A program made the position numbers and the translations under genes. 64,000 bases of DNA from Pseudomonadota bacterium (GTDB taxonomy: Bacteria > Desulfobacterota > Binatia > UBA9968): NCBI GenBank assembly GCA_021324155.1, contig JAJPJQ010000020.1:62001-126000 (forward strand), in the 5' to 3' direction. Shown here in pieces: positions 1 through 64,000 of this stretch (position 1 is the stretch's first letter; the number at the start of each line of letters is the position of its first letter). The notes under the pieces are model-generated. The model saw only the letters and a program-made list of their open reading frames with translations. It did not search any database and was not told where the DNA came from.

Positions 1-27
1 GATATACGCTTCGCGGTCGTTCGCCAA
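1..27 (-). CDS. Start of an unidentified CDS running off the left edge (partial)
   Basis: Only nine codons are visible, from a TTG at 27-25 reading M-A-N-D-R-E-A-Y-I. The reason to call it is an AGGAG ribosome-binding site at 39-35 (minus strand), seven bases before the TTG, lying just downstream of the DegT aminotransferase stop on the same strand. It would be the fourth gene of that minus-strand operon. Nothing can be said about function. Confidence 0.3.
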
Positions 28-101
28 AGTATTGCTCCTGTTCGGGCTTTTCACCGTCGTAAATATCCAACGGGACAGAGGGAGGCAACAGAGTTACGGC
101 C

Positions 102-1289
102 TTATTTTATCGTGCGGAGAACTATCCCGGCGATCAGCTCTGCGTCGCGCAGACTTACTTCCGGCTCGCAGGGAAGCTCGATGAGATCCGGCCAGACGTT
201 TTCGGTATTGGGAAGCGATATGCGGCGCCAGCGTTCGTATGGGGGAAGCAAGTGTATTGGCACGTAACTGCCCTGGACTTCGTAACCGTCGGCGCGAAGC
301 GCATCGATGATACGCGCCGCGGTGTCTTCGCGCGACCGCCGCGGTAGAACGCGGACAACTTGCGTCAGACACGCGGAGCCGCGACGATGAGCGATAAGTC
401 GCAGTTGCTTCGTCTCGCCCAGCAGCTCGCGGTAAATCCGAACGCGCTCGCGGCGCGCGGCGATATTTTCATCGAGCGTGCGAATAAGCGTCAGCGCGAC
501 AGCCGCGGAAATGTTTGCCATTCCCTCACGGCGGTATGAAAGCGGCGGCTCGTCTGGCTCCGCTTTTGGCCGAAGCAGCGAATCCAATGGAAAGGTCCAC
601 CGGCGCCAGCGGCGGCGAATCAATGTCGACGGAAAATTGAGCGCCGACGCGCTCCGCGCCCGCGGCAGTTCTATGCCGGCAAAAAAGTGTTCGCGCCGGG
701 ACGCGGCTATACCCCCGCCGATACCGGAGCAGACTTTCTCGGCGCCGAAGCTGATGATTCCGGCGTCGCCGAAGCTCCCGGCGGCGCGGCCCTCGACCGT
801 CGCGCCGAGCGCCTGCGCCGCGTCGTCTACTACCGAGATGTTTTTCGCGCGCGCGATTTTTTCGATTGCCTCGATCTCCGCCGGATTGCCGAACAGGTGG
901 GGGACGATGACGGCTTTGCTTTTATCGGTCAATACATCGGCCACGTTTGCCGCCGTCATGTTTAATTCGTCTCCGACATCCGCGAATACGGGAACTGCGC
1001 CCAGATTCACGATCGGTGCAACGATCGCGGTACAGCAGAAGCTAGGGATGACGACTTCGTCGTCGCTGCCTATACCGCACGATGTAAGGACGATTTCCAG
1101 CGCGAGGCTGCCCGAGCCGCAGAGCAGCAAATCGGCGGCGTCGATACGGGATAGAATAAATGATTTTAGCTGGGCGACCTCCGGCCCGACTACTATTCTG
1201 CCGTGGAAGACCGCCTGCAATGCCGCGCGATAGGTCTCACCGTTCCAGTACGGAACGGCGAGCGGCACACGCGACGGATACCGATTCAA
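102..1289 (-). CDS. DegT/DnrJ/EryC1/StrS family PLP-dependent aminotransferase
   Basis: The 395-residue protein matches the sugar aminotransferase family that makes amino sugars on nucleotide-sugar carriers. It shows GSGSLALEIVL near residue 58 (PLP phosphate region), VVDDAAQALGA at 153-163 with the pyridine-binding Asp, and SFGAEKVCSGIGGG near 180 with the Schiff-base lysine K185. The usual SxHPxK is changed to SFGAEK, so it is a divergent member. The start is a TTG eleven bases after the DUF1343 stop, so the two are likely co-transcribed. Its substrate is unknown. A role in modifying a wall or surface sugar is a guess from the muramidase-like neighbour. Confidence 0.82.
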   Translation of the reverse strand: MNRYPSRVPLAVPYWNGETYRAALQAVFHGRIVVGPEVAQLKSFILSRIDAADLLLCGSGSLALEIVLTSCGIGSDDEVVIPSFCCTAIVAPIVNLGAVPVFADVGDELNMTAANVADVLTDKSKAVIVPHLFGNPAEIEAIEKIARAKNISVVDDAAQALGATVEGRAAGSFGDAGIISFGAEKVCSGIGGGIAASRREHFFAGIELPRARSASALNFPSTLIRRRWRRWTFPLDSLLRPKAEPDEPPLSYRREGMANISAAVALTLIRTLDENIAARRERVRIYRELLGETKQLRLIAHRRGSACLTQVVRVLPRRSREDTAARIIDALRADGYEVQGSYVPIHLLPPYERWRRISLPNTENVWPDLIELPCEPEVSLRDAELIAGIVLRTIK

Positions 1290-1299
1290 GACGAATACT

Positions 1300-2508
1300 T
1301 CAGCGATACAGCAGAACGCCGGGACGCTCGCCGAGGAGCCATTCCTCTTCGTCTTTGATCGCGAGCGCGTCGAGGTCGCCGGGCGTGGCGTCGGGATCGT
1401 CCACCCATTTGCGTAGGAGATCGCTGCCGTTGATCACATCGATTGCGAGGCGATCCGTCTCGTACTCGTAGGCAAAATCGCGCCATAGCTCGTAATCCGA
1501 CTTCAATATGCGCAGCGATTTCAGCGCGAGGGCGACGAGGCGCCACGGTCGGAAATTCTCGTGATCATACTCTTTCGCTTCTACGTGAATTTGGATCCCG
1601 CTGCAGAGCTTTCCAGCGTGCTTGTGGAACGTGGGCTCGAACCAGCATTCCCGCAGACGGCAGCCGTGCATCCATTCGGGCGCGAGCGACTCCATCTTGC
1701 CGAGCAACGCGCGCGCATCGATGTCCGGCGCGCCGAAGAGTTCCAGCGGTCTCGTCGTCCCGCGTCCTTCCGATAATGTCGTCCCTTCGAGCATCACCGT
1801 TCCTGGATAGCAGCGGGCCATCCAAACGTTCGACGCGTTCGGGCTCGGATTCACCCAGGGCCGTTCGCCGACCGGCCAGCCGTAGCCCGGCGCGCTTTCG
1901 GGCTTCCACCCATCCATCGCGATCACGTCGTAATCGACTTCAAGTCGCAGTACGCTCACGAACCAGGTGCCGAGCTCGGCGAGCGTAAGGCCGTGCCGTA
2001 TCGGCATTGCCCCGGCACCGACGAAGCTCTCCCATCCTTCGCGCAGCGCCAGACCTTCGGCGGGACGGCCGGCGGGATTCGGGCGGTCGAGCACCCAGAC
2101 GGTCTTACCGTGCTCGGCCGCGGCTTCGAGAACATAACGCAGCGTCGTCAAAAATGTGTAGACGCGGCAACCGACGTCCTGGAGATCGACCAGCAGAACG
2201 TCGAAACAGTCCATCATGGCGGATGAAGGCCGCCGGACTTCGCCGTAAAGGCTGAAAATGGGGATCCGGTGAATCGTGTCCTCGTAATCGGCCGATTCGA
2301 TCATGTTGTCCTGCTTGTCGCCGCGAAGACCGTGCTGAGGACCAAAGGCGGCGGAGAGCTGGAGGTCATCCAGCGCCGCAAGCGCGTCGATCGAATGGAC
2401 GAGATCGCTGGTTACGGAGGCAGGGTGCGCAAGCAGCGCGACGCGCTTTCCTTCGAGAGGTTTTCTAAGATTGCGGTCTTCGAGCAGGCGGTCGATGCCG
2501 AATTTCAT
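1300..2508 (-). CDS. DUF1343 / NamZ-like exo-beta-N-acetylmuramidase
   Basis: The 402-residue protein carries the DUF1343 landmarks: GPQHGLRGDKQDNM, IPIFSLYG, VDLQDVGCRVYTFLTTL, LDRPNP and YPGTVMLEGTTLSEGRGTTRPLE. Characterised relatives (NamZ) release terminal non-reducing N-acetylmuramic acid from peptidoglycan fragments. I place the start at the ATG at 2508 rather than 90 bases upstream, because it overlaps the stop of the preceding DOMON-like gene in an ATGA junction and the protein then begins MKFGID. No signal peptide is visible, so it should act in the cytoplasm on imported muropeptides, unlike secreted homologues. The family call is firm; the activity is inferred from the family. Confidence 0.85.
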   Translation of the reverse strand: MKFGIDRLLEDRNLRKPLEGKRVALLAHPASVTSDLVHSIDALAALDDLQLSAAFGPQHGLRGDKQDNMIESADYEDTIHRIPIFSLYGEVRRPSSAMMDCFDVLLVDLQDVGCRVYTFLTTLRYVLEAAAEHGKTVWVLDRPNPAGRPAEGLALREGWESFVGAGAMPIRHGLTLAELGTWFVSVLRLEVDYDVIAMDGWKPESAPGYGWPVGERPWVNPSPNASNVWMARCYPGTVMLEGTTLSEGRGTTRPLELFGAPDIDARALLGKMESLAPEWMHGCRLRECWFEPTFHKHAGKLCSGIQIHVEAKEYDHENFRPWRLVALALKSLRILKSDYELWRDFAYEYETDRLAIDVINGSDLLRKWVDDPDATPGDLDALAIKDEEEWLLGERPGVLLYR

Positions 2509-3062
2509 GTTGCAGTTCCGTTCATGATTGCAAGCTCGAGCACGAAGCCGTCCGCGTGATGAAAATCGGGCTTGCCCGCAGGATGGCGCAATGCCCAATA
2601 GCTCAGCGCACCGTCGATATCTTCCACAACAGCCGCCAAAGCTATTTTAGAGGGATTGAAATCGGACAGCGGCCGGAGATCGACCTTCGTATCGAGCCGG
2701 AAACTTTCGGCGCTTCGGCGTACGGCGATCTCCGGGGCTGGAAATTCTTCAAGCGCCGCTCGCTCACGGTAGCGCCGGAACCGATACACCGCCCAGCGAC
2801 TCGAGGGAGAAAAATTAAATTCGTAATATCCGCCGTCTGCGCGACTCAAAAAAGCCTCGAAGCACGTGTGGCGCCACAATTCGTCGGCTCGCTGCGCTCG
2901 CACGGGAGTTGGAATACGAATGCGCTGGCAGTCGCCGTGCACGATGTACGTGAACTGCAGCGCGAGCGATGTGCTTGCTATCCGGACTTCGATTGAACGC
3001 GCAGCGACGCCTTGCATCTGAGGATGAGGAACTAGCGAGGCGCTGAGTACGGCAGGCTGCAT
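2505..3062 (-). CDS. DOMON-like domain protein
   Basis: A 185-residue protein resembling the small DOMON-like family, with a beta-rich body and motifs LWRHTCFEAFL near residue 62 and YYEFNFSPSSRWAVYRF near 78. DOMON-type folds bind haem or sugars, but the ligand of this group is not established. It has no signal peptide or membrane segment. Its stop overlaps the start of the NamZ-like gene by four bases (ATGA), so the two are translationally coupled and probably work together. A carbohydrate-binding role beside a muramidase is the simplest reading but unproven. Confidence 0.72.
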   Translation of the reverse strand: MQPAVLSASLVPHPQMQGVAARSIEVRIASTSLALQFTYIVHGDCQRIRIPTPVRAQRADELWRHTCFEAFLSRADGGYYEFNFSPSSRWAVYRFRRYRERAALEEFPAPEIAVRRSAESFRLDTKVDLRPLSDFNPSKIALAAVVEDIDGALSYWALRHPAGKPDFHHADGFVLELAIMNGTAT

Positions 3063-3158
3063 GACGCTCAGAATACTCCAATTTCCACCGCCGAGTAAAA
3101 TTCACGGAGCCCTATGCGGCAGGGCAAATAGTCTGTAACCGTTTTATCAGGAGGCTAT

Positions 3159-3305
3159 ATGCCAGACAGACAAAGCGGGCCGCCGCCGACGCGCGCATGC
3201 CCATGCAAGCACCCGTCGCATAACGGCTTGCACTGCGGCAATCAGATCGGCGTCGATCAGGACGTCTGCGTCGAGTGCAAGGAACACAAAAACTACAGAC
3301 CGTGA
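3159..3305 (+). CDS. 48-residue Cys/His-rich microprotein
   Basis: The short frame begins with an ATG four bases after a perfect AGGAGG (3149-3154), the best ribosome-binding site in this part of the window. It has five cysteines (14, 16, 26, 37, 40) and four histidines (18, 21, 25, 43) arranged as CPCKHPSHNGLHC, then VCVECKEHKNY. That spacing suggests a single zinc- or metal-binding knuckle. It ends two bases before the convergent 2-hydroxyacid oxidase gene. I do not recognise a family. Its reality rests on the ribosome-binding site and the clustered metal ligands. Confidence 0.6.
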   Translation: MPDRQSGPPPTRACPCKHPSHNGLHCGNQIGVDQDVCVECKEHKNYRP

Positions 3306-3306
3306 A

Positions 3307-4368
3307 TTACAAGCGAGGCGCTTTGACGACGACGCTGGCGTCGATGTCGGCGATTATGGGCCTGCCGCATTTCGCCATCGTGATCTCGATCTCTTCTTTG
3401 AGGATGTCGAGCACGCGCGCGACGCCGCGCTCGCCGTCCGCGGCGAGCCCCCAAAAGAGCGGCCGGCCGATGAAAACCGCGCGCGCACCGAGCGCGATGG
3501 CTTTGACGACATCGGCGCCGCGGCGTATGCCGCCGTCGAGCAATACCTCGACGCGTCCTTTCGCGGCGGCGACGGCTTCGGGCAGGACCTCGATCGTCGC
3601 CAATGTGTTGTCTAGATGCCGGCCGCCGTGGTTCGAGACGATGACTGCGTCGACACCCGCGGCGACGCAGGCCTCCACATCCTCGCCGGTCATGATTCCT
3701 TTGGCGACGACGGGCAGATCCGTCGCGGCCTTGATCCATTGTAGGTCCTCCCACGTCGCCGCGGGATCGGAGCCTTCCCCGGCGCGGCCGCCCGGCCGTG
3801 GCGCGACGGCTGAGCCGGCGAAGGCCGGATAGTTGACGCCGCGGATTCGCTTGTAATTATTGCGGATGTTGCGCTCGCGCTTCGGCGGCCATTGCGAATC
3901 GAGTGTGACGCACACAGCCTTGTACCCGGCGCGCTTTGCGCGCTGGAGCCATTCGGTGAGCATTTCTTTGTCCCGAAAGGGATAAAGCTGAACCCACAAC
4001 GCTCCCGATGCGGCCTGTGCCAGGTCCTGGAACGAGGTGGACGAGTTGGCGCTAACGGCGAAAACGGTGCCGCGCGACGCGGCGGCTCTGAATGTTGCGA
4101 ATTCACCTTCGGGATGCGCTTTCTTATGGCCGCCGCACGGCGCGATCAGCACCGGGAGAGCGACTTTTGTGCCGAGCACCGTGGTCGAGAGATCGAGCCG
4201 GCTCACATCCCGCATCACCCGCGGCCGAAGCGCCCACGATTCGAACGCGCGGCGGTTGCGCTCGACGGACAGCTCATCCGTCGCGCCGCCGGCGATATAA
4301 TCGTACTCCTCCTTCGGCAGGCGCTCGCGCGCGATCGCCTCGAAGTCGAAAATATTCACGGGATCCAT
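3307..4368 (-). CDS. FMN-dependent alpha-hydroxy-acid oxidizing protein
   Basis: A 353-residue enzyme of the glycolate oxidase / lactate dehydrogenase / lactate oxidase family, which oxidises 2-hydroxyacids to 2-oxoacids with FMN in a TIM barrel. Visible residues are Y24 in EYDYIAGGA, K223 in VAKGI, the catalytic base H247 with R250 in SNHGGRHLD, and the FMN phosphate site DGGIRRGADVVKA (277-289) with GRPLFWGL. The family usually has Q after SNHGGR; here it is His. No membrane-insertion segment is evident, so it looks like a soluble oxidase rather than LldD. Substrate is undetermined. It stands alone, transcribed towards the Cys-rich microprotein. Confidence 0.88.
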   Translation of the reverse strand: MDPVNIFDFEAIARERLPKEEYDYIAGGATDELSVERNRRAFESWALRPRVMRDVSRLDLSTTVLGTKVALPVLIAPCGGHKKAHPEGEFATFRAAASRGTVFAVSANSSTSFQDLAQAASGALWVQLYPFRDKEMLTEWLQRAKRAGYKAVCVTLDSQWPPKRERNIRNNYKRIRGVNYPAFAGSAVAPRPGGRAGEGSDPAATWEDLQWIKAATDLPVVAKGIMTGEDVEACVAAGVDAVIVSNHGGRHLDNTLATIEVLPEAVAAAKGRVEVLLDGGIRRGADVVKAIALGARAVFIGRPLFWGLAADGERGVARVLDILKEEIEITMAKCGRPIIADIDASVVVKAPRL

Positions 4369-4470
4369 GAGAGCCTCCGCATGCGGCTTGATCCACGAAA
4401 CAAACTGGGTTTATAACATGTAAGCTCGCCGAAACAACGGCGTGCCGGTTTCGACCGAGAAGGAGTTTTT

Positions 4471-5547
4471 ATGGCAACCCAGCGCATCATCGACGGCGAC
4501 GGTCACATCATCGAAGACCAGGCAGCGATCATCGATCACATGAGCTCGCCGTACCGCGAAATTTTCCGGAAAAGGGGAGTGCTCTACCCGCCGCTCGACC
4601 ATCTCCATACCGGACGCGCCGTCGAGACGCCGCCGCAGCGCGACGGGCGGGCGCCGGTCGGGCCGAAAGGCTGGGTCGATTTTCTCGACGACGTCGGCAT
4701 TGAATGGACCGTCCTCTATCCGACTGTAGCGCTGTCCTACGGCAAGCTCGTGAGCCTCGATGCCGCCGTCGAGGCGTGCCGGGCGTATAATGATTGGCTG
4801 TACGAAACCTATCTAAAATTCAATTCGCGCTTCAAAGGCATGGCGTTGATCCCGATGCAGGATCCCGAAGAGGCGGCGAAAGAGCTCCGCCGCGCGGTCA
4901 CCGAGCAAGGCATGCTCGGCGCGATGATGCCGTCGAACGGCCTCGCGCATCCGCTCGGTGCGAAGGCTTATTGGCCGGTCTACGCCGAGGCCGACCGGCT
5001 CGGCTGCTGCCTCGCCATCCACGGCGGCTGTCACGACCGGTTTGGCCTCGATCATATGAATATGTACGTGCCGGTGCACGCGCTCGGCCATCCCTGGGGG
5101 CTCACCGTGAATTTCGCCGACATCATCTACAATGGTATTCTCGATCGCTTCCCGCGCGTGCGCATCGCATGGCTCGAGGGCGGCGTCGCCTGGCTGCTGC
5201 TCGCGCTCGAACGGCTTCACGCATCGCACGAGACCCATTTCCAGCACATCCCGCAAGGCGTTTTCGGCGTGCGGGAGGAGGAAGACCCAAAGAAGTACAT
5301 CGCCCGCAAGATCAAAGAGGGGCAGATATTCGTCGGCTGCGAGACCGAAGAGCTGACCATGCCGTTCGCGATCAAGGTCGTCGGCAACCAGCCGTTTATC
5401 TACTCGTCGGATTTTCCACACGAAGTCACCAACGCGAGCTGCAAGCACGACATCGAAGAGCTGCTCGAAAGCGATGAGATTACCGAGGACGATAAGAACG
5501 CGGTTCTCTATCGCAATGCCGAGAGGTTCTACAAGCTGCCGCTCTAA
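4471..5547 (+). CDS. Amidohydrolase family protein (Amidohydro_2, TIM-barrel metal hydrolase)
   Basis: A 358-residue member of the amidohydrolase_2 group related to decarboxylases such as ACMSD. It opens with the metal-binding DGDGHIIE (D10-G-H12), has LAIHGGCHDR in mid-protein, and ends with the typical YSSDFPHE. The start ATG is preceded by AGGAG at 4461-4465. Such enzymes occur as large families in uncultured soil and sponge deltaproteobacteria and Binatota, where substrates are mostly unknown. It is followed 110 bases later by hisS on the same strand, with no functional link obvious. Confidence 0.85.
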   Translation: MATQRIIDGDGHIIEDQAAIIDHMSSPYREIFRKRGVLYPPLDHLHTGRAVETPPQRDGRAPVGPKGWVDFLDDVGIEWTVLYPTVALSYGKLVSLDAAVEACRAYNDWLYETYLKFNSRFKGMALIPMQDPEEAAKELRRAVTEQGMLGAMMPSNGLAHPLGAKAYWPVYAEADRLGCCLAIHGGCHDRFGLDHMNMYVPVHALGHPWGLTVNFADIIYNGILDRFPRVRIAWLEGGVAWLLLALERLHASHETHFQHIPQGVFGVREEEDPKKYIARKIKEGQIFVGCETEELTMPFAIKVVGNQPFIYSSDFPHEVTNASCKHDIEELLESDEITEDDKNAVLYRNAERFYKLPL

Positions 5548-5656
5548 TCGCGAAATCCCGAAGATCCTGCAACCGTCGGCGTGTCGCGCGGCGATTTACT
5601 TGCGTGCGCGCGACGACTTCTATATTGTCTATGGATTCGATTGTATCGGTCCGGCC

Positions 5657-6928
5657 ATGAAGATTACGTCTATCAAGGGCTTCGCCGACATTTTGCCCGG
5701 CGAGGTGGAAATCTGGCAATTTATCGAGGAAAAGGCGCGCGAAGTCTTCGGCGTCTATAATTTTTCCGAAATCCGCATTCCGATCGTCGAAAAAACCGAG
5801 CTGTTCAGCCGCTCGCTCGGCGAGACGACCGACATCGTCGAGAAGGAGATGTACACTTTCACCGATCAGGACGCGAAGGAGTCGCGCCTGACGCTGCGGC
5901 CGGAAGGCACGGCGGGCGTCGTCCGCGCCTACGTCGAATCGGAGATGTACCAGGTCGAGCCGGTCCGCAAACTCTTCTATTCCGGGCCGATGTTCCGGCG
6001 CGAGCGGCCGCAAAAAGGCAGGCAGCGCCAGTTTTATCAGATCGGGGCCGAAGTCTTGGGCCGCGCTGACGCGCTCGTCGACGCCGAGCTGCTGCTCCTG
6101 CTGAGCGATTTCTTCCGTCGGATCGGCCTCGAAGGCGTGACGCTTGAGCTCAACTCTTTGGGATGCGTGCAGTGCCGGCCGGCATATCGCGAGAAATTGC
6201 TCGCTTTTCTCCGCGAGCGCGCCGACCGACTGTGCGAGAATTGCCGCCGGCGTATGGAGCGGAATCCTCTTCGGGTCCTCGACTGCAAGGAGCCGTCCTG
6301 CATCGAGGCGACGCGAGACGCGCCGTCGATTCTCGATTATCTCTGCGAGGCGTGCAGGGAGCATTTCAATATCGTCCAGGAGCTCCTGCGGCAAAGCGAC
6401 GTGGCTTACAAGCTCAATCCGCGCATGGTGCGCGGTCTCGACTATTATTGTAGGACGACATTCGAGTGGACCAGTACGCAGCTCGGCGCGCAGAACGCCG
6501 TCGCCGCCGGCGGGCGCTATGACGGGCTGGTGGCCGATCTCGGCGGACCGCCGACGCCCGGGGTCGGCTTCGCCATGGGCATGGAGCGCCTCGTGCTGCT
6601 GCTTTCGATGCGCGAATTACGGCAGGCGCCGAGGCCGGCGTTGTTTCTCGTCTGGGTCGGCGACGCCGGGCGCGCATGGGCGTTTCCAACCGCCCACAGG
6701 CTGCGCCTGCGCGGCGTTAGCGTCGAGATGGAAGGCGAGAGAAAAAGCCTCAAGAGTCAAATGCGCCGGGCGGACAAGCTGCGCGCCCGCAACGTGATCA
6801 TCGTCGGCGATGAAGAGCTCGGCAAAGGCATTGCGGTGCTCCGCGATATGGACAGCAAAGAGCAGCGCGAACTCAGGCTCGAGGGCCTCGAGGACGAATT
6901 GGTGCGCAGGCTCGAAGCGCCGGCCTGA
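5657..6928 (+). CDS. hisS: Histidine--tRNA ligase
   Basis: A class II synthetase of 423 residues that charges tRNA-His. The start is MKITSIKGFADILPGE at 5657; the open frame runs further upstream into the amidohydrolase gene, which is a chance extension. Motif 2 is FRRERPQKGRQRQFYQIGAE, the histidine-A signature is RGLDYYCRTTFEW, and motif 3 lies in GVGFAMGMERLVLLL. The C-terminal anticodon domain ends near RRLEAPA. aspS follows 34 bases later, the hisS-aspS pairing common in many bacteria. Confidence 0.96.
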   Translation: MKITSIKGFADILPGEVEIWQFIEEKAREVFGVYNFSEIRIPIVEKTELFSRSLGETTDIVEKEMYTFTDQDAKESRLTLRPEGTAGVVRAYVESEMYQVEPVRKLFYSGPMFRRERPQKGRQRQFYQIGAEVLGRADALVDAELLLLLSDFFRRIGLEGVTLELNSLGCVQCRPAYREKLLAFLRERADRLCENCRRRMERNPLRVLDCKEPSCIEATRDAPSILDYLCEACREHFNIVQELLRQSDVAYKLNPRMVRGLDYYCRTTFEWTSTQLGAQNAVAAGGRYDGLVADLGGPPTPGVGFAMGMERLVLLLSMRELRQAPRPALFLVWVGDAGRAWAFPTAHRLRLRGVSVEMEGERKSLKSQMRRADKLRARNVIIVGDEELGKGIAVLRDMDSKEQRELRLEGLEDELVRRLEAPA

Positions 6929-6962
6929 CACTTGCCCGTCGATTCCGCACTTCGATTAAGCC

Positions 6963-8756
6963 ATGGACCGGATATTTACCGATCAACTGGGCACGTGGAA
7001 GCGCAGCCTCTACTGCGGCGAGCCGCGCGCCGATGCTGTCGGCCGTGAGCTGATTCTCGTCGGCTGGACCCAGCGCCGGCGCGATCACGGCGGCCTCATT
7101 TTCGTCGATTTGAGAGACCGCAGCGGGCTCGTGCAGGTCGTCTTCAATCCCGAAGTCGACGCCGCGGCCCACGAGAAGGCGAGGCACATCCGCTCCGAGG
7201 ACGTAATCGCCGTGCGCGGCGTGCTCGCGCGCCGTCCGCCCGAGACCGTCAATCCCGATCTCGCGACCGGCGAGGTCGAATTGCTCGTCCATGAAGTGCG
7301 GCTGCTCAACGCGTCCGAAGTGCCGCCGTTTCCCGTCGAAGACGAGAGCGACGCGACTGAGAACATGCGCCTGAAATACCGCTACCTGGATCTTCGCCGG
7401 CCGCGCAGCCTCGCTCCGCTCGTGCTGCGCTCGCGGCTGACGAAGCTGATCCGCGACTATTTTGACAGCCACGGCTTCATCGAGGTCGAGACGCCAGTGC
7501 TCACGAAAAGCACGCCGGAAGGCGCACGCGACTACCTTGTGCCGAGCCGTATGTACCACGGAAAATTCTACGCGCTGCCGCAGTCGCCGCAGCTCTTCAA
7601 ACAGATTTTGATGGTGGGCGGCCTCGATCGCTATTTTCAGATCGTCCGCTGCTTCCGCGACGAGGATTTGCGCGCGGACCGCCAGCCGGAGTTCACGCAG
7701 CTCGACGTGGAGATGTCCTTCATCCAGCCGGACGACATCATCGACGTCATCGAAGGCATGATGGTGCTGCTGTTCAAGGAATTGAAGGGCATCGATATGC
7801 CGCGGCCGTTCCCGCGCCTCTCGTGGGCCGAAGCCCGCGCGCGCTACGGCAACGACAAGCCCGACCTTCGCTTCGGGCTCGAGCTCAAAGATTTTTCCGC
7901 GTGCTTCGCCAAATCGCAGATCAAGGTCTTCGCCAACGTGCTCGCGGCCGGCGGCATCGTCAAGGGTATAGCGGTGCCCGGCGGCGCGAGCCTCTCGCGC
8001 AAAGAGCTCGACGACATGACTTCGTTCGCCACGAACTACGGCGCGAAAGGCATGGCATGGATCAAGCTCGCCGACGGCGAGTGGCAGTCGCCGATCGCGA
8101 AATTCTTCACGGACGTCGAGCGCGAAGAGATCGTTCGAATCACCGGTGCGAAGAGCGGCGATCTCATTTTATTTATCGCCGACAACGATAAAGTCGTGCA
8201 CGATTCGCTTTCCAATCTGCGGCTCTTATTAGGCGAGAAACTGGACCTCATCGACCGCAATCGCTACTCGCTCGTCTGGATCGTCGATTTTCCGCTGCTC
8301 GAATTCGACCCGGCCGAGAAGCGCTACGTCGCGGTGCATCATCCGTTCACATCCCCGTTAGACGAAGACCTGGCGCTCCTCGAAGGCGAACCGCTTAAGG
8401 TCCGCTCGAAGGCTTACGATCTCGCGCTCAACGGGATGGAAGTGGGCGGCGGCAGCGTGCGTATTCATCAAGTCGATCTGCAAAGGCGTATCCTCGAGCT
8501 GCTCGGCATTCGCCGGGAGGAAGCGGAGGCGAAATTCGGCTTTCTGCTCGAAGCGCTCAGCTACGGCGCGCCGCCGCATGGCGGCATCGCCTTCGGCATC
8601 GACCGGCTCGCAATGATCTTCTCCGGCGCACAGTCGCTGCGCGATGTGATCGCGTTTCCGAAGAGTCAAAAAGCCGTCTGCATGCTGACAGAGGCACCGA
8701 CGCCCGTCGATCCACGCCAGTTGCGGGAGCTCGGCATCAAGACGACAGGCGACTGA
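6963..8756 (+). CDS. aspS: Aspartate--tRNA ligase, probably the non-discriminating Asp/Asn type
   Basis: A 597-residue bacterial-type AspRS with an N-terminal OB anticodon-binding fold, a class II core and the inserted GAD domain. Motif 2 is FRDEDLRADRQPEFTQLDVEMSF and motif 3 is GGIAFGIDRLAMIFSGA. In the anticodon loop the sequence is RRRDHGGLIF with His42, where discriminating enzymes such as that of E. coli have Leu. A His here is associated with AspRS enzymes that also charge tRNA-Asn, which then needs GatCAB amidotransferase. That specificity is inferred from this residue; the enzyme identity is certain. Confidence 0.95.
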   Translation: MDRIFTDQLGTWKRSLYCGEPRADAVGRELILVGWTQRRRDHGGLIFVDLRDRSGLVQVVFNPEVDAAAHEKARHIRSEDVIAVRGVLARRPPETVNPDLATGEVELLVHEVRLLNASEVPPFPVEDESDATENMRLKYRYLDLRRPRSLAPLVLRSRLTKLIRDYFDSHGFIEVETPVLTKSTPEGARDYLVPSRMYHGKFYALPQSPQLFKQILMVGGLDRYFQIVRCFRDEDLRADRQPEFTQLDVEMSFIQPDDIIDVIEGMMVLLFKELKGIDMPRPFPRLSWAEARARYGNDKPDLRFGLELKDFSACFAKSQIKVFANVLAAGGIVKGIAVPGGASLSRKELDDMTSFATNYGAKGMAWIKLADGEWQSPIAKFFTDVEREEIVRITGAKSGDLILFIADNDKVVHDSLSNLRLLLGEKLDLIDRNRYSLVWIVDFPLLEFDPAEKRYVAVHHPFTSPLDEDLALLEGEPLKVRSKAYDLALNGMEVGGGSVRIHQVDLQRRILELLGIRREEAEAKFGFLLEALSYGAPPHGGIAFGIDRLAMIFSGAQSLRDVIAFPKSQKAVCMLTEAPTPVDPRQLRELGIKTTGD

Positions 8757-8817
8757 GGCAGATTAATTCCTACTTTCGCGCGACTTTACGTTTGTCGCTT
8801 TCACTTGCAGGACCCTT

Positions 8818-9465
8818 TTGCTATCATCCGCCGCCATGTGGAAATGGGCCGCAATATTGATTCTTCTCGTCGCATGTGGTGAGAGCAACCTAAGCAGCCG
8901 CACGACGGGGGACCTCGAGGGCCGCAAAATCAGGCGCATCGCGATTTTTCCGCTCGAATCAATCTCCGGCAGAGAAAAAAATCGCGTACCGTTTTCTACC
9001 GGCACCGAGAATCAAAACGAAGCGCTCATAAGCCGACAGCTCTATTCGACGATGTCGCAGCGCACGACCTGGCAGCTCGTCTCCGACCGTGAGGTGCGCG
9101 AGATGGAGCCGCTGGTGCCGCCGGGCTCGCCCGAAGCGCGGGCGCGGCGTCTCGGGCAACTCGTCTACGCGGACGCGGTTATATCCGGACGGCTCATTCG
9201 CTTTCACGAGCGGGAGGGGGAGTCAATCGGAGCGATGAGTCCAGCATCGGTCGCGTTTGCCCTCGAAGTCTGGGACGTCAAGCGCGGCGATACGATCTGG
9301 ACCGCGCGCTTCGACGAGACGCAGAAGCCGCTGAATGAAAATCTGCTCAATCTCGGGCAGGTCGCGTCCCGCGGTGTGCGATGGCTGAAGGCGGAAGAGC
9401 TGTCGCTCGACGGCGTTAAGAAAGCCGTCAGTCAGCTGCATCAAGTCTTATACGGCAAAAGCTAG
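8818..9465 (+). CDS. Predicted outer-membrane lipoprotein with CsgG/LpoB-like domain
   Basis: A 215-residue protein with a lipoprotein signal peptide: hydrophobic AAILILLVA followed by Cys20 (LVAC-G). The mature part, RRIAIFPLES, NEALISRQLYSTMSQRTTWQLVSDREV and ADAVISGRLIRF, resembles the alpha/beta domain shared by TolB-N, CsgG and LpoB-type lipoproteins, but I cannot place it in a named family. The TTG at 8818 is preceded by AGGA at 8809-8812 with proper spacing; an ATG at 8836 is an alternative that also keeps the lipobox. Its stop overlaps that of the convergent membrane protein. Confidence 0.75.
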   Translation: MLSSAAMWKWAAILILLVACGESNLSSRTTGDLEGRKIRRIAIFPLESISGREKNRVPFSTGTENQNEALISRQLYSTMSQRTTWQLVSDREVREMEPLVPPGSPEARARRLGQLVYADAVISGRLIRFHEREGESIGAMSPASVAFALEVWDVKRGDTIWTARFDETQKPLNENLLNLGQVASRGVRWLKAEELSLDGVKKAVSQLHQVLYGKS

Positions 9466-10046
9466 GCCGCATCCGCCTCGACGCGCTTCTCGACCATTCC
9501 GCCGACGCGCTCAGCCAGCCCCTCCAACCGCTTTTTGCTGCCGCGGTCGATTAGAATCGTAGCGCCGTTCTTCAAAATCAGCCGCAGGGAAGGGACCGGG
9601 TACGTCTCGGCCGCCGACGATCCGGCGAGTGCGAAGCCGCTATAGACCTCATCGGCGGCAACTCGTAGAGAAGCGATCTCATCGTACGTGATTTGCAGGC
9701 GAATGCGGCGGAATAGACTCCGCTTCGTGAGCGTTACGATGCGCGCGGCCTTGTCGACGACAATCGTCCGTTTGATCGAGAGCAGAAACGCAGCAATGCC
9801 GAGCAGGATCAGATTCATTACAGGAAAGTACCAGAGCGAGGCGGCGGGACCGGCGAAGCCGCGCTGGCGCAGCGCCTCGACGATGGGCACCGAGATAAAG
9901 CCGAGCGCAAGCGCGATGCCGAGACAGAGAAAGGCCGGGAAGCGCGCGCCCTGCCAGACGAGCACCAGCCTACCGGGATTGGCCGCGGCTACGCGCAAGC
10001 CGAGCCGGCTGCCGATCGCTTCGAAATCAGATGGCTTGCCCTGCAT
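9462..10046 (-). CDS. Membrane protein of unknown function, PH-like C-terminal half
   Basis: A 194-residue protein with two membrane segments (about residues 35-60 and 68-92), followed by a cytoplasmic region rich in beta strands (TIVVDKAARIVTLTKRSLFRRIRLQITYDEIASL). That pattern, a basic beta-strand region reading out a setting such as 'IVTLTKRSL', resembles bacterial PH-type domains. I do not recognise a specific family. It overlaps the convergent lipoprotein gene by four bases and is separated from cofH by a repeat-containing hairpin. Confidence 0.65.
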   Translation of the reverse strand: MQGKPSDFEAIGSRLGLRVAAANPGRLVLVWQGARFPAFLCLGIALALGFISVPIVEALRQRGFAGPAASLWYFPVMNLILLGIAAFLLSIKRTIVVDKAARIVTLTKRSLFRRIRLQITYDEIASLRVAADEVYSGFALAGSSAAETYPVPSLRLILKNGATILIDRGSKKRLEGLAERVGGMVEKRVEADAA

Positions 10047-10050
10047 AAAA

Positions 10051-10137
10051 GAATTCAGAAGTCAGAATTCAGGAGCCAGAAGTTAGAGAAGCAGATAGCC
10101 CGCTTCTTCCGACTTCTGACTCCTGGCTCCTGGATTC
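10051..10137. repeat. Inverted repeat built of TCAG-type heptamers, possible bidirectional terminator
   Basis: The left arm at 10051-10088 reads as successive seven-base units AATTCAG, AAGTCAG, AATTCAG, GAGCCAG, AAGTTAG. The right arm at 10111-10137 is its near-complement (units CTTCTGA, CTCCTGG, CTCCTGG). Segment 10065-10088 can pair with 10113-10137 through about 21 of 24 positions, several differences being GU-compatible. T-runs follow on both strands (about 10138-10143 on plus; TTTT beyond 10051 on minus). It sits between cofH and the membrane protein gene, so it may terminate cofH transcription. It looks like a dispersed intergenic element. Confidence 0.7.
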
Positions 10138-10149
10138 TTTTTTCTGTGT

Positions 10150-11439
10150 TCAGCTTCTTTTCTGTGACTGATAGAAATCGCGGAAGCGATAGTCCTTGAG
10201 TCTGATCAGCTCCTGATACGAGCCGAACCGCTCCTGCGGATTCTCGACTTCGTCGAGGGGATCGATCGGATTCTCGTTGTCGTCGAACAGCTTCATTTTC
10301 GAGTAAGTCGTCGAACGCTCGGCGGGGACGCGACCCATTTCGCGAATCAAGTTGCGGAACTCCGCCGGCTTCATCAACTGGCCGTGCGATGCGCCGGCGG
10401 CGGTCGAGATGCTCTCGTTGATGAGCGTGCCGCCGAAGTCGTTGGCGCCCGCCATGAGCGCGATCTGGGAGAGCTTGGGTCCTTCCTTGACCCACGAGAC
10501 TTGCAGATTCGGGATCCAGTTGTTCAACATGATGCGCGATACCGCGTACATCTTCATGATCTCCGCGCCGGTCGCGCCGGTGCGCAGCTCGGGGAGCCGC
10601 TTGCGATGATGCATCGGCGCCTCTTCGTAGACGAAGGAAAGCGGCACGAATTCCGTGATGCCGCCGGTGCGCTTCTGAATGTCGCGGAGGATGCCGAGAT
10701 GGACGGCCTTATCGCGCGAGCTCTCGATGTGGCCGTACATGATCGTCGAGGTCGTCGGAATGCCGAGCTCGTGCGCGGTCTGGATCAAGTCGATCCATGC
10801 CGTTGTGGCGATGCGCCCCGGAGAGATGCGCTCGCGCACGGCGTCGACGAGAATCTCCGCCGATGTGCCCGGCAGGCTGCCGACGCCGGCGTCCCTCAGG
10901 GACGCAAGGTAATCGCGCACCGCGACTCCGGTAAGTGTCGCGCCGTAGAGGACCTCTTCGGGCGAGAAGCCATGGATATGCAGATCGGGCAGCGCGTCCT
11001 TCAGCGCGCCGCATAGCTTGACGTAATGCCAGCCCTCCATGCCCGGCGCGAGGCCCGCCTGCACGCAGACCTCAGTCGCGCCCAGCTCCCACGCTTCGCG
11101 CGCGCGCCGGATAATCTCTTCGATCGGCAGGAAGTATCCTTCCTCGGCGAGATGGCCGCGGCTGAAAGCGCAGAAGCCGCAGCCCTTCACGCACACGTTG
11201 GTGAAGTTGATGTTGCGGTTGACGACGTAGCTGACGACGTTGCCGACAGTCTTCTTCCGCAGGTGATCGGCCGCGGCGACGATCACCGGGATGTCCGCGC
11301 CCGAGGCGTCGAAGAGCTTTTCGGCGTCGTCAACGGCGATGTCTTCGCCGGCGAGCGCCGCGTCCAGAATGTGCGCGACCGCCGGCGTCACGCTCGAGAG
11401 CATCGCGTCGAGCGCGACCTTCAATTCACTGAACGGCAT
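10150..11439 (-). CDS. cofH: CofH: 5-amino-6-(D-ribitylamino)uracil--L-tyrosine 4-hydroxyphenyl transferase
   Basis: A 429-residue radical-SAM enzyme. NINFTNVCVKGCGFCAFSR carries the cluster cysteines C83, C87 and C90 in the CX3CX2C spacing. Together with YVVNRNINFTN, ELGIPTTSTIMYGHIES and NDFGGTLINESIS this marks the CofH/CofG/MqnC group, closest to CofH. CofH joins tyrosine to the ribityl-uracil on the way to the deazaflavin FO of coenzyme F420. MqnC or MqnE of menaquinone synthesis is the main alternative. No cofG is in the window, so the other F420 genes must lie elsewhere. Confidence 0.85.
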   Translation of the reverse strand: MPFSELKVALDAMLSSVTPAVAHILDAALAGEDIAVDDAEKLFDASGADIPVIVAAADHLRKKTVGNVVSYVVNRNINFTNVCVKGCGFCAFSRGHLAEEGYFLPIEEIIRRAREAWELGATEVCVQAGLAPGMEGWHYVKLCGALKDALPDLHIHGFSPEEVLYGATLTGVAVRDYLASLRDAGVGSLPGTSAEILVDAVRERISPGRIATTAWIDLIQTAHELGIPTTSTIMYGHIESSRDKAVHLGILRDIQKRTGGITEFVPLSFVYEEAPMHHRKRLPELRTGATGAEIMKMYAVSRIMLNNWIPNLQVSWVKEGPKLSQIALMAGANDFGGTLINESISTAAGASHGQLMKPAEFRNLIREMGRVPAERSTTYSKMKLFDDNENPIDPLDEVENPQERFGSYQELIRLKDYRFRDFYQSQKRS

Positions 11440-11493
11440 GAACCCACCTTATCGAGTCGATGAAACAAAGACAACCGGCCCCGCGGATGAAAC

Positions 11494-12027
11494 TTATTTT
11501 TCAGACCAGTAGCGGATGTATTCCTGCAGGTGAGCGAGCGTCGAGAGATCACTCATGCGGTCGAGGTAAACTTTTCCGTTCAGGTGATCGAATTCGTGCT
11601 GGATGACGCGCGCATGAAAGCCGCTGGCGGTGAAGTCGATCTCGCGTCCCTCGTGATCGAGGGCGCGCACGCGAAGCTGTGCGTACCGCGGAACTCTCCC
11701 GCGCATGTCGGGCACGCTCAGACAACCCTCCCAATCTTCTTCCATGCTCTGCGCGAGCGGCTCGATGCGCGGATTCACCAGAACTGAGAGCGGTACCGCC
11801 GGCTTCTCGGGGTAGCGCGGATTGTCCGCCACTTCGAGGACGGCGATCTGCAGCGGCTGGTGCACCTGCACCGCAGCGAGGCCGACCCCATTATACTCGT
11901 GCATTGTCTCGACCATGTCGGCGATGAGGCGCTGAATCGGCGCTGCTACGACTTCCTTCGGCGTCAGAGGCCGCGCGCCGCCGCGCAGCACAGGATGTCC
12001 GAGGCGCGCGACTTTGAGGATCGACAT
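11494..12027 (-). CDS. def: Peptide deformylase
   Basis: A 177-residue metalloenzyme that removes the formyl group from nascent proteins. All three motifs are present: GVGLAAVQ (47-54), EGCLSVP with the metal ligand C102, and HEFDH with H144, E145 and H148. The first motif has Val in place of the usual Pro (GxGLAAPQ), a tolerated but uncommon variant. The gene ends 55 bases upstream of cofH on the same strand and is divergent from the suf operon. Identity is secure. Confidence 0.95.
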   Translation of the reverse strand: MSILKVARLGHPVLRGGARPLTPKEVVAAPIQRLIADMVETMHEYNGVGLAAVQVHQPLQIAVLEVADNPRYPEKPAVPLSVLVNPRIEPLAQSMEEDWEGCLSVPDMRGRVPRYAQLRVRALDHEGREIDFTASGFHARVIQHEFDHLNGKVYLDRMSDLSTLAHLQEYIRYWSEK

Positions 12028-12088
12028 GCTGATTTCTTTACCACAAGGGCTACGAAAAGTTGACAGTTGACCCTTCCGGCACCGTGCA

Positions 12089-12118
12089 TTGACAAAATGG
12101 ACCTTGTAGGTCTATATT
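12089..12118 (+). promoter_or_regulatory. Sigma-70 promoter of the rrf2-suf operon
   Basis: A consensus -35 TTGACA at 12089-12094 and a -10 TATATT at 12113-12118 are separated by 18 bases. Transcription would start near 12125. This makes the ATG at 12124 unlikely as a start, and favours the ATG at 12160 with a leader of about 35 bases. Confidence 0.7.
12100..12112. promoter_or_regulatory. Palindromic operator, probable Rrf2/IscR autoregulatory site
   Basis: GACCT-TGT-AGGTC at 12100-12112 is a perfect inverted repeat filling most of the spacer between the -35 and -10 elements. A bound dimer would block RNA polymerase. Its position directly before an Fe-S type Rrf2 regulator gene suggests self-repression linked to Fe-S supply. 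The palindrome is seen; the binding protein is inferred. Confidence 0.55.
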
Positions 12119-12159
12119 AAACCATGGGTAGCAAACGACGTCCCGAGCGCAGTTCGCTG

Positions 12160-12624
12160 ATGAACGTCGGCCGCCGCGTCGATTACGCCGTGCGCGCCCT
12201 GTCGTACCTCGCTGGCCAGCCTGCGGGGAAAATCGTTAGCCGTATCGAGATTGAAAAGAACCAAGAGATTCCAGCAAGTTACCTTTCAAAGATCATGAAA
12301 GACTTGGTCGCCGGCGGGCTGGTTCATTCGCATATCGGCTCAAAGGGAGGTTTTAGCCTCGCGCGCGGCCCGGAGGCGATTTCGCTCAAAGAAGTTTATG
12401 AAGCCGTCGAGCGGCCGCTCGTCCTCATGGATTGTCTCGAGCAGGGCGAGCAGTACTGCACGTACTGCGGCGTCTGCACGCAGCGCTCGGTCTGGGAGAA
12501 TGTCCAGAACCTCGTGGCCGACTATCTCGCGAAAGTATCGATTCACGACATCGCCGATCCGCAGGGCCTGAAACACCGGCTTATGGCACCCCCGCAAGGA
12601 GTCATTTCGAATGCTCGTCATTAA
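12160..12624 (+). CDS. Rrf2/IscR-family Fe-S-responsive transcriptional regulator
   Basis: A winged-helix regulator, 154 residues from the start chosen. MNVGRRVDYAVRALSYLA is the standard Rrf2 opening. QEIPASYLSKIMKDLVAGGLV and IGSKGGFSLAR form the DNA-binding helix and wing. Cysteines at 92, 100, 103 and 106 form the expected cluster site; IscR uses C92, C98 and C104. It heads the suf operon and its last 14 bases overlap sufC. An ATG at 12124 in the same frame is the alternative start but coincides with the predicted transcription start. Confidence 0.88.
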   Translation: MNVGRRVDYAVRALSYLAGQPAGKIVSRIEIEKNQEIPASYLSKIMKDLVAGGLVHSHIGSKGGFSLARGPEAISLKEVYEAVERPLVLMDCLEQGEQYCTYCGVCTQRSVWENVQNLVADYLAKVSIHDIADPQGLKHRLMAPPQGVISNARH

Positions 12625-13351
12625 GAATCTACACGCGAACGTCGAGGGCAGGGAGATCCTGCGCGGCATCGACCTGACCGTGAATGCTGGCGAAGTCCAC
12701 GCGATCATGGGTCCCAACGGGTCGGGCAAGAGCACGCTCGCGCATATCCTCGCAGGCCGCGAAGGCTACGAAGTCACCGAAGGCCAGGTTTTGTACCAAG
12801 GCAAGGATTTGCTTGCGATGGCGCCGGAGGAACGCGCGCGGGAAGGCATTTTTCTCGCGTTCCAGTACCCGCTCGAAATTCCCGGGGTGAATACGACCTA
12901 TTTCCTCAAGGCCGCGCTCAATGCGATCCGCAAGCACCGCAGCCAGCCTGAGCTCGACGCGATGGATTTCCTGGCGCTCGTCAAAGAGAAAACCAAGCTC
13001 GTCGAGATGGATCAGTCGCTGCTCAACCGCCCGATCAACGAGGGCTTTTCAGGCGGCGAGAAAAAGCGCAACGAAATTTTTCAGATGGCGTTGCTCGACC
13101 CGAAGCTCGCGATCCTCGACGAGACCGACTCCGGTCTCGACATCGACGCGCTGCGAGTCGTCGCGGGCGGCGTCAACGCGCTCAGGAGCCCTGAGCGCGC
13201 AATGGTCCTCATTACGCACTATCAACGTCTGCTGAACTACATCGTGCCCGACTATGTCCACGTGCTCTCCGAAGGACGGATCGTCAAATCGGGGGACAAG
13301 CGGCTCGCGCAGGAACTGGAAGAGAAGGGCTACGGCTGGGTCGAGGGATGA
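12611..13351 (+). CDS. sufC: Fe-S cluster assembly ATPase SufC
   Basis: A 246-residue ABC-type ATPase that drives the SufBCD scaffold. Walker A is GPNGSGKST (34-42), the signature is FSGGEKKRNE and Walker B is LAILDETDSGLDID; the KKRNE and DSGLDID variants are diagnostic of SufC. It overlaps rrf2 by 14 bases and sufD by four (ATGA), so the genes are translationally coupled. There is no space for sufB, which normally lies just upstream. Confidence 0.96.
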   Translation: MLVIKNLHANVEGREILRGIDLTVNAGEVHAIMGPNGSGKSTLAHILAGREGYEVTEGQVLYQGKDLLAMAPEERAREGIFLAFQYPLEIPGVNTTYFLKAALNAIRKHRSQPELDAMDFLALVKEKTKLVEMDQSLLNRPINEGFSGGEKKRNEIFQMALLDPKLAILDETDSGLDIDALRVVAGGVNALRSPERAMVLITHYQRLLNYIVPDYVHVLSEGRIVKSGDKRLAQELEEKGYGWVEG

Positions 13352-14657
13352 CCGCCTCCGAAGCGAAAGCATATTACTTAACGCAACCGTCCGCGCCCGG
13401 CCCCGAATGGGCGCGTCCGGTGCGGCAGAAGGCACTGGAGCGCTTTGCCGCGCTAGGTTTTCCGACCACACACGACGAAGATTGGAAATATACGAGCGTT
13501 GAGCCGCTCGTGAAAATTCCTTTCGCGGCGGGAAGCGGCGGAGACGACGGTGCCGAGCGCCGCATCGCCGATTTCGGTGTCGAGGACCTTACGCCGAATC
13601 GCCTCGTCGCGGTCGACGGCCGCTTCTCAAATCGTCTCGCGCGGCTCGGCGACTTGCCGAAAGGTGTCATCGCATGCGGTTTGGCCCAGGCGATGAGCGC
13701 GCACCGCAATCTCGTCGAGCCTTATTGGACGCGCATCGCGGATTATCGGGAGCAGGCGTTCTCCGCCTTGAATACCGCGCGCGCCGAAGACGGCATTTTC
13801 CTATTCGTCCCCGCAGGCGTGACACTCGCCCCGATTCAACTGCTTTTCATCTCCTCGGCGGCGGAGGACGGCCCGACGGTTTCGCATCCGCGCTGCCTCG
13901 TCGTCCTCGGGCGCGGCAGCCAAGCGACGGTCGTCGAGAGCTATTTTGGCATGAGAGATGAAGCATACTGGACCAATGCGGTGACCGAGATCGTGCTGGA
14001 TGACAACGCGGTCTTCGATGGTTATAAAATACAAATGGAGAGCGAACGCGGCTTCCACATCGCAACGCAGGAAGCGCGGCTTGGGCGCGATGCGGTGTTC
14101 ACTTCACATTCTTTCGCGCTCGGTGCCGAGCTCGCCCGCAACGACGTCAACGCCGCGTTCGTGGGAGAGGGAGGCGACTGCACGCTGAACGGCCTGTACG
14201 TCACCGCCGGCTTCCAGCACGTCGACAATCATACGCGCATCGACCACAAGCAGCCGCGCTGCACGAGCCGGGAGCTCTACAAGGGCATCATGGGCGGCAA
14301 GTCGCGCGGCGTCTTCAACGGCAAGATTTACGTCCACGCGCACGCCGAGAAGACCGATGCGCGTCAGACGAATCGGAATTTGCTGCTCTCCGAGGAGGCA
14401 TGGGTCGACACCAAGCCGCAGCTCGAGATCCACAACAATGACGTGAAGTGCAGCCACGGCTCGACGATCGGCCAGCTCGACGATGACGCGGTGTTTTTTC
14501 TCCGCTCCCGCGGACTCGACCTCCACGCGGCGATCGGCCTGTTGACCCAGGGCTTCGCCAACGATATCACCGGCCGAGTGAAACAAGCTCCCGTCGCCGA
14601 AGTCATGGAGCGGAAACTGAGCGAAAAGATCGATCTGATGGCGCAAGAGAAAGAGCG

Positions 14658-14664
<7 letters not shown>
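13348..14664 (+). CDS. sufD: Fe-S cluster assembly protein SufD
   Basis: A 438-residue SufB/SufD-family beta-helix protein. The N-terminal FPTTHDEDWKYTSVEPL is the SufD-type alpha-helical entry, and the C-terminal half holds HVDNHTRIDHKQPRCTSRELYKGI, GVFNGKIYVHAHAEKTDARQTNRNLLLS and EIHNNDVKCSHGSTIGQLD. I call SufD rather than SufB from the N-terminus, the length and the lack of SufB-type features. SufD partners SufB and SufC2 in the scaffold. It overlaps sufS by seven bases. Confidence 0.92.
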
Positions 14665-15922
<1,258 letters not shown>

Positions 15923-15923
<1 letters not shown>

Positions 15924-16366
15924 TGTCCGATCTGCGCGATCTGTACCAGGAGACCATCCTGGACCACAATAAGCGGCCGCGTAATTTCAAGAAGCTCGAA
16001 AACGCGAACCGCAGCGCCGACGGCTACAATCCGCTCTGCGGCGACAAGGTGAAGGTTTACCTCCGCGTGGAGGATGGCCGCGTGCAGGACTTGAGCTTTG
16101 AAGGGTCCGGGTGCGCGATATCGAAGGCGTCAGCCTCCGTCATGACCGAGAGCCTCAAGGGCAAGTCGGTCGAGGAGGTCGAATCGATTTTCAAGCGCTT
16201 CCGCGACCTCGTGATGGGGAAAGCGGAAGAAGCCGACGATCTGGGCAAGCTCGTCGTTTTTTCCGGCGTGTGCGAGTTTCCGACGCGCGTGAAATGCGCG
16301 ACGCTCGCGTGGCACGCCCTACAAGCGGCGCTTCAGGATACTAAAGAAGCGGTTTCTACGGAGTGA
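15923..16366 (+). CDS. sufU: SufU-type sulfur-transfer zinc protein
   Basis: A 147-residue IscU-fold protein of the SUF type. The zinc/sulfur-transfer residues are C39 with D41 (PLCGD), C64 (GSGCAIS) and C125 (RVKCATLAW); an extra C117 is present. The 18-21 residue insert before the last Cys that separates SufU from IscU is visible (VMGKAEEADDLGKLVVFSG). It accepts persulfide sulfur from SufS for the scaffold. It is coupled to sufS and followed closely by sufT. Confidence 0.94.
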
Positions 16367-16371
16367 TATTC

Positions 16372-16698
16372 ATGGCCGATGCGACACCGAACCCGGTGGT
16401 GATTGAGGCCGAGGTGATCGAGGCGCTGCGAAACGTCTTCGATCCCGAGATCCCGGTGAATATCTATGAGCTGGGACTCGTCTACGAAGTCAAGGTCGAG
16501 GAGTCCGGCGCCGTCATGATCCGCATGACGCTCACTGCTCCGAGCTGCCCGGCAGCGCAATCGCTGCCGGGCGAAGTGAACGAGCGGGTGAAACAGATTC
16601 CCGGCGTAACCGACGTCACCGTCGACGTCGTTTGGGACCCGCCTTGGGACCCGAGCCGCATGACGGAGGCCGCGCGCCTCCAGCTCGGGATGCTGTGA
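16372..16698 (+). CDS. sufT: SufT / MIP18-family (DUF59) Fe-S maturation protein
   Basis: A 108-residue DUF59 protein: [26 protein letters not shown], then [18 protein letters not shown] with the conserved Cys, and [23 protein letters not shown], the characteristic ending. SufT helps deliver Fe-S clusters to apoproteins. The start at 16372 is preceded by GGAG (16360-16363) eight bases away; a GTG at 16363 would overlap the sufU stop. Its stop overlaps the rpoD ATG (TGATG), tying Fe-S assembly to the sigma factor transcript. Confidence 0.92.
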
Positions 16699-18263
16699 TG
16701 AGCGGCAGGGATAAAACCGGGGGGACAGGGGGAAATATGGAGCGGGAATTTCCGTTCGAAGAAAAAGAAGAAGAAAAGAACACAGGCGAAAGCCTTTTGG
16801 ATGACGCAGCGCTCGAGCCCGAGATCGAAGACCTCGAAGAGTCGGGCGAGCTGCTCGTAACCGAAGACGCAGAGCCTGAAGACAAAGAAGAAGACCCTGA
16901 GATCGAGCGCATGCAGAAGAGCAGCGATCCGATCGCGCTCTATTTGCGCGAGATCGGATCCGTGCCCCTGCTGACGCGCGAGCAGGAAGTCTCGCTTGCG
17001 AAAGAGATCGAGGAAGGCGAGCAGCAGGTCCTCGCCGCCGCGCTTTCCGCGCCGGCGGCTTTCCGCGCCGTTTTGGCGAAGGCGAAACAGGTGCAAGCCG
17101 GCCAGGCGAGCGTGTCCGAGCTGCTCGCCCACGAGGACGCGGGCGAGGGAGGCACCGCCGCCGGTAGCCAGGCGGAGAAGCACTTCCTCAAGGCGGCGCA
17201 AAAGCTCCGGCCGACGGCTAAGGGATACGACCGGATTGCGAAGGAGCTGTCGCGCCAGCGCATCGCCAAGAAGCGCCGCGAGCGGCTCGAAACGCTGCTC
17301 GCGAAAAAGCGCGCCGAGATTCTCGAGGCGCTGATGCAATTCCATCTTGGCAAGAACTTCGTGGAAATTCTGGCGCACAGACTGCGGGAGGCCGACCGGC
17401 GCATCGCGGAGCTCGAAGCCGGTTTCGCCGCCGCCAAGCCGCACGAGAAGAAGCACCGCTTGGCGGATATCGAGGGCATCGTGAAGGCAAACGAGATGTC
17501 CTCCGCCGAAATCAAGGAGAAGGCCCGGGCGATCCGCGAGGGCGAGGCGAAGGCGAATCACGCGAAGAAGGTGCTGACGGAGTCGAACCTGCGGCTCGTC
17601 ATCACCATCGCGAAGAAATACGCTAACCGCGGCCTGCCGTTCCTAGACATGGTTCAGGAAGGCAACATCGGCCTCATGCGGGCGGTGGAGAAGTTCGACT
17701 ATCGACTCGGCTATCGCTTCTCGACTTACGCGACCTGGTGGATCCGGCAGTCGATCACGCGCGACATTCACAATTCCGCGCGCACGATCCGGCTTCCGGT
17801 TCACGTGATCGAGGACCGCAACCGTTTGCTGCGCACGGTGCACTATCTGCTGCGCAAGCTCGGCCGCGAGCCTCGCCCTGAAGAGATCGCCTCAGAGATG
17901 GGGCTCGAAGTCGAGGAGGTCAAGCGCATGCTCGGCCTCGTCGGCGAGCCGGTCTCTCTGTCTACGCCGATCGGCGACGACGGCGAGAGCCGCCTGGAAG
18001 ACCTCGTTGAGGACCGTCATTCGCCGAAGCCGATGGACCAGGCGATGGACGCGCACCTGCACGCGCAAATCCGTAAGGCGCTTGCGACGTTGCCGCCACG
18101 GCAGGAGAAGGTCATTCGCATGCGCTTCGGCGTCGGTGAGCCGCGGGACTACACGCTGGAAGAGCTCGGCGATAAATTCTCCGTCACGCGTGAGCGCATC
18201 CGCCAGATCGAAGCGACGGCGCTGCGAAGGCTGCGCTCGCCGTTTCGGGCGCTGAAGAATTAG
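16698..18263 (+). CDS. rpoD: RNA polymerase primary sigma factor RpoD
   Basis: A 521-residue sigma-70. Region 1.2 is [23 protein letters not shown], regions 2.1-2.4 run through [36 protein letters not shown] and [15 protein letters not shown], region 3 follows, and region 4.2 is [29 protein letters not shown]. The N-terminus is a short acidic stretch rather than a full region 1.1. The start at 16698 overlaps the sufT stop; an ATG at 16737 after a purine-rich AGGGGG is an alternative. A second copy of its 3' end lies 4.06 kb downstream. Confidence 0.95.
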
Positions 18264-18283
18264 ACGGTCGAATTGCCGCGCGA

Positions 18284-18322
18284 AAAGAGGGCAGTGTCGA
18301 ATCCTTCGGTGCTGCCCTCTTT
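18284..18322 (+). terminator. Hairpin terminator after rpoD
   Basis: An 11-bp perfect stem, AAAGAGGGCAG (18284-18294) with CTGCCCTCTTT (18312-18322), lies 20 bases after the rpoD stop. The T-run is short (TTT inside the stem, then GTATAAC), so efficiency is uncertain. A related hairpin follows the duplicated rpoD 3' end. Confidence 0.7.
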
Positions 18323-18379
18323 GTATAACGGCCTCCCGTTGACACGCCGTGCGACGCGTGATGGGATATTTTGTCTGGG

Positions 18380-21300
18380 ATGGCCCTTTTAAGCAGCAAA
18401 GTCTTTCCTCAGACACTGCGCCTTCGCTCCCACTTGGTGGCGGTCTTCCTGCTCGCCATGACGCCGCTAGTCGCCTTCTCTGTTTACATGATCTACCGGA
18501 CCGCCGAGGATGAGCGGGCCACGTTCCGGCGCGGCGCCATCGAGCGGACGCGCGCGATCATGACCGCTGTGGATAGCGAATTAAAAGCCTCGATCACGAC
18601 GCTCAAAGCGCTGGCCACGTCGGATGAACTGGACCGCGACGACCTGCGGGGTTTTTACGATGTCGCGATGCGCGTCTTCTTGAGCCAGCGCGACTGGACG
18701 ACGATCAATATCGGCGACGCGTCGGCGCACCGGCTCATGGATTTGCTGTATCCCTTCGGCAGCGGCGATCTGCCTCCCATAGCCGAGGAGGAGTCGGTAA
18801 GACGGGTGTTCGATACGCAAACCCCGGCGATCGGCAATCTCGTTTTGGGGCCGACGTCGGGGAACCTCGATTTCGGGATCCGTGTGCCGGTCGTGCGCAA
18901 CGGCCGATCGAAGTACGTCCTCTCCGCCGTCGTCAAGCCGGCAGTCATCGGCGCGCTGCTCGCCAAACAGGAAATTCCTTCCGGCTGGGTCCTGGCGGTC
19001 ATCGATGCGCGAGGAGGCATCGTTGCGCGCACACTCGAGCACGAACACACGGTCGGCCAACCGGCGGTCGCGGATCTGCGCGCCGCGCTCGGCGAATCGC
19101 CCGAGGGATGGCGCCGCGGGCGCAGCCGCGAAGGCGAAGACGTTTATCGCGCCTACACGCGTTCGCCGTTCAGCGGCTGGAGCGTATCGCTGAACGTCCC
19201 GGCGGCCGTGGTCGACGCGCGGCTTCACGGTACGCCTTCGTTGGTCGCGCTGTTCGGCGTGGGACTTACCCTCCTAGGCGTCGCGCTGGCGTTGGTCTTC
19301 AGCCGCCGGACGGCGGAAGCGATCGAATCGCTGACCGGCATGGCCGAAAATCTGCCCGCGGGGACACCGGAGCAAACGAAGGCCAGCGCCAGCCGCATCG
19401 CCGAAGTCGATCGGCTTCGGCAAGCGATCGGCGCGGCCGGGCGGTTGATCGAGGCGCGCGCCAGAGAGCGCGATGTCTTCGAGCGCGAACTTTGGCAGCA
19501 GGCAAGCCTGCTGGAATTGAGCCACGACGCCATTTTCGTATTCGAGTTTCCACCCGGACCGATTGTTTATTGGAATCGCGGCGCCGAGACGCTCTACGGC
19601 TACACGAAAGCCGAGGCGATCGGACGATCGCCGCGCGACTTGCTGAAGACGGTTCATCCGCGCGGGCGCGATGCGCTGATCGGCGCCCTTGAAGCAAGCG
19701 GCGAGTGCATAACCGAGATGATTCATACGGCCCGCGACGGCCGCAAGGTTTATGTCGAAAGCCGCCACGTCCTCACAGCGCAGAACGGCCGCCGCCTCGT
19801 TCTGGAAACTTGCCGCGACATGTCGGAGCGCCAGAGGGAGGAGCGGCGGGCGCAGGTCCAATCCGGCGTCAATGGAATTCTTGCTCAGGCGCGAAGCCTG
19901 GCGGATGCGGCCACGAAGCTCGTCGACCTGCTCGGCAGGCTCGGCGAGTGGGACATGTGCAGCATCTGGGACTGGGACGCCGCGTCGGAAGAGTTTGTCT
20001 GCATCGAGTCGTGGGTTGCGCCGTCGGTCGACCTCGCCGCGTTCAAGGCGGCGACCTTGGGACACCGGACAAAGCTGCGTGCGCGAAAAGGTCTGCTCGG
20101 ACGCGTCATGGAAAGCGGCAAACCGAGCTGGATCGCCGACGCCGCATCCGATCCCTATTACGCGCGCCGCGCAGTGGCGGCGACGCACGATATTCATGCC
20201 GCGTTCTGTTTCCCCATTAAGCTGACGGAGCGGGTGCTCGGCTTCGTGGAATGTTACGGCCGCGAGTCGCGCGCGCCCGATCCGGATTTCGTCGATATGC
20301 TGGCAAGCATCGGCGCCGAGCTCGGCCAATTCATAGAGAGAACGCGGGCGGAAGCGGAGATTCGCCTGCTCAGCCGTCTGCCGGCGGAAAATCCCGCCCC
20401 CGTCATTAGACTGACCGCCGCAGGTGTGATTTCCTTCGGCAATCCCGCCGCCGCGGCCGTCCTCGACGAATGGAACACGGCGCTCGGCAGCGAAGCCCCG
20501 CCGTCGATCGTGGATATCGAGCGCGCGGCGCTGGCAGACAAGAAAAAGCGCGTCGTCGATCTCGTTTTGCGCGAATGTGTTTATTCCGTGACTTTCGCGC
20601 CGATCCCCGACGCCGATTACGTCAATCTTTATTTCACCGACATTACCGACCGGCGCCGCGCAGAAGAGGAGCTTAAGAGGCTGAATGAGCAGTTGGAGTC
20701 GCGCGTTCAAATTCGGACTGCGGAACTGCAGCGAAGCCTCGCCGAACGCGCGAGCCTCGAAGAGCAGCTCCGCCAAGCGCAGAAGATGGAGGCGCTCGGT
20801 ACGCTTGCGGGAGGCATCGCGCACGATTTCAACAATATTCTCGGCATCGTCCTCGGGTGGGCGCGCGAGCTGGCCGAGGAGCAGGGCTCATCCGAGGCGC
20901 TCGACGCGATCATCAGCTCCGGCGAGCGCGGCGCAGCGATCGTTAAACAGATGCTCGCGTTTTCACGCAGACAGGCGATCACCGAAAAGCCCATCGCGAT
21001 GAATCGCCTCGTAAGCGATACTTCGCCGATGCTGAAGGCGATTTTTCCCAAGACGATCGAATTCGAAATCGCCCTCGACGAAAGTCTGCCGGACATCCTG
21101 GGCGATGCGCATCAGCTTCAGCAGGCGCTCATCAATATTTGCATCAACGCCCGGGACGCGATGCCGGAAGGAGGGATGTTGACCATCCGCACCGCCCGCG
21201 CCGGAAGCGACGCGCCTGCGACGGGCCCCGCGGGCGATTACATTCGCGTCGAGATTTCGGACACGGGCATCGGCATGGACGCGGCGAAGCGGAGCCGCAT

Positions 21301-21877
21301 CTTCGAGCCCTTCTTCACGACGAAGCAGGCTGGCGGCGGAACGGGACTCGGTCTCGCCGTCGTCTACGGCATCGTTCAGGCGCACGGCGGCGTGATTGAT
21401 GTGGTGAGCGCGCCCGGAGGCGGAACGACATTCAAGCTCTATTTACCTATTCCGGCGCGACCGCCGGAAGAGGCGTCGCGACCGGAAGCCCAGGAACCGA
21501 TGGCGGGCTCGGGAACCCTCCTGGTTATTGATGACGAGCCGCTTCTGGCGCGATTAGTCAAAGAAGCCGCCGAGAAGCGCGGGTTCCGTGTTTTGACGGC
21601 GGGCGACGGCTTGGAAGCCGTGGCGATGTTCGAGAAGCACGCCGCCGAAATCGAAGGCGTCGTGCTAGATTGCGGTTTGCCGAAAATGAGCGGCCCCGAA
21701 GTATTTCGCCGGATAAAAGAATTAAAATCGGACATCGTCGTGATCGGCGTCACCGGCTACCTGGATCCCGAGGTAAAAAGCCGATTGCTTCAGGAAGGGG
21801 TGCGTGAGTTCCTCCACAAGCCGTGTTCGCCGGATGAGATACTCGCGAAACTGCAGAGCTGCCTCGCGCGCACCTAA
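18380..21877 (+). CDS. Multi-sensor hybrid histidine kinase with receiver domain
   Basis: About 1165 residues. A membrane helix near residues 20-40, an extracytoplasmic Cache-like sensor (about 45-275) and a second helix (about 280-305) are followed by a PAS domain (WNRGAETLYGYTKAEAIGRS), a GAF domain, a second PAS-like segment, then HisKA with H815 in GGIAHDFNNILG. HATPase_c follows (NICINARDAMPEGG, DTGIGMD, GTGLGLAVVYGI), and a C-terminal receiver with phosphoacceptor D1097 in VVLDCGLPKMSG. The sensed signal is unknown. ATG 18380 is chosen over a TTG nine bases earlier. It is flanked by direct copies of the rpoD 3' end. Confidence 0.9.
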   Translation: MALLSSKVFPQTLRLRSHLVAVFLLAMTPLVAFSVYMIYRTAEDERATFRRGAIERTRAIMTAVDSELKASITTLKALATSDELDRDDLRGFYDVAMRVFLSQRDWTTINIGDASAHRLMDLLYPFGSGDLPPIAEEESVRRVFDTQTPAIGNLVLGPTSGNLDFGIRVPVVRNGRSKYVLSAVVKPAVIGALLAKQEIPSGWVLAVIDARGGIVARTLEHEHTVGQPAVADLRAALGESPEGWRRGRSREGEDVYRAYTRSPFSGWSVSLNVPAAVVDARLHGTPSLVALFGVGLTLLGVALALVFSRRTAEAIESLTGMAENLPAGTPEQTKASASRIAEVDRLRQAIGAAGRLIEARARERDVFERELWQQASLLELSHDAIFVFEFPPGPIVYWNRGAETLYGYTKAEAIGRSPRDLLKTVHPRGRDALIGALEASGECITEMIHTARDGRKVYVESRHVLTAQNGRRLVLETCRDMSERQREERRAQVQSGVNGILAQARSLADAATKLVDLLGRLGEWDMCSIWDWDAASEEFVCIESWVAPSVDLAAFKAATLGHRTKLRARKGLLGRVMESGKPSWIADAASDPYYARRAVAATHDIHAAFCFPIKLTERVLGFVECYGRESRAPDPDFVDMLASIGAELGQFIERTRAEAEIRLLSRLPAENPAPVIRLTAAGVISFGNPAAAAVLDEWNTALGSEAPPSIVDIERAALADKKKRVVDLVLRECVYSVTFAPIPDADYVNLYFTDITDRRRAEEELKRLNEQLESRVQIRTAELQRSLAERASLEEQLRQAQKMEALGTLAGGIAHDFNNILGIVLGWARELAEEQGSSEALDAIISSGERGAAIVKQMLAFSRRQAITEKPIAMNRLVSDTSPMLKAIFPKTIEFEIALDESLPDILGDAHQLQQALINICINARDAMPEGGMLTIRTARAGSDAPATGPAGDYIRVEISDTGIGMDAAKRSRIFEPFFTTKQAGGGTGLGLAVVYGIVQAHGGVIDVVSAPGGGTTFKLYLPIPARPPEEASRPEAQEPMAGSGTLLVIDDEPLLARLVKEAAEKRGFRVLTAGDGLEAVAMFEKHAAEIEGVVLDCGLPKMSGPEVFRRIKELKSDIVVIGVTGYLDPEVKSRLLQEGVREFLHKPCSPDEILAKLQSCLART

Positions 21878-22118
21878 TCGTTTTTCACGGCCCTCTAATT
21901 TTTACGAAGACCCGTTGTTAAGCGCTGCGCAGAAGCCTCCCGATGTCTTCAAGCAATGGGGACAGGCCCCGATCAACTCAATTAGTTTCTCGCCCAAAGA
22001 TTGGAGGACGACGATCCGGATGGCTCTTGCACCTCGGGCTTTTCGGAGCCGTTCGCGAGCGCCGGCACTCGTTGCATAGCTCCCCGAAGATCGGTGGCCG
22101 TCCAGCTCGATGAATCGT

Positions 22119-22323
22119 CCGAGCACAGCTCCGCAAGGCGATGGCGACGTTGCCGCCACGTCAGGAGAAGGTCATTCGCATGCGCTTCGGCGTCGGTGAG
22201 CCGCGGGACTACACGCTGGAAGAGATCGGCGATAAATTCTCCGTCACGCGTGAGCGCATCCGCCAGATCGAAGCGACCGCGTTGCGAAGGCTGCGCTCGC
22301 AATTTCGCGCACTGAAAAACTAG
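22119..22323 (+). pseudogene. Duplicated 3' fragment of rpoD (sigma region 4)
   Basis: Bases 22141-22323 match 18081-18263 at a constant offset of 4060 with about 12 differences in 183 bases by hand count. Weaker similarity reaches back to about 22119 ([12 protein letters not shown] against [12 protein letters not shown]). The encoded 60 residues keep region 4.2 intact with only three amino-acid changes, but regions 1-3 are missing and a TGA lies in frame at 22111. It even keeps a terminator like that of rpoD. An ATG at 22141 could in principle start a 60-residue region-4 peptide, but I see no ribosome-binding site. Confidence 0.85.
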
Positions 22324-22349
22324 AACCTGAATTCCGCTTCCGGAAATGA

Positions 22350-22390
22350 GAAAAAGGGCGGTGCCGATTCTATCGGCACTGCCCTTTTTC
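22350..22390 (+). terminator. Strong intrinsic terminator after the rpoD fragment
   Basis: A 19-bp stem (22350-22368 with 22372-22390), broken by one G-T wobble and closed by a TCT loop, ends in CCCTTTTTC followed by TTTAC. It is clearly related to the hairpin after the intact rpoD, so the duplicated unit carried the terminator with it. It probably also ends the histidine-kinase transcript. Confidence 0.85.
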
Positions 22391-22525
22391 TTTACGTCAA
22401 TTTACCTCGGGTAAAGATTTCACTCGTTTCAGGGTCGCCCTTATTCCTGTCCAGCACATCCTTGATAATAATTCTGCTATCGTCGTCTCGTGCACGGATG
22501 CCCGTGCGGGGCTGAGAGAAACGCA

Positions 22526-24031
22526 ATGCTTGTGCATCAGCGTCCGCGCTTCAACGAAGCTGCCGTTCACCGGCAGGCGACTCTGACCGCCCGCGCGGCG
22601 CGGGCCTTGCATGAGGGCGGCGCGCGCCACCTCTTCTACCAAGCCATCAAGAAAATGCACGTGCGGTTCCTGGATGCGGGAACCGTCAACTTTTTCTCGC
22701 GCGATCTTACGGTCGATATCGGCGATAAGCTGCGCTCGGCACCTTCATGCGAAGTGCGGTTCGCGACGCGGGCGGACACAGCGCTGATCGCAGAAGGCCG
22801 GCCGTCCCTCGACGTCACCAAGATCGCTGAGCGCTTCGACCGCGGCGATCATTGTTTCGTCGCCATGGACGGCGCACGCAGGGTCGCGCATTGCCGGTGG
22901 GTAGCCACGGCGACGACGGAAATCCCGGAGCTGGACATGGACCTCGTCCTTTGGCCGGGCGAAGCCTATTTCTATGACGGTTACACGCGGCCGGACGCGC
23001 GTGGACGCGGCGTCGACGCTGCGGTTCGCACACACATTTTTCGATGGCTTCGCTCCGCCGGCTACAAACGCGTGTACTCGTACGTGCGCGGCGACAACCC
23101 GGTCGGATTACGTGCGGCAGCGCGGCTGCAGCATTGCGTGGGAAAAGTCGCCTATTGCAAGCCGCGTGGCGGCCGCACTTTTATTTTCGGGGGACAACAG
23201 CCAGAACTGCCGTTGCTGCTGTCGCGCTCGTTTTCGCCGTCCGAACAGATGGAGAGGGTTCTGCGCGCAAAAAAGTCGCGCGCATGGTTTCAGGACTGGC
23301 TCAACCGCCCGCTCCCGCAGCGCTCGACTGGCTTCAATGAGATGCCGTCGGAGTATTTTCGCGCGACGGCCGATTTTATCTCCACGACCCTCGATCTCGA
23401 TCCGGCGAATGACGTCGTGCTCGACGTCGGCTGCGACAGCGCCATGGTGAGCCGCCTCGTCGCACCGCGCTCGGCGGCGTTTTTCGGCACCGACTTCATG
23501 CCCGGCTTGCTCACCGACGCGCCGCGCGAAGCCGTACAAACTGCAACAGGTCAGCGCGCGGCGTTCGCTGCGGCGGACGGGCGCAGGCTTCCGTATCGAT
23601 CGGGCGCCTTCACGAAAGCGTATTGCTGCGCCGTCATCCATGTGCTGGCCAGCCGCGAGGATGGCATCCGCATGATTAACGAGATCGTGCGCGTCTGCCG
23701 GCCGGGCGCGCAGGTATTAATCTCCAGCGTTCCGGACACGGCGAAGCACTTCGCGGCCTTCGAGGAGTTATGGCGGGCGGCCAGCGCTGTAGAGAAGATG
23801 CGCCTGCTCGTTGCGCATGCGCTGCCCCCTCGGGCGCGCAAAGCTCTGCGTCGCTTTACCGGCATCGACCGGCGCGACCCAATCGTGCTGCTTGAATACG
23901 ATCTGAGGAGACTCAAAATCGTGCTGAGCGCCCACGCGCTTGACTGTCGGATAGTGGACTTCCCAGACAACTACCCGAGCCGCGATTTCCGGCGCACGCG
24001 CTCCAGTCTTTTGATCGGCGTGCCCGCGTAA
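22526..24031 (+). CDS. Fusion of GNAT-like acetyltransferase and class I SAM methyltransferase
   Basis: The 501-residue product has two parts. Residues about 70-230 look like a GNAT domain (EVRFATRADTALI, then YDGYTRPDARGRGVDAAVRTHIFRWL with the acetyl-CoA loop RGRGVD, and GDNPVGLRAAARL). Residues about 295-500 form a class I methyltransferase with VVLDVGCDSAMVSRL (SAM motif I), FFGTDFMPG, and EIVRVCRPGAQVLISSVP. The start at 22526 follows GAGAGAAACGCA; a GTG 36 bases upstream is an alternative. It is a single gene after the strong terminator. Substrates are unknown; domain calls rest on motifs only. Confidence 0.78.
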   Translation: MLVHQRPRFNEAAVHRQATLTARAARALHEGGARHLFYQAIKKMHVRFLDAGTVNFFSRDLTVDIGDKLRSAPSCEVRFATRADTALIAEGRPSLDVTKIAERFDRGDHCFVAMDGARRVAHCRWVATATTEIPELDMDLVLWPGEAYFYDGYTRPDARGRGVDAAVRTHIFRWLRSAGYKRVYSYVRGDNPVGLRAAARLQHCVGKVAYCKPRGGRTFIFGGQQPELPLLLSRSFSPSEQMERVLRAKKSRAWFQDWLNRPLPQRSTGFNEMPSEYFRATADFISTTLDLDPANDVVLDVGCDSAMVSRLVAPRSAAFFGTDFMPGLLTDAPREAVQTATGQRAAFAAADGRRLPYRSGAFTKAYCCAVIHVLASREDGIRMINEIVRVCRPGAQVLISSVPDTAKHFAAFEELWRAASAVEKMRLLVAHALPPRARKALRRFTGIDRRDPIVLLEYDLRRLKIVLSAHALDCRIVDFPDNYPSRDFRRTRSSLLIGVPA

Positions 24032-24088
24032 GCCACTGCGGACACCGGCGCGCGGCGCGCATCGCGTCACCCCGACCGACCTTGTTTT

Positions 24089-24368
24089 TCATGGCTTGCG
24101 CGACAAATACGCGCGGACAGCATCTTCAGCGGAATTAATAGGCGGGATTCCCAGAACGACAGGGTAATGCGATTTCCCACCCGCATCCTTGTAATTCCAG
24201 GCGTATGCGTATTTGGCTTGGGGATGCACGATTCGGAATACCTCCACAATGCCTGCCCAGCCCGATTTTCCGTCAATGCCTTTCATGCACACGCACCGAG
24301 GCCTGATAATCGCCCTCGACCCCGTAGAGATCTCTAACGGCCCGTTTTAGTCGATCACGGTCCGTCAT
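24089..24368 (-). pseudogene. Small conserved-looking gene broken by a one-base frameshift
   Basis: Starting at the ATG at 24368 (GGAGG just upstream on the minus strand), the frame reads MTDRDRLKRAVRDLYGVEG and ASVRVHE, then hits TGA. Removing one A from the AAA at 24283-24281 joins it to the downstream frame, giving HEGIDGKSGWAGIVEVFRI, then HPQAKYAYAWNYKD and VLGIPPINSAEDAVRAYLSRKP, a coherent protein of about 93 residues. The second part alone could start at a GTG at 24292 without a ribosome-binding site. I recall unnamed small proteins with a VHE...W.G.VEVF...HP.AK..YAW pattern, but function is unknown. A sequencing error is possible. Confidence 0.6.
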
Positions 24369-24699
24369 GCGCCCTTTCCTCCGTAGGCTTGGACGGTGAT
24401 TCGGGCGCTGACGTTTACTTGCCGATGAAAAATGGGACTTGTAGAGGGCGGATTTACCCGCCGGGTTTATGCGGGAATCGTCCCGCGATCAAAGAAGTGT
24501 GATAAAATCGGTCGCGTGGGAAATTTATTGTCGCGCGAGCGCTCTGCTCTCGTTGCAGATCTCGCCGATGGGCGGGAAATCGATTATATTTAAACGCACG
24601 AATCAGATTCGTCCGCCCGAAGAACCCTTGCGCCGACATTGAGGGTCATTCGCAGGGAAAATTAAAAAGGAGTGTCTCTCCGCTCGCGGACAAATCGCT
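24369..24699. other. Intergenic region, 331 bases, no gene recognised
   Basis: No coding frame with a credible start and ribosome-binding site is seen on either strand. On the minus strand, just past the FG-GAP gene stop, the sequence forms only a small hairpin (GGAG-AGACA-CTCC) followed by TTTTT near 24670, which may be a weak terminator for that gene. The rest holds only short, scattered A/T-rich patches. Confidence 0.5.
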
Positions 24700-26364
24700 T
24701 CACGGCGAGAGCGTGAAGTCGGGGCTCTCGCCGCAGATGCCCGGAAACTTGACGCTGCAGACGCGGATACGCGCCGTAGTAATCGGCGTCTTCGTCGTCG
24801 GGCCTTTCTTCAGAGTAAATGTCTGCGGCGAAGGGGCGCCGACGATGTTTTTACCAAGAGGCTTGAACGTGTCGCCACCATCGATGGACAAATCCACTTT
24901 GAAGTTCCCCGGCTCGGTACCTAATCCGGCGTAGTCCCACGTGATCGTCTGCGGCGTACCCGAGGTCCAGGTGGTCCCGCCGTTCGGATCCGTGACCGTG
25001 AGGTGAAATACGGGATCGGGAAATTCCGTGTTGTTTAGCATGACAACGAGCGCGCCGTTGGCGAAGGCGAGATGCGGCCGGTCGGGCTGGAGAGTATCGA
25101 ACGGAGCGGCGACGACGGCGAAGTTTCCGGTGCTCGTGCCCGGTACCTTGAGCGCGACCGCGCTGGTGCTGAAGGTTCCGTCGCCGAGGCCGGGGAAGAC
25201 GCCGGCGAGCTTGCCCGGGAAGAAAACGAAAGCGAGATCGAGCGCGCCGTCGCCGTTGAAATCCGCCGCCGCCATCCCTACGGGTGTTTTCCCTACCAGC
25301 AGCCTGTTTTTCGTCAGCTCCGTAAACGTGCCGTCGCCGTTGCCGAAAAATATCGTGACGTTCTTGTTTTGCTGGTTGAGCACCGCGAGATCTGTTCTGC
25401 CGTCACGGTTGAAGTCTTCGGCGATGATCTGAATCGACTGCAGCGCGACATCCATCGTCGGCTTTGGGAATGGCGCAAACTGGCCCGGGTGGGCGCCGTC
25501 CCCCTTCCAGAGCGTAATCTCGGCATCGATGAGGCTCGTCACGGCGAGGTCTGCGACGCTGTCGACGTCGGGATCGAACTGGCCGATTGCGACCGCGGCG
25601 GGCTTCTTTCCGACTTTGCAGGTGTTCTCGGTAGTCGTCGCGCCGTCGCAATTTGCGACCGAGAGGCCGCCGTTGCCGTCGCCGAGCAGAACGGAGATCG
25701 AGTCCTGTTCGCGGTTTACCACGACGACGTCGAGGTGGCCGCTCGACGTGAGCTGCCCGACCGCGCCGTTGACGGCGCCGCGGCCGACGCTCGTGTAGGT
25801 GGGCGCGGCGAACGTGCCGTCGCCGTTGCTCAAAAACATTCCGACCTTGCCGTTGACGATGTTGTTGCCGGTCGGATTGCCGAAATAGATGATCACCAAA
25901 TCGTCTTTGTTGTCCTCATTGAAATCGCCGGCGAGAACGACCACGCCGCGGTCGCACGTGGCGAGATTGGCGTTCGACGGGCACGGGCTGCCGCCGCCTA
26001 TCTCGGTCAGGATCGGACCGGTGATGGTGTTGAAGGTCCCGTCGCCGTTGCCGAGCAGGACGGAAACATAGAATTTCAGCTCGGTGCCGACCTTGACGGG
26101 AATCTGGTTGAGCACCGCGAGATCGAGTTTGCCGTCGTGATTGAAATCGCCGACCGCGATCGACGACGGAGTGCTGAGCGCCAAGCACGTCTTACTCGGC
26201 TTAGGAGGTGGGTCACATGGGATTCCGGTGTTCGTGTCGACTCCACCGATCTCGTAGGCCGTCGTGTGGGCGGTATCGGTCGGAAAGTCCAGTTGCGCGA
26301 GCGCATTTTTCAAAGGAAACAGCAGCGAGAACACAGCGGCGGCGACGGCATAGTGGATTTTCAT
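24700..26364 (-). CDS. Secreted FG-GAP/VCBS repeat protein
   Basis: A 554-residue exported protein with signal peptide MKIHYAVAAAVFSLLFPLKNALAQ. It carries about six FG-GAP/VCBS calcium-binding repeats, seen as GDFNHDGKLDLAVLN, GDFNEDNKDDLVIIYFG, GQFDPDVDSVADLAV, EDFNRDGRTDLAVLN and ADFNGDGALDLAFVF, predicting a beta-propeller. The C-terminal 100 residues (LTVTDPNGGTTWTSGTPQTITWDY...) look like an Ig-like/Ser-Thr-rich secreted domain, with two cysteines near the end (RVCSVKFPGICGES). Start 26364 is preceded by AGAGGT; the frame extends 13 codons upstream. It is probably an extracellular adhesin or surface protein. Confidence 0.85.
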   Translation of the reverse strand: MKIHYAVAAAVFSLLFPLKNALAQLDFPTDTAHTTAYEIGGVDTNTGIPCDPPPKPSKTCLALSTPSSIAVGDFNHDGKLDLAVLNQIPVKVGTELKFYVSVLLGNGDGTFNTITGPILTEIGGGSPCPSNANLATCDRGVVVLAGDFNEDNKDDLVIIYFGNPTGNNIVNGKVGMFLSNGDGTFAAPTYTSVGRGAVNGAVGQLTSSGHLDVVVVNREQDSISVLLGDGNGGLSVANCDGATTTENTCKVGKKPAAVAIGQFDPDVDSVADLAVTSLIDAEITLWKGDGAHPGQFAPFPKPTMDVALQSIQIIAEDFNRDGRTDLAVLNQQNKNVTIFFGNGDGTFTELTKNRLLVGKTPVGMAAADFNGDGALDLAFVFFPGKLAGVFPGLGDGTFSTSAVALKVPGTSTGNFAVVAAPFDTLQPDRPHLAFANGALVVMLNNTEFPDPVFHLTVTDPNGGTTWTSGTPQTITWDYAGLGTEPGNFKVDLSIDGGDTFKPLGKNIVGAPSPQTFTLKKGPTTKTPITTARIRVCSVKFPGICGESPDFTLSP

Positions 26365-26555
26365 GCTACCTCTCATGGACGAGTGCCGGGTACGAGCAGG
26401 CACGGGCGGGACCGGTGGAGCTTCTCCGGCGCGAAATTTGCCCCACTTTATAACAGGCGCATTGCCCGGTCAATCGCGAATAGCCGATTCCCAACTGCGA
26501 TCAGCCTCTGCGAGCCGATACTTTCAGTGATGAAAGTACCTTTGTAGTGCGTAGG

Positions 26556-26792
26556 TCAGCTGGAGGAATGCAGTTGTTGAAGCGCGCGCACCAGCTGCGG
26601 CGCGGCGTCGGGACAGTGGATGCGCGCGAGGCGCAGCAGCTCTTCGCACGCGCTCTTGTCGCACGCGAGGCGATACATTGAAGAATCGAATCGAAACCCT
26701 GCCTTCAAGCACGTATGCGCAGAGGAATGCTCGGCGACGTTCTGCAACAGGCACTGCCAATGGTCGGGTTCGAGGTAAACCATTACGGCCAT
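26556..26792 (-). CDS. Small His/Cys-containing hypothetical protein
   Basis: A 78-residue frame: MAVMVYLEPDHWQCLLQNVAEHSSAHTC opens it, followed by LACDKSACEELLRLARIHCPDAA. It has five cysteines and regularly spaced histidines and looks helical and coherent. No ribosome-binding site is evident, and a second start (third codon after the first ATG) is possible. A frame-shifted alternative at 26524-26760 is less protein-like (arginine-rich). I recall similar unnamed small proteins with a 'LEPDHW' opening, but can give no function. Confidence 0.5.
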   Translation of the reverse strand: MAVMVYLEPDHWQCLLQNVAEHSSAHTCLKAGFRFDSSMYRLACDKSACEELLRLARIHCPDAAPQLVRALQQLHSSS

Positions 26793-26928
26793 GTCGGCAA
26801 TATTAATTAGCGGCGTCTCGATGTAAATCCGGTGTATTATGTAAGGATGTTAAGACGACATCGGCGGGAAGACACCTGAATTGAATTCGCCGCCTCCGGC
26901 GTGTATCGTGACATCCCGAGGCTTTACG

Positions 26929-27342
26929 ATGGCCGAGACGCTTTTCGAGCAACTGGGCGGAGAGGCGAAGCTCCGCGAGATCATAGGCGTATTTATCGAC
27001 CGCGTGTTCGAGGACCGCATGATCGGATTCTTCTTTCGTAACGCCGACCGCGCCAGGATCAAGGATATGGAATACCAGCTCACGGCGCAGTTTCTCGGCG
27101 CGCCCGTCGAATACACCGGCCGCCGCCTCGATCTCGCGCACGCGAAACATCCGATCATGGGAGGCCAGTTCGCGCGCCGGCTGAAGATTCTTCGGGACAC
27201 ACTGGAAGAGTTTCAGATTCCCGCCGCGGTGCGCGACGCCTGGCTCGAGCACAACGAGCGGCTGCGCTCGCTGATCACGCCCAATCGGGGTTCGGATTGC
27301 GATCCCGCCGAGGCGCTCAAAAAGCCGGGCGCCGCCTCCTAG
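26929..27342 (+). CDS. Truncated haemoglobin (2-on-2 globin), group I-like
   Basis: A 137-residue protein with TLFEQLGGEAKLREIIGVFIDRVFEDRMIGFFF, the helix-A to C part of truncated globins, and LDLAHAKHPIMGGQF with proximal histidine H71. Such proteins bind haem and handle O2 or NO. The start at 26929 is chosen because GAGG (26918-26921) lies seven bases upstream; a TTG at 26881 opens the same frame earlier. metF follows ten bases later on the same strand, so they may share a transcript. Confidence 0.88.
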   Translation: MAETLFEQLGGEAKLREIIGVFIDRVFEDRMIGFFFRNADRARIKDMEYQLTAQFLGAPVEYTGRRLDLAHAKHPIMGGQFARRLKILRDTLEEFQIPAAVRDAWLEHNERLRSLITPNRGSDCDPAEALKKPGAAS

Positions 27343-27352
27343 GAAGCCGTCG

Positions 27353-28219
27353 GTGAAGCTGAAGGAGATATACGCCGGCCCGGGAAAAGTCTTCTCGATC
27401 GAATTTTTCCCGCCAAAAACCGACAAGGGCGACGAGAGCCTGTTCCGCGAGATCGAATCGCTTAAAAACCTTAATCCCGCCTTCTGCTCCGTAACCTATG
27501 GTGCCGGCGGCAGCACGCGCGAGCGTACCGTCGACCTGGTCGACCGCATTCATCGTCAGTGCGGTGTCGAAGTCATGTGCCACCTCACCGTCGTCGGGCA
27601 GTCGAAGGAGCAGGTGCGCTCCGTGCTGGAGCGGCTCAAGGAAAAACGCATTGAGAACCTCATCGCGCTGAGCGGTGATCCGCCTCAAGGCGTCTCCGAC
27701 TGGAAGCCGCATCCGGACGGCTTTCGACACTCCATCGAGCTCGTCCGGGAGGCGCTCGCCCACGGCTTCTCGATCGCCGTCGCCGGCTTTCCGGAAGTCC
27801 ATCCGCGCTCGAAGAGCAGGGAAGAGGACCTGCGCTATCTCAAGGAAAAGGTCGACGCGGGAGCGGACGTCATCATCACGCAGCTTTTCTTCGACAACGA
27901 TCATTTCTATCGTTTCGCCGACGATCTTAGACGCTTGGGCGTGAAGGTCCCGATCGTTCCGGGGATGTTGCCGATCCTCTCGACAGCGCAGGTGCGGCGC
28001 TTCACCGCGCTCTGCGGCGCGAAAATTCCCGCGCAGCTGGAAGAAAGGCTGGCGCGCGTGGACGGCGATGACGAGGCCGCGACCAAGCTCGGCATCGACT
28101 ACGCGACCGAGCAATGCCGCGCCCTGATCAACGCGGGCGTGCCCGGGATTCATTTCTACTCGCTCAACAAGGCGCGCTCGGTTAAGGCGATTTTCGAGAA
28201 CCTCGGCCTAGACCGCTGA
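27353..28219 (+). CDS. metF: Methylenetetrahydrofolate reductase
   Basis: A 288-residue FAD-dependent TIM-barrel enzyme that reduces 5,10-methylene-THF to 5-methyl-THF for methionine synthesis. FSIEFFPPKT with the catalytic Glu, FCSVTYGAGGSTRERT, ALSGDPPQG, AGFPEVHPRS and DVIITQLFFDNDHFYRF are all diagnostic. Start codon is GTG, with AGGAA upstream. It lies ten bases after the globin gene. The length is that of the bacterial single-domain enzyme. Confidence 0.95.
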   Translation: MKLKEIYAGPGKVFSIEFFPPKTDKGDESLFREIESLKNLNPAFCSVTYGAGGSTRERTVDLVDRIHRQCGVEVMCHLTVVGQSKEQVRSVLERLKEKRIENLIALSGDPPQGVSDWKPHPDGFRHSIELVREALAHGFSIAVAGFPEVHPRSKSREEDLRYLKEKVDAGADVIITQLFFDNDHFYRFADDLRRLGVKVPIVPGMLPILSTAQVRRFTALCGAKIPAQLEERLARVDGDDEAATKLGIDYATEQCRALINAGVPGIHFYSLNKARSVKAIFENLGLDR

Positions 28220-28403
28220 TTACGCCGGCGAGTTAATTTAAACACTTGGCCCCTCACCTCGATGCTCTTCCCGGGCGCTTATCATCCAAAGGCATTTTTC
28301 ACGCTCTCGCCCTTCGCGAGAGGAGGGCATGTGAATTGAATTAGACGCTTCCCGATAGTAAGGTAGAAAGATATTTTTTTCCCGCAGGACGTGCTCAGGA
28401 GCC

Positions 28404-29885
28404 ATGGACGAGACGACGGAACAAACGGAGGTACGGCGGCAGAAGCTGCTGAGGCTCAAGGACACGGGCGTGCCGCTCTATCCCAACGACTTCAAGCCCG
28501 CGCATCTCTCTGCCGATCTGCTCGCCGAATACGGCCAGCTACTCGACGAGCGTCTCGCCGAGCTGCCCGGCGATTTTTCCCTCGCCGGGCGCATCATGGC
28601 GATCCGTTCTTTTGGCAAGGCGTCGTTCTTTCATCTCCAGGACCGCAAGGGACGCATCCAGGTCTACGTGCGCCGCGACCGCGTCGGCGACGAGACATAC
28701 AAGCTATTCGAGCAGATGGATCTGGGTGATATCGTCGGGGTTACGGGAAAGCTCTTCCGCACCAAGACGAAAGAGCTCACAATCGAGGCTGCCGGTCTGC
28801 AACTGCTCGCGAAGTGCCTGCGGCCGCTGCCGGAGAAGTGGCACGGGCTTGCCGACGTCGAGGCGCGTTATCGGCAGCGCTATGTCGACCTCATGGTCAA
28901 CAGCGAGGTCAAGACGCTGTTCGAAAAGCGCTCGCGCATCATCCGGCTCATCAGGAAATTTTTCGAGGAGCGCGATTTTCTCGAGGTCGAGACGCCGATG
29001 ATGCAGCCGATCGCCGGGGGGGCCGCAGCGCGGCCGTTCATCACGCATCACAATGCGCTCAACCTCGAATTATACCTGCGCGTCGCGCCGGAGCTCTTCT
29101 TGAAGCGCCTGCTCGTCGGCGGGCTTGAGCGAGTGTTCGAGCTCAACCGGAACTTCCGCAACGAGGGCGTTTCGGTCCGCCACAACCCGGAATTCACCAT
29201 GCTGGAGTTCTACCAGGCGTACGCGACCTACGACGATCTCATGAAGCTCACCGAAGAGCTTTTCGTCGCGATTGGGAAAGAGGTCGCGGGTGGGCTCAAG
29301 ATTCAATCCGGCGGCCAGGAGATCGACTTGACTCCGCCATGGCGGCGGCTGCCGCTCGCCGATGCCGTTGCGGAATACGGCGGCGCTACGCGCGCGGAGG
29401 TCGACGATGCGCGCAAATTGCAGACGCTCGCCGACGTCAAGGGGCTGAAGATCGACCCGGGCCTGCCGCACGGGAAGCTGCTGGTTGAAGTCTTCGAGCG
29501 GCTGGTCGAGCCCAACCTCATCCAACCGACTTTCATCATGGGCTATCCGCTCGAGGTGTCGCCGCTCGCGCGAAAGAACGAAAAGAACCCCGCGTTCGTC
29601 GATCGCTTCGAGCTCTATGTCGGCGGCCGAGAGCTGGCGAACGCCTTCTCGGAGTTGAACGACCCCGCCGACCAGCGGGCGCGCTTCGAAGAGCAGGCGG
29701 CGGCGCGGCGCGCGGGCGACGAGGAGGCGCAGGCCGTCGACGACGACTACGTGCGCGCGCTGGAATATGGCATGCCGCCCGCGGGAGGAGAGGGAATCGG
29801 CATCGACCGGCTCGTGATGCTGTTCACCGACTCGGCGTCGATCCGCGACGTGATTCTGTTTCCGCTGCTCCGGCCGGAGCGCTGA
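28404..29885 (+). CDS. lysS: Lysine--tRNA ligase (class II)
   Basis: A 493-residue class II LysRS. The N-terminal OB fold (FSLAGRIMAIRSFGKASFFHLQDRKGRIQVYV) binds the anticodon. Motif 1 is ERDFLEVETPMM, motif 2 is FRNEGVSVRHNPEFTMLEFYQAY and motif 3 is GGEGIGIDRLVMLF. It charges tRNA-Lys in the cytoplasm. The lol operon begins 23 bases downstream, which is a common lysS-lolC arrangement in deltaproteobacteria. Confidence 0.96.
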   Translation: MDETTEQTEVRRQKLLRLKDTGVPLYPNDFKPAHLSADLLAEYGQLLDERLAELPGDFSLAGRIMAIRSFGKASFFHLQDRKGRIQVYVRRDRVGDETYKLFEQMDLGDIVGVTGKLFRTKTKELTIEAAGLQLLAKCLRPLPEKWHGLADVEARYRQRYVDLMVNSEVKTLFEKRSRIIRLIRKFFEERDFLEVETPMMQPIAGGAAARPFITHHNALNLELYLRVAPELFLKRLLVGGLERVFELNRNFRNEGVSVRHNPEFTMLEFYQAYATYDDLMKLTEELFVAIGKEVAGGLKIQSGGQEIDLTPPWRRLPLADAVAEYGGATRAEVDDARKLQTLADVKGLKIDPGLPHGKLLVEVFERLVEPNLIQPTFIMGYPLEVSPLARKNEKNPAFVDRFELYVGGRELANAFSELNDPADQRARFEEQAAARRAGDEEAQAVDDDYVRALEYGMPPAGGEGIGIDRLVMLFTDSASIRDVILFPLLRPER

Positions 29886-29908
29886 TTCTTCGCGGTTGAA
29901 ATAAAACT

Positions 29909-31171
29909 ATGAACTACGAACTCTTCATCGGCCTCCGCTATCTGCGCGGGCGCCGTCGCCAAGGCTTCATCTCGCTCATCACGGTAATCTCGATTTTGGG
30001 CGTAATGATCGGCGTCATGACGCTCATCGTCGTGATGTCGGTCATGACCGGGTTCGAGGAGACGCTGCGCGATCGCCTGCTCGGGATCAACTCGCACATC
30101 TCGGTATTGAGCGCCGGCGACACGCTGACCAACTACGAAGCGGTCACCGACGCGGTCGCCCGTGAGCCGGGTGTCGTCGCGGCCTCGCCGGCGATCCTTG
30201 GGCAGGTGATGCTCACCGCCGGAAGCCGCGTCTCCGGCGCGGTGGTGCGCGGCATCGACCCCGACCGCGCGAACCGCGTGCTCGACATCGAATCGTCGCT
30301 CCGGGGCGGGACGCTCCAGGACTTGAAGAAAACGCGCACCGTCGAGGTCGACGGCCGCCCCGTCGATCTGCCGGGAGTGATTTTGGGGTCGAAGCTCGCG
30401 TACCAGATCCGCGCCGGCATCGGCGATCCAGTCCAGGTGGTGTCGCCGCTCGGGCAGGCGACGGTCATGGGCATGATTCCGAAGATCCGCCGCTTCGTAG
30501 TCGTCGGGGTGTTCGAGTCCGGGATGCAGGACTATGACGCGACGCTCATGTACATGAGCCTCGCCGACGCGCAGCGCTTTTTCGACATACCGGGCGCGGT
30601 GACGAGCATCGAGGCGCGCGTAAAGGACGTATACCAGGCGGAGAACATCGCGCGTAATATCCAGCAGAAGCTCTCCGCCACAAGCCACGGGGTTCCGTAT
30701 TTCGCCGAGGACTGGACGAAGCGCTGGCCGAGCCTGTTCTCGGCGCTTAGGCTCGAAAAGACCGTTTACTTTCTCGTGCTGCTGCTGATGATCCTCATCG
30801 GCGCCTTCAATATCATCTCGACGCTCGTCATGGTCGTGATGGAAAAACGGCGCGATATCGCGATCCTGCAATCCATGGGCGCCAAGCGGAGGAGCGTGCG
30901 CAATATATTTCTCATCAAGGGCTGCATCATCGGCGGTACCGGAACGACGCTGGGGCTGTTGATCGGCTACATCATCTGCGTGCTGATCCAGCAGTATAAG
31001 TTCATCGACCTGCCGCCGGTTTTTCTTGTAACCACGGTTCCCGTGCGGATGTACCCGAGCACGTTCCTGCTCGTCGCCGCGGCTTCTTTCTTGATCTGCT
31101 TGCTCGCGAGCATCTATCCCGCGCGCCAGGCGGCGAAGTTGGACCCTGTCGAGATCATCCGCTATGAGTAG
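29909..31171 (+). CDS. lolC: Lipoprotein-releasing ABC transporter permease (LolC/LolE family)
   Basis: A 420-residue inner-membrane protein with the hallmark opening FIGLRYLRGRRRQGFISLITVISILGV, one N-terminal membrane helix, a large periplasmic MacB-type domain, and three C-terminal helices (VYFLVLLLMILIGAFNIISTLVMVV; IIGGTGTTLGLLIGYIICVL; FLLVAAASFLICLLASIYPARQAA). It frees mature lipoproteins for LolA. Only one permease gene is present, so it likely forms a homodimer with LolD, as LolF-like single permeases do. It overlaps lolD by eight bases. Confidence 0.93.
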   Translation: MNYELFIGLRYLRGRRRQGFISLITVISILGVMIGVMTLIVVMSVMTGFEETLRDRLLGINSHISVLSAGDTLTNYEAVTDAVAREPGVVAASPAILGQVMLTAGSRVSGAVVRGIDPDRANRVLDIESSLRGGTLQDLKKTRTVEVDGRPVDLPGVILGSKLAYQIRAGIGDPVQVVSPLGQATVMGMIPKIRRFVVVGVFESGMQDYDATLMYMSLADAQRFFDIPGAVTSIEARVKDVYQAENIARNIQQKLSATSHGVPYFAEDWTKRWPSLFSALRLEKTVYFLVLLLMILIGAFNIISTLVMVVMEKRRDIAILQSMGAKRRSVRNIFLIKGCIIGGTGTTLGLLIGYIICVLIQQYKFIDLPPVFLVTTVPVRMYPSTFLLVAAASFLICLLASIYPARQAAKLDPVEIIRYE

Positions 31172-31844
31172 CCTGCTCGAGGTCCGCGATCTCCACAAGA
31201 GTTATCTGGACACGGACGCGGAGATCCACGTCCTCCGCGGGCTCGACCTCGATCTGGCCGAAGGCGAGCGGATCGCGATCGTCGGCGAATCGGGCGTCGG
31301 TAAGAGCACGCTGCTCCATATCCTGGGAACGCTTGATAAGCCGACGAGCGGGCGCATTCTGTATCGTGGCAAGGACCTGTCGACGGTGGGCGAGGATACC
31401 CTGTCGGATTTCCGCAATCGCGACGTAGGATTTGTCTTCCAATTCCATTATCTGCTGCCGGACTTCAACGCCTTGGAGAACGTCATGCTGCCGGCCTTGA
31501 TCCAGGGCTGGGAGCGCGAAAAGGCGCAGGAAGCAGCCATGAAGCTACTGGAAAAAGTCGGTCTGAGGGAGCGCGTCAGCCACCAGCCGGGCAAGCTCTC
31601 GGGCGGGGAGCAGCAGCGTGTCGCGGTCGCTCGCGCGGTCATCCTCTCGCCCCAGCTTATCCTCGCCGACGAGCCGACCGGAGACCTCGACGCCAAGACC
31701 GGCGAGGGTATCCAGGATGTTCTCTTCAACCTCAACCAGGAGGACCGCATCGGGCTGGTCGTCGCGACGCACAACCGGGCCTTTGCGGAGAAAATCGGGC
31801 GCCAAATGGAGCTTCGGGAAGGCCGGCTGTACCCTTATGGTTAA
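31164..31844 (+). CDS. lolD: Lipoprotein-releasing system ATP-binding protein LolD
   Basis: A 226-residue ABC ATPase. Walker A is GESGVGKST, the Q-loop lies in VGFVFQFHYLLPDFNALENV (the LolD/MacB-type stretch), the signature is LSGGEQQRVAVARA, and Walker B is LILADEPTGDLD. It powers LolC. bamA starts 84 bases later, after which outer-membrane biogenesis genes continue on the same strand. Confidence 0.95.
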   Translation: MSSLLEVRDLHKSYLDTDAEIHVLRGLDLDLAEGERIAIVGESGVGKSTLLHILGTLDKPTSGRILYRGKDLSTVGEDTLSDFRNRDVGFVFQFHYLLPDFNALENVMLPALIQGWEREKAQEAAMKLLEKVGLRERVSHQPGKLSGGEQQRVAVARAVILSPQLILADEPTGDLDAKTGEGIQDVLFNLNQEDRIGLVVATHNRAFAEKIGRQMELREGRLYPYG

Positions 31845-31927
31845 GGCTGATTTTTGGCTTTACAAAAATATGCGGATTTGTTAGAAAAAGGTCCTCGGCA
31901 AGTCTCCCGATAAGGAGATCCGTCCGT

Positions 31928-34408
31928 ATGCAGCCAAGGGCGAGCAAATTTATTTTCATTTTCTCGATCGTTCTCGCATTTTCTCTTTCATCATTTTTCG
32001 ATTCCGCCCTTCGCGCTCAAGATCCTCCCAAGCTCAAAGAAGTCAAAATCCAAGGCAACATGCGCGTAGAGGAAGAAGGCATCCGCCTTCACATCCAGGC
32101 GCGGCCGGGCGATACGTTCGATGCCGACGTCGTCGAGCGCGACGTCAAATCAATCTATCGTATGGGTTTTTTCGACGACGTGCGCGCAGATTTCTCCGAC
32201 GAAGCCGTCCTCACTTACAACATCAAAGAGAAGCCCTACGTTAAGGAAGTGAAATTCCTCGGCAACTCGAAGCTGTCGAAGGAGAAGATCGAGACCGCTT
32301 TCGGTATCGCGCCGCGGACGATTCTTGACCGTGACAAAGTCGGCGAGGGCGTCGAGAAGGTCAAGAAGCTCTACAGCGAGCAGGGCTACGTTAACGCCAA
32401 GATCGACTACAATATCGCGACGATTGAGAACAACCAGGCGGTTGTCTCCCTCGACATCGACGAGGGCGCGCGCCTGCTCGTGAAAAGAATCACGTTCCAG
32501 GGCAATAAGGCCTTCTCGGAAAAAGAGCTCAGAGGCGTAATGGGCACCAAGGAAGAGAGCATACTATCTCTCTTCACCAATCGCGGCGTTCTAGATCACG
32601 ACGCGCTGGCAAACGACATCGCGGTTCTTTCCTCGCACTATTACGACCACGGCTACATCAATCACAAGATTTCCGAGCCTGTGATCGTGCACGGCCGTCA
32701 AGGCATCGAAGTCGTCATCCGCGTCGACGAGGGCGAGCAGTATAAAGTCGGCAAGGTCGAGATCGGCGGCGATATGGTCGACGATCCCAAGCTGCTGCTG
32801 AAAAAGATGCAGCTCACCCAAGGGCAGATCTTCCGCGGCAGCCGCCTGCGCGAAGACATCTCCAATCTTTCCGATTTTTACGCCGACAAGGGCTTCGCCT
32901 TCGCTCAAGTCGAGCCCGTAACCAATATTAATCCGAAAGAGAAGAACGTCGACATCGCGCTGATCATCACTAAAGGACCGCCGGTCTATTTTAACCGCGT
33001 GCTTGTGCAGGGGAACAACAAGACGCGCGACAAAGTCGTTCGGCGTGCGATCGTGCCGGCCGAGCAGGAGCTTTACTCGGCTAATAAGGTCAAGCAGAGC
33101 CGCAGCGCGCTCCAGCGAACCGGCTATTTCGAAGATGTGCAGATGAGCACGAAAAAGACCGACCAGCCGGATGCCGTCGATCTCCTCGTCGACGTCAAGG
33201 AAGGCCCCACCGGCTCGTTCAATCTCGGCGCCGGCTATAGCAGCGGCGACGCCTTCGTCTTCAATGCCGGCGTCAACGAGAAAAACCTTTTCGGCCGCGG
33301 CCAATCGGTCAATCTAAGCGCCGATCTCGGCTCTCGACGCCAGGATTTCACCGCGAGTTTCAACGAGCCCTATTTCCTCGATACCCCGCTCGGCGTCGGA
33401 TTCGACGCATTCAACAATCAGCGGACCTATACCGACTTTTCGGTCCGCAAGCTCGGCTTCGATATCAGCGGAAATTACCCGATGAGCCGGCTTAACATCC
33501 CATGGCTCGGTATCCGCAGCCGGTTCGACAATCCCGGCGACAGCCTGCTCATCGACCAACCGCTCGGGTTCTGGGATTATCTCAAGGGCGGATTGGGCTA
33601 CGAGTTGCTGCGCAGCAAGCTCGGCAGCTTTGACACCGGCGGTGAGGTGATCGAGGGCGGCCAGGTAGTCGTCAACGGCAAGACGATGACGGCGCACGAC
33701 CCGTTTGCCGGCGACAAGATTGCGATCTGGACGAGCAGCATTGGGCCGAGTCTCTCGTACGACAGCCGCGACCACTTCTTCTTCCCGACCGAAGGCACCA
33801 ACTCTAGCTTTAACTTCAAATTCGCCGGACTCGGCGGGGATAGCCGCTATATAAAGGGCGATTTCGCTGGGAAGTACTATTACCCGCTGATCAAGAATAC
33901 GGCCATGGGCAACTGGACGCTCGCCCTAGGCGGCACCTTTGGCTACGGCTTAGGGTTTACGGGCGACGTGCACGATCTGCCGCTCTTCGACCGATACTTC
34001 GCCGGCGGCATCAACTCGGTGCGCGGCTATACTGACCGGAGCCTCGCCCCGCGCGAGACACGCGTCATCTGTAAAAAGGTCAAAAACGGAACCGACAATC
34101 CCAACGACGGCTGCGCCGTTGGTTTCAATGCCCACGCGGACCAGGTCTTAGTAGGCGGCAGCAAGCAGGCCATCGGAAACGTCGAAATGACGTTCCCGGT
34201 CATGGAGCAGTACGGCCTTCGCGGCGTGGCCTTCTTCGACATGGGCAACGCGTTCGATACGTTCCGCTTCAACGACCTCCGTCGCGCGGTCGGCGCCGGC
34301 GGCCGTTGGCTCTCGCCTTTCGGACCGCTGCGGGTCGAATTCGGCTTCCCGCTAAACAAACAGAAGCACGACGACACGTCTGTAATCGGATTCGCCCTGG
34401 GGAATTGA
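31928..34408 (+). CDS. bamA: Outer membrane protein assembly factor BamA
   Basis: An 826-residue Omp85 protein. A signal peptide (about residues 1-30, FIFIFSIVLAFSLSSFFDSALRAQ) is followed by five POTRA domains (about 35-430) and a 16-strand barrel. Barrel landmarks include YSSGDAFVFNAGVNEKNLFGRG, FNEPYFLDTPLGVG, the loop-6 motif FAGGINSVRGY, and a terminal GFALGN. It inserts beta-barrel proteins into the outer membrane. An AAGGAG lies upstream. It is followed by ompH/skp, as in many diderms. Confidence 0.96.
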   Translation: MQPRASKFIFIFSIVLAFSLSSFFDSALRAQDPPKLKEVKIQGNMRVEEEGIRLHIQARPGDTFDADVVERDVKSIYRMGFFDDVRADFSDEAVLTYNIKEKPYVKEVKFLGNSKLSKEKIETAFGIAPRTILDRDKVGEGVEKVKKLYSEQGYVNAKIDYNIATIENNQAVVSLDIDEGARLLVKRITFQGNKAFSEKELRGVMGTKEESILSLFTNRGVLDHDALANDIAVLSSHYYDHGYINHKISEPVIVHGRQGIEVVIRVDEGEQYKVGKVEIGGDMVDDPKLLLKKMQLTQGQIFRGSRLREDISNLSDFYADKGFAFAQVEPVTNINPKEKNVDIALIITKGPPVYFNRVLVQGNNKTRDKVVRRAIVPAEQELYSANKVKQSRSALQRTGYFEDVQMSTKKTDQPDAVDLLVDVKEGPTGSFNLGAGYSSGDAFVFNAGVNEKNLFGRGQSVNLSADLGSRRQDFTASFNEPYFLDTPLGVGFDAFNNQRTYTDFSVRKLGFDISGNYPMSRLNIPWLGIRSRFDNPGDSLLIDQPLGFWDYLKGGLGYELLRSKLGSFDTGGEVIEGGQVVVNGKTMTAHDPFAGDKIAIWTSSIGPSLSYDSRDHFFFPTEGTNSSFNFKFAGLGGDSRYIKGDFAGKYYYPLIKNTAMGNWTLALGGTFGYGLGFTGDVHDLPLFDRYFAGGINSVRGYTDRSLAPRETRVICKKVKNGTDNPNDGCAVGFNAHADQVLVGGSKQAIGNVEMTFPVMEQYGLRGVAFFDMGNAFDTFRFNDLRRAVGAGGRWLSPFGPLRVEFGFPLNKQKHDDTSVIGFALGN

Positions 34409-34450
34409 TCGCGGGCAGCATTTCTAATCTCGGAAATTTCGGAGGTATTG

Positions 34451-34996
34451 GTGTATAAGTATAAGGTATTCGCGGCAGCACTTTTTCTTTTTTTCGCGGT
34501 CCCCGCCTGGGGCCAGCAGATTAAAATCGGTCTCATCGACGTGCAACGGGCCATTAACGAATCTCAACCGGGCAAGTCGGCAAAAGACCGCCTCGCGGCG
34601 CAGGTCAAAAAAGCCGAAGCGGATATGAATCGCGAGCGCCAAGAGATCGAGAAGGCGAAGGCGGACTTCGAGAAAAAAGGGCCGCTCCTCAAAGAGGATG
34701 ATCGTCGTAAGATCGAGGGCGATTTGCAAAAAAGGATCGTCAACTACCAGCGCAATGCGCGCGACCTTCAGGACGAATTGGAGGGGAAGCAGCGCGAGGC
34801 GCAGGACGGAATCCTTAAGGACCTCATGGGTGTGATTCAGGAGGTCGGTCGAAGCGAAAAATTCACCTTCATCCTGGAAAAAAGCCAGCTGCTGTACAGC
34901 GATCAGGCGATCGACATCACCAATAAGGTCATCGAAATCTACAATAGCCGCGGCGGCGGTACGGCCAAGGCGCCCGCGCCAACGAAGGGAAAGTGA
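34451..34996 (+). CDS. skp: Periplasmic chaperone OmpH/Skp
   Basis: A 181-residue exported protein (signal peptide ending near PAWGQQ) with the OmpH opening IKIGLIDVQRAINESQPGKSAKDRL and a long helical coiled coil (residues about 50-130). It shields unfolded outer-membrane proteins on the way to BamA. GTG 34451 is taken as the start because GGAGG at 34441-34445 sits five bases away; a TTG at 34448 is too close. The stop overlaps the lpxD start in GTGA. Confidence 0.92.
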   Translation: MYKYKVFAAALFLFFAVPAWGQQIKIGLIDVQRAINESQPGKSAKDRLAAQVKKAEADMNRERQEIEKAKADFEKKGPLLKEDDRRKIEGDLQKRIVNYQRNARDLQDELEGKQREAQDGILKDLMGVIQEVGRSEKFTFILEKSQLLYSDQAIDITNKVIEIYNSRGGGTAKAPAPTKGK

Positions 34997-36084
34997 CCAC
35001 GGTTCGAAAAACCCTTTTCGAGCTGGCCGAAATCGTAGGCGGCAAAGTCATAGGTGACGGAAACGCTGAAATATGGAAAGTGGCCTCGATCGAGGAGGCC
35101 GGCACCGGCGATATCACATTTCTCGCGAACCCGCGCTACGCGTCCCATCTAAAATCCTGCAAGGCGAGCGGTGTCATCTTGGCCGCCGGTGCGGCGCCAG
35201 CTCCGCCGGCCTCCGGCCGGGGCTATCTTGAGGCCGCCGATCCTTACCTCGCTTTCGCCAAGGTCCTGGCCCTCATTAATCCGCCGCGACGCTACAACGC
35301 CGGTGTGAGCCCGCTTGCGAGCGTCCATCCCACAGCTAAGCTCGGCGATGGCGTGACGGCATTTCCCTTTGTATATATAAGTGAAGGGGTCTCGGTCGGT
35401 CGCGGCACCGTCCTTTTTCCAGGCGTCTTTTTAGGCGAAGGAGTTTCCGTCGGCGCTGCCTGCGTGATGCACCCAAACGTGACGGTGCGTGAGCAATGCC
35501 GCATTGGCGACCGGGTCATTCTTCACGCAGGTGTAGTCGTCGGCGCCGACGGCTTTGGATTCGCCGGCGCGGGTGAGATCCGCGTCAAGATCCCGCAGGT
35601 CGGTATTGTCGAGATTGGCGATGACGTGGAAATCGGCGCCAACAGCACGATCGATCGCGCGACGCTCGGCAAGACGGTTATTGGACGAGGCACGAAGATC
35701 GATAATCTCGTGCAGATCGCACACAACGTCGTTGTCGGCGAGCGTTCGATCATCGCTGCGCAGGCGGGCGTCGCCGGCAGCACGCGCATAGGCAACGACG
35801 TGATACTCGCCGGACAGGCCGGCGTGGTCAATCACATATCGATTGGCGACGGCGCGAAGGTTGGTCCAAAGTCCGGAATAGCGCGTCCCGTTGCGCCGGG
35901 AGCGGTCGTTTCGGGCGCCCTGGAGGCAGGACCGCACCAGGAATGGATCAAGGTGATGGCGCTGGTGCCGCGCTTGCCGGAGTTGTGGAACACGGTGCGC
36001 CACATAAAGCGGCGCCTCGATCCGAAATCGCAGGGAGGCAAAAAGGGAGTCAAAGGCCATGCTCGACGTCAGAGAAATCGCTAA
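34993..36084 (+). CDS. lpxD: UDP-3-O-(3-hydroxyacyl)glucosamine N-acyltransferase LpxD
   Basis: A 363-residue left-handed beta-helix acyltransferase adding the second acyl chain to the lipid A precursor. The N-terminal uridine-binding domain (GDITFLANPRY) precedes hexapeptide repeats; VVVGADGFGFAG and IDNLVQIAHNVVVGE hold the family signature and catalytic His. The C-terminal helix binds ACP. Start is GTG overlapping the skp stop; its 3' end overlaps fabZ by 26 bases. Confidence 0.95.
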   Translation: MTTVRKTLFELAEIVGGKVIGDGNAEIWKVASIEEAGTGDITFLANPRYASHLKSCKASGVILAAGAAPAPPASGRGYLEAADPYLAFAKVLALINPPRRYNAGVSPLASVHPTAKLGDGVTAFPFVYISEGVSVGRGTVLFPGVFLGEGVSVGAACVMHPNVTVREQCRIGDRVILHAGVVVGADGFGFAGAGEIRVKIPQVGIVEIGDDVEIGANSTIDRATLGKTVIGRGTKIDNLVQIAHNVVVGERSIIAAQAGVAGSTRIGNDVILAGQAGVVNHISIGDGAKVGPKSGIARPVAPGAVVSGALEAGPHQEWIKVMALVPRLPELWNTVRHIKRRLDPKSQGGKKGVKGHARRQRNR

Positions 36085-36493
36085 GCGGATCCCGCACCGG
36101 TACCCTTTTCTTCTGATCGACCGCATCGTCGAGGTTGATGGCGATCGCATCGTCGGTATCAAAAACGTGACGGCGAACGAGGACTTCTTCCAGGGACACT
36201 TCCCCGACCATCCGGTCATGCCGGGCGTGCTCATCTGCGAAGCGATGGCGCAGGCGGCGGCGATTCTCGCGTATGTTTCGCGCGGCGGCGGCAACGGCGA
36301 GAATATTTTCCTCCTCACAGGACTCGACAAAGTGAAGTTCAAGCGGCCCGTCGAGCCAGGCGATCAACTGAGGCTGGAGATCTGTTGTCTCAAGAGGCGC
36401 GGGTCGTTCTGGAAAATGCGCGGTACCGCGACCGTGGATGGAAAGGTGGCCGCCCAGGCGGAGCTCTCGGCGATGGAGGTCCCCCGGGAGTAG
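36059..36493 (+). CDS. fabZ: 3-hydroxyacyl-ACP dehydratase FabZ
   Basis: A 144-residue hot-dog fold enzyme of fatty acid synthesis. The active-site pair is His in IPHRYPFLLIDR and Glu in GVLICEAMAQAAA; GHFPDHPVMPG is the typical loop. It competes with lipid A synthesis for 3-hydroxyacyl-ACP, which explains its usual place between lpxD and lpxA. The ATG overlaps lpxD by 26 bases, and lpxA starts 17 bases after the stop. Confidence 0.96.
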   Translation: MLDVREIAKRIPHRYPFLLIDRIVEVDGDRIVGIKNVTANEDFFQGHFPDHPVMPGVLICEAMAQAAAILAYVSRGGGNGENIFLLTGLDKVKFKRPVEPGDQLRLEICCLKRRGSFWKMRGTATVDGKVAAQAELSAMEVPRE

Positions 36494-36510
36494 GGGCTGC
36501 GCCGCCGGTC

Positions 36511-37287
36511 ATGAGCAAGATCCACCCGACAGCTATCGTCGACCCCCGCGCCGAGCTCGACCGCGACGTTGAAGTCGGGCCGTACAGCATCATCGGCCCG
36601 GGCGTCAAAATTGGACGCGGCACGCGCGTCAAGGCGCATGTGGTCATTGAGGGAAACACGACGATCGGGCAGGAAAACGCCATCTTTCAATTCGCCACGG
36701 TCGGCTCTATTCCGCAGGACCTCAAATACAAGGGCGAAGACAGCCGCCTCGTTATCGGCGATCACAACACGATCCGCGAGTTCGTCTCGATGAATCCCGG
36801 CACGACCGGAGGGGGCATGGTGACGCGCGTCGGGAGTCACAACCTCCTAATGATGTACTGCCACATCGCGCACGACTGCATTCTGGGCGATCACAACGTA
36901 ATCGCCAACGGCGCGACGCTCGGCGGCCACGTGACGCTCGAGGACTTTGTCATTGCCGGCGGCCTGACGGGCATTCACCAGTTCGTCAAGATCGGCACTG
37001 GCGCCCTCCTCGGCGCCGGATCGATGGTTTCGAAAGATGTGCCGCCGTATTGCAACGCAACCGGCGACCGCGCCAAGTTGAGGGGCTTGAATGTCGAAGG
37101 AATGAAGCGCCGCGGCTTCGGTAAGGAGCAGATCGAGGCGGTCCGGAAAGCGTATCGGATTATTTTTCAGTCGGGTCTGACGGTAAAAGCCGCGGTGAAA
37201 AAAGTGCGCAAGGATCTCGTCGGCTCGCCGGAGGTGGAGCGCATGGCCGCTTTCGTCGAGTCCTCGGCCCGCGGCATATGCAGATAA
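36511..37287 (+). CDS. lpxA: UDP-GlcNAc O-acyltransferase LpxA
   Basis: A 258-residue hexapeptide-repeat acyltransferase for the first step of lipid A synthesis. MSKIHPTAIVDPRAEL is the family start; the frame extends 42 codons upstream into fabZ by chance. Catalytic histidine H121 lies in CHIAHDCILGDH, and the LNVEGMKRRGF and C-terminal helical domain are typical. The neighbouring Gfo/Idh gene raises the question of whether its substrate is UDP-GlcNAc or the 3-amino sugar analogue. Confidence 0.95.
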   Translation: MSKIHPTAIVDPRAELDRDVEVGPYSIIGPGVKIGRGTRVKAHVVIEGNTTIGQENAIFQFATVGSIPQDLKYKGEDSRLVIGDHNTIREFVSMNPGTTGGGMVTRVGSHNLLMMYCHIAHDCILGDHNVIANGATLGGHVTLEDFVIAGGLTGIHQFVKIGTGALLGAGSMVSKDVPPYCNATGDRAKLRGLNVEGMKRRGFGKEQIEAVRKAYRIIFQSGLTVKAAVKKVRKDLVGSPEVERMAAFVESSARGICR

Positions 37288-37329
37288 GCTACGGCGATCA
37301 GCTTTCGGCGAATACTTCGAACCGCGGGA

Positions 37330-37357
37330 CTGATAGCTGACCGCTGAGAGCTTTCAG
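37330..37357. repeat. Short tandem heptamer repeat between lpxA and lpxI
   Basis: The 76-base gap holds three consecutive seven-base units CTGATAG, CTGACCG, CTGAGAG, followed by CTTTCAG. On the other strand these read AGCTCTC, AGCGGTC, AGCTATC. An imperfect counterpart (GATCAGCTTTC) lies at 37296-37306, so part of the gap can fold back. The TCAG core and seven-base period match the element at 10051-10137. It ends a few bases before the lpxI start codon. Confidence 0.55.
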
Positions 37358-37363
37358 CTTCTT

Positions 37364-38200
37364 ATGCGCAAGCTCGGCCTCATCGCCGGCAACGGCAAAT
37401 TCCCGCTCATCTTCGCCGCGGAAGCGAAGCGCGAAGGCGTCGAGCTGATCACCGTCGCGCATAGAGGGGAGACGCTCGAAGACATCGAGCGTGTCGGCGG
37501 AGACGTTACGTGGGTCTACGTCGGCGAATTAGGCAAGATTATCCGCACGTTTCAAGAGGCCGGCGTGAACGAGGCCGTCATGGTCGGCGGCATCAAGAAG
37601 GTAAAGCTCTTCTCGAACTTCCGGCCCGATCTGCGCGGCGCCGCGTTCCTCGCGCGGGTACGAAGCCGCGAGGATGACCAGCTGCTGCGCGGAGTCGCGG
37701 CGGAGCTCGAGAAAGACGGCATACGCGTGCTCGAATCGACGCTGTTTCTTTCGGAGATCATTCCCGCCGAGGGTGTGCTCACGCGTCGCTCTCCAACGGC
37801 CGAGGAGTGGGAGGATATACGCCTCGGCTTCGAGACGGCGAAGGAGATCGGCCGGCTCGGCGTCGGCCAGTGCGTCGTCGTCAAGCGCCGAGTCGTCGTG
37901 GCGGTCGAGGCCGTGGAAGGAACCGATGCCGCGATCCGGCGGGGCGGCGAGCTCGGCAAGGGCGGCTTCGTCGCGGTCAAAGTGAGCAAGCCGCAGCAAG
38001 ACCTCCGCTTCGACGTGCCGGCGGTCGGTGTCGATACAATAATAATGATGCGCGGGCTCAAAGGCACGGTCCTCGCCGTCGGGGCGGGCAGGACCATTCT
38101 GATCGAGAAGGACGAGCTCATCGCCGAGGCGGACCGTACCGGCATCGCTGTCGTCGGAGTGAGCGAAAAGCTGCTGCAGCAAAAAACCCACAGCGCATAG
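37364..38200 (+). CDS. lpxI: UDP-2,3-diacylglucosamine pyrophosphatase LpxI
   Basis: A 278-residue LpxI (DUF1009), the alternative to LpxH that hydrolyses UDP-2,3-diacylglucosamine to lipid X. LGLIAGNGKFPLIFAAEAKREG, the GGIKKVKLF segment, LSEIIPAEGVLTRR, and GTDAAIRRGGELGKGGFVAVKVSKPQQDLRFDVPAVGVDT are all characteristic. The gene follows lpxA after the heptamer repeat. LpxI is typical of alpha- and deltaproteobacteria and other phyla that lack LpxH. Confidence 0.94.
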   Translation: MRKLGLIAGNGKFPLIFAAEAKREGVELITVAHRGETLEDIERVGGDVTWVYVGELGKIIRTFQEAGVNEAVMVGGIKKVKLFSNFRPDLRGAAFLARVRSREDDQLLRGVAAELEKDGIRVLESTLFLSEIIPAEGVLTRRSPTAEEWEDIRLGFETAKEIGRLGVGQCVVVKRRVVVAVEAVEGTDAAIRRGGELGKGGFVAVKVSKPQQDLRFDVPAVGVDTIIMMRGLKGTVLAVGAGRTILIEKDELIAEADRTGIAVVGVSEKLLQQKTHSA

Positions 38201-38204
38201 CCGT

Positions 38205-39146
38205 ATGGCAGGCGAAGAGAAAATTCCCGTCGGCGTCGTCGGCGTAGGCTATCTCGGCAAATTCCACGCCGAGAAATACGCGCGGTCGCCGAAGGCGAAG
38301 CTGGTGGCGGTCGCGGACATCGATGCCGGCCGCGCGCGTGAAGTCGCCGGACCGCTCGGTGCCGACGCGGTTACTGATTATCGCGATCTCTTCGGCCGCG
38401 TCCGCGGCGTGAGCATCGCCGCGCCGACGCGCAACCATCACGAGATCGCCGCGGAGTTTCTCAACGCCGGCATCGACGTGCTGGTCGAGAAGCCGATGAC
38501 GGCAACCATCGAGCAAGGGCGCGAGCTCGTCGGCCTGGCGCGGCGCAAGGGACTGATGCTTCAGGTCGGCCATCTCGAGCGCTTCAACCCGGCTATCCGC
38601 GCGCTCGACAAGGTGATCCACGATCCCAAATTCGTCGAATGCCACCGGCTCGCGCCGTTTGTCGAGCGCGGTACGGACGTCGACGTCGTGCTCGACCTTA
38701 TGATCCATGACATCGACGTGATCGCGAGCCTCGTGCGCGCACCGGTTGAGCGCGTCGAGGCGGTTGGCGTGCCGGTGTTGACCGAGAAGACGGACATCGC
38801 CAACGCGCGTATCAACTTCGCCAACGGCTGCATCGCCAACGTGACGTCGAGCCGCGTTTCGATCAAGCGCGAGCGGAAAATTCGCTTCTTCCAGCCGGAC
38901 GCCTACATTTCCATCGACTACGATCAGAAGCGCGCGCAGATCTTTCACCGTCCGGCGAAAGGCGCTTCCTGGATGGACATCCGCGCCGAGAGCGTCGAGA
39001 TCCCCGACAGCGACGCGCTCGCCGACGAGATCGATTCCTTTCTCGACTGTGTGGCGCGCCGCAACGATCCGCTCGTAAGCGGCGAGGAAGGGCTCAGGGC
39101 GCTGGAGATCGCGTGGATGGTAAGCGAGCGGCTCCGAAGCGAGTAG
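38205..39146 (+). CDS. Gfo/Idh/MocA oxidoreductase in the lipid A operon
   Basis: A 313-residue NAD(P)-dependent sugar oxidoreductase. The Rossmann motif is GVVGVGYLGKFHAEKY, the family lysine is in VEKPMTATIEQG, and LMIHDIDVI supplies the catalytic His region. Genes of this family in lpx operons may correspond to GnnA, which oxidises UDP-GlcNAc before GnnB adds a 3-amino group. No GnnB-type aminotransferase is adjacent, so that role is only a hypothesis. It is four bases after lpxI and immediately before lpxB. Confidence 0.88.
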   Translation: MAGEEKIPVGVVGVGYLGKFHAEKYARSPKAKLVAVADIDAGRAREVAGPLGADAVTDYRDLFGRVRGVSIAAPTRNHHEIAAEFLNAGIDVLVEKPMTATIEQGRELVGLARRKGLMLQVGHLERFNPAIRALDKVIHDPKFVECHRLAPFVERGTDVDVVLDLMIHDIDVIASLVRAPVERVEAVGVPVLTEKTDIANARINFANGCIANVTSSRVSIKRERKIRFFQPDAYISIDYDQKRAQIFHRPAKGASWMDIRAESVEIPDSDALADEIDSFLDCVARRNDPLVSGEEGLRALEIAWMVSERLRSE

Positions 39147-40304
39147 ATGGCCAAGGCGATGAATCAGCCTACCCCGCCGCGGCGCATCCTGCTCGTGGCG
39201 GGAGAGGCCTCGGGTGACCTCCACGGCGCTCATCTTGTCAGCGCGTTGCGCGAGCGCGCGCCGGACGTCGAGGTCTGGGCGGTCGCGGGCGAGGGCCTCA
39301 AAAAAGAAGGGGTGCGCGTGGTCTTCGACGTCGCCGATATTGCCGGCATGGGTCTGACGGAGCTCGCGGGAAATTTCACAAACCTGTGGCGCGCGTATTC
39401 ATCCGTGAAGAAAGTTTTGCGTGAGCAAAAGCCGAACCTGCTTGTGCTCATCGATTTCCCGGACTTCAACATGCGTATCGCGGCGGTCGCGAAGCGCCTA
39501 GGGATTCCGGTGCTGTATTACATCACGCCGCAGGTCTGGGCATGGCGCAAGCGTCGAGTAAAAAAAATGGCGCGCGCGATCGACCGCGCTGCGGTCGTTT
39601 TCCCTTTCGAGGCTGCTTTTTACGCGAACGCCGGCCTCAAAGCGGAGTTTGTCGGCCATCCTCTGCTCGACACCGCCCGGGCGACGCGCCCGCGCGAAGA
39701 GACGCTCGCGCGCCTCGGCCTCGACCCCGCCGTGCGGACGATCGCGCTGCTTCCGGGAAGCCGCCGCCGCGAGGTGGAGTATCACTTGCCGGTAATGCTG
39801 GAAGCGGCGGAGATGCTGAACCGCGAGAGCGCGCTCCAGTTCGTGCTCGTGCGCGCGAACACGCTTCCCCGCGATGCATTGGCGCGGCGCCTGGCCGGCG
39901 CGCGGGTGGCGGTTTCGCTCAGTGACGGCGACGCGTACAATGTGCTCGAGGCGGCCGATCTCGTCTGGACCGCCTCAGGGACAGCGACATTAGAGACGGC
40001 GTTGATGCTCCGGCCGATGGTCATCGTCTATCGTATGTCGCCGATGACGTTCGCGCTCGCACGGCGGCTCGTGCGGGTGGAGCATATCGGGATGGCCAAC
40101 ATCATCGCCGGTGAAAAGGTCGTGCCGGAGCTGATCCAAAACGACATGACGGCGGCGGCCATCGCCGCCGAGAGCCGGAAGATACTCGGCGACCGCGAGA
40201 CGCGGGAGGGAATGATCGCGAAACTGGGGCAGGTGCGGGCGCGCCTCGGCGAGCCAGGGGCCGCGTCGAGAGTCGCCGACATCGCGCTCAGCATGATGCG
40301 CTGA
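39147..40304 (+). CDS. lpxB: Lipid A disaccharide synthase LpxB
   Basis: A 385-residue GT19 transferase joining lipid X to UDP-diacylglucosamine. ILLVAGEASGDLHGAHLV, GMGLTEL, LIDFPDFNMRIA, YYITPQVWAWRKRR, LLPGSRRREVEYHLP and TASGTATLETALMLRPMVIVYRM are family hallmarks. It starts right after the oxidoreductase stop and precedes msbA by 17 bases. Confidence 0.96.
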   Translation: MAKAMNQPTPPRRILLVAGEASGDLHGAHLVSALRERAPDVEVWAVAGEGLKKEGVRVVFDVADIAGMGLTELAGNFTNLWRAYSSVKKVLREQKPNLLVLIDFPDFNMRIAAVAKRLGIPVLYYITPQVWAWRKRRVKKMARAIDRAAVVFPFEAAFYANAGLKAEFVGHPLLDTARATRPREETLARLGLDPAVRTIALLPGSRRREVEYHLPVMLEAAEMLNRESALQFVLVRANTLPRDALARRLAGARVAVSLSDGDAYNVLEAADLVWTASGTATLETALMLRPMVIVYRMSPMTFALARRLVRVEHIGMANIIAGEKVVPELIQNDMTAAAIAAESRKILGDRETREGMIAKLGQVRARLGEPGAASRVADIALSMMR

Positions 40305-40321
40305 GGCTCCGGAGGAGAGAC

Positions 40322-42076
40322 GTGCAAACTTACCGACGCTTGCTCAACTATTTGAGGCCGTACATCTGGCCCTACTTTACTCTGGCGATGCTGTGCATGG
40401 GGCTCTTCAGCGGCACGACCGCGCTTGTGCCGTTCATCGCCAAGCACGTCATCGACGACATCTTTACGAACAAGGACGTGGTGATGCTGCGTTGGATGCC
40501 TTGGATCATCATCGGCGTGTTCTCGCTCCGAGGGCTGGTGAATTTCGGCCAAGGTTACTTGAGCGACTACGTTGGGCTGCGCATCCTGAACGACATCCGC
40601 AACGCGATGAATCGCCATTTGCAGTCCATGTCGCTCTCTTACTTTCACCGGAACCCGACCGGAACGCTGATCTCGCGCATCTCCAACGACGTTGCGCTCG
40701 TGCGCTCGGCCTTGACGGATTCGGTCGCCTCGCTGATGCGCGATTCGATGTCGCTCATAGGACTGATCGGGGCGGCGTTCTATATGGACTGGTTCCTCGC
40801 GAGCATCGCGTTCGTCGTTTTTCCCGCTTCGGTTTATCCACTCACGCGCATGAGCAAGCGGATCAAGCGCTTCACGAAGAAAGGACAGATCGCCAAGGGA
40901 ACGCTGACGAACCTTTTGCAGGAAAGCATCCAGGGCAACCGCATCGTCAAGGCGTTCGGCATGGAGCAATACGAGATCAAGAAATTCGAGTCGGAGAACC
41001 GCCGCATTTTCAAACAGTCGATCCGCGCAAGCCGGACGCAGGGCATGATCAGCCCGGCGATGGAAATGCTCGCCGCGTTCGCGATCGCCGCCGTGCTCTG
41101 GTACGGCGGCTCAACCGTAATCGCCGGCGGGCGCACGCAGGGCGATTTCATGGGATTTATGGCGGCGATGTTTCTCCTGTATCAGCCCTTCAGGGCGCTG
41201 GCGAAAACTTATGCGGTCATACAGCAGGGGCTCGTCGGCGCGGAAAGAATTTTCGAAGTCCTGGACAGCGAAGAGGAGATCAGGAATGCGCCCAACGCCA
41301 AGCCGGCGCGGCGCTTTTCCGAGGCGATCGAGTTCCATGATGTGTCGTTTGGCTACGCGCGCAAGCTCGTCTTGAAAAATATCAATCTCAAAGTACGTGC
41401 GGGGGAAATGGTCGCCGTCGTCGGCGTATCGGGCGTCGGCAAGAGCACCCTCGCCGATCTCGTGCCGCGCTTCTACGACGTCACCTCGGGAAAAATCACG
41501 CTCGACGGCGACGATGTCCGCGACCTCACGCTGGAATCGCTGCGTGCCCAGATAGGCATGGTCACGCAGCACACCTTTCTCTTCAACGATACGGTGCGGA
41601 GCAACATCGCGTACGGCGACCCGGCGAAGGGCATGGAGCACATCGTCGCTGCGGCGAAGGCGGCGAACGCCCATGATTTCATTATGGCGATGCCGCAGGG
41701 CTACGACACGATCATCGGCGAGCTCGGGCTCAAGCTCTCCGGCGGTCAGCGCCAGCGGCTCGCGATCGCGCGCGCGATCCTCAAAAACGCGCCGATCCTG
41801 ATCCTCGACGAGGCGACCTCGTCGCTCGACGCCGATTCCGAGCGGCTGGTGCAGGAGGCGCTGGAGAATCTCATGGTGCAGCGCACGACGCTCGTCATTG
41901 CGCACCGCTTGACGACGATCCGCAAGGCGACGCGCATCGTTGTGCTCGTCGACGGCAGGATCGCGGAGGAAGGCACGCACGAGGAGCTCCTGGCGCTGAA
42001 ATCCGAGTATAGCCGGCTTTATACGCTGCAACTACTGGAAGAAGACGGCGCGGGCGAGGACAAGCTCCTGCACTAG
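40322..42076 (+). CDS. msbA: Lipid A export ABC transporter MsbA
   Basis: A 584-residue half-transporter with six membrane helices (about residues 20-310) fused to an ATPase. Walker A is GVSGVGKST, the signature is LKLSGGQRQRLAIARA and Walker B is ILILDEATSSLD. It flips core lipid A across the inner membrane. The GTG start follows GGAGGAGAGAC. It sits between lpxB and waaA, as expected for MsbA rather than a drug exporter. Confidence 0.93.
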   Translation: MQTYRRLLNYLRPYIWPYFTLAMLCMGLFSGTTALVPFIAKHVIDDIFTNKDVVMLRWMPWIIIGVFSLRGLVNFGQGYLSDYVGLRILNDIRNAMNRHLQSMSLSYFHRNPTGTLISRISNDVALVRSALTDSVASLMRDSMSLIGLIGAAFYMDWFLASIAFVVFPASVYPLTRMSKRIKRFTKKGQIAKGTLTNLLQESIQGNRIVKAFGMEQYEIKKFESENRRIFKQSIRASRTQGMISPAMEMLAAFAIAAVLWYGGSTVIAGGRTQGDFMGFMAAMFLLYQPFRALAKTYAVIQQGLVGAERIFEVLDSEEEIRNAPNAKPARRFSEAIEFHDVSFGYARKLVLKNINLKVRAGEMVAVVGVSGVGKSTLADLVPRFYDVTSGKITLDGDDVRDLTLESLRAQIGMVTQHTFLFNDTVRSNIAYGDPAKGMEHIVAAAKAANAHDFIMAMPQGYDTIIGELGLKLSGGQRQRLAIARAILKNAPILILDEATSSLDADSERLVQEALENLMVQRTTLVIAHRLTTIRKATRIVVLVDGRIAEEGTHEELLALKSEYSRLYTLQLLEEDGAGEDKLLH

Positions 42077-42077
42077 A

Positions 42078-43352
42078 ATGTTCTACGCGATCTATAACAT
42101 CCTCGGGACGGTCGTTCTTATCGCCGGTCTGCCGTTTCTGCCGCTGCTGGCGCTGCTCGGCGAGCGCTTTCGCCGCGGCTTGCCCGAGCGCTTCGCGTTC
42201 TACCCGCGCACGGTGCGCGATGCGGTCGGATATCAATCTCCGGTATGGCTTCATGCGGCGTCCGTGGGCGAGGTCGGCGCCGCGAGGGAGCTGATCGCGG
42301 CATTGCGCAGGCGCTTTCCCGGTCGAAAAGTACTGCTCACGACATTTACCGCGACGGGCCGAGACCTGGCCATCCGGAGCGCCGGCGCCGATGCCTGCGT
42401 GCTCGCGCCGCTCGATCATCCGTGGATCGTCGGCCGCGCGTTGCGCGCGTTCCATCCGGCGGCGTTGATCCTTATCGAGACGGAGCTCTGGCCCAATCTG
42501 CTGAGGCTCTGCCACCGCCGCGGCGTGCCGACATTGCTCCTCAGCGGCAGGCTCTCACCGCGCTCTTTCGGCCGCTATTATTTCCTGCGCGGACTTTTCT
42601 CCGCCGTTGTCGTGCGGCTGAGCGCGATCGGCATGCAGTCGGAAGAGGATGCGCGCCGCATCAAGCGCCTCGGCGCCGATCCGCGGCGTGTGGCTGTGAC
42701 GGGAAATCTCAAACGCGCGGCGCGGCCGGAGCGCCGCGAGGGCAAAGCCGCGCAAAACGCGCTGCGCTGTAAGGCGGATCCTGCCGCACGTGTGCTCGTA
42801 GCCGGGAGCACACACCGTGGTGAGGACGAAATTTTGATCGATGCGTTCAAGGAGCTACGGGCGCGGTTTCCCGGCTTGATGCTGGTCCTCGCGCCGCGCC
42901 ATCCGCAACGCTTCGGCGACGTCGAGCAGCTGCTCAAGCAGAGCGGCCTGCGCTACATCAAGCGGACCGAGATGAACGGCCAGCCGCTACCCGACATTCT
43001 TTTTCTCGATACGCTGGGCGAGCTTTCGGAGTTCTACGCGATCGCCGACGTGGCATTCGTCGGCGGCAGCCTCGTCGAGGCGGGCGGGCACAACGTGCTT
43101 GAGCCGGCACGCTATCATACGCCGGTACTCTTCGGGCCGCACACGGGAAATTTCTCCCACATAACGGAGGAGCTCAAGGCCGCGGGCGGCGGCATCGAGG
43201 TCCTGGGCAAAGAAGATCTGGTGCGCCAGTCCGGGCGCTTGCTCAGCGATCCCGCCGAGGCAAAAAAAGTCGGCGAGATCGCCTACCGTGTCGCCGGCGC
43301 GGACGGAAAAATCGTCGAAGGGAGCATGGAACTCGTCTCACGCTATTTTTGA
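42078..43352 (+). CDS. waaA: Kdo transferase WaaA (KdtA)
   Basis: A 424-residue membrane-anchored GT30. It has an N-terminal helix (IYNILGTVVLIAGLPFLPLL), catalytic Glu in HAASVGEVGAARELIAAL, LIETELWPNLL, VAGSTHRGEDEILIDAF, and VGGSLVEAGGHNVLEPARYHTPVLFGPHTGNF. It attaches one or more Kdo residues to lipid A; number cannot be read from sequence. The ATG follows the msbA stop by one base. Confidence 0.95.
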   Translation: MFYAIYNILGTVVLIAGLPFLPLLALLGERFRRGLPERFAFYPRTVRDAVGYQSPVWLHAASVGEVGAARELIAALRRRFPGRKVLLTTFTATGRDLAIRSAGADACVLAPLDHPWIVGRALRAFHPAALILIETELWPNLLRLCHRRGVPTLLLSGRLSPRSFGRYYFLRGLFSAVVVRLSAIGMQSEEDARRIKRLGADPRRVAVTGNLKRAARPERREGKAAQNALRCKADPAARVLVAGSTHRGEDEILIDAFKELRARFPGLMLVLAPRHPQRFGDVEQLLKQSGLRYIKRTEMNGQPLPDILFLDTLGELSEFYAIADVAFVGGSLVEAGGHNVLEPARYHTPVLFGPHTGNFSHITEELKAAGGGIEVLGKEDLVRQSGRLLSDPAEAKKVGEIAYRVAGADGKIVEGSMELVSRYF

Positions 43353-43371
43353 GCCGGGATAAACGACCGAG

Positions 43372-44460
43372 ATGAGCAGCGCGCTCTGGGCTCGAAAAGT
43401 TTGGGCGAGGGAAGGCGTCTCTGGCTCCGTTCAATGGGCCGCCGTCGCCCCGTTTGCGCTTCTTTACGGCGTTGGCGTCCGCGCGCGTAACCTGGGCTAC
43501 CGTTTCGGCTGGCTGAAAGTCCAACGCCTATCCCGGCCGGTCGTGAGCGTCGGCAATTTGAGCGTAGGCGGCACTGGCAAAACCCCGACGACGATCTGGC
43601 TGTCGCGCGAGCTCGGTAATTTAGGTCTGAAAGTCGCCATTCTGAGCCGCGGCTACAAAGGCGACGCGAAGGATATCGTCGTCTTGAGCCCGCCGGCCGA
43701 ATTTTCTCCGTCGACCGGCGACGCGCAGGATCTGCTGGCGGGGGATGAGGCGGTGATGATGGCGCGCTTGTTCGGTCAGCGCGTTGCCGTCGGCAGGAAC
43801 CGCTACGACGCCGGCGAGCGGCTTCTTAGCGAGATCGACGTGGACGTTTTCATCCTCGACGACGGCTTCCAGCACCGCGAGCTCGCGCGCGATATCGATC
43901 TCGTGCTCCTCGGCGCCGATTCGAACGGTTGGATGCTTCCGGCCGGCGCCTTTCGCGAGCCGCGCGGTGCTCTAAGCCGCGCGGACTACTGCCTCGTCAC
44001 CGGCGCGCGCGAGCGCTGGGCGAAGCTGCTACGGAAACGTTCTCCGGGAACCGTCTTTTACGGCGCGCTCGAGCCGCGCGCCCTGCTCGCGTTCGAAGGG
44101 GGACGGCTGAAAGAATTCCCGCTGACGCTGATCGACCGTAGCAAGGTACTCGTGGTCTCGGCGATCGCCGACCCTGCGCCGTTTTACCGCATGATCCACG
44201 ATTGGGAGGCCGAGATCGTTGACACGCTCGAATTTCCCGATCACCATAATTATTCGGCGCGCGACTGGCAGCGGATCACGCGCGCCTCGCACAGCGTCGA
44301 TATGGTGGTCACTACGGAAAAGGACCTGGTGAAGCTCGCGCGTTTTCCGTTCGCGCGCGAAAAGCTAATGGCACTGCGCGTCGAGATGGCCGTGGAAAAC
44401 GGCGCAGCCTTGGTCGCCGCGGTCGAAAAGGTCATTCGTGACAAGCGCGGCCCGGCGTAG
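43372..44460 (+). CDS. lpxK: Tetraacyldisaccharide 4'-kinase LpxK
   Basis: A 362-residue kinase phosphorylating the 4'-position of lipid A. SVGNLSVGGTGKTPTTIWL is the P-loop, followed by AILSRGYKGD, ILDDGFQHRELARDIDLVLL, PAGAFREPRGALSRAD and TLEFPDHHNYSARDW, all standard. It has an N-terminal amphipathic/membrane segment. It overlaps gmhB by 23 bases. Confidence 0.95.
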   Translation: MSSALWARKVWAREGVSGSVQWAAVAPFALLYGVGVRARNLGYRFGWLKVQRLSRPVVSVGNLSVGGTGKTPTTIWLSRELGNLGLKVAILSRGYKGDAKDIVVLSPPAEFSPSTGDAQDLLAGDEAVMMARLFGQRVAVGRNRYDAGERLLSEIDVDVFILDDGFQHRELARDIDLVLLGADSNGWMLPAGAFREPRGALSRADYCLVTGARERWAKLLRKRSPGTVFYGALEPRALLAFEGGRLKEFPLTLIDRSKVLVVSAIADPAPFYRMIHDWEAEIVDTLEFPDHHNYSARDWQRITRASHSVDMVVTTEKDLVKLARFPFAREKLMALRVEMAVENGAALVAAVEKVIRDKRGPA

Positions 44461-45016
44461 CGTCGGCACGCCTGGTCTGCTCGTCGACCGCGACGGCACG
44501 GTGATCCGCGACGTCGGCTACCTGAGCCGGATCGAGCAGATTGAAATTCTCCCGCGCGCAGCGGATGCGCTGCGCGTTTTGCGCGACTGCGGGCTCAAGA
44601 TCGCGATCGTAACGAACCAATCAGCTGTCGGACGCGGGCTTTTGGACGAGAAAGGGCTGGAAGAAATTCACCGCGAGTTGGAAAAACGCCTCTCCGCCGC
44701 CGGCGCCTCGATCGACGCCATTTACTATTGTCCGCATCACCCGACCGAGGCGATGGGTGCGTATCGCATCCGCTGCGAATGCCGGAAGCCCGATACCGGC
44801 ATGGCGCTCCGCGCGGCAGCCGATCTCGACCTCGACTTGGCGCGCTCGTACGTAATCGGCGACAAGCAGAGCGACATGGAGCTTGCGTCGCGCGTAGGCG
44901 CGCGCGGCATCCTGCTGGATGCGAAACTCGCGGCGAATTCACCGGCCGCCGTTAAGGATATCTGGGAGGCCGCCGAGCGTATTCTCGCCGACCTCGAAGC
45001 GCGGGCGCGCGATTAG
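44438..45016 (+). CDS. gmhB: D-glycero-D-manno-heptose 1,7-bisphosphate phosphatase (GmhB-like HAD)
   Basis: A 192-residue HAD-IIIA phosphatase. The nucleophile motif is LLVDRDGTVIRD, then VTNQSAVGRGLL, the zinc loop CPHHPTE...CECRKP, and VIGDKQSDMELA. It removes a phosphate during ADP-heptose synthesis. GTG start overlaps lpxK. Heptosyltransferases at 51.7 and 54.3 kb are the likely users of the product. A histidinol-phosphatase relative is a weaker alternative. Confidence 0.9.
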   Translation: MTSAARRSVGTPGLLVDRDGTVIRDVGYLSRIEQIEILPRAADALRVLRDCGLKIAIVTNQSAVGRGLLDEKGLEEIHRELEKRLSAAGASIDAIYYCPHHPTEAMGAYRIRCECRKPDTGMALRAAADLDLDLARSYVIGDKQSDMELASRVGARGILLDAKLAANSPAAVKDIWEAAERILADLEARARD

Positions 45017-45029
45017 GAGGAGAAGCGAC

Positions 45030-45968
45030 ATGATTTGCGTTGTCACCGGCGTCGCCGGCTTTATCGGCTCGCATCTCGCTGAGAAATTGCTCGACGTCGG
45101 CCACACGGTCCGGGGCGTAGACAAATTCCTCGGCAACTATCCGCGCCGCTTCAAGGAGTGGAACCTCGCCCAAGTACGGCGTCCGGGCCTCGAATTCATC
45201 GAAGAGGACTTAGTCGGTATCGATCTCCCTGCGCTGCTCGACGGCGTCACCTACGTCTTTCATCAGGCGGCGCAGCCGGGAGTGCGCTCGAGCTGGGGTG
45301 AAGAGTTCGGCGAATACACGCACAACAACATTCTCGCGACGCAGCGCTTGCTCGAGGCGAGCAAGAAGTCGAAAATCAAGAAATTCGTCTACGCGTCATC
45401 GTCTTCTGTCTACGGCGACACCCAGGACCTGCCGATGCGTGAGACGGGTATGACGCGGCCCGTGTCGCCCTACGGCGTAAGCAAGCTCTCGGCCGAGCAG
45501 CTGTGCTATCTTTATTGGAAGGAATTCGGCGTGCCGACGGTGTCGCTGCGCTACTTCACCGTCTATGGCCCGCGCCAGCGGCCCGACATGTTCTTTCACA
45601 TATTCATGCGTGCGCACCGGCGCGGCCAGGCGATCCCGATCTACGACGATGGCAAACAGAGCCGCGACTTCACCTTTTGCGCCGACATCGTCGACGGCAA
45701 CATCGCTGCCGCGGAATATCCCGGCGCCGGCGAGGTGTTCAATCTGGGAGGGGGCTCGCGCACGACCGTCGAAGAGGTCGTGCGGATGGTCGAAGAGATC
45801 TCAGGCAAAAAGGCGCAACTCAACATGCTCGCGCGCCAGCAGGGCGACGTGCGCCATACCGCTGCGGCGCTTGACCAGGCACGAAACAAATTGGGCTTCA
45901 AGCCGCGCGTCAAGCTCTACGACGGTCTTGCGCAGGAGTGGGCCTGGATGCAGCATATCGGCGACTGA
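45030..45968 (+). CDS. NAD-dependent nucleotide-sugar epimerase/dehydratase (extended SDR)
   Basis: A 312-residue extended SDR. Rossmann motif TGVAGFIGSHLAE, active-site Ser in YASSSSVYGD, and YGVSK for the Tyr-Lys pair; RYFTVYGPRQRPDM and DFTFCADIVDGN follow. It most resembles UDP-sugar 4-epimerases or UDP-glucuronate-type enzymes. AGGAGG lies before ATG 45030; the frame extends upstream into gmhB by chance. It ends one base from the convergent nucleotidyltransferase. Exact sugar is undetermined. Confidence 0.88.
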   Translation: MICVVTGVAGFIGSHLAEKLLDVGHTVRGVDKFLGNYPRRFKEWNLAQVRRPGLEFIEEDLVGIDLPALLDGVTYVFHQAAQPGVRSSWGEEFGEYTHNNILATQRLLEASKKSKIKKFVYASSSSVYGDTQDLPMRETGMTRPVSPYGVSKLSAEQLCYLYWKEFGVPTVSLRYFTVYGPRQRPDMFFHIFMRAHRRGQAIPIYDDGKQSRDFTFCADIVDGNIAAAEYPGAGEVFNLGGGSRTTVEEVVRMVEEISGKKAQLNMLARQQGDVRHTAAALDQARNKLGFKPRVKLYDGLAQEWAWMQHIGD

Positions 45969-45969
45969 C

Positions 45970-47142
45970 TTACGGGGTTCGGACCCCGCCTCCGGCCGCG
46001 TCTTTCGATAGGCGAAATCTTCGTAGCCGCCGCCCGGTTGCGTAGGCGATCAACGCGGGCAGATGTTCCACTCCACAAAGCCGCTCGACATATTTAACGA
46101 AGCCGGCGACGCTGGCTTTTGAACCCGCGGCGCTTTCCCTCCGACGATAATTGAACCAGTGAACCGGCAGGTAGCCAAGCGACTTTTTCCGATAATCGAC
46201 GGTTTTATATCGATACTCGACGCGATCGATCCATGCAGTCGGCGCGCTCTCGATCTCCCGTAGCACGCCGTCGGGAACCGGGGCACCGAACTCGTCAACT
46301 AAATAGCGCAGCGCCTCCTTCATCGGCAAGACGAGCCGCCGCGCATGCGCCTGCGCTGCGAGCCTTTCCCAGTCGAGCGCCGCGTCGGCGTTGATGATCG
46401 CCATCGCGTCGGCGACCCAGCGGAACGGCGCTAGCGGCTCCCAACGAAGCCCGTGGACACAGACATGCAGCAGGTGGTCGCTGGAATTGAGCGTTAGCGT
46501 GCGCACGCCGTGGACATCCACGGCGAAGGCGCCGCCCCAAAAGCTCAGATCAGCATCATCGTCGCAGCATTCGGGCATTACGTGCCAATGTAGATCCACC
46601 TGTCGTCCGGCGCGATCCACGAAGCATGCGGCATGGCCGGTCAATATGTAACTGTCGTGGAGGATTTCCGGCCATGCATCGGCGCGCGTCCACCCGGTCA
46701 CGGTCATGAACTCGATGGCTTTCAATGCCTGCGCGGCAGGAACAAGCACGTCGATATCCGCCATCGGCCGCACACCGTAGTCGCGGTAATAGAGCAGCAC
46801 CAGCGGCGCTCCCTTGAGAATGAGTGTCTCGATTCCCGCCGCGTGAAAGTCGCGCAAAATATCGGCTGCGCGCCTCAAAAGCATCTGGTTCGTAGACCAA
46901 TACGTACGGTAAATGTCTTTGAGGCCGTCGATCGCCGGATCGGCGATATCTTGGGAGCGGAGATTGCGGTAGAGCAGCGGAAGCATCCGCTTCGAAGCGA
47001 GGTCGAGATCGCAGCGATGGAGCGCCGGCTTCCATTCCGTCCACGCGGCGCGTGCCTCATCTCCGCGCGCGAGCGTCGCGCGCAGCAGCAGCTTCTGCTG
47101 AGGGGTGGGCCAGCAACTGCTTCCGTCGGCTCTCGGCTTCAT
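45970..47142 (-). CDS. NTP_transf_5-type nucleotidyltransferase
   Basis: A 390-residue member of the uncharacterised nucleotidyltransferase family PF14907. The core is TLILKGAPLVLLYYRDYGVRPMADIDVLV, with K110 and the metal-binding D129-I-D131. LHWHVMP and LHVCVHGLRW follow. Members occur near PqqD, HPr-kinase-like proteins and lasso-peptide genes, where tailoring of a peptide or glycan is suspected. It is the last gene of the five-gene operon and overlaps the glycosyltransferase by four bases. Its substrate is unknown. Confidence 0.85.
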   Translation of the reverse strand: MKPRADGSSCWPTPQQKLLLRATLARGDEARAAWTEWKPALHRCDLDLASKRMLPLLYRNLRSQDIADPAIDGLKDIYRTYWSTNQMLLRRAADILRDFHAAGIETLILKGAPLVLLYYRDYGVRPMADIDVLVPAAQALKAIEFMTVTGWTRADAWPEILHDSYILTGHAACFVDRAGRQVDLHWHVMPECCDDDADLSFWGGAFAVDVHGVRTLTLNSSDHLLHVCVHGLRWEPLAPFRWVADAMAIINADAALDWERLAAQAHARRLVLPMKEALRYLVDEFGAPVPDGVLREIESAPTAWIDRVEYRYKTVDYRKKSLGYLPVHWFNYRRRESAAGSKASVAGFVKYVERLCGVEHLPALIAYATGRRLRRFRLSKDAAGGGVRTP

Positions 47143-49418
47143 GGCGGTAGCGTGGAATTCTGCGTGGACCGCCGCGACGCCGCCCGGCGCATTGTCTCGT
47201 TCGTGAGCAGCCGCCGTGCCGCCTCAAAGCGTCGGTAAGCGGTCTCCGCTTCGCGGCGCTGTTGTTGAAGGCGCAGCGGCACTTTTCCTTCTAGCTCGCG
47301 AAGGCATTGCAGCGCGGCTTCCGCCGAATGTTCCCACGTAAAATTCCTCTGCGCCGTGCGTACGCCGGCGGACGCTTTGGCCGCGAGCTGCTTTTTGCCG
47401 CCGGCGAACGCTTCCTTTAAGGCACGCGTCAAATCCTCCACGCGGATTTCGCAAAAGTCCACGGCAGCGATTTCTTCCTCGATGCCGATCTTCATGGCGA
47501 AGCGCCGGTTGACTGGAAATCGAATCTGGAGCGCTCGCACCAGAATCGAAGTCTCTTCGGAGCAGAAATCGAGGCATGCCCCGCGGTTCGGCACGATCGA
47601 AGGTACGCCGCAGGCCATAGCCTCGAGAATCGGTAGACAAAATCCTTCCGCGCGGTAAGGGAAAACACCGGCATCGCAGGCGCGGTAGAGCGCCGCGAGC
47701 TCTTCGGCCGGCAGGAATTCGTCGATGTAGACGGTCTCCGGCGCCTCGGGATCGCGCATCGCGGCGGCGATAGTATCGCGATAGGTCGGTGCGTGAAAGG
47801 CATTCGCCGAATGATCTTTGATCACGAGGGCGACGTCGTCGTCTCGAGTAAACGCCCGGCGGTAGGCGGCGAGCAGGATGTCGAATCCCTTGCGAACCAC
47901 CGCCGTTCCGACGAAGAGGAAGCGGAACGATTTCTTCGTCGGCAACGAAAAATGCGGACCGTCAGGTCGAAAGACCGCGGCGTCGACACCATGCGGCACG
48001 ATGCGCACGCGCGCGGGATCGATTCCGCTGGCGATCGCCTGTTCGCGTATCCAGCGTGTGTGCACCCACAGCTGATCGAAGTCCGCGTTGATCTTATCGG
48101 CCCAGGCCGGCGGATAAGGCCCGAAATCGGAGGTCCTGACGGCCACCAGCGAGCCAATGTCCGGCGGCCGATAGGCCGTGAAATGTCGAGTGTAATCGTG
48201 GTGAACGGTAACATCAGGCAATTCGAGCGGAGCCGGGTCAAAGCTTGCGACGACGTCTCGTGCCGCAAGCTCCCGGCTCCAGCGAGTGTTGACGAGCGAA
48301 TCCGACTCCGTGCGCCCGGCGGCGCCGTAGAATGAGACAAACACAGGCGTCGCGAAGTTCGGACGCCGCCCACTGGCGAGGCGGCGCAGGCGACTTTCCA
48401 GTGCTGGGGTGGAATTCGCTTGGATAAAAGCGCGTGCGCGGTTTTTCCCGTCTTTCGCGTAAAGCATACGCAGCACCTCGGAATCGATCAATTCTCCGAG
48501 GCGATCTGCCCATACCTCTGTGTCGCGGAAAGCGCCGACTCGCATTGGGCCGTCGCCGAGAATTTCGCTAAGTCCACCGGTATCGCTCGCCAATATAGGC
48601 ACGCCGTTCGCCATAGCCTCGACCGCAAATCGTCCGAACGGCTCCGGCAGCAGCGACGGCACGAGAACGAGCTTTGCTTGCGCGAGCAGATTCTTGATCG
48701 TCAATCGTCCCGGCAAATAAAGATTTGACAGGCGCTCGATTTCCCCGCGATAGGTTAAATCGATGTCGGCACCCAAACTTCCCGCCAGCAGAAACCGCTG
48801 ATCGGGAAAGCGCTCGGCTAGGTGCAGAAAAATTTCCAAGCCTTTGTGGCGGTAGCCGCAGATGCCGGCTATGTACTCCGGTTGCTGCGCCCGGTCGAGC
48901 GCGATCTCATTCAGGTCGAAGTCGCCGTAGACGAGCTCGCAGCCGAGGTGATGCCTGCGCTCGTAATAATCCCGCAAATACTTCGAGCAAGCGAAACACG
49001 CGTCGGCCGACCGCAGGACGAAATCCGCTTCGGCCGCCGAAGGAAAGGCGTCATGGAGGCGGATGCCCCAGGCTTCACGCTCCGCAGCCGTCGGCGGGGA
49101 GAACTCGTAGCCGTGGAGATAGAGGGAGCAAGGGATGTCGTATCGCATGGCGACGCGAAGCGCGTCGGGCGCGCCGTGGAGCGCCCCGACGATAATGTCA
49201 GGGCGGTGTTCTTTCGCTCGCGCTTTCAGTTCCTCCATGTCGCGGTAAGCGGCGACTTCGACGTCGCCGACGGATTCGCGCACGGAAACTGGGTGACGGG
49301 ATAAAAGAATCGCGCGATGGCCGAAATCGCGTTGAAGCTTGCGCGCGAAGACGGCCGTCGTCATGAGGGCGCCGCCCAATGTACGAAACGCTCCGCCGAT
49401 AACGAAAAGGATCGTCAT
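47139..49418 (-). CDS. Tandem two-domain GT4 glycosyltransferase
   Basis: A 759-residue protein with two complete GT4 (GT-B) units. The first (about 1-365) opens ILFVIGGAFRTLGGALMTTA and ends with EPFGRFAVEAMANGVPILASDTGG (EX7E). The second (about 370-715) opens VFVSFYGAAGRTESD and has VGTAVVRKGFDILLAAY and EGFCLPILEAMACGVPSIVPNRG (EX7E). ATG 49418 is chosen because the frame upstream runs into the kinase gene. Both catalytic pairs look intact, so it may add two sugars in sequence. It is tightly packed between the kinase and nucleotidyltransferase genes. Confidence 0.86.
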   Translation of the reverse strand: MTILFVIGGAFRTLGGALMTTAVFARKLQRDFGHRAILLSRHPVSVRESVGDVEVAAYRDMEELKARAKEHRPDIIVGALHGAPDALRVAMRYDIPCSLYLHGYEFSPPTAAEREAWGIRLHDAFPSAAEADFVLRSADACFACSKYLRDYYERRHHLGCELVYGDFDLNEIALDRAQQPEYIAGICGYRHKGLEIFLHLAERFPDQRFLLAGSLGADIDLTYRGEIERLSNLYLPGRLTIKNLLAQAKLVLVPSLLPEPFGRFAVEAMANGVPILASDTGGLSEILGDGPMRVGAFRDTEVWADRLGELIDSEVLRMLYAKDGKNRARAFIQANSTPALESRLRRLASGRRPNFATPVFVSFYGAAGRTESDSLVNTRWSRELAARDVVASFDPAPLELPDVTVHHDYTRHFTAYRPPDIGSLVAVRTSDFGPYPPAWADKINADFDQLWVHTRWIREQAIASGIDPARVRIVPHGVDAAVFRPDGPHFSLPTKKSFRFLFVGTAVVRKGFDILLAAYRRAFTRDDDVALVIKDHSANAFHAPTYRDTIAAAMRDPEAPETVYIDEFLPAEELAALYRACDAGVFPYRAEGFCLPILEAMACGVPSIVPNRGACLDFCSEETSILVRALQIRFPVNRRFAMKIGIEEEIAAVDFCEIRVEDLTRALKEAFAGGKKQLAAKASAGVRTAQRNFTWEHSAEAALQCLRELEGKVPLRLQQQRREAETAYRRFEAARRLLTNETMRRAASRRSTQNSTLPP

Positions 49419-49419
49419 G

Positions 49420-50385
49420 TCACACGTTCGCGGACAGAAAACCGTCGAGTCGCTCCAAATCGTGGAGATCGCTGCTGAGCTGCAGACGGTAAGCCGGAAC
49501 GACTTCCACAAGTTCGCGCAGAAACCCGAGGTAGGCGCGGTAATCGTCGGCGCCGGCGAAGCGATGCGAGGCTTTAGTTTCGCGGATCACCTCGATCAGC
49601 GCCTGATGTTTGGACAGCGGAGTGATCGTGAAGCGCTCGCCCACATGGTTGAAAAACATTCGCCAGACGGGAAAGTCCGCGTGCGGCGCGGCCGAGAAAT
49701 GCGCGGCTAGACGCACTTCCTTCTTGAGTATGCCGCCGACCTCGCGCGGCTCGGCGGCGAGCGGAACGGGAAAGAAATGCCGCTCGGTTTTTTCCGTAAC
49801 CCGAAACGTTTCGCCCGAACCGCTCACGAGAAAGTCGCCATTCGATCTGCGCAGGATGAGCCGGTCTTCGCCAAGGACGGTGCCGCCGGAGCGAGCCAGT
49901 CGGACGGAAGCCGTGGTTTTCCCCGCGCCTTTACCGCCTAAAAATATGTGTACGCGGCCTTGAAAGCGAACTCCGGCGGCATGCAGCGCGAGACGGCCGA
50001 GAAAAAACAGAAGCTTGAATACGACTACCGTGACATGCACTTTTAAGTCGTATTCCGGAAGAAACGGCCGCCGCACGGTTACGAGAAAACGAGGCATCGG
50101 TTCGCGAAGAAAGGCCTCCGCGGTCAGCGCCTCCGTATGAATTTGCTTCGCCGACGGTGTGTCGACAATCAGCATGCCGTCCGATGGCACCGCCATGGGC
50201 GGCGGATTGGCTTCGGACTGCGACTGTTCGACGAAAACGATTTCTGCTTCGGGCGCCGCTCCGTTTGCCGGCGCCGGCGCGGCGACATTGCAGAAGATTT
50301 CCGCGATCGTTTCAGGGTACAAACTGCGGTCAAAGGAGACCTGCAACAGCAGGCTGCCGACATTCAAGCGCAACCGGCGCATCAC
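49420..50385 (-). CDS. HPr-kinase-like P-loop protein (HprK-related)
   Basis: A 321-residue protein with the HprK/P-like C-terminal core: LALHAAGVRFQGRVHIFLGGKGAGKTT (H135; Walker A 150-158, K156), then VLGEDRLIL, where E173-D174 replace the usual DD. True HprK phosphorylates HPr on Ser, but relatives act in lasso-peptide and HPr-rel-A/exosortase-type clusters. The N-terminal 100 residues show no known domain. It overlaps the peptidase gene in ATGA. Given its PqqD neighbour, phosphorylation of a peptide or the PqqD tail is more likely than of HPr, but this is inference. Confidence 0.83.
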   Translation of the reverse strand: MMRRLRLNVGSLLLQVSFDRSLYPETIAEIFCNVAAPAPANGAAPEAEIVFVEQSQSEANPPPMAVPSDGMLIVDTPSAKQIHTEALTAEAFLREPMPRFLVTVRRPFLPEYDLKVHVTVVVFKLLFFLGRLALHAAGVRFQGRVHIFLGGKGAGKTTASVRLARSGGTVLGEDRLILRRSNGDFLVSGSGETFRVTEKTERHFFPVPLAAEPREVGGILKKEVRLAAHFSAAPHADFPVWRMFFNHVGERFTITPLSKHQALIEVIRETKASHRFAGADDYRAYLGFLRELVEVVPAYRLQLSSDLHDLERLDGFLSANV

Positions 50386-50864
50386 ATCGCGCTTGTGCGA
50401 GGCGCAGCCCTTCGCAGCTTTTCACGCGCTTGGGAATACATCCGCAGCGCTCTCCCAAACGCCGCCCTAGCGTAGAACCGCAACAGCGCGAGGAGCGCAG
50501 CGCGCTTCCAGACGGCCTCGCCGCATCCAACCCACCGGCCGTCGCGGCCGCGGGCGACGACGCGCCCGAGTACGGCGGATTGGTCGGCGTAAAAGCGACG
50601 CTCCGGCCAATTGTCGCACCGCAATTCCAACCATCCGTTTAGCTTTCGCACGACACGACGCGTCGGGTATTTATCGTCAAGCCGATACGTAATGACATCG
50701 CCGATGCGGATATCCGCCCAAGCGACCGGCTTCACAATGATTTCGTCGGCTTCTCGCAATAACGGCAGCATGCTCTCGCCGTGAAAATATAGCGTACGAT
50801 TCACGTCAGAATGCTGTATCTGAAGATCTTGCGCGATACGGAGAGCTTGAGACCGGTCCATCAC
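50382..50864 (-). CDS. S24/S26 signal-peptidase-like protein, soluble, atypical base
   Basis: A 160-residue protein with FHGESMLPLLREADEIIV, where S31 in G-x-S-M-x-P is the signal-peptidase nucleophile, followed by GDVITYRLDDKYPTRRVVRKLNGW. Signal peptidases normally have K or H directly before the conserved R of this block; here it is R69-R70, so the general base is altered. No N-terminal membrane anchor exists; only an amphipathic C-terminal helix. It is 11 bases after pqqD-like and overlaps the kinase. It may cleave the PqqD-linked tail or be catalytically dead. Confidence 0.8.
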   Translation of the reverse strand: MMDRSQALRIAQDLQIQHSDVNRTLYFHGESMLPLLREADEIIVKPVAWADIRIGDVITYRLDDKYPTRRVVRKLNGWLELRCDNWPERRFYADQSAVLGRVVARGRDGRWVGCGEAVWKRAALLALLRFYARAAFGRALRMYSQAREKLRRAAPRTSAM

Positions 50865-50875
50865 CTGGGCCCCCG

Positions 50876-51262
50876 TTACTCTCCGCTCAGGATGAGTTTT
50901 TCCAGCTCGCCGAATTTTGTGAGTCGCGGCGCTTCATAACCGCCGGCCAGAGAGGATGTCTCGGCGACGTTAGGGCTGGCCGCTCCGTTACCGGGGGCTA
51001 GGATTACCAGGTCCTCGCGTATGGCGGTTTGAAGAAATCCGTCAACGTCGGCGGCAACGCTGTCCCGAACCTTGCCGTAGCGCAGCGCGATTTTTTCGGC
51101 GAGCTCGTCGGCGGCGACGGGCCCCTCGGCGAGGCGAAGCCAAGCGTACGTGCCGCTCGCGTTCAGCCCGTAATAGGCCGAAGTCTCAAAGTGGATGATA
51201 ACGGCTTCACCGTCGGTGATTTCCCATGTAACTTGTTGTGTATTGATGGCGTAGTACTGCAT
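50876..51262 (-). CDS. PqqD-domain (RRE) protein with lasso-leader-like C-terminal tail
   Basis: A 128-residue protein. Residues 1-90 form a PqqD/RiPP-recognition winged helix (AVIIHFETSAYYGLNASGTYAWLRL, then RYGKVRDSVAADVDGFLQTAI). After a Gly/Ala/Ser linker (91-108) comes a tail: YEAPRLTKFGELEK, ending LILSGE. This keeps the spacing of lasso leader peptides, Y109-x2-P112-x-L114-x2-F117-G118, which RRE domains bind. The fusion of reader and leader in one chain is unusual. It is the first gene of the operon and lacks an obvious ribosome-binding site. Ser126 near the end could be a kinase target. Confidence 0.85.
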   Translation of the reverse strand: MQYYAINTQQVTWEITDGEAVIIHFETSAYYGLNASGTYAWLRLAEGPVAADELAEKIALRYGKVRDSVAADVDGFLQTAIREDLVILAPGNGAASPNVAETSSLAGGYEAPRLTKFGELEKLILSGE

Positions 51263-51297
51263 TGTTGTCGAATGCGGGAAAAGAATTCCAAGTCGTT

Positions 51298-51326
51298 ATA
51301 GTAGGTTAAAGTCAATTATTCTTCAA
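51298..51326 (-). promoter_or_regulatory. Predicted promoter of the PqqD operon
   Basis: On the minus strand a -35 TTGAAG (51326-51321) and a -10 TACTAT (51303-51298) are spaced by 17 bases in an A/T-rich patch 36 bases before the first ATG. Both boxes match the consensus at four of six positions. It is the only good candidate in the 192-base divergent gap between this operon and the Trm112-like gene. Confidence 0.4.
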
Positions 51327-51454
51327 GATTTTTCTCATGGTTTCGCGCTGCCGGTGCAAGAATGAACGCCGTGGAATAATGCAGGCGACCCATCGCAAAC
51401 CGACTGGCTCTAAAGCGAGTTTCCTGGTATGATGCCGCCTGGAGAAAAGCGCGG

Positions 51455-51625
51455 ATGTCGATCAGCCAAGAGCTCCTGGAAATACTGGTGTGCCCTAAAT
51501 GTAAAGGGGACATTCATTTGACTCCCGCCGGCGACGGTCTTGTATGCGACGCGTGCCGGCTGATGTATCCCATCCGGGATGACATCCCGATCATGCTGAT
51601 CGACGAAGCGATCAAGCTCGGCTAG
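51455..51625 (+). CDS. Trm112-family zinc-ribbon protein
   Basis: A 56-residue protein of PF03966: ILVCPKCKGDIHL, then GLVCDACRLMYPIRDDIPIML. The four cysteines (13, 16, 31, 34) bind zinc. Bacterial YcaR/Trm112 proteins often sit beside lpxK or LPS genes and may activate methyltransferases. GGAG lies ten bases before the ATG. It precedes the first heptosyltransferase by 88 bases and opens the LPS core operon. Confidence 0.88.
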   Translation: MSISQELLEILVCPKCKGDIHLTPAGDGLVCDACRLMYPIRDDIPIMLIDEAIKLG

Positions 51626-51713
51626 ACCGCTTGCGAAACCGCCGAGCGCCGCGCTCGCCCGCCGCCCGCTGATGCGGAGTCCGACAGTTACTCGCGATGC
51701 CGAAGGCCGCTCG

Positions 51714-52793
51714 ATGGCCGACGCCGAAAACATCCTCGTCGCGCAGACGAGCTTCGTCGGCGACGTCGTTCTCACGACGCCTCTTCTGGCAGCGCTGCGC
51801 CGCCGCTTTCCGGGCGCGCGGCTCGCGGTTCTCTGCACGCCCCGCGCGAAGGATCTGCTCGTGAACGATCCAGCGATCGACGAGATGATCGTTATGGAAA
51901 AGAAGCGCGACGGCGGTCGCCGCTCCGGCATTTTCGAAATGGCGCGGACGTTGCGCGCGCGTCATTTTACGATGGCGGTCTCGCCGCACAAGTCGCTGCG
52001 CACAGCGCTGACGCTTGCTTTGGCCGGTATTCCGCTGCGTATCGGCTTCCGCCAGAGCGCCGGCTGGTTTTTATATCACCGGCGCGTCGACCGCGACGCG
52101 CACGCGCATGACGTCGAGCGTAATCTGTCGCTGCTTCGCGGACTCGGCATCGAGCCTGAAGCGTGCGATGCAACGCCGCGCATAGAAGCCGCGGCGGTCG
52201 CCCGCGAATCGGTCGGCCGCATTTTCGATGAGCTCGGCATCGGCCGCGACGCTACGGTCATCGGCGTCAATCCAGGTTCGGTCTGGCCGACCAAGCGTTG
52301 GATTGCGGAGGGCTTTGCCGCGGTTTCCGCAGCGGTCGCCAAAAAACACGGTGCGCGGATCGTGGTCTTCGGTGGGCCGGATGACCGCGAAGTCGCCGAA
52401 CAGGTCGTTCATCTTGCGGCCTGCGGCGCGGTGAGCGTCGCCGGGCGGTTGGGTTTAAGCGAGCTCGCCGCGGCGGTTGACCGCTGTAAAGTTTTCATCA
52501 CCAACGACAGCGGGCCGATGCATATCGCGGTCGCGCGCGGCGTGCCGGTTGTCGCCATCTTCTGCGCGACGACGCCGACGCTCGGCTTCTATCCGTATTC
52601 CTCGCGCGCGGTGATCGTGGAGAAGGATCTGCCGTGCCGCCCGTGCGGAACGCATGGTGGACTCCGCTGCCCGCTCGGCACCGAAGACTGCATGCGACTG
52701 GTCCGGCCCGAGGACGTTCTCCTTGGTGTCGAGCGATTGCTCGAAGGCGACAGCGGAAGCGATTCGCATCGGCCTCTCGCGATCATGGTCTAG
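51714..52793 (+). CDS. waaF: GT9 lipopolysaccharide heptosyltransferase (WaaF-like)
   Basis: A 359-residue GT9. ENILVAQTSFVGDVVLTTPLLAAL opens the GT-B fold, VIGVNPGSVWPTKRW is the donor-site motif and TNDSGPMHIAVARGVPVVAIF closes it. A late Cys-rich stretch (PCRPCGTHGGLRC) is also typical of WaaF. It adds L-glycero-D-manno-heptose to the core. ATG 51714 is preferred because the preceding in-frame ATG at 51672 gives a 14-residue polar extension. Confidence 0.88.
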   Translation: MADAENILVAQTSFVGDVVLTTPLLAALRRRFPGARLAVLCTPRAKDLLVNDPAIDEMIVMEKKRDGGRRSGIFEMARTLRARHFTMAVSPHKSLRTALTLALAGIPLRIGFRQSAGWFLYHRRVDRDAHAHDVERNLSLLRGLGIEPEACDATPRIEAAAVARESVGRIFDELGIGRDATVIGVNPGSVWPTKRWIAEGFAAVSAAVAKKHGARIVVFGGPDDREVAEQVVHLAACGAVSVAGRLGLSELAAAVDRCKVFITNDSGPMHIAVARGVPVVAIFCATTPTLGFYPYSSRAVIVEKDLPCRPCGTHGGLRCPLGTEDCMRLVRPEDVLLGVERLLEGDSGSDSHRPLAIMV

Positions 52794-52794
52794 C

Positions 52795-53529
52795 ATGGCC
52801 ACATTCGGCGTCGCAGTATTCAGTTTCGACGGCATTAAAGACGTTGCGCCGTGTCTCGAAAGTGTCGCATGGGCGGACCGCATTCTTCTGCTTCACTTGG
52901 GAGCCGATGCGCCGAATGTCGGGTCGCGCGAGCTGCCGGCGTTGGCGGTCCGGCCGCTCGCTTCGTGGAGCGAAGCGGAAAAGCATTGCGAAGAAATCGG
53001 CACCGATTGGGTTTTATATCTCTGGGCCGGAGAGCGCCTCGACGCCGCCCTCGCGCGATGGCTACGCGAATTCCGCACAGTGGCCGAGGCCGCCGGAGTT
53101 TACACGCTGCGCGTCCGGTCGCTGATTCTCAACGAATGGGTCGAAGGGGGCCTCTCGGGCCCGAGCCCGTCGCCGCGACTTGCACGCGGCAAGGAAAACC
53201 CGCTCGGCTGGTGGCTGAAGCGGCCGCCCGTCGGCGAGGGCGGTGAAGGCTGGATCGAAGATCACGGCACGGCCGAGCTGGCCCATGCCGTCGAGCGCGT
53301 GCAGGCCTTGTCGGACTATTGGGAGGCTTGCTTAATGCGGACGGCGGAGCCTCCCGGCGCACTCGCCACCATTTTCGCTGCCGCGGAGATTAAGCTTCGG
53401 ATGCTGCTTCGCAGCGGCGTTCTCAGCCGCGGCATCGCCGGCATCGCGCTGGCCGCTCTGGCGGCGTATAGCGTCCTTTTGAGCGGCGCGAAGCTCTGGG
53501 AGGCGCGCCACGCGAACGGCCGCGGATAA
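52795..53529 (+). CDS. Divergent GT2-like (WaaE/KdtX type) glycosyltransferase, motifs degenerate
   Basis: A 244-residue protein whose order of features matches WaaE-type GT2 enzymes: FSFDGIKDVAPCLESVAWADRILLLHLG near the N-terminus, TDWVLYLWAGERL (normally DWxLxLDADE), and W-rich LGWWLKRPPVGEG. A possible membrane helix is near residues 210-235. The acidic DxD/DADE residues are replaced (LWAGER), so catalysis is doubtful. It starts one base after waaF, within the LPS operon. Confidence 0.7.
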   Translation: MATFGVAVFSFDGIKDVAPCLESVAWADRILLLHLGADAPNVGSRELPALAVRPLASWSEAEKHCEEIGTDWVLYLWAGERLDAALARWLREFRTVAEAAGVYTLRVRSLILNEWVEGGLSGPSPSPRLARGKENPLGWWLKRPPVGEGGEGWIEDHGTAELAHAVERVQALSDYWEACLMRTAEPPGALATIFAAAEIKLRMLLRSGVLSRGIAGIALAALAAYSVLLSGAKLWEARHANGRG

Positions 53530-53539
53530 CTTCACCACG

Positions 53540-54283
53540 ATGTCCAGCTGGGTATGGGGCGAGGTTCCGGAAGGATTCGATAAAATTCGCGCCGGCGGTC
53601 GCATGGCCCTCATACGCGCGGATACCGCGGCGCAGGCTGACGTGATGACATCGCCCGATGCATTAGGCGAACATACCGCCGCTTTCGGCCGCGGCGCACT
53701 CGCCATGCTGCCTCTCGACGGCGGCGACGCGTTGGTGCGTCGCTACCGTCACGGAGGGGCCCTGCGGGCACTGACCGGAGATTTATTTTTCACATGGCCC
53801 CCGCGTCCGTTCCGCGAGCTCGCGCTCACCGAGGCCGCGCGCGCGCGCGGCGTTCCGACGGTGGAGGTCCTCGCGGCGCTCGTCGAGCCGGTCGCCGGCC
53901 CGGTTTACCGCGGCTGGCTTGTCACGCGACGGCTTGAGGGCGCACGCGATCTCTGGGAGGCCGTCCGGTCCGTGGCTCCGACAGCCAAACGGGCCCACTT
54001 GGAAGCGTCAGCGCGCGCCGTGCGCGCGATGCATCGCTGTGGTATCATTCACCGCGATCTTAACTTGAAGAATATTTTAGTGCGCTCGGAAGGCGGAACT
54101 GCACGGGGTTATATCATCGACTTCGATAAGTCGCGCCTGTCTCCGGCGGAAGTTCCTCCGCCGCACGCGCAAAATAATCTCGAACGCTTGAAGCGTTCGA
54201 TCAACAAGCTCGATCCGGAGCGGCGGCATATTTCCGCCGCCGACTGGGAGCTGTTCCTGCGCGCCTACGGCGAGGCCGGATGA
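53540..54283 (+). CDS. 3-deoxy-D-manno-octulosonic acid kinase (KdkA-like)
   Basis: A 247-residue member of the WaaP/KdkA small-kinase family. LVRRYRHGGALRALTGDLFF is the characteristic KdkA opening, HRCGIIHRDLNLKNILV holds the catalytic Asp, and YIIDFDKSRLS supplies the metal-binding Asp. It likely phosphorylates Kdo in the inner core. It overlaps waaC-like by four bases (ATGA) downstream. Confidence 0.88.
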   Translation: MSSWVWGEVPEGFDKIRAGGRMALIRADTAAQADVMTSPDALGEHTAAFGRGALAMLPLDGGDALVRRYRHGGALRALTGDLFFTWPPRPFRELALTEAARARGVPTVEVLAALVEPVAGPVYRGWLVTRRLEGARDLWEAVRSVAPTAKRAHLEASARAVRAMHRCGIIHRDLNLKNILVRSEGGTARGYIIDFDKSRLSPAEVPPPHAQNNLERLKRSINKLDPERRHISAADWELFLRAYGEAG

Positions 54284-55320
54284 AATTCGATCCGCAAAAG
54301 ATTCTCATCGTATTGCACGGATCGATCGGCGACGTTACGCGCGCGCTGCCGCTCGCGAACCTCCTCCGGCGGAGTTTTCCCGCCGCGTGGATCGCCTGGT
54401 CGGTCGAGGCACCGGCGATGCCGCTTGTCGAGCGCCATCCCGCCATCGATGAGGTTATTCTCTTCGACCGGCCGAACTGGCGCGCCAGCGTGCGGCCGTT
54501 TCTCCGGCGCATCCGCTCAGGCGGCTTCGATCTTGTTCTCGACCTGCAGCGGCATCTCAAGAGCGGTTTCATCAGCTGGTGGTCGCGGGCGCCGCATCGC
54601 ATCGGCTTTGCGCCGCGTGACGCCAAAGAGCTCAATTGGCTGTTCAACAACCACCACATCGCGCCGGCGGCGGAACGCGAGTCGAAGCTCAACCATTACC
54701 TCAGATTCGCCGATTTTCTCCTGCTGCAAACCAGCGTTATCGAATGGAACTTTCAGCTTTCTCCGGAGGAAGAGAAGGCTGTCGAAAAGTTCGCGCGCGC
54801 GATCGGCGGCCGATTCGTCGCGTACTGCGTCGGTGGACGTTGGGAAAGCAAGCGCTGGTTTCCGCACGAGGCGGCGCGAAGCGCAATGGAAGTCAACCGC
54901 CGCTACGGCCTCGCGGTCGTTCTGCTCGGCGGCACGGAAGACCGGCCGTTCGCGGCCGAAATGGAACGGGCGACGACGGTGCCGCTCGTTGATCTGACCG
55001 GGCAAACGTCTCTGCGCGAGGCGATCGGCCTGCTCGCGCGCGCAGAGTTTTCCGTCGGGCCCGATTCTGGGTTGATGCACCTTTCCGCTGCTGTCGGCAC
55101 GCCGGTTGTGTCGCTCTGGGGGCCGACGGATCCCGAGCGCACGGGTCCATACGGATTCGACGATCTCGTCGTCCGCGGCAGCGCCCCGTGCGCGCCGTGT
55201 TACGTGAAAATGTGCCCGATCGACCGCATGTGCATGGAGTCGATCAAGAGCAGCGCCGTTTTGGTGAAAATCGAGGCGGCGCTCGCCCGCAAAGGAACTC
55301 TGCGTGACGCCACCGGATAA
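54280..55320 (+). CDS. waaC: GT9 lipopolysaccharide heptosyltransferase (WaaC-like)
   Basis: A 346-residue GT9. KILIVLHGSIGDVTRALPLANLLRRSFP opens it; VGGRWESKRWFPHE and VGPDSGLMHLSAAVGTPVVSLWGPTDPERTGPYG are the donor-site motifs. A Cys-rich end (CAPCYVKMCPIDRMCM) is present. Most similar in pattern to heptosyltransferase I, which acts before WaaF, but assignment of I versus II is a guess. Its 3' end overlaps the next kinase by 17 bases. Confidence 0.85.
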   Translation: MKFDPQKILIVLHGSIGDVTRALPLANLLRRSFPAAWIAWSVEAPAMPLVERHPAIDEVILFDRPNWRASVRPFLRRIRSGGFDLVLDLQRHLKSGFISWWSRAPHRIGFAPRDAKELNWLFNNHHIAPAAERESKLNHYLRFADFLLLQTSVIEWNFQLSPEEEKAVEKFARAIGGRFVAYCVGGRWESKRWFPHEAARSAMEVNRRYGLAVVLLGGTEDRPFAAEMERATTVPLVDLTGQTSLREAIGLLARAEFSVGPDSGLMHLSAAVGTPVVSLWGPTDPERTGPYGFDDLVVRGSAPCAPCYVKMCPIDRMCMESIKSSAVLVKIEAALARKGTLRDATG

Positions 55321-56155
55321 TTATCAGATCCGGCGTGACGGCAACTGGAGACTGCGCGTGCAGCCGGAGGCATGGAGCGGTCCTCTGTGGTCCGAGATTC
55401 GCGCGCGGATCGCCGAGACCGCGCCGGACAAACATCCGCGCACGTTGCGTCTAACCGGCGGCTATTATCTAAAGATCTATTCGCCGCCGAAAGGCGCGGC
55501 ACGTATCAAGGATGTCATGCGCCGTTCCAAGGCGATGCGCGCGCTGAAACAGACCGATGCACTGTCGCGGCTCGGCTTTCACGTACCGCCGGTAGTCGCG
55601 GCGGGAGAGGAGCGCGCCAGCGGTTTTTTGCGCAACGCTTTTCTCCTCATGCGCGAAATCGAGGGCCAGCCGCTGATACAGGTCTTGCGCGAGCGCTTCG
55701 TACCACCGCTCGAAACGCCGGAGATCACGCGCAAACGACGTTGGCTTTCGCGGCTCGCCGCCGAGATACGGCGTATGCACGTGAACGGATTCGTTCACGG
55801 CGACCTGGTCCCGTCGAACGTCTTCGTCGGCTTCGACGCCGACGAAGATGCGATATTTTATTTTATGGACCACGACCGGACGCGTCGATATCCGCGCCGT
55901 CTTCCGCAGTGGCTCTGGCGGCGGAACCTTGTGCAGCTGAATCGCATCGTTCTGCCGGGCGTCTCGCTCCAGGATCGCATGCGCTTTGCGCGCGTTTACT
56001 TCGACAAAGCGCGCTGGGGCCCTCGCGAGCGCCGGCTCATTCGCTGGCTGGAGCGAAAAACCCGCAGGCGGCGCAAGGAATGCGAGCGCGTCGAGGCGAA
56101 AGTCAGTTTTCGGGAGCTCATGCGATGGAATGGCCCGTTCGCAAAGAATCTGTAG
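55304..56155 (+). CDS. Lipopolysaccharide kinase InaA/WaaP family protein
   Basis: A 283-residue small kinase starting at GTG 55304. LTGGYYLKIYSPPKG is the ATP-lysine region, NGFVHGDLVPSNVFV the catalytic loop and FYFMDHDRTRR the metal site. It is a second LPS kinase, distinct from KdkA. The C-terminus is very basic (WLERKTRRRRKE), consistent with membrane-surface work. It overlaps the PMT-type transferase by 31 bases. Confidence 0.82.
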   Translation: MTPPDNYQIRRDGNWRLRVQPEAWSGPLWSEIRARIAETAPDKHPRTLRLTGGYYLKIYSPPKGAARIKDVMRRSKAMRALKQTDALSRLGFHVPPVVAAGEERASGFLRNAFLLMREIEGQPLIQVLRERFVPPLETPEITRKRRWLSRLAAEIRRMHVNGFVHGDLVPSNVFVGFDADEDAIFYFMDHDRTRRYPRRLPQWLWRRNLVQLNRIVLPGVSLQDRMRFARVYFDKARWGPRERRLIRWLERKTRRRRKECERVEAKVSFRELMRWNGPFAKNL

Positions 56156-57618
56156 ACGGCTTCTGGCAGAGACTCGAGGCCGGCGCGCAGGAGCGCGAGA
56201 GTTTCCCTTTGCTGTCGCGTCCTGTCGTTCACGTTACCTTGCTCGTCGTTTTGGCGCTCGTGCTGTGCCTCGGCGGCCTGTCTCCGAAGAAGATACTCGA
56301 AGGCGATGAGGCCCTTTATGCGCTCGTGCCCAAGACGATCTTACTGACCGGCAACTGGGTGCGTCTGACGTACAACGGCGAGCCGTACTACTTCAAACCG
56401 CCGCTGAATTTCTGGATCACCGCAGCGTTTTTTAAAGTTTTGCCGATGAACGCGTTGACCGCCTCTCTAGGCTCGGGGCTTTTCGGTGCGCTTGTCGCGC
56501 TAATGATCTATGTGATGTGCCGCATCATGTTTCCTGGCTGGGTGCTCGCATTCTCCGCTACGCTGGTTTATCTCACGACCCACGAAGTGCTGCATTGGAC
56601 GCGCGGCGCGCATCTCGAAACGGTGCTCACGTTCTGCATTCTATTCGGTTTGCTAATGGCCTATCTGTCCCGCAAGAACTCTGCGGCGATCGTCGGCATG
56701 GGAGTCGCCGCCGCCCTCGGCTGGCTGGCGAAAGGCCCGCAGGCATTGTATCCGGGCGCAGTCGCACTGATCATGTGGAAAACGGAGGGCGTTTTCTGGC
56801 GCCGGTTGTTCTCGTTCTGGAGCATCGCCTCGGCTGTCGTCCTCGCGGCGATCATCGCGCCGTGGCTCTTGACACGGTTTCAAGCCGAAAGCGGCTTCGC
56901 TCAGGGATATTTCCTGAAAGAGCTCGGGCGCACGCTCTTCGGCCCCACGCAGACTGGTAACCCGCCTTATTATTATTTTGTCAATATCGTCCAGAGCTAC
57001 TGGCCGTGGCTGCCGGCCGCAGCAATGGGATTTTATATCCTCGCGCGTGGCTGGAAGCGCTCGCCGGGCGCGCGGCTCTGGCTCGTTTACACGGTGGTTC
57101 TTGTCGCTGTCGTCATGATCACGGCGGAGAAGCGCATGCGTTACCTTTTTCAGCTCTACCCGGCGCTGTCGGTCGCGGGCGGCGCCGCAGTAACATTCGC
57201 CATTCAGCGCTATCGCACGGCGCTTCATATCTTCATTGTTTTGGTCGTCGCCGTCGCACTCGGTCTTACGATTTTCGCGCGCAAGAATAGATTGCCTTCG
57301 CCGCCGACGGCTGACGCGCTCGTCGTCGCTGAAAAGTTGCGGCCGGAAGACCGTGTGTGGCTTACCGATCGGACCGAACACGGACTCGGAAAAGAGCCGA
57401 GCGTCGCTAAAACCATCGGCTTCTACGCGCCGCCGCTGCTCAGGAGTTGCGAGGGAAAATGCGACAAGGAGGCGACGCCCGGCTCGCTTGTGGTCGCGCG
57501 CGCCGACGAGGCAGACGAGGTAGCGCGGCTGGTGCGCGGCAGAGTCGATTACGCCAACAAAACGCTCGCGCTCATCAAGGTTCCTGTATCCTCGGATGAA
57601 AATCGGACTCGCCCATAA
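56125..57618 (+). CDS. ArnT/PMT-type membrane glycosyltransferase
   Basis: A 497-residue integral membrane protein with about 10-12 helices and the GT39/83 loop-1 signature GDEALYALVPKTILLTGNWVRLTYNGEPYYFKPPLNFW, including the acidic GDEALYA and the KPPLNFW stretch. It would move a sugar from a polyprenyl phosphate donor to lipid A or core on the periplasmic side. The true start is 56125 (GGGAG upstream); the frame runs back through the kinase gene by chance. Sugar donor is undetermined. Confidence 0.87.
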   Translation: MEWPVRKESVDGFWQRLEAGAQERESFPLLSRPVVHVTLLVVLALVLCLGGLSPKKILEGDEALYALVPKTILLTGNWVRLTYNGEPYYFKPPLNFWITAAFFKVLPMNALTASLGSGLFGALVALMIYVMCRIMFPGWVLAFSATLVYLTTHEVLHWTRGAHLETVLTFCILFGLLMAYLSRKNSAAIVGMGVAAALGWLAKGPQALYPGAVALIMWKTEGVFWRRLFSFWSIASAVVLAAIIAPWLLTRFQAESGFAQGYFLKELGRTLFGPTQTGNPPYYYFVNIVQSYWPWLPAAAMGFYILARGWKRSPGARLWLVYTVVLVAVVMITAEKRMRYLFQLYPALSVAGGAAVTFAIQRYRTALHIFIVLVVAVALGLTIFARKNRLPSPPTADALVVAEKLRPEDRVWLTDRTEHGLGKEPSVAKTIGFYAPPLLRSCEGKCDKEATPGSLVVARADEADEVARLVRGRVDYANKTLALIKVPVSSDENRTRP

Positions 57619-58732
57619 GCGCCTCGAGTTGCGGGGCGGAACCGAACGAATTCTCTATCGCACGGCGGAGGGGCTGCGCGACCGCGGCCATGAGGTGCAT
57701 CTCTTTTGCGGCGAATTCGTCATAGATCCGCCCCCAGGGACCTTCGGCCATCGCGTTCCATCGCTGCGCTGGCCGCGGACGGCGCGGCTCCTGACCTTCG
57801 CGTGCTTCGCGCCGGGCTTCATTGCGCGGCATCGCTGCGACGTGGTGATGAGCTTCGACCGCCTTGCGTCGCAGGACATCTTTCGGAGCGGCGGCGGGCC
57901 GCACCGGACTTTCCTCGGCAAGATGCGGCGCGCAGAGAATTTCTCGCGCAGGCTGTGGTACGGTATTTCTCCCTATCATCGTGCGGTGCTGGCGATCGAG
58001 CGGCGTCAGATGGAGAACGGCGGCTCCAAGAAGATCATCGCCGTTTGCGAGCAGATCGCGCGCGAGATCGTCGAAGCTTATGACGTGCCGCCGTCCAAGG
58101 TCGAGGTCCTCCATAACGGCATCGATCTCGAGCGCTTTCATCCGCGACGCCGCGACAACGAGGGACGCAGGCTCAGGGAGGAGCTCAACGTGCCGCCGGA
58201 CGCGCCGGTCGCGCTCTTCGTCGGCACCGGCTTCCGCCGCAAAGGGCTCGACACACTGCTCCGACTCTGGAAGTCCGACGAGTTCAGAAATATTTATCTG
58301 ATCGTTGTCGGCCATGACGCAAAGCTCTCCCACTACCGGAGCCGGTGGGCTCGGAAAGAGATCATCTTCGCGGGCGCGCAGCGGCTCGTCGAAAACTATT
58401 ATGCAGCGGCCGATCTGCTGGTCCTGCCGAGCATCCAAGAGGCCTTCGGTAATGTTGCTCTAGAAGCGCTGGCGTCGGGCGTCCCCGTCGTCACCAGCGC
58501 GGGGGTAGGGGCCCTCGATCGCGCCGATGCGGATCTCCGCGAGGGCTTGCTGGACGAGGTCGACGATCAAAACGAGCTCAAATCGAAGGTCGTGCGTTTC
58601 CTCGATAGGGGCCGCTGGCCGGAGCTTTCGAGCTCGGCGCGGCGAACGGCGGAGCGCTACTCCTGGGAAAACTATTTCGCCGGCCTGGATCGAATCATGA
58701 AGCAGGTGGCCGCAGGCCGCGAGTCGGCATGA
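57596..58732 (+). CDS. GT4 glycosyltransferase (WaaG-like)
   Basis: A 378-residue GT-B enzyme. MKIGLAHKRLELRGGTERILYRTAEGL is like WaaG and related core glucosyltransferases. LFVGTGFRRKGLDTLLRLW lies at the domain hinge and SIQEAFGNVALEALASGVPVVTSAGVG holds the EX7E pair. It likely adds the first outer-core sugar. It overlaps the PMT gene by 23 bases and the next kinase by four. Confidence 0.88.
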   Translation: MKIGLAHKRLELRGGTERILYRTAEGLRDRGHEVHLFCGEFVIDPPPGTFGHRVPSLRWPRTARLLTFACFAPGFIARHRCDVVMSFDRLASQDIFRSGGGPHRTFLGKMRRAENFSRRLWYGISPYHRAVLAIERRQMENGGSKKIIAVCEQIAREIVEAYDVPPSKVEVLHNGIDLERFHPRRRDNEGRRLREELNVPPDAPVALFVGTGFRRKGLDTLLRLWKSDEFRNIYLIVVGHDAKLSHYRSRWARKEIIFAGAQRLVENYYAAADLLVLPSIQEAFGNVALEALASGVPVVTSAGVGALDRADADLREGLLDEVDDQNELKSKVVRFLDRGRWPELSSSARRTAERYSWENYFAGLDRIMKQVAAGRESA

Positions 58733-59550
58733 CGAACGATTTTCGCTTAGTGGCCGAGCGCGGCGTATCGGGCTGGATGAGAAAAGATCTGTCGCCGGAT
58801 TTCCTCTCCGATTTCGGCCGCGACCCGGATGCATTTTTGCGCGGCGGCGGATCGAAAGTCCTGAAGAGCGTCGCGAGGTCCACCGTCGTCCGCCGCGAAG
58901 CATTGCTTCCGTCGGGATCGGGCGCAATTGTCATCAAATATTTTCATCCCGAGTCCGTATGGCGTCGCATCGCTTCGTCGGCTCTGCCGTCGCCCGCCGT
59001 GAGAGCGCTGCGCGCTGCTCTTTTGCTCGAAGCGCTCGGCGTGAAGACCGCGCGTCCGCTGGTCGCCGTGCGGGCCGAAAAAAATCGCGGTGCGAGTTAT
59101 TACATCAGCGAAGAAATCACCGACAGCCGTTCGATGCGCTCCTTGCTGATCGAGATTCAGAGAGAGCTTCCGCCAAAAGAAGCGCGCTCGGCCCGCCGCC
59201 GGCTGCTGACGGGGGCGGCCGAATTGTTCTACTGCTTGCACGCCGCGCGCATCTATCACCGCGATCTCAAGGCAGGGAACATTCTCGTCCGCGGCTGGCA
59301 GACGCCTGAATGGAAGATGATCCTGGTAGATCTCGACGGGCTTACGCGGATGCGGCGGCTGTGGCCGTCGCGGAGGATCAAAAATTTGGCCCAGCTCTGC
59401 CGTATCCGCAGGTGGACGCCGCGGGATCGAATTTATTTCTTGAAACAATATTGCGACCGCTTCGGCATGACAAAGGCAGATCGCAGGCAACTCGTGCGGC
59501 GCGTTCTCGAGAGCTGCCGGGAGCGGCTGGAAGGGCCGTCGCGCCGTTAA
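58729..59550 (+). CDS. Lipopolysaccharide kinase InaA family protein (second copy)
   Basis: A 273-residue kinase. IVIKYFHPESVWRR holds the ATP lysine, LHAARIYHRDLKAGNILV the catalytic loop, and MILVDLDGLTRMRR the metal-binding Asp. It is the third LPS-type kinase of the cluster. The first 60 residues are not recognised. ATGA overlap with the upstream GT4 supports the start. The target, heptose or Kdo, cannot be told. Confidence 0.84.
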   Translation: MTNDFRLVAERGVSGWMRKDLSPDFLSDFGRDPDAFLRGGGSKVLKSVARSTVVRREALLPSGSGAIVIKYFHPESVWRRIASSALPSPAVRALRAALLLEALGVKTARPLVAVRAEKNRGASYYISEEITDSRSMRSLLIEIQRELPPKEARSARRRLLTGAAELFYCLHAARIYHRDLKAGNILVRGWQTPEWKMILVDLDGLTRMRRLWPSRRIKNLAQLCRIRRWTPRDRIYFLKQYCDRFGMTKADRRQLVRRVLESCRERLEGPSRR

Positions 59551-59612
59551 CGGGCGAGCTGTCTTTCGCGCATCGTGTTGACGCGGTAAGACACCCAATA
59601 TAAATTAAAAGA

Positions 59613-60506
59613 TTGAGCACTCACGTGATCAAAATCTTTCGCCGAAATCTGAGCCGGCGCGCGCGCCGCTACGCGCGGGCGGAAGTTTTCATCGTCTCGA
59701 TACCGAAAAGCGGTCGCACCTGGCTGAGAGTTTTTCTGCACGCGTATTTTTGCCAGCTGAGAAGCAGGGAATTCACTCTCGATCCCAAGGAGCTGTTCAG
59801 CCGCGGCGACGTGCCCGAATTCGTCTTCACGCACGATGCGTGGAGCTTTCTGACGGCACGCAAGCTCTCGGATAGGATTACGGGCAAGCCGCTCGTGCCG
59901 CCAGGGCAGGCGCGGCGGAAACGCATCCTGCTGCTCGCGCGCGACCCGAGAGACGTCATGGTGTCGCTGTTCTTTCAGCTGAGCAAGAGGACGCACCGGT
60001 ACGGCGGCGAGCTGGCGGCGATGATCCGCGACCGCAAAGTCGGATTCGCCCGCATCGTCGACGTCATGAACGGCTGGATGAAGGAATGGGCGGGCCGCGA
60101 GAACTTCAAGCTCGTGCGCTACGAAGACTGCCGGAGGAGTCCGGAGGAGACGTTTCGCCAGGTGCTGCGTTTCATCGGCGGTTCGGCGATCGACGAGGCG
60201 GCGCTCGCCCACGCGGTGAACTTCTCCAGCTTCGAGAACATGAAACAGCTCGAAACGAGCGGCAAGGCGAAAAACAAGCGGCTGAGGCCGGGAAATCAGG
60301 ACGACCCGGAATCGTACAAAGTCCGGCGCGGCCGTGTCGGCGGCTTCAAGGAATATCTCAAGGCCGAAGATTTACAGTATGTGGAAAATGCGATGAAGAC
60401 GCTCGATCGGCGGTTCGGCTACGAAGCGACGGCTTCTGAGCCTGCGACGGCAGGGGCGAACGTCACATCGCAGGGACCCGAGAGCCGCTTGCCGGGCTTT
60501 CTATAA
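59613..60506 (+). CDS. Sulfotransferase domain protein (type A)
   Basis: A 297-residue PAPS-dependent sulfotransferase. The 5'-phosphosulfate loop is SIPKSGRTWLRVFLHAY and the 3'-phosphate site is LLARDPRDVMVSLFFQLSKRTHRY. RRGRVGGFKEYLKAEDLQYVE near the C-terminus also fits PAPS binding. Start is TTG 59613; a GTG at 59625 is equally possible. It is a paralogue of the sulfotransferase at the right edge. Likely acceptor: LPS core or exopolysaccharide. Confidence 0.82.
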   Translation: MSTHVIKIFRRNLSRRARRYARAEVFIVSIPKSGRTWLRVFLHAYFCQLRSREFTLDPKELFSRGDVPEFVFTHDAWSFLTARKLSDRITGKPLVPPGQARRKRILLLARDPRDVMVSLFFQLSKRTHRYGGELAAMIRDRKVGFARIVDVMNGWMKEWAGRENFKLVRYEDCRRSPEETFRQVLRFIGGSAIDEAALAHAVNFSSFENMKQLETSGKAKNKRLRPGNQDDPESYKVRRGRVGGFKEYLKAEDLQYVENAMKTLDRRFGYEATASEPATAGANVTSQGPESRLPGFL

Positions 60507-60515
60507 AATCGCGCC

Positions 60516-61334
60516 GTGGCACACAAGAAATTCGGGCGAATGATTACCAGCCCGCTGCGCGTGCTGCCGGATTTTCTCATCATCGGCGCGATGCGCGGCG
60601 GGACGAGCTCGCTATATCATTACCTGGTTCAGCATCCGTGTATCGCACACGCGCAGACGAAAGAAGTGCACTACTTCGACAGCCACTACCAGAAGGGCCC
60701 ACTTTGGTACCGCGCCCACTTCGATACCGTGGGATCGAAGTGGTTATTGCGCGCGCGCGGCCGGTCGTTTGTGACGGGCGAAGCCACGGCATACTATCTG
60801 TTTCATCCTCAGGTGCCGACGCGGGTCTTTCGGCTCATGCCGCGCGTCAAGCTGATCGCGCTGCTAAGAAATCCGGTCGACCGCGCCTACTCTCATTACC
60901 AGCGCGCCGTCAGGCGCGGCCGGGAGAAGTTATCGTTCGACGAGGCAATCCGCATCGAGGCAGAGCGGTTGAAGGACGAAACGCAAAGGCTTATGAGCGA
61001 CGAGAGCTATCAAAGCCTCGTTCATCGCCAACTCTCCTACCTCGCGCGCGGGATCTACGTCGATCAGCTGAAACGCTGGCTCGATCTTTTTCCGCGGGAG
61101 CGTTTACTGATCATAAAAAGCGAGGACTTCTTCGCGGATGTCGGGCGCACGTTGGACGAGGCTCAACGATTTATCGGCGTGCCGTCGTGGAATATCGAAG
61201 ATCGGCAGGTGTACAAACAGGCGAGCTATTCCAAACTGGAGCCGGCGACGCGCCAGAGGCTAGTCGAGTATTTCGCGCCGCACAACCGGCGCTTAAAGGA
61301 ATTTCTCGGACAAGATTTCGGTTGGGATCGGTGA
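60516..61334 (+). CDS. Sulfotransferase (heparan-sulfate N-sulfotransferase type, type B)
   Basis: A 272-residue sulfotransferase starting at GTG 60516. DFLIIGAMRGGTSSLYHYLVQHP is the 5'-phosphosulfate loop, KEVHYFDSHYQKG the acceptor region, and IALLRNPVDRAYSHYQRAVRRG the 3'-phosphate site. The pattern is that of NST/heparan-type enzymes that sulfate glycans. It follows the type A enzyme by nine bases. Confidence 0.88.
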   Translation: MAHKKFGRMITSPLRVLPDFLIIGAMRGGTSSLYHYLVQHPCIAHAQTKEVHYFDSHYQKGPLWYRAHFDTVGSKWLLRARGRSFVTGEATAYYLFHPQVPTRVFRLMPRVKLIALLRNPVDRAYSHYQRAVRRGREKLSFDEAIRIEAERLKDETQRLMSDESYQSLVHRQLSYLARGIYVDQLKRWLDLFPRERLLIIKSEDFFADVGRTLDEAQRFIGVPSWNIEDRQVYKQASYSKLEPATRQRLVEYFAPHNRRLKEFLGQDFGWDR

Positions 61335-61356
61335 ACGACGAACGTCAGGAGGAGCA

Positions 61357-62145
61357 GTGAGCTACGACAATCCGGGGCAGAAAACAGTTATCGTGCTCGG
61401 CACGGCACGGTCGGGAACTTCCGTAACCGCAGGGATGCTTTCCAGTCTTGGAGTCAATATGGGCAACGTGGGCTATGCGACGGAATCGAATCCACGCGGG
61501 GCGTTCGAAGACCGCGACTTCGAGAGATTCCACAAAGAGATGTTCAACGCGATCGACGGCGGCAAGACGTACTGGGACCCGCCGACGCGCGAACGAGCGC
61601 TCGCGGAAAAGCCCGTCGTCGATTCGCACATCGCGCGGCTGATGGCCGAAAAGTCCAAGGGGCAAAAGCTGTGGGGCTGGAAGCATCCGCGCTCGGTGCT
61701 GACGATCGACCTGTTTTTGCCGTATGTCACCAATCCTCACTTCGTCATGGTCTTTCGCAACCCGCTAGCGATCGCATATTCTTCCGTCGAGCACACGAAG
61801 AACAGAGAGAAGAGCGTGGATCTCATCACCGGCCTCAAACTCGCGAATTTCTACCAGAAAGAGATGGTCGACTTTCTCGATCGTCATCCGGAGTTGCCGA
61901 CGATTCTCGTCACGTTCGACGACATCGTGACGCAGCCGATGAAAGAGGCCGCGCGGCTCGCCGAGTTTCTTGACATCACGCTCGACGAAAAGAAAATCAA
62001 GGCCGTCGAGCACATGGTGATCCCGCGCGATCAGATAGCGGAGAGCCGCAAACAGACGACCGATCTGTGGACGGGAAGATTTCCCAAGTTCATCAAGAAG
62101 ACGGTGGACTCGGCGCTGGGGCGAAGGAGACGCCTTAAAGTCTAG
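61357..62145 (+). CDS. Sulfotransferase family protein (type C)
   Basis: A 262-residue P-loop sulfotransferase-like protein with VIVLGTARSGTSVTAGMLSSLG, GAFEDRDFERFH and VMVFRNPLAIAYSSVEHTKN. The GTG start is preceded by AGGAGG four bases... in the gap after the type B gene. Such proteins often accompany glycan clusters, and acceptor is unknown. It differs enough from its neighbours to be a separate subfamily. Confidence 0.82.
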   Translation: MSYDNPGQKTVIVLGTARSGTSVTAGMLSSLGVNMGNVGYATESNPRGAFEDRDFERFHKEMFNAIDGGKTYWDPPTRERALAEKPVVDSHIARLMAEKSKGQKLWGWKHPRSVLTIDLFLPYVTNPHFVMVFRNPLAIAYSSVEHTKNREKSVDLITGLKLANFYQKEMVDFLDRHPELPTILVTFDDIVTQPMKEAARLAEFLDITLDEKKIKAVEHMVIPRDQIAESRKQTTDLWTGRFPKFIKKTVDSALGRRRRLKV

Positions 62146-62184
62146 CAGCGCGCCGGTTCGCCGCGGCGCGTTCAACTGTAAACC

Positions 62185-63309
62185 TTGAATATCCTTCAAA
62201 CCGATTTTCATCTTTCGTGGTCTGGGCAGACTGCGCGCGTATTGTACCTCTCCCGCGAGTTAATCCGGCGCGGCCACCGAGTGACGATCGCCAGCCCGCG
62301 CGCTGCCGTTCTCGGGCAGCGAGCTCGGCAGGCTGGGCTCGCCGTCTTCGACCGGGCCGCTTTCAAGAAGCCGACCGACGCCGTGCAATTCTTTCGCGAC
62401 ATGCGCGCGCTCGGCGCGCTTATTCGCTCCCAGGCCTACGACGTGATTCACGTTCACGGCTCGGAGGACAGCTGGACGGTCGCGGCCACCCTCAAGGCGT
62501 ACGGTTTGCCGCCGCGCGTTCTGATGACGCGGCATAACTCCAAACCGGTGCATTTCAATGCGCCGAACCGGTGGCTTTACCGCTCGGCAATCCACGCGCT
62601 CGTCGCCGTGAGCGCCGGCACTGCGGAAAACTATCAGCGCTTCTTCGACGCGCGCGTGCTGCGAAAAGAAAGCATACGTGTCATTCACTCTTGCATCGAT
62701 ATCGACCGCTTCAGCGGCGCGCTGGCACCCGAGCGCGTGCGCGCCGAATTGGGCGTCCATCCGGACGATCCGATCGTCGGCCTCATCGGCCGCGTCAATC
62801 GCGAGAAGGGCCACATGGTGCTGCTCGACGCCGTTCCCGAAGTGCTCGCCGTCTTTCCGCGCGCGGTCTTCGTATTTGCCGGAAGGGGCGGCAGGATGGA
62901 AGGAATCGTGCGATCGGCGATTGCCGAGCGCGGGCTGCAGCGCTCGGTTCGGATGCTCGGGTTTCGCGAGGACATCCCGGACATTACCGCAGCACTTGAC
63001 GTCTCCGTGCTCCCGGCGGTCGGCACCGACTCGTCTCCCGCGGTTCTCAAAGAAGCAATGTTTCTCGGTAAACCGGTGATTGCGACCCGCATCGGCGGCA
63101 TCCCGGAGATCGTGACGGAGGACGCCGGCGTTCTCGTTCCGCCCGGCGACGCTAAAAGTTTGGCGCGGGCGCTCGTCGCTGTCCTAAAAAATCTGCGTGA
63201 CGCGCCGAGCCGCGTGCGCAGGAGCTTTCCCGAGCGCTTCACCCCGGAATATATGTGCACGGAATATTTGAAGGTCTACCAGAATATGCTCGACGGTAAG
63301 GTTGATTGA
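62185..63309 (+). CDS. GT4 glycosyltransferase
   Basis: A 374-residue GT-B enzyme from TTG 62185. MNILQTDFHLSWSGQTARVLYLSREL opens it; VIHSCIDIDRFSG and LIGRVNREKGHMVLLDAV mark the second domain. The EX7E-like site (SPAVLKEAMFLGKPVIATRIGGIPE) has no first Glu, with SS in its place, so it may be a variant active site. Likely part of core or O-chain assembly. The stop overlaps the next gene by one base. Confidence 0.85.
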   Translation: MNILQTDFHLSWSGQTARVLYLSRELIRRGHRVTIASPRAAVLGQRARQAGLAVFDRAAFKKPTDAVQFFRDMRALGALIRSQAYDVIHVHGSEDSWTVAATLKAYGLPPRVLMTRHNSKPVHFNAPNRWLYRSAIHALVAVSAGTAENYQRFFDARVLRKESIRVIHSCIDIDRFSGALAPERVRAELGVHPDDPIVGLIGRVNREKGHMVLLDAVPEVLAVFPRAVFVFAGRGGRMEGIVRSAIAERGLQRSVRMLGFREDIPDITAALDVSVLPAVGTDSSPAVLKEAMFLGKPVIATRIGGIPEIVTEDAGVLVPPGDAKSLARALVAVLKNLRDAPSRVRRSFPERFTPEYMCTEYLKVYQNMLDGKVD

Positions 63310-64000
63310 TGTTGTCCGGCGGTCAATCGCGGCGAGGCATGCGCGTCTTCCGGCGCAACGTCAGCTCGCGCCGCCGCTATTACGCCGCAGCCGACGCCAT
63401 TTTCGTCTCCGTGCCGAAAAGCGGCCGCACCTGGCTGCGCGTTTTTCTTTATCGATATTACTCCGCCATGCTCGGACAGAGTTTTACGCTGAAGGAAAAA
63501 GAGATTTTTACCGGCCCGCTGCCGAAGCTCATCTTCACGCACGACGTGTGGCAGCATCGCGCGACCGCTCCCTTTAAAGATCGCTGGCGCGGCAAGCATC
63601 TCGTGCCGCGCCGCGCGGCGCTGGAGAAAAAAATCGTCCTGCTCGCGCGAGATCCCCGCGACGTGCTCGTCTCGCTTTTTTTCCAGCAGTCGAAGCGGAT
63701 GCATCGCTATAATGGCACCCTCTCGGACATGCTCCGCCATCCGCGCTTCGGCGTGCGTCTTATCGTCGACGTCATGAACGTGTGGATGGTGGAATGGGGA
63801 GGACGGCCCAATTGCAAGCTCGTGCGCTATGAGGACTGCAAACGCGACGCCGCCGCTACTTTTCGCGACCTCGTCGCGTTTCTTTCTCCGACCGCCGTCG
63901 ATGAGGCTGCGTTCCGCAGTGCCATGGAGTTTTCCACCTTCGACAACATGAAAGCGATGGAGGCAGCCGGAAAATTCGACAGTGGCATCCTCGCGCCCGG
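63309..64000 (+). CDS. Sulfotransferase domain protein, cut by window edge (type A paralogue)
   Basis: The first 230 codons are visible. VSVPKSGRTWLRVFLYRYY and LLARDPRDVLVSLFFQQSKRMHRY match the type A sulfotransferase at 59613 block for block, as does IVDVMNVWMVEWGGR and KLVRYEDCKRD. It is therefore a tandem paralogue. The ATG overlaps the GT4 stop in TGATG. The C-terminus lies outside the window. Confidence 0.85.
   Translation, partial: MLSGGQSRRGMRVFRRNVSSRRRYYAAADAIFVSVPKSGRTWLRVFLYRYYSAMLGQSFTLKEKEIFTGPLPKLIFTHDVWQHRATAPFKDRWRGKHLVPRRAALEKKIVLLARDPRDVLVSLFFQQSKRMHRYNGTLSDMLRHPRFGVRLIVDVMNVWMVEWGGRPNCKLVRYEDCKRDAAATFRDLVAFLSPTAVDEAAFRSAMEFSTFDNMKAMEAAGKFDSGILAP

Follow-up and report, generated by a model that had tools for sequence, protein, structure and literature searches.

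RREs are usually viewed as adaptors that fetch a separate precursor peptide. The locus analysed here raises the question of what such a domain does when a leader-like peptide forms the end of its own chain. The window, a stretch of 64,000 nucleotides of Binatia DNA, harbours an ORF of 128 amino acids (50876-51262, minus strand) whose product consists of a PqqD/RRE domain and, joined to it by a linker, a tail (Table 1). The sequence-only reading of this ORF had claimed the Y-x2-P-x-L-x2-F-G spacing of lasso leaders for the tail, a Gly/Ala/Ser linker joining it to the domain, and a chain ending in LILSGE with no core. The spacing was found to be exact in residues 109-128, the linker was recovered at residues 91-108 (with Asn as well) and the translated chain indeed stops at LILSGE, a core peptide being absent after the tail. 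Pfam model PF05402 (PqqD) spans residues 19-86 with 50.1 bits, against a gathering cut-off of 23.4, and the genome as a whole has one PqqD match above the cut-off and three weaker ones below it.

Table 1 The RRE-tail gene and the four other genes of its operon, in window positions
Feature	Position	Strand	Remarks
RRE/PqqD domain, residues 1-90	50993..51262	-	PF05402; closest PDB folds are lasso B1-leader complexes
Asp72 codon (groove residue)	51047..51049	-	Co-variation with tail Tyr; aligned to LppB D70
Linker, residues 91-108, Gly/Ala/Ser/Asn-rich	50939..50992	-	High column entropy; AlphaFold2 pLDDT 71 (block 91-100) and 75 (block 101-110)
Leader-like tail, residues 109-128, YEAPRLTKFGELEKLILSGE	50879..50938	-	NF033521 below cut-off; predicted strand 114-117
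Ser126 codon, 17 residues past Tyr109	50885..50887	-	Proposed phospho-acceptor, by analogy with LppA S3
S24/S26 signal-peptidase-I-like protein (SpI-like), 160 aa	50382..50864	-	PF00717 25.0 bits, cut-off 23.3; TIGR02228 28.6 bits, below cut-off
HprK-like kinase, 321 aa, Walker A GGKGAGKTT	49420..50385	-	TIGR04355 23.7 bits, cut-off 200; homologues adjoin SpI-like genes
Two GT4 glycosyltransferase domains, single chain	47139..49418	-	PF00534 in two stretches; probable ATG at 49418
NTP_transf_5 nucleotidyltransferase-like enzyme, 390 aa	45970..47142	-	PF14907 132.9 bits

The RRE-tail gene is the first of five genes on the same strand, with overlaps of 4 bases or short gaps between them. The operon is embedded among plus-strand genes of an LPS locus, encoding LpxK, an epimerase, a heptosyltransferase (above the NCBIfam cut-off of TIGR02195) and three kinases of the Kdo/WaaP family (53540-54283, 55304-56155 and 58729-59550). 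A promoter and terminator scan gave no more than shuffled sequences did. The five-gene run contains no MsbA-like exporter, and one ABC profile match lies on the opposite strand at 40115-42073. The name of the HprK-like kinase rests on NCBIfam scores below their cut-offs, and the canonical HprK profile gave no match to this protein. The SpI-like protein keeps Ser31 and Asp84 and has Arg69 in place of the catalytic His. PDB sequence searches returned no relative of the window NTP_transf_5 protein or of an HprK-like protein from a tailed locus (L049) at E<=0.1, of the window SpI-like protein at E<=1, or of a B2 protein discussed below (L102) at E<=0.01.

Scoring residues 105-128 with a lasso-leader model had been proposed as a check. 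NF033521, the NCBIfam lasso leader model, does match residues 109-123 (E 0.033, 18,950 models), but with 14.2 bits it stays under the curated cut-off of 19, which makes the match suggestive rather than an assignment. When the own genome was searched in six frames with this model, the tail came out first (E 0.151) and the runner-up followed at E 0.214; sub-threshold matches were also obtained in 7 of 14 control genomes. With so close a runner-up and with matches in control genomes, this model alone leaves the tail within chance. It is homology that lifts the tail above chance, since its aromatic residue, Pro and Leu are kept in 80 distant relatives while the linker is variable. In the PDB the window tail, searched by itself, gave no match, and the only match of a tail profile there, tektin-3 (E 0.17), was rejected as chance.

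These relatives had to be reached in steps. A first scan of genome contigs with the window protein gave no match, and close homologues were not found, the best identities in separate comparisons being 33 % and 38 %. Searching 58 genomes (own included) with the window protein gave matches in 11 of them at E<=0.01. The tail was also covered in 6 of the 13 foreign places, five of which continue to DPIHEV or DPVHEV (e.g. FEPPHLEKFTDMQELILLDPIHEVDETGWP) and one to DPPTPG. A profile built from the window protein and six other tailed proteins was run against 148 class genomes, the own one among them, and at E<=1e-10 gave 61 places in 46 genomes; in 17 of these places the match extends to profile position 128 or further, where the tail lies. 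A profile of eight tailed proteins yielded 153 relatives from 84,980 species genomes, of which 80 were retained and read. Record titles, mostly MAG names, place these 80 in about 15 phyla; one record, titled Klebsiella pneumoniae (L120, CAMBZJ010000003.1), looks mislabelled.

Each of the 80 has an aromatic-x2-P tail continuing to DPIHEV...GWP. The aromatic residue is kept in 80, Pro in 79 and Leu in 65; in the extension the His of PIHEV is kept in 80 and the Val, Gly, Trp and last Pro in 78 each. Linker columns mostly have an entropy of 3.2-3.8 bits (lowest 2.8), and across these distant homologues conservation is much stronger in the tail than in the linker, a comparison that the sequence-only reading had named beforehand. 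Conservation of the stretch DM[QE][ED]L[LI]L[LVA]D, including an Asp at +18, reflects selection by the search pattern, which fixed these positions but left those of the aromatic, Pro, PIHEV and GWP free. No Ser or Thr is invariant in DPIHEV tails; position +9 is Thr or Ser in 67 of 80, and the pattern-fixed Asp at +18 is followed by Pro at +19 in 80 of 80. The window protein shares with this family the aromatic-x2-P-x-L tail after a linker. It differs in lacking DM and the entire DPIHEV...GWP portion, in ending with LILSGE and in having a GT4 partner, no GT2 profile match being present in the window.

Tail matches occur in 7 of 395 genomes of the phylum, in eight places whose open frames measure 145-288 aa. 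Five loci (L004, L029, L030, L031 and L032) have a tail of a second type, YxxPxLxxYxDMxxxLALDPPxPG-like, and form a starred clade of five within the class. A cyanobacterial plasmid (L149, pCRI9333.04 5896-8559) encodes a PqqD protein that shares 55 % identity with a tailed relative and adjoins a nucleotidyltransferase and an HPr kinase, the annotation consisting of domain names only. The strings DPIHEV and LLLLDPIH are absent from the open-access PMC literature, and no report of an RRE-precursor fusion was found there.

The sequence-only reading had suggested that the protein may bind its own or a partner's tail. AlphaFold2 (59 rows) gave the window protein a mean pLDDT of 88.7, with 87 for tail residues 111-120, which include the predicted strand, and 55 for residues 121-128. 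A canonical relative scored 96 over the block 111-120, 75 over the next ten residues (121-130) and 52-63 further on. In both models the tail appears as a separate element after a poorly predicted linker, and not, as had been considered, as part of the folded PqqD core. The five top Foldseek matches are chains of 5v1u/5v1v, a lasso B1 protein with bound leader. In VIA the closest solved folds of the window model were likewise lasso B1/RRE proteins, namely TbiB1 (5v1v and 5v1u, Z 13.0 and 12.9) and TfuB1 (6jx3, Z 11.4), PadeB1 also being named. Both models matched chain B of 4wd9 (NisB with NisA leader; Z 9.4 and 9.3). These alignments end at model residues 121 and 127 and at chain residue 1020, and a NisA-leader query matches residues 992-1006 (E 0.24), the end of the 1006-residue chain sequence; judged by these range ends, the tails overlay the bound leader.

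In the 2026 LPP (Linear Polyphosphorylated Peptides) structures, D70 of LppB hydrogen-bonds the leader Tyr (PMC13381572), and a link between a groove Asp and a tail Tyr was looked for because of this contact. When 90 tailed proteins were aligned to fragments of TbiB1 and PbaB1, Asp72 of the window protein fell in the column matching LppB D70; the match was made via TbiB1/PbaB1 and spacing, LppB not being among the rows. TbiB1 has Asp in this column and PbaB1 Gln (Q79 of PMC13381572). The groove Asp is present in 13 of 16 proteins with a tail Tyr, in 1 of 71 with Phe and in 1 of 3 with Trp. Among 372 column/residue tests this link ranked first by a wide margin, with p 7e-12, the runner-up reaching 9e-5. 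The columns of Asn34 (LppB N33; 5/16 Tyr against 9/71 Phe tails) and Phe76 (LppB F74; 7/16 against 48/71) showed no link to the tail. Starred branches provide two independent pairs for the co-variation, with 0.9 changing the same way, 0 the opposite way and 1.1 without difference. On the best tree, itself unresolved, there are 10 pairs, of which 7-8 go the same way, with 0 opposite in 198 of 200 draws. The PqqD tree (59 rows, 40 of the 80 tailed relatives) is poorly resolved and the window row is a long branch without starred placement; its four tail labels can be explained by 4 changes, compared to 17.7 when labels are shuffled. At the level of the aligned sequences the groove varies together with the tail that the same chain carries; of all single results of the analysis this is the strongest.

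Models, PDB matches and co-variation together indicate that the tail very probably fills the protein's own leader groove or that of its twin. A tail that reaches into the groove of a second copy would give a domain-swapped dimer, which could act as a dimeric scaffold for surface-glycan enzymes, and the LPS setting of the cassette (LpxK, Kdo/WaaP-type kinases, heptosyltransferase) would suit such a role. The co-variation and the monomer model fit cis and trans binding alike, and the linker measures about 18 residues. The monomer model, however, gives the tail a pLDDT of 87 without any partner, and we infer that binding is in cis, the swapped dimer being improbable.

The operon most resembles that of the LPPs (Popov et al. 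2026, PMC13381572). As described there, LPP systems likewise combine a discrete PqqD-type RRE, an SpI-like peptidase, an HprK-like kinase and an NTP transferase in one operon, include an MsbA-like exporter and are often situated in a polysaccharide locus; they also share a YxxP leader and a groove Asp, the hold of the groove on the leader being predicted for the window protein. Their precursor LppA is a separate peptide with the motif YxxPxVLxHQxIxFETxxS, cleaved after T-1, and its S3 lies 18 residues after Y-16. Set against that description, the window gene set, taken within the five-gene run, equals the LPP core minus the separate precursor and the exporter: leader and RRE form one chain, a GT4 protein stands where LPP has the exporter, and the SpI-like protein has Arg for the catalytic His.

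A lasso peptide cluster was rejected. The B2 transglutaminase-like protease PF13471 has 0 matches in the own genome (G000) at E<=0.001, and none of the 12 Asn_synthase-type cyclase matches of this genome is on the window contig (C35). No other model matched as many of the 59 tailed proteins scanned as the two lasso B1 models, each of which matched every one of them at E<=1; the window protein scores below the cut-offs of both. Compared to lasso systems the window lacks PF13471, a cyclase on its contig and a core, and has the leader fused to B1. In paeninodin and pseudomycoidin (PadeK, PsmK, PsmN) an HprK-like kinase phosphorylates a C-terminal Ser, and in pseudomycoidin an NTP transferase is present too and hexoses are added (PMC9266682); the substrate there is a separate lasso peptide. 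The PqqD chaperones of HPr-rel-A (TIGR04353), SynChlorMet (TIGR04248) and WgkC (NF050069) have the PqqD domain in common with the window protein, the first two also having HprK-like partners by their NCBIfam model names. Among these three models only TIGR04248 matches the window protein, with 20.4 bits against a cut-off of 100.

The reading that we favour, with a rough probability of 55 %, is that the window protein is an RRE fused to its own leader which works as a self-loaded carrier rather than giving rise to a released peptide. Tyr109-x2-Pro112-x-Leu114 would fold back, add a strand to the RRE and fill the leader groove, and the LILSGE end would project from it as a substrate tethered to the domain. 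Ser126 may then be phosphorylated by the HprK-like kinase, whose gene lies two genes downstream, and the phosphate would receive sugar from the NTP_transf_5 enzyme, the GT4 protein or both; the reported precedents are the tail of paeninodin, with phosphate, and that of pseudomycoidin, with phosphate and hexose. This putative chemistry is drawn from the gene context and from the papers on LPP, paeninodin and pseudomycoidin. The modified end would probably stay on the RRE, because the leader is covalent with it and the SpI-like partner lacks the catalytic His. Several observations were counted against such a carrier. Ser126 is at +17, where LPP has S3 at +18; Ile124 occupies position +15, the place of T-1, where no Thr is found; the tail end is predicted with low confidence; and DPIHEV tails have no invariant Ser/Thr.

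The gene neighbourhoods of other SpI-like proteins and kinases bear on the question of release. Weak tblastn similarity links the window kinase to only some tailed loci (e.g. L068, E 1e-4), and homologues of this kinase were found in 9 of the 395 genomes searched in the phylum, the own one counted. Larger stretches were available for seven of the eight others; five (L156-L160) contain an SpI-like gene and a tail-less PqqD, and two (L161 and L162) are without an SpI-like gene. An SpI-based search matched 6 of 145 genomes (own included) and added a locus (L163) with SpI, kinase, tail-less PqqD and NTP_transf_5. The catalytic His is kept in 9 of 11 SpI-like proteins compared by eye, one of these nine (L158) having Cys for Ser. 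The two others are the window protein, with Arg, and its nearest homologue, from G114 (42 % identical), with Tyr. The latter has no adjoining tailed RRE in the stretch examined; it shares its open frame with a radical-SAM-like segment, CNLACRMC (L151, G114:C237, 347-1795). From these sequences the missing His fits a cleavage that was given up once the leader had been fused to the RRE, two cases being few, and an S24-type protein with Arg for His might still be active.

Alternatively, the tail may not be a substrate at all. It could be an autoinhibitory plug or docking handle that closes the groove until a partner displaces it, be it the kinase, the nucleotidyltransferase or a precursor peptide encoded elsewhere. 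The near-invariance of DPIHEV...GWP (H 80, G 78, W 78 and P 78 of 80) is unlike a variable RiPP core and would be expected of such an element, as would the lack of an invariant Ser/Thr in these tails and of an SpI-like frame and an own B2 in their loci; the Asp72 co-variation is compatible with any groove-filling role. A partner peptide was however not apparent. In the own genome no separate leader-like peptide outscored the tail by NF033521, which models lasso leaders and not those of LPP, and no other one was found by pattern in the 3.4-kb L001. The tail as a standalone precursor was rejected too: all 108 tail matches in the examined loci fall in PqqD frames (106 assigned by pattern, L064 and L032 by eye; loci overlap, so that the matches are not independent). 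Since LPP precursors can be 35-200 aa and carry another motif (PMC13381572), this search for a precursor is not exhaustive, and the plug or handle is a serious though rather unlikely alternative to the self-loaded carrier.

That the window tail is a decaying remnant of a DPIHEV tail, the RRE working (or not) without it, can be judged from a genome of the same family (G003). Its syntenic site, between a heptosyltransferase (57 % identical) and an epimerase (71 %), holds an RRE with the full DPIHEV tail, a different HprK-like kinase, three GT2 domains and an NTP_transf_5 protein 55 % identical to the window's. The full tail at this site, set beside the lack of DM and DPIHEV...GWP in the window, is what a remnant would predict. 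In the window protein, nevertheless, the frame is open and the groove-filling motif is kept along with its Tyr-Asp pair; no trace of DPIHEV is seen in the three frames downstream, and a frameshifted DPIHEV tail was rejected on this ground. Its PqqD domain is 31 % identical to the syntenic one and 20-38 % to others, so no closer. The kinase, peptidase-like and glycosyltransferase partners differ as well, pointing to a swapped module, and decay is hardly likely. Because tail and kinase/GT differ together between G003 and the window while NTP_transf_5 stays, the sequences suggest that tail plus kinase/GT form one exchangeable module.

The neighbours of the tailed relatives were counted in 77 of the 80 loci, with at least 1.5 kb downstream (three were dropped for short flanks), searching up to 7 kb with profiles seeded from the counted loci themselves. 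Downstream are an HprK-like kinase in 72, a GT2 glycosyltransferase in 67 and NTP_transf_5 in 44, and an ABC exporter follows on the same strand in 29 of 77. Kinase and GT2 are encoded in one chain in 11 frames (L063, L069, L070, L085, L086, L088, L100, L101, L111, L114 and L128), which ties phosphorylation to glycosylation. The examined flanks of the 80 tailed loci contain no SpI-like frame, and B2 only in L102, where it adjoins a second, tail-less PqqD. In this Bacillota MAG (L102 2883-6210 and 8001-8477) a tail-less PqqD-B2-HprK-NTP_transf_5 set is followed, some kilobases further along, by a tailed RRE set. Outside the 80 tailed loci the B2 profile matched 11 more frames, representing one place counted twice (L035/L138) and nine loci with only tail-less PqqD. 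Among the loci examined the lasso-type peptidase accompanies tail-less RREs, and no leader peptidase was found for DPIHEV-tailed RREs.

The one exception is a second fusion, the place counted twice. In G094, a genome of the same class, an RRE is fused to a leader and a core-like segment (L138, G094:C32:30000-44000, 6295-6804, minus strand). Its tail, YAPPRLVAYASVAQLTVGSEKSG..., matches LppA at two places, with Thr at +15 (T-1) and Ser at +18 (S3), and its neighbours are B2, a weak HprK match, NTP_transf_5 and an adjoining Wzz/tyrosine-kinase gene. Since the PqqD tree places this RRE inside a starred set of otherwise tail-less RREs, RRE and leader were probably joined more than once, the G094 case having kept, by its sequence, both the cleavage residue and a peptidase.

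A broader hypothesis, which we regard as tentative, is that RRE-leader fusions in about 15 phyla are self-loaded carriers building a protein-bound phospho-glycan for surface-polysaccharide priming or transfer, with the window protein as a module-swapped form. HprK-like kinase, NTP_transf_5 and glycosyltransferases would then act on a fixed C-terminal segment presented by the RRE. The RRE, leader, kinase and nucleotidyltransferase are each known already; their covalent union without release, and its breadth, were not found in the open-access PMC literature. A common RRE class with its own leader, a near-invariant tail and no adjoining leader peptidase found would break the scheme of precursor, adaptor and release. 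Such fusions would also escape precursor-finding tools, as no small precursor gene exists to be found. The finding makes the role of HprK-like kinases and NTP_transf_5 enzymes in polysaccharide loci testable, and the natural Tyr/Asp and Phe/non-Asp pairs are ready-made mutants.
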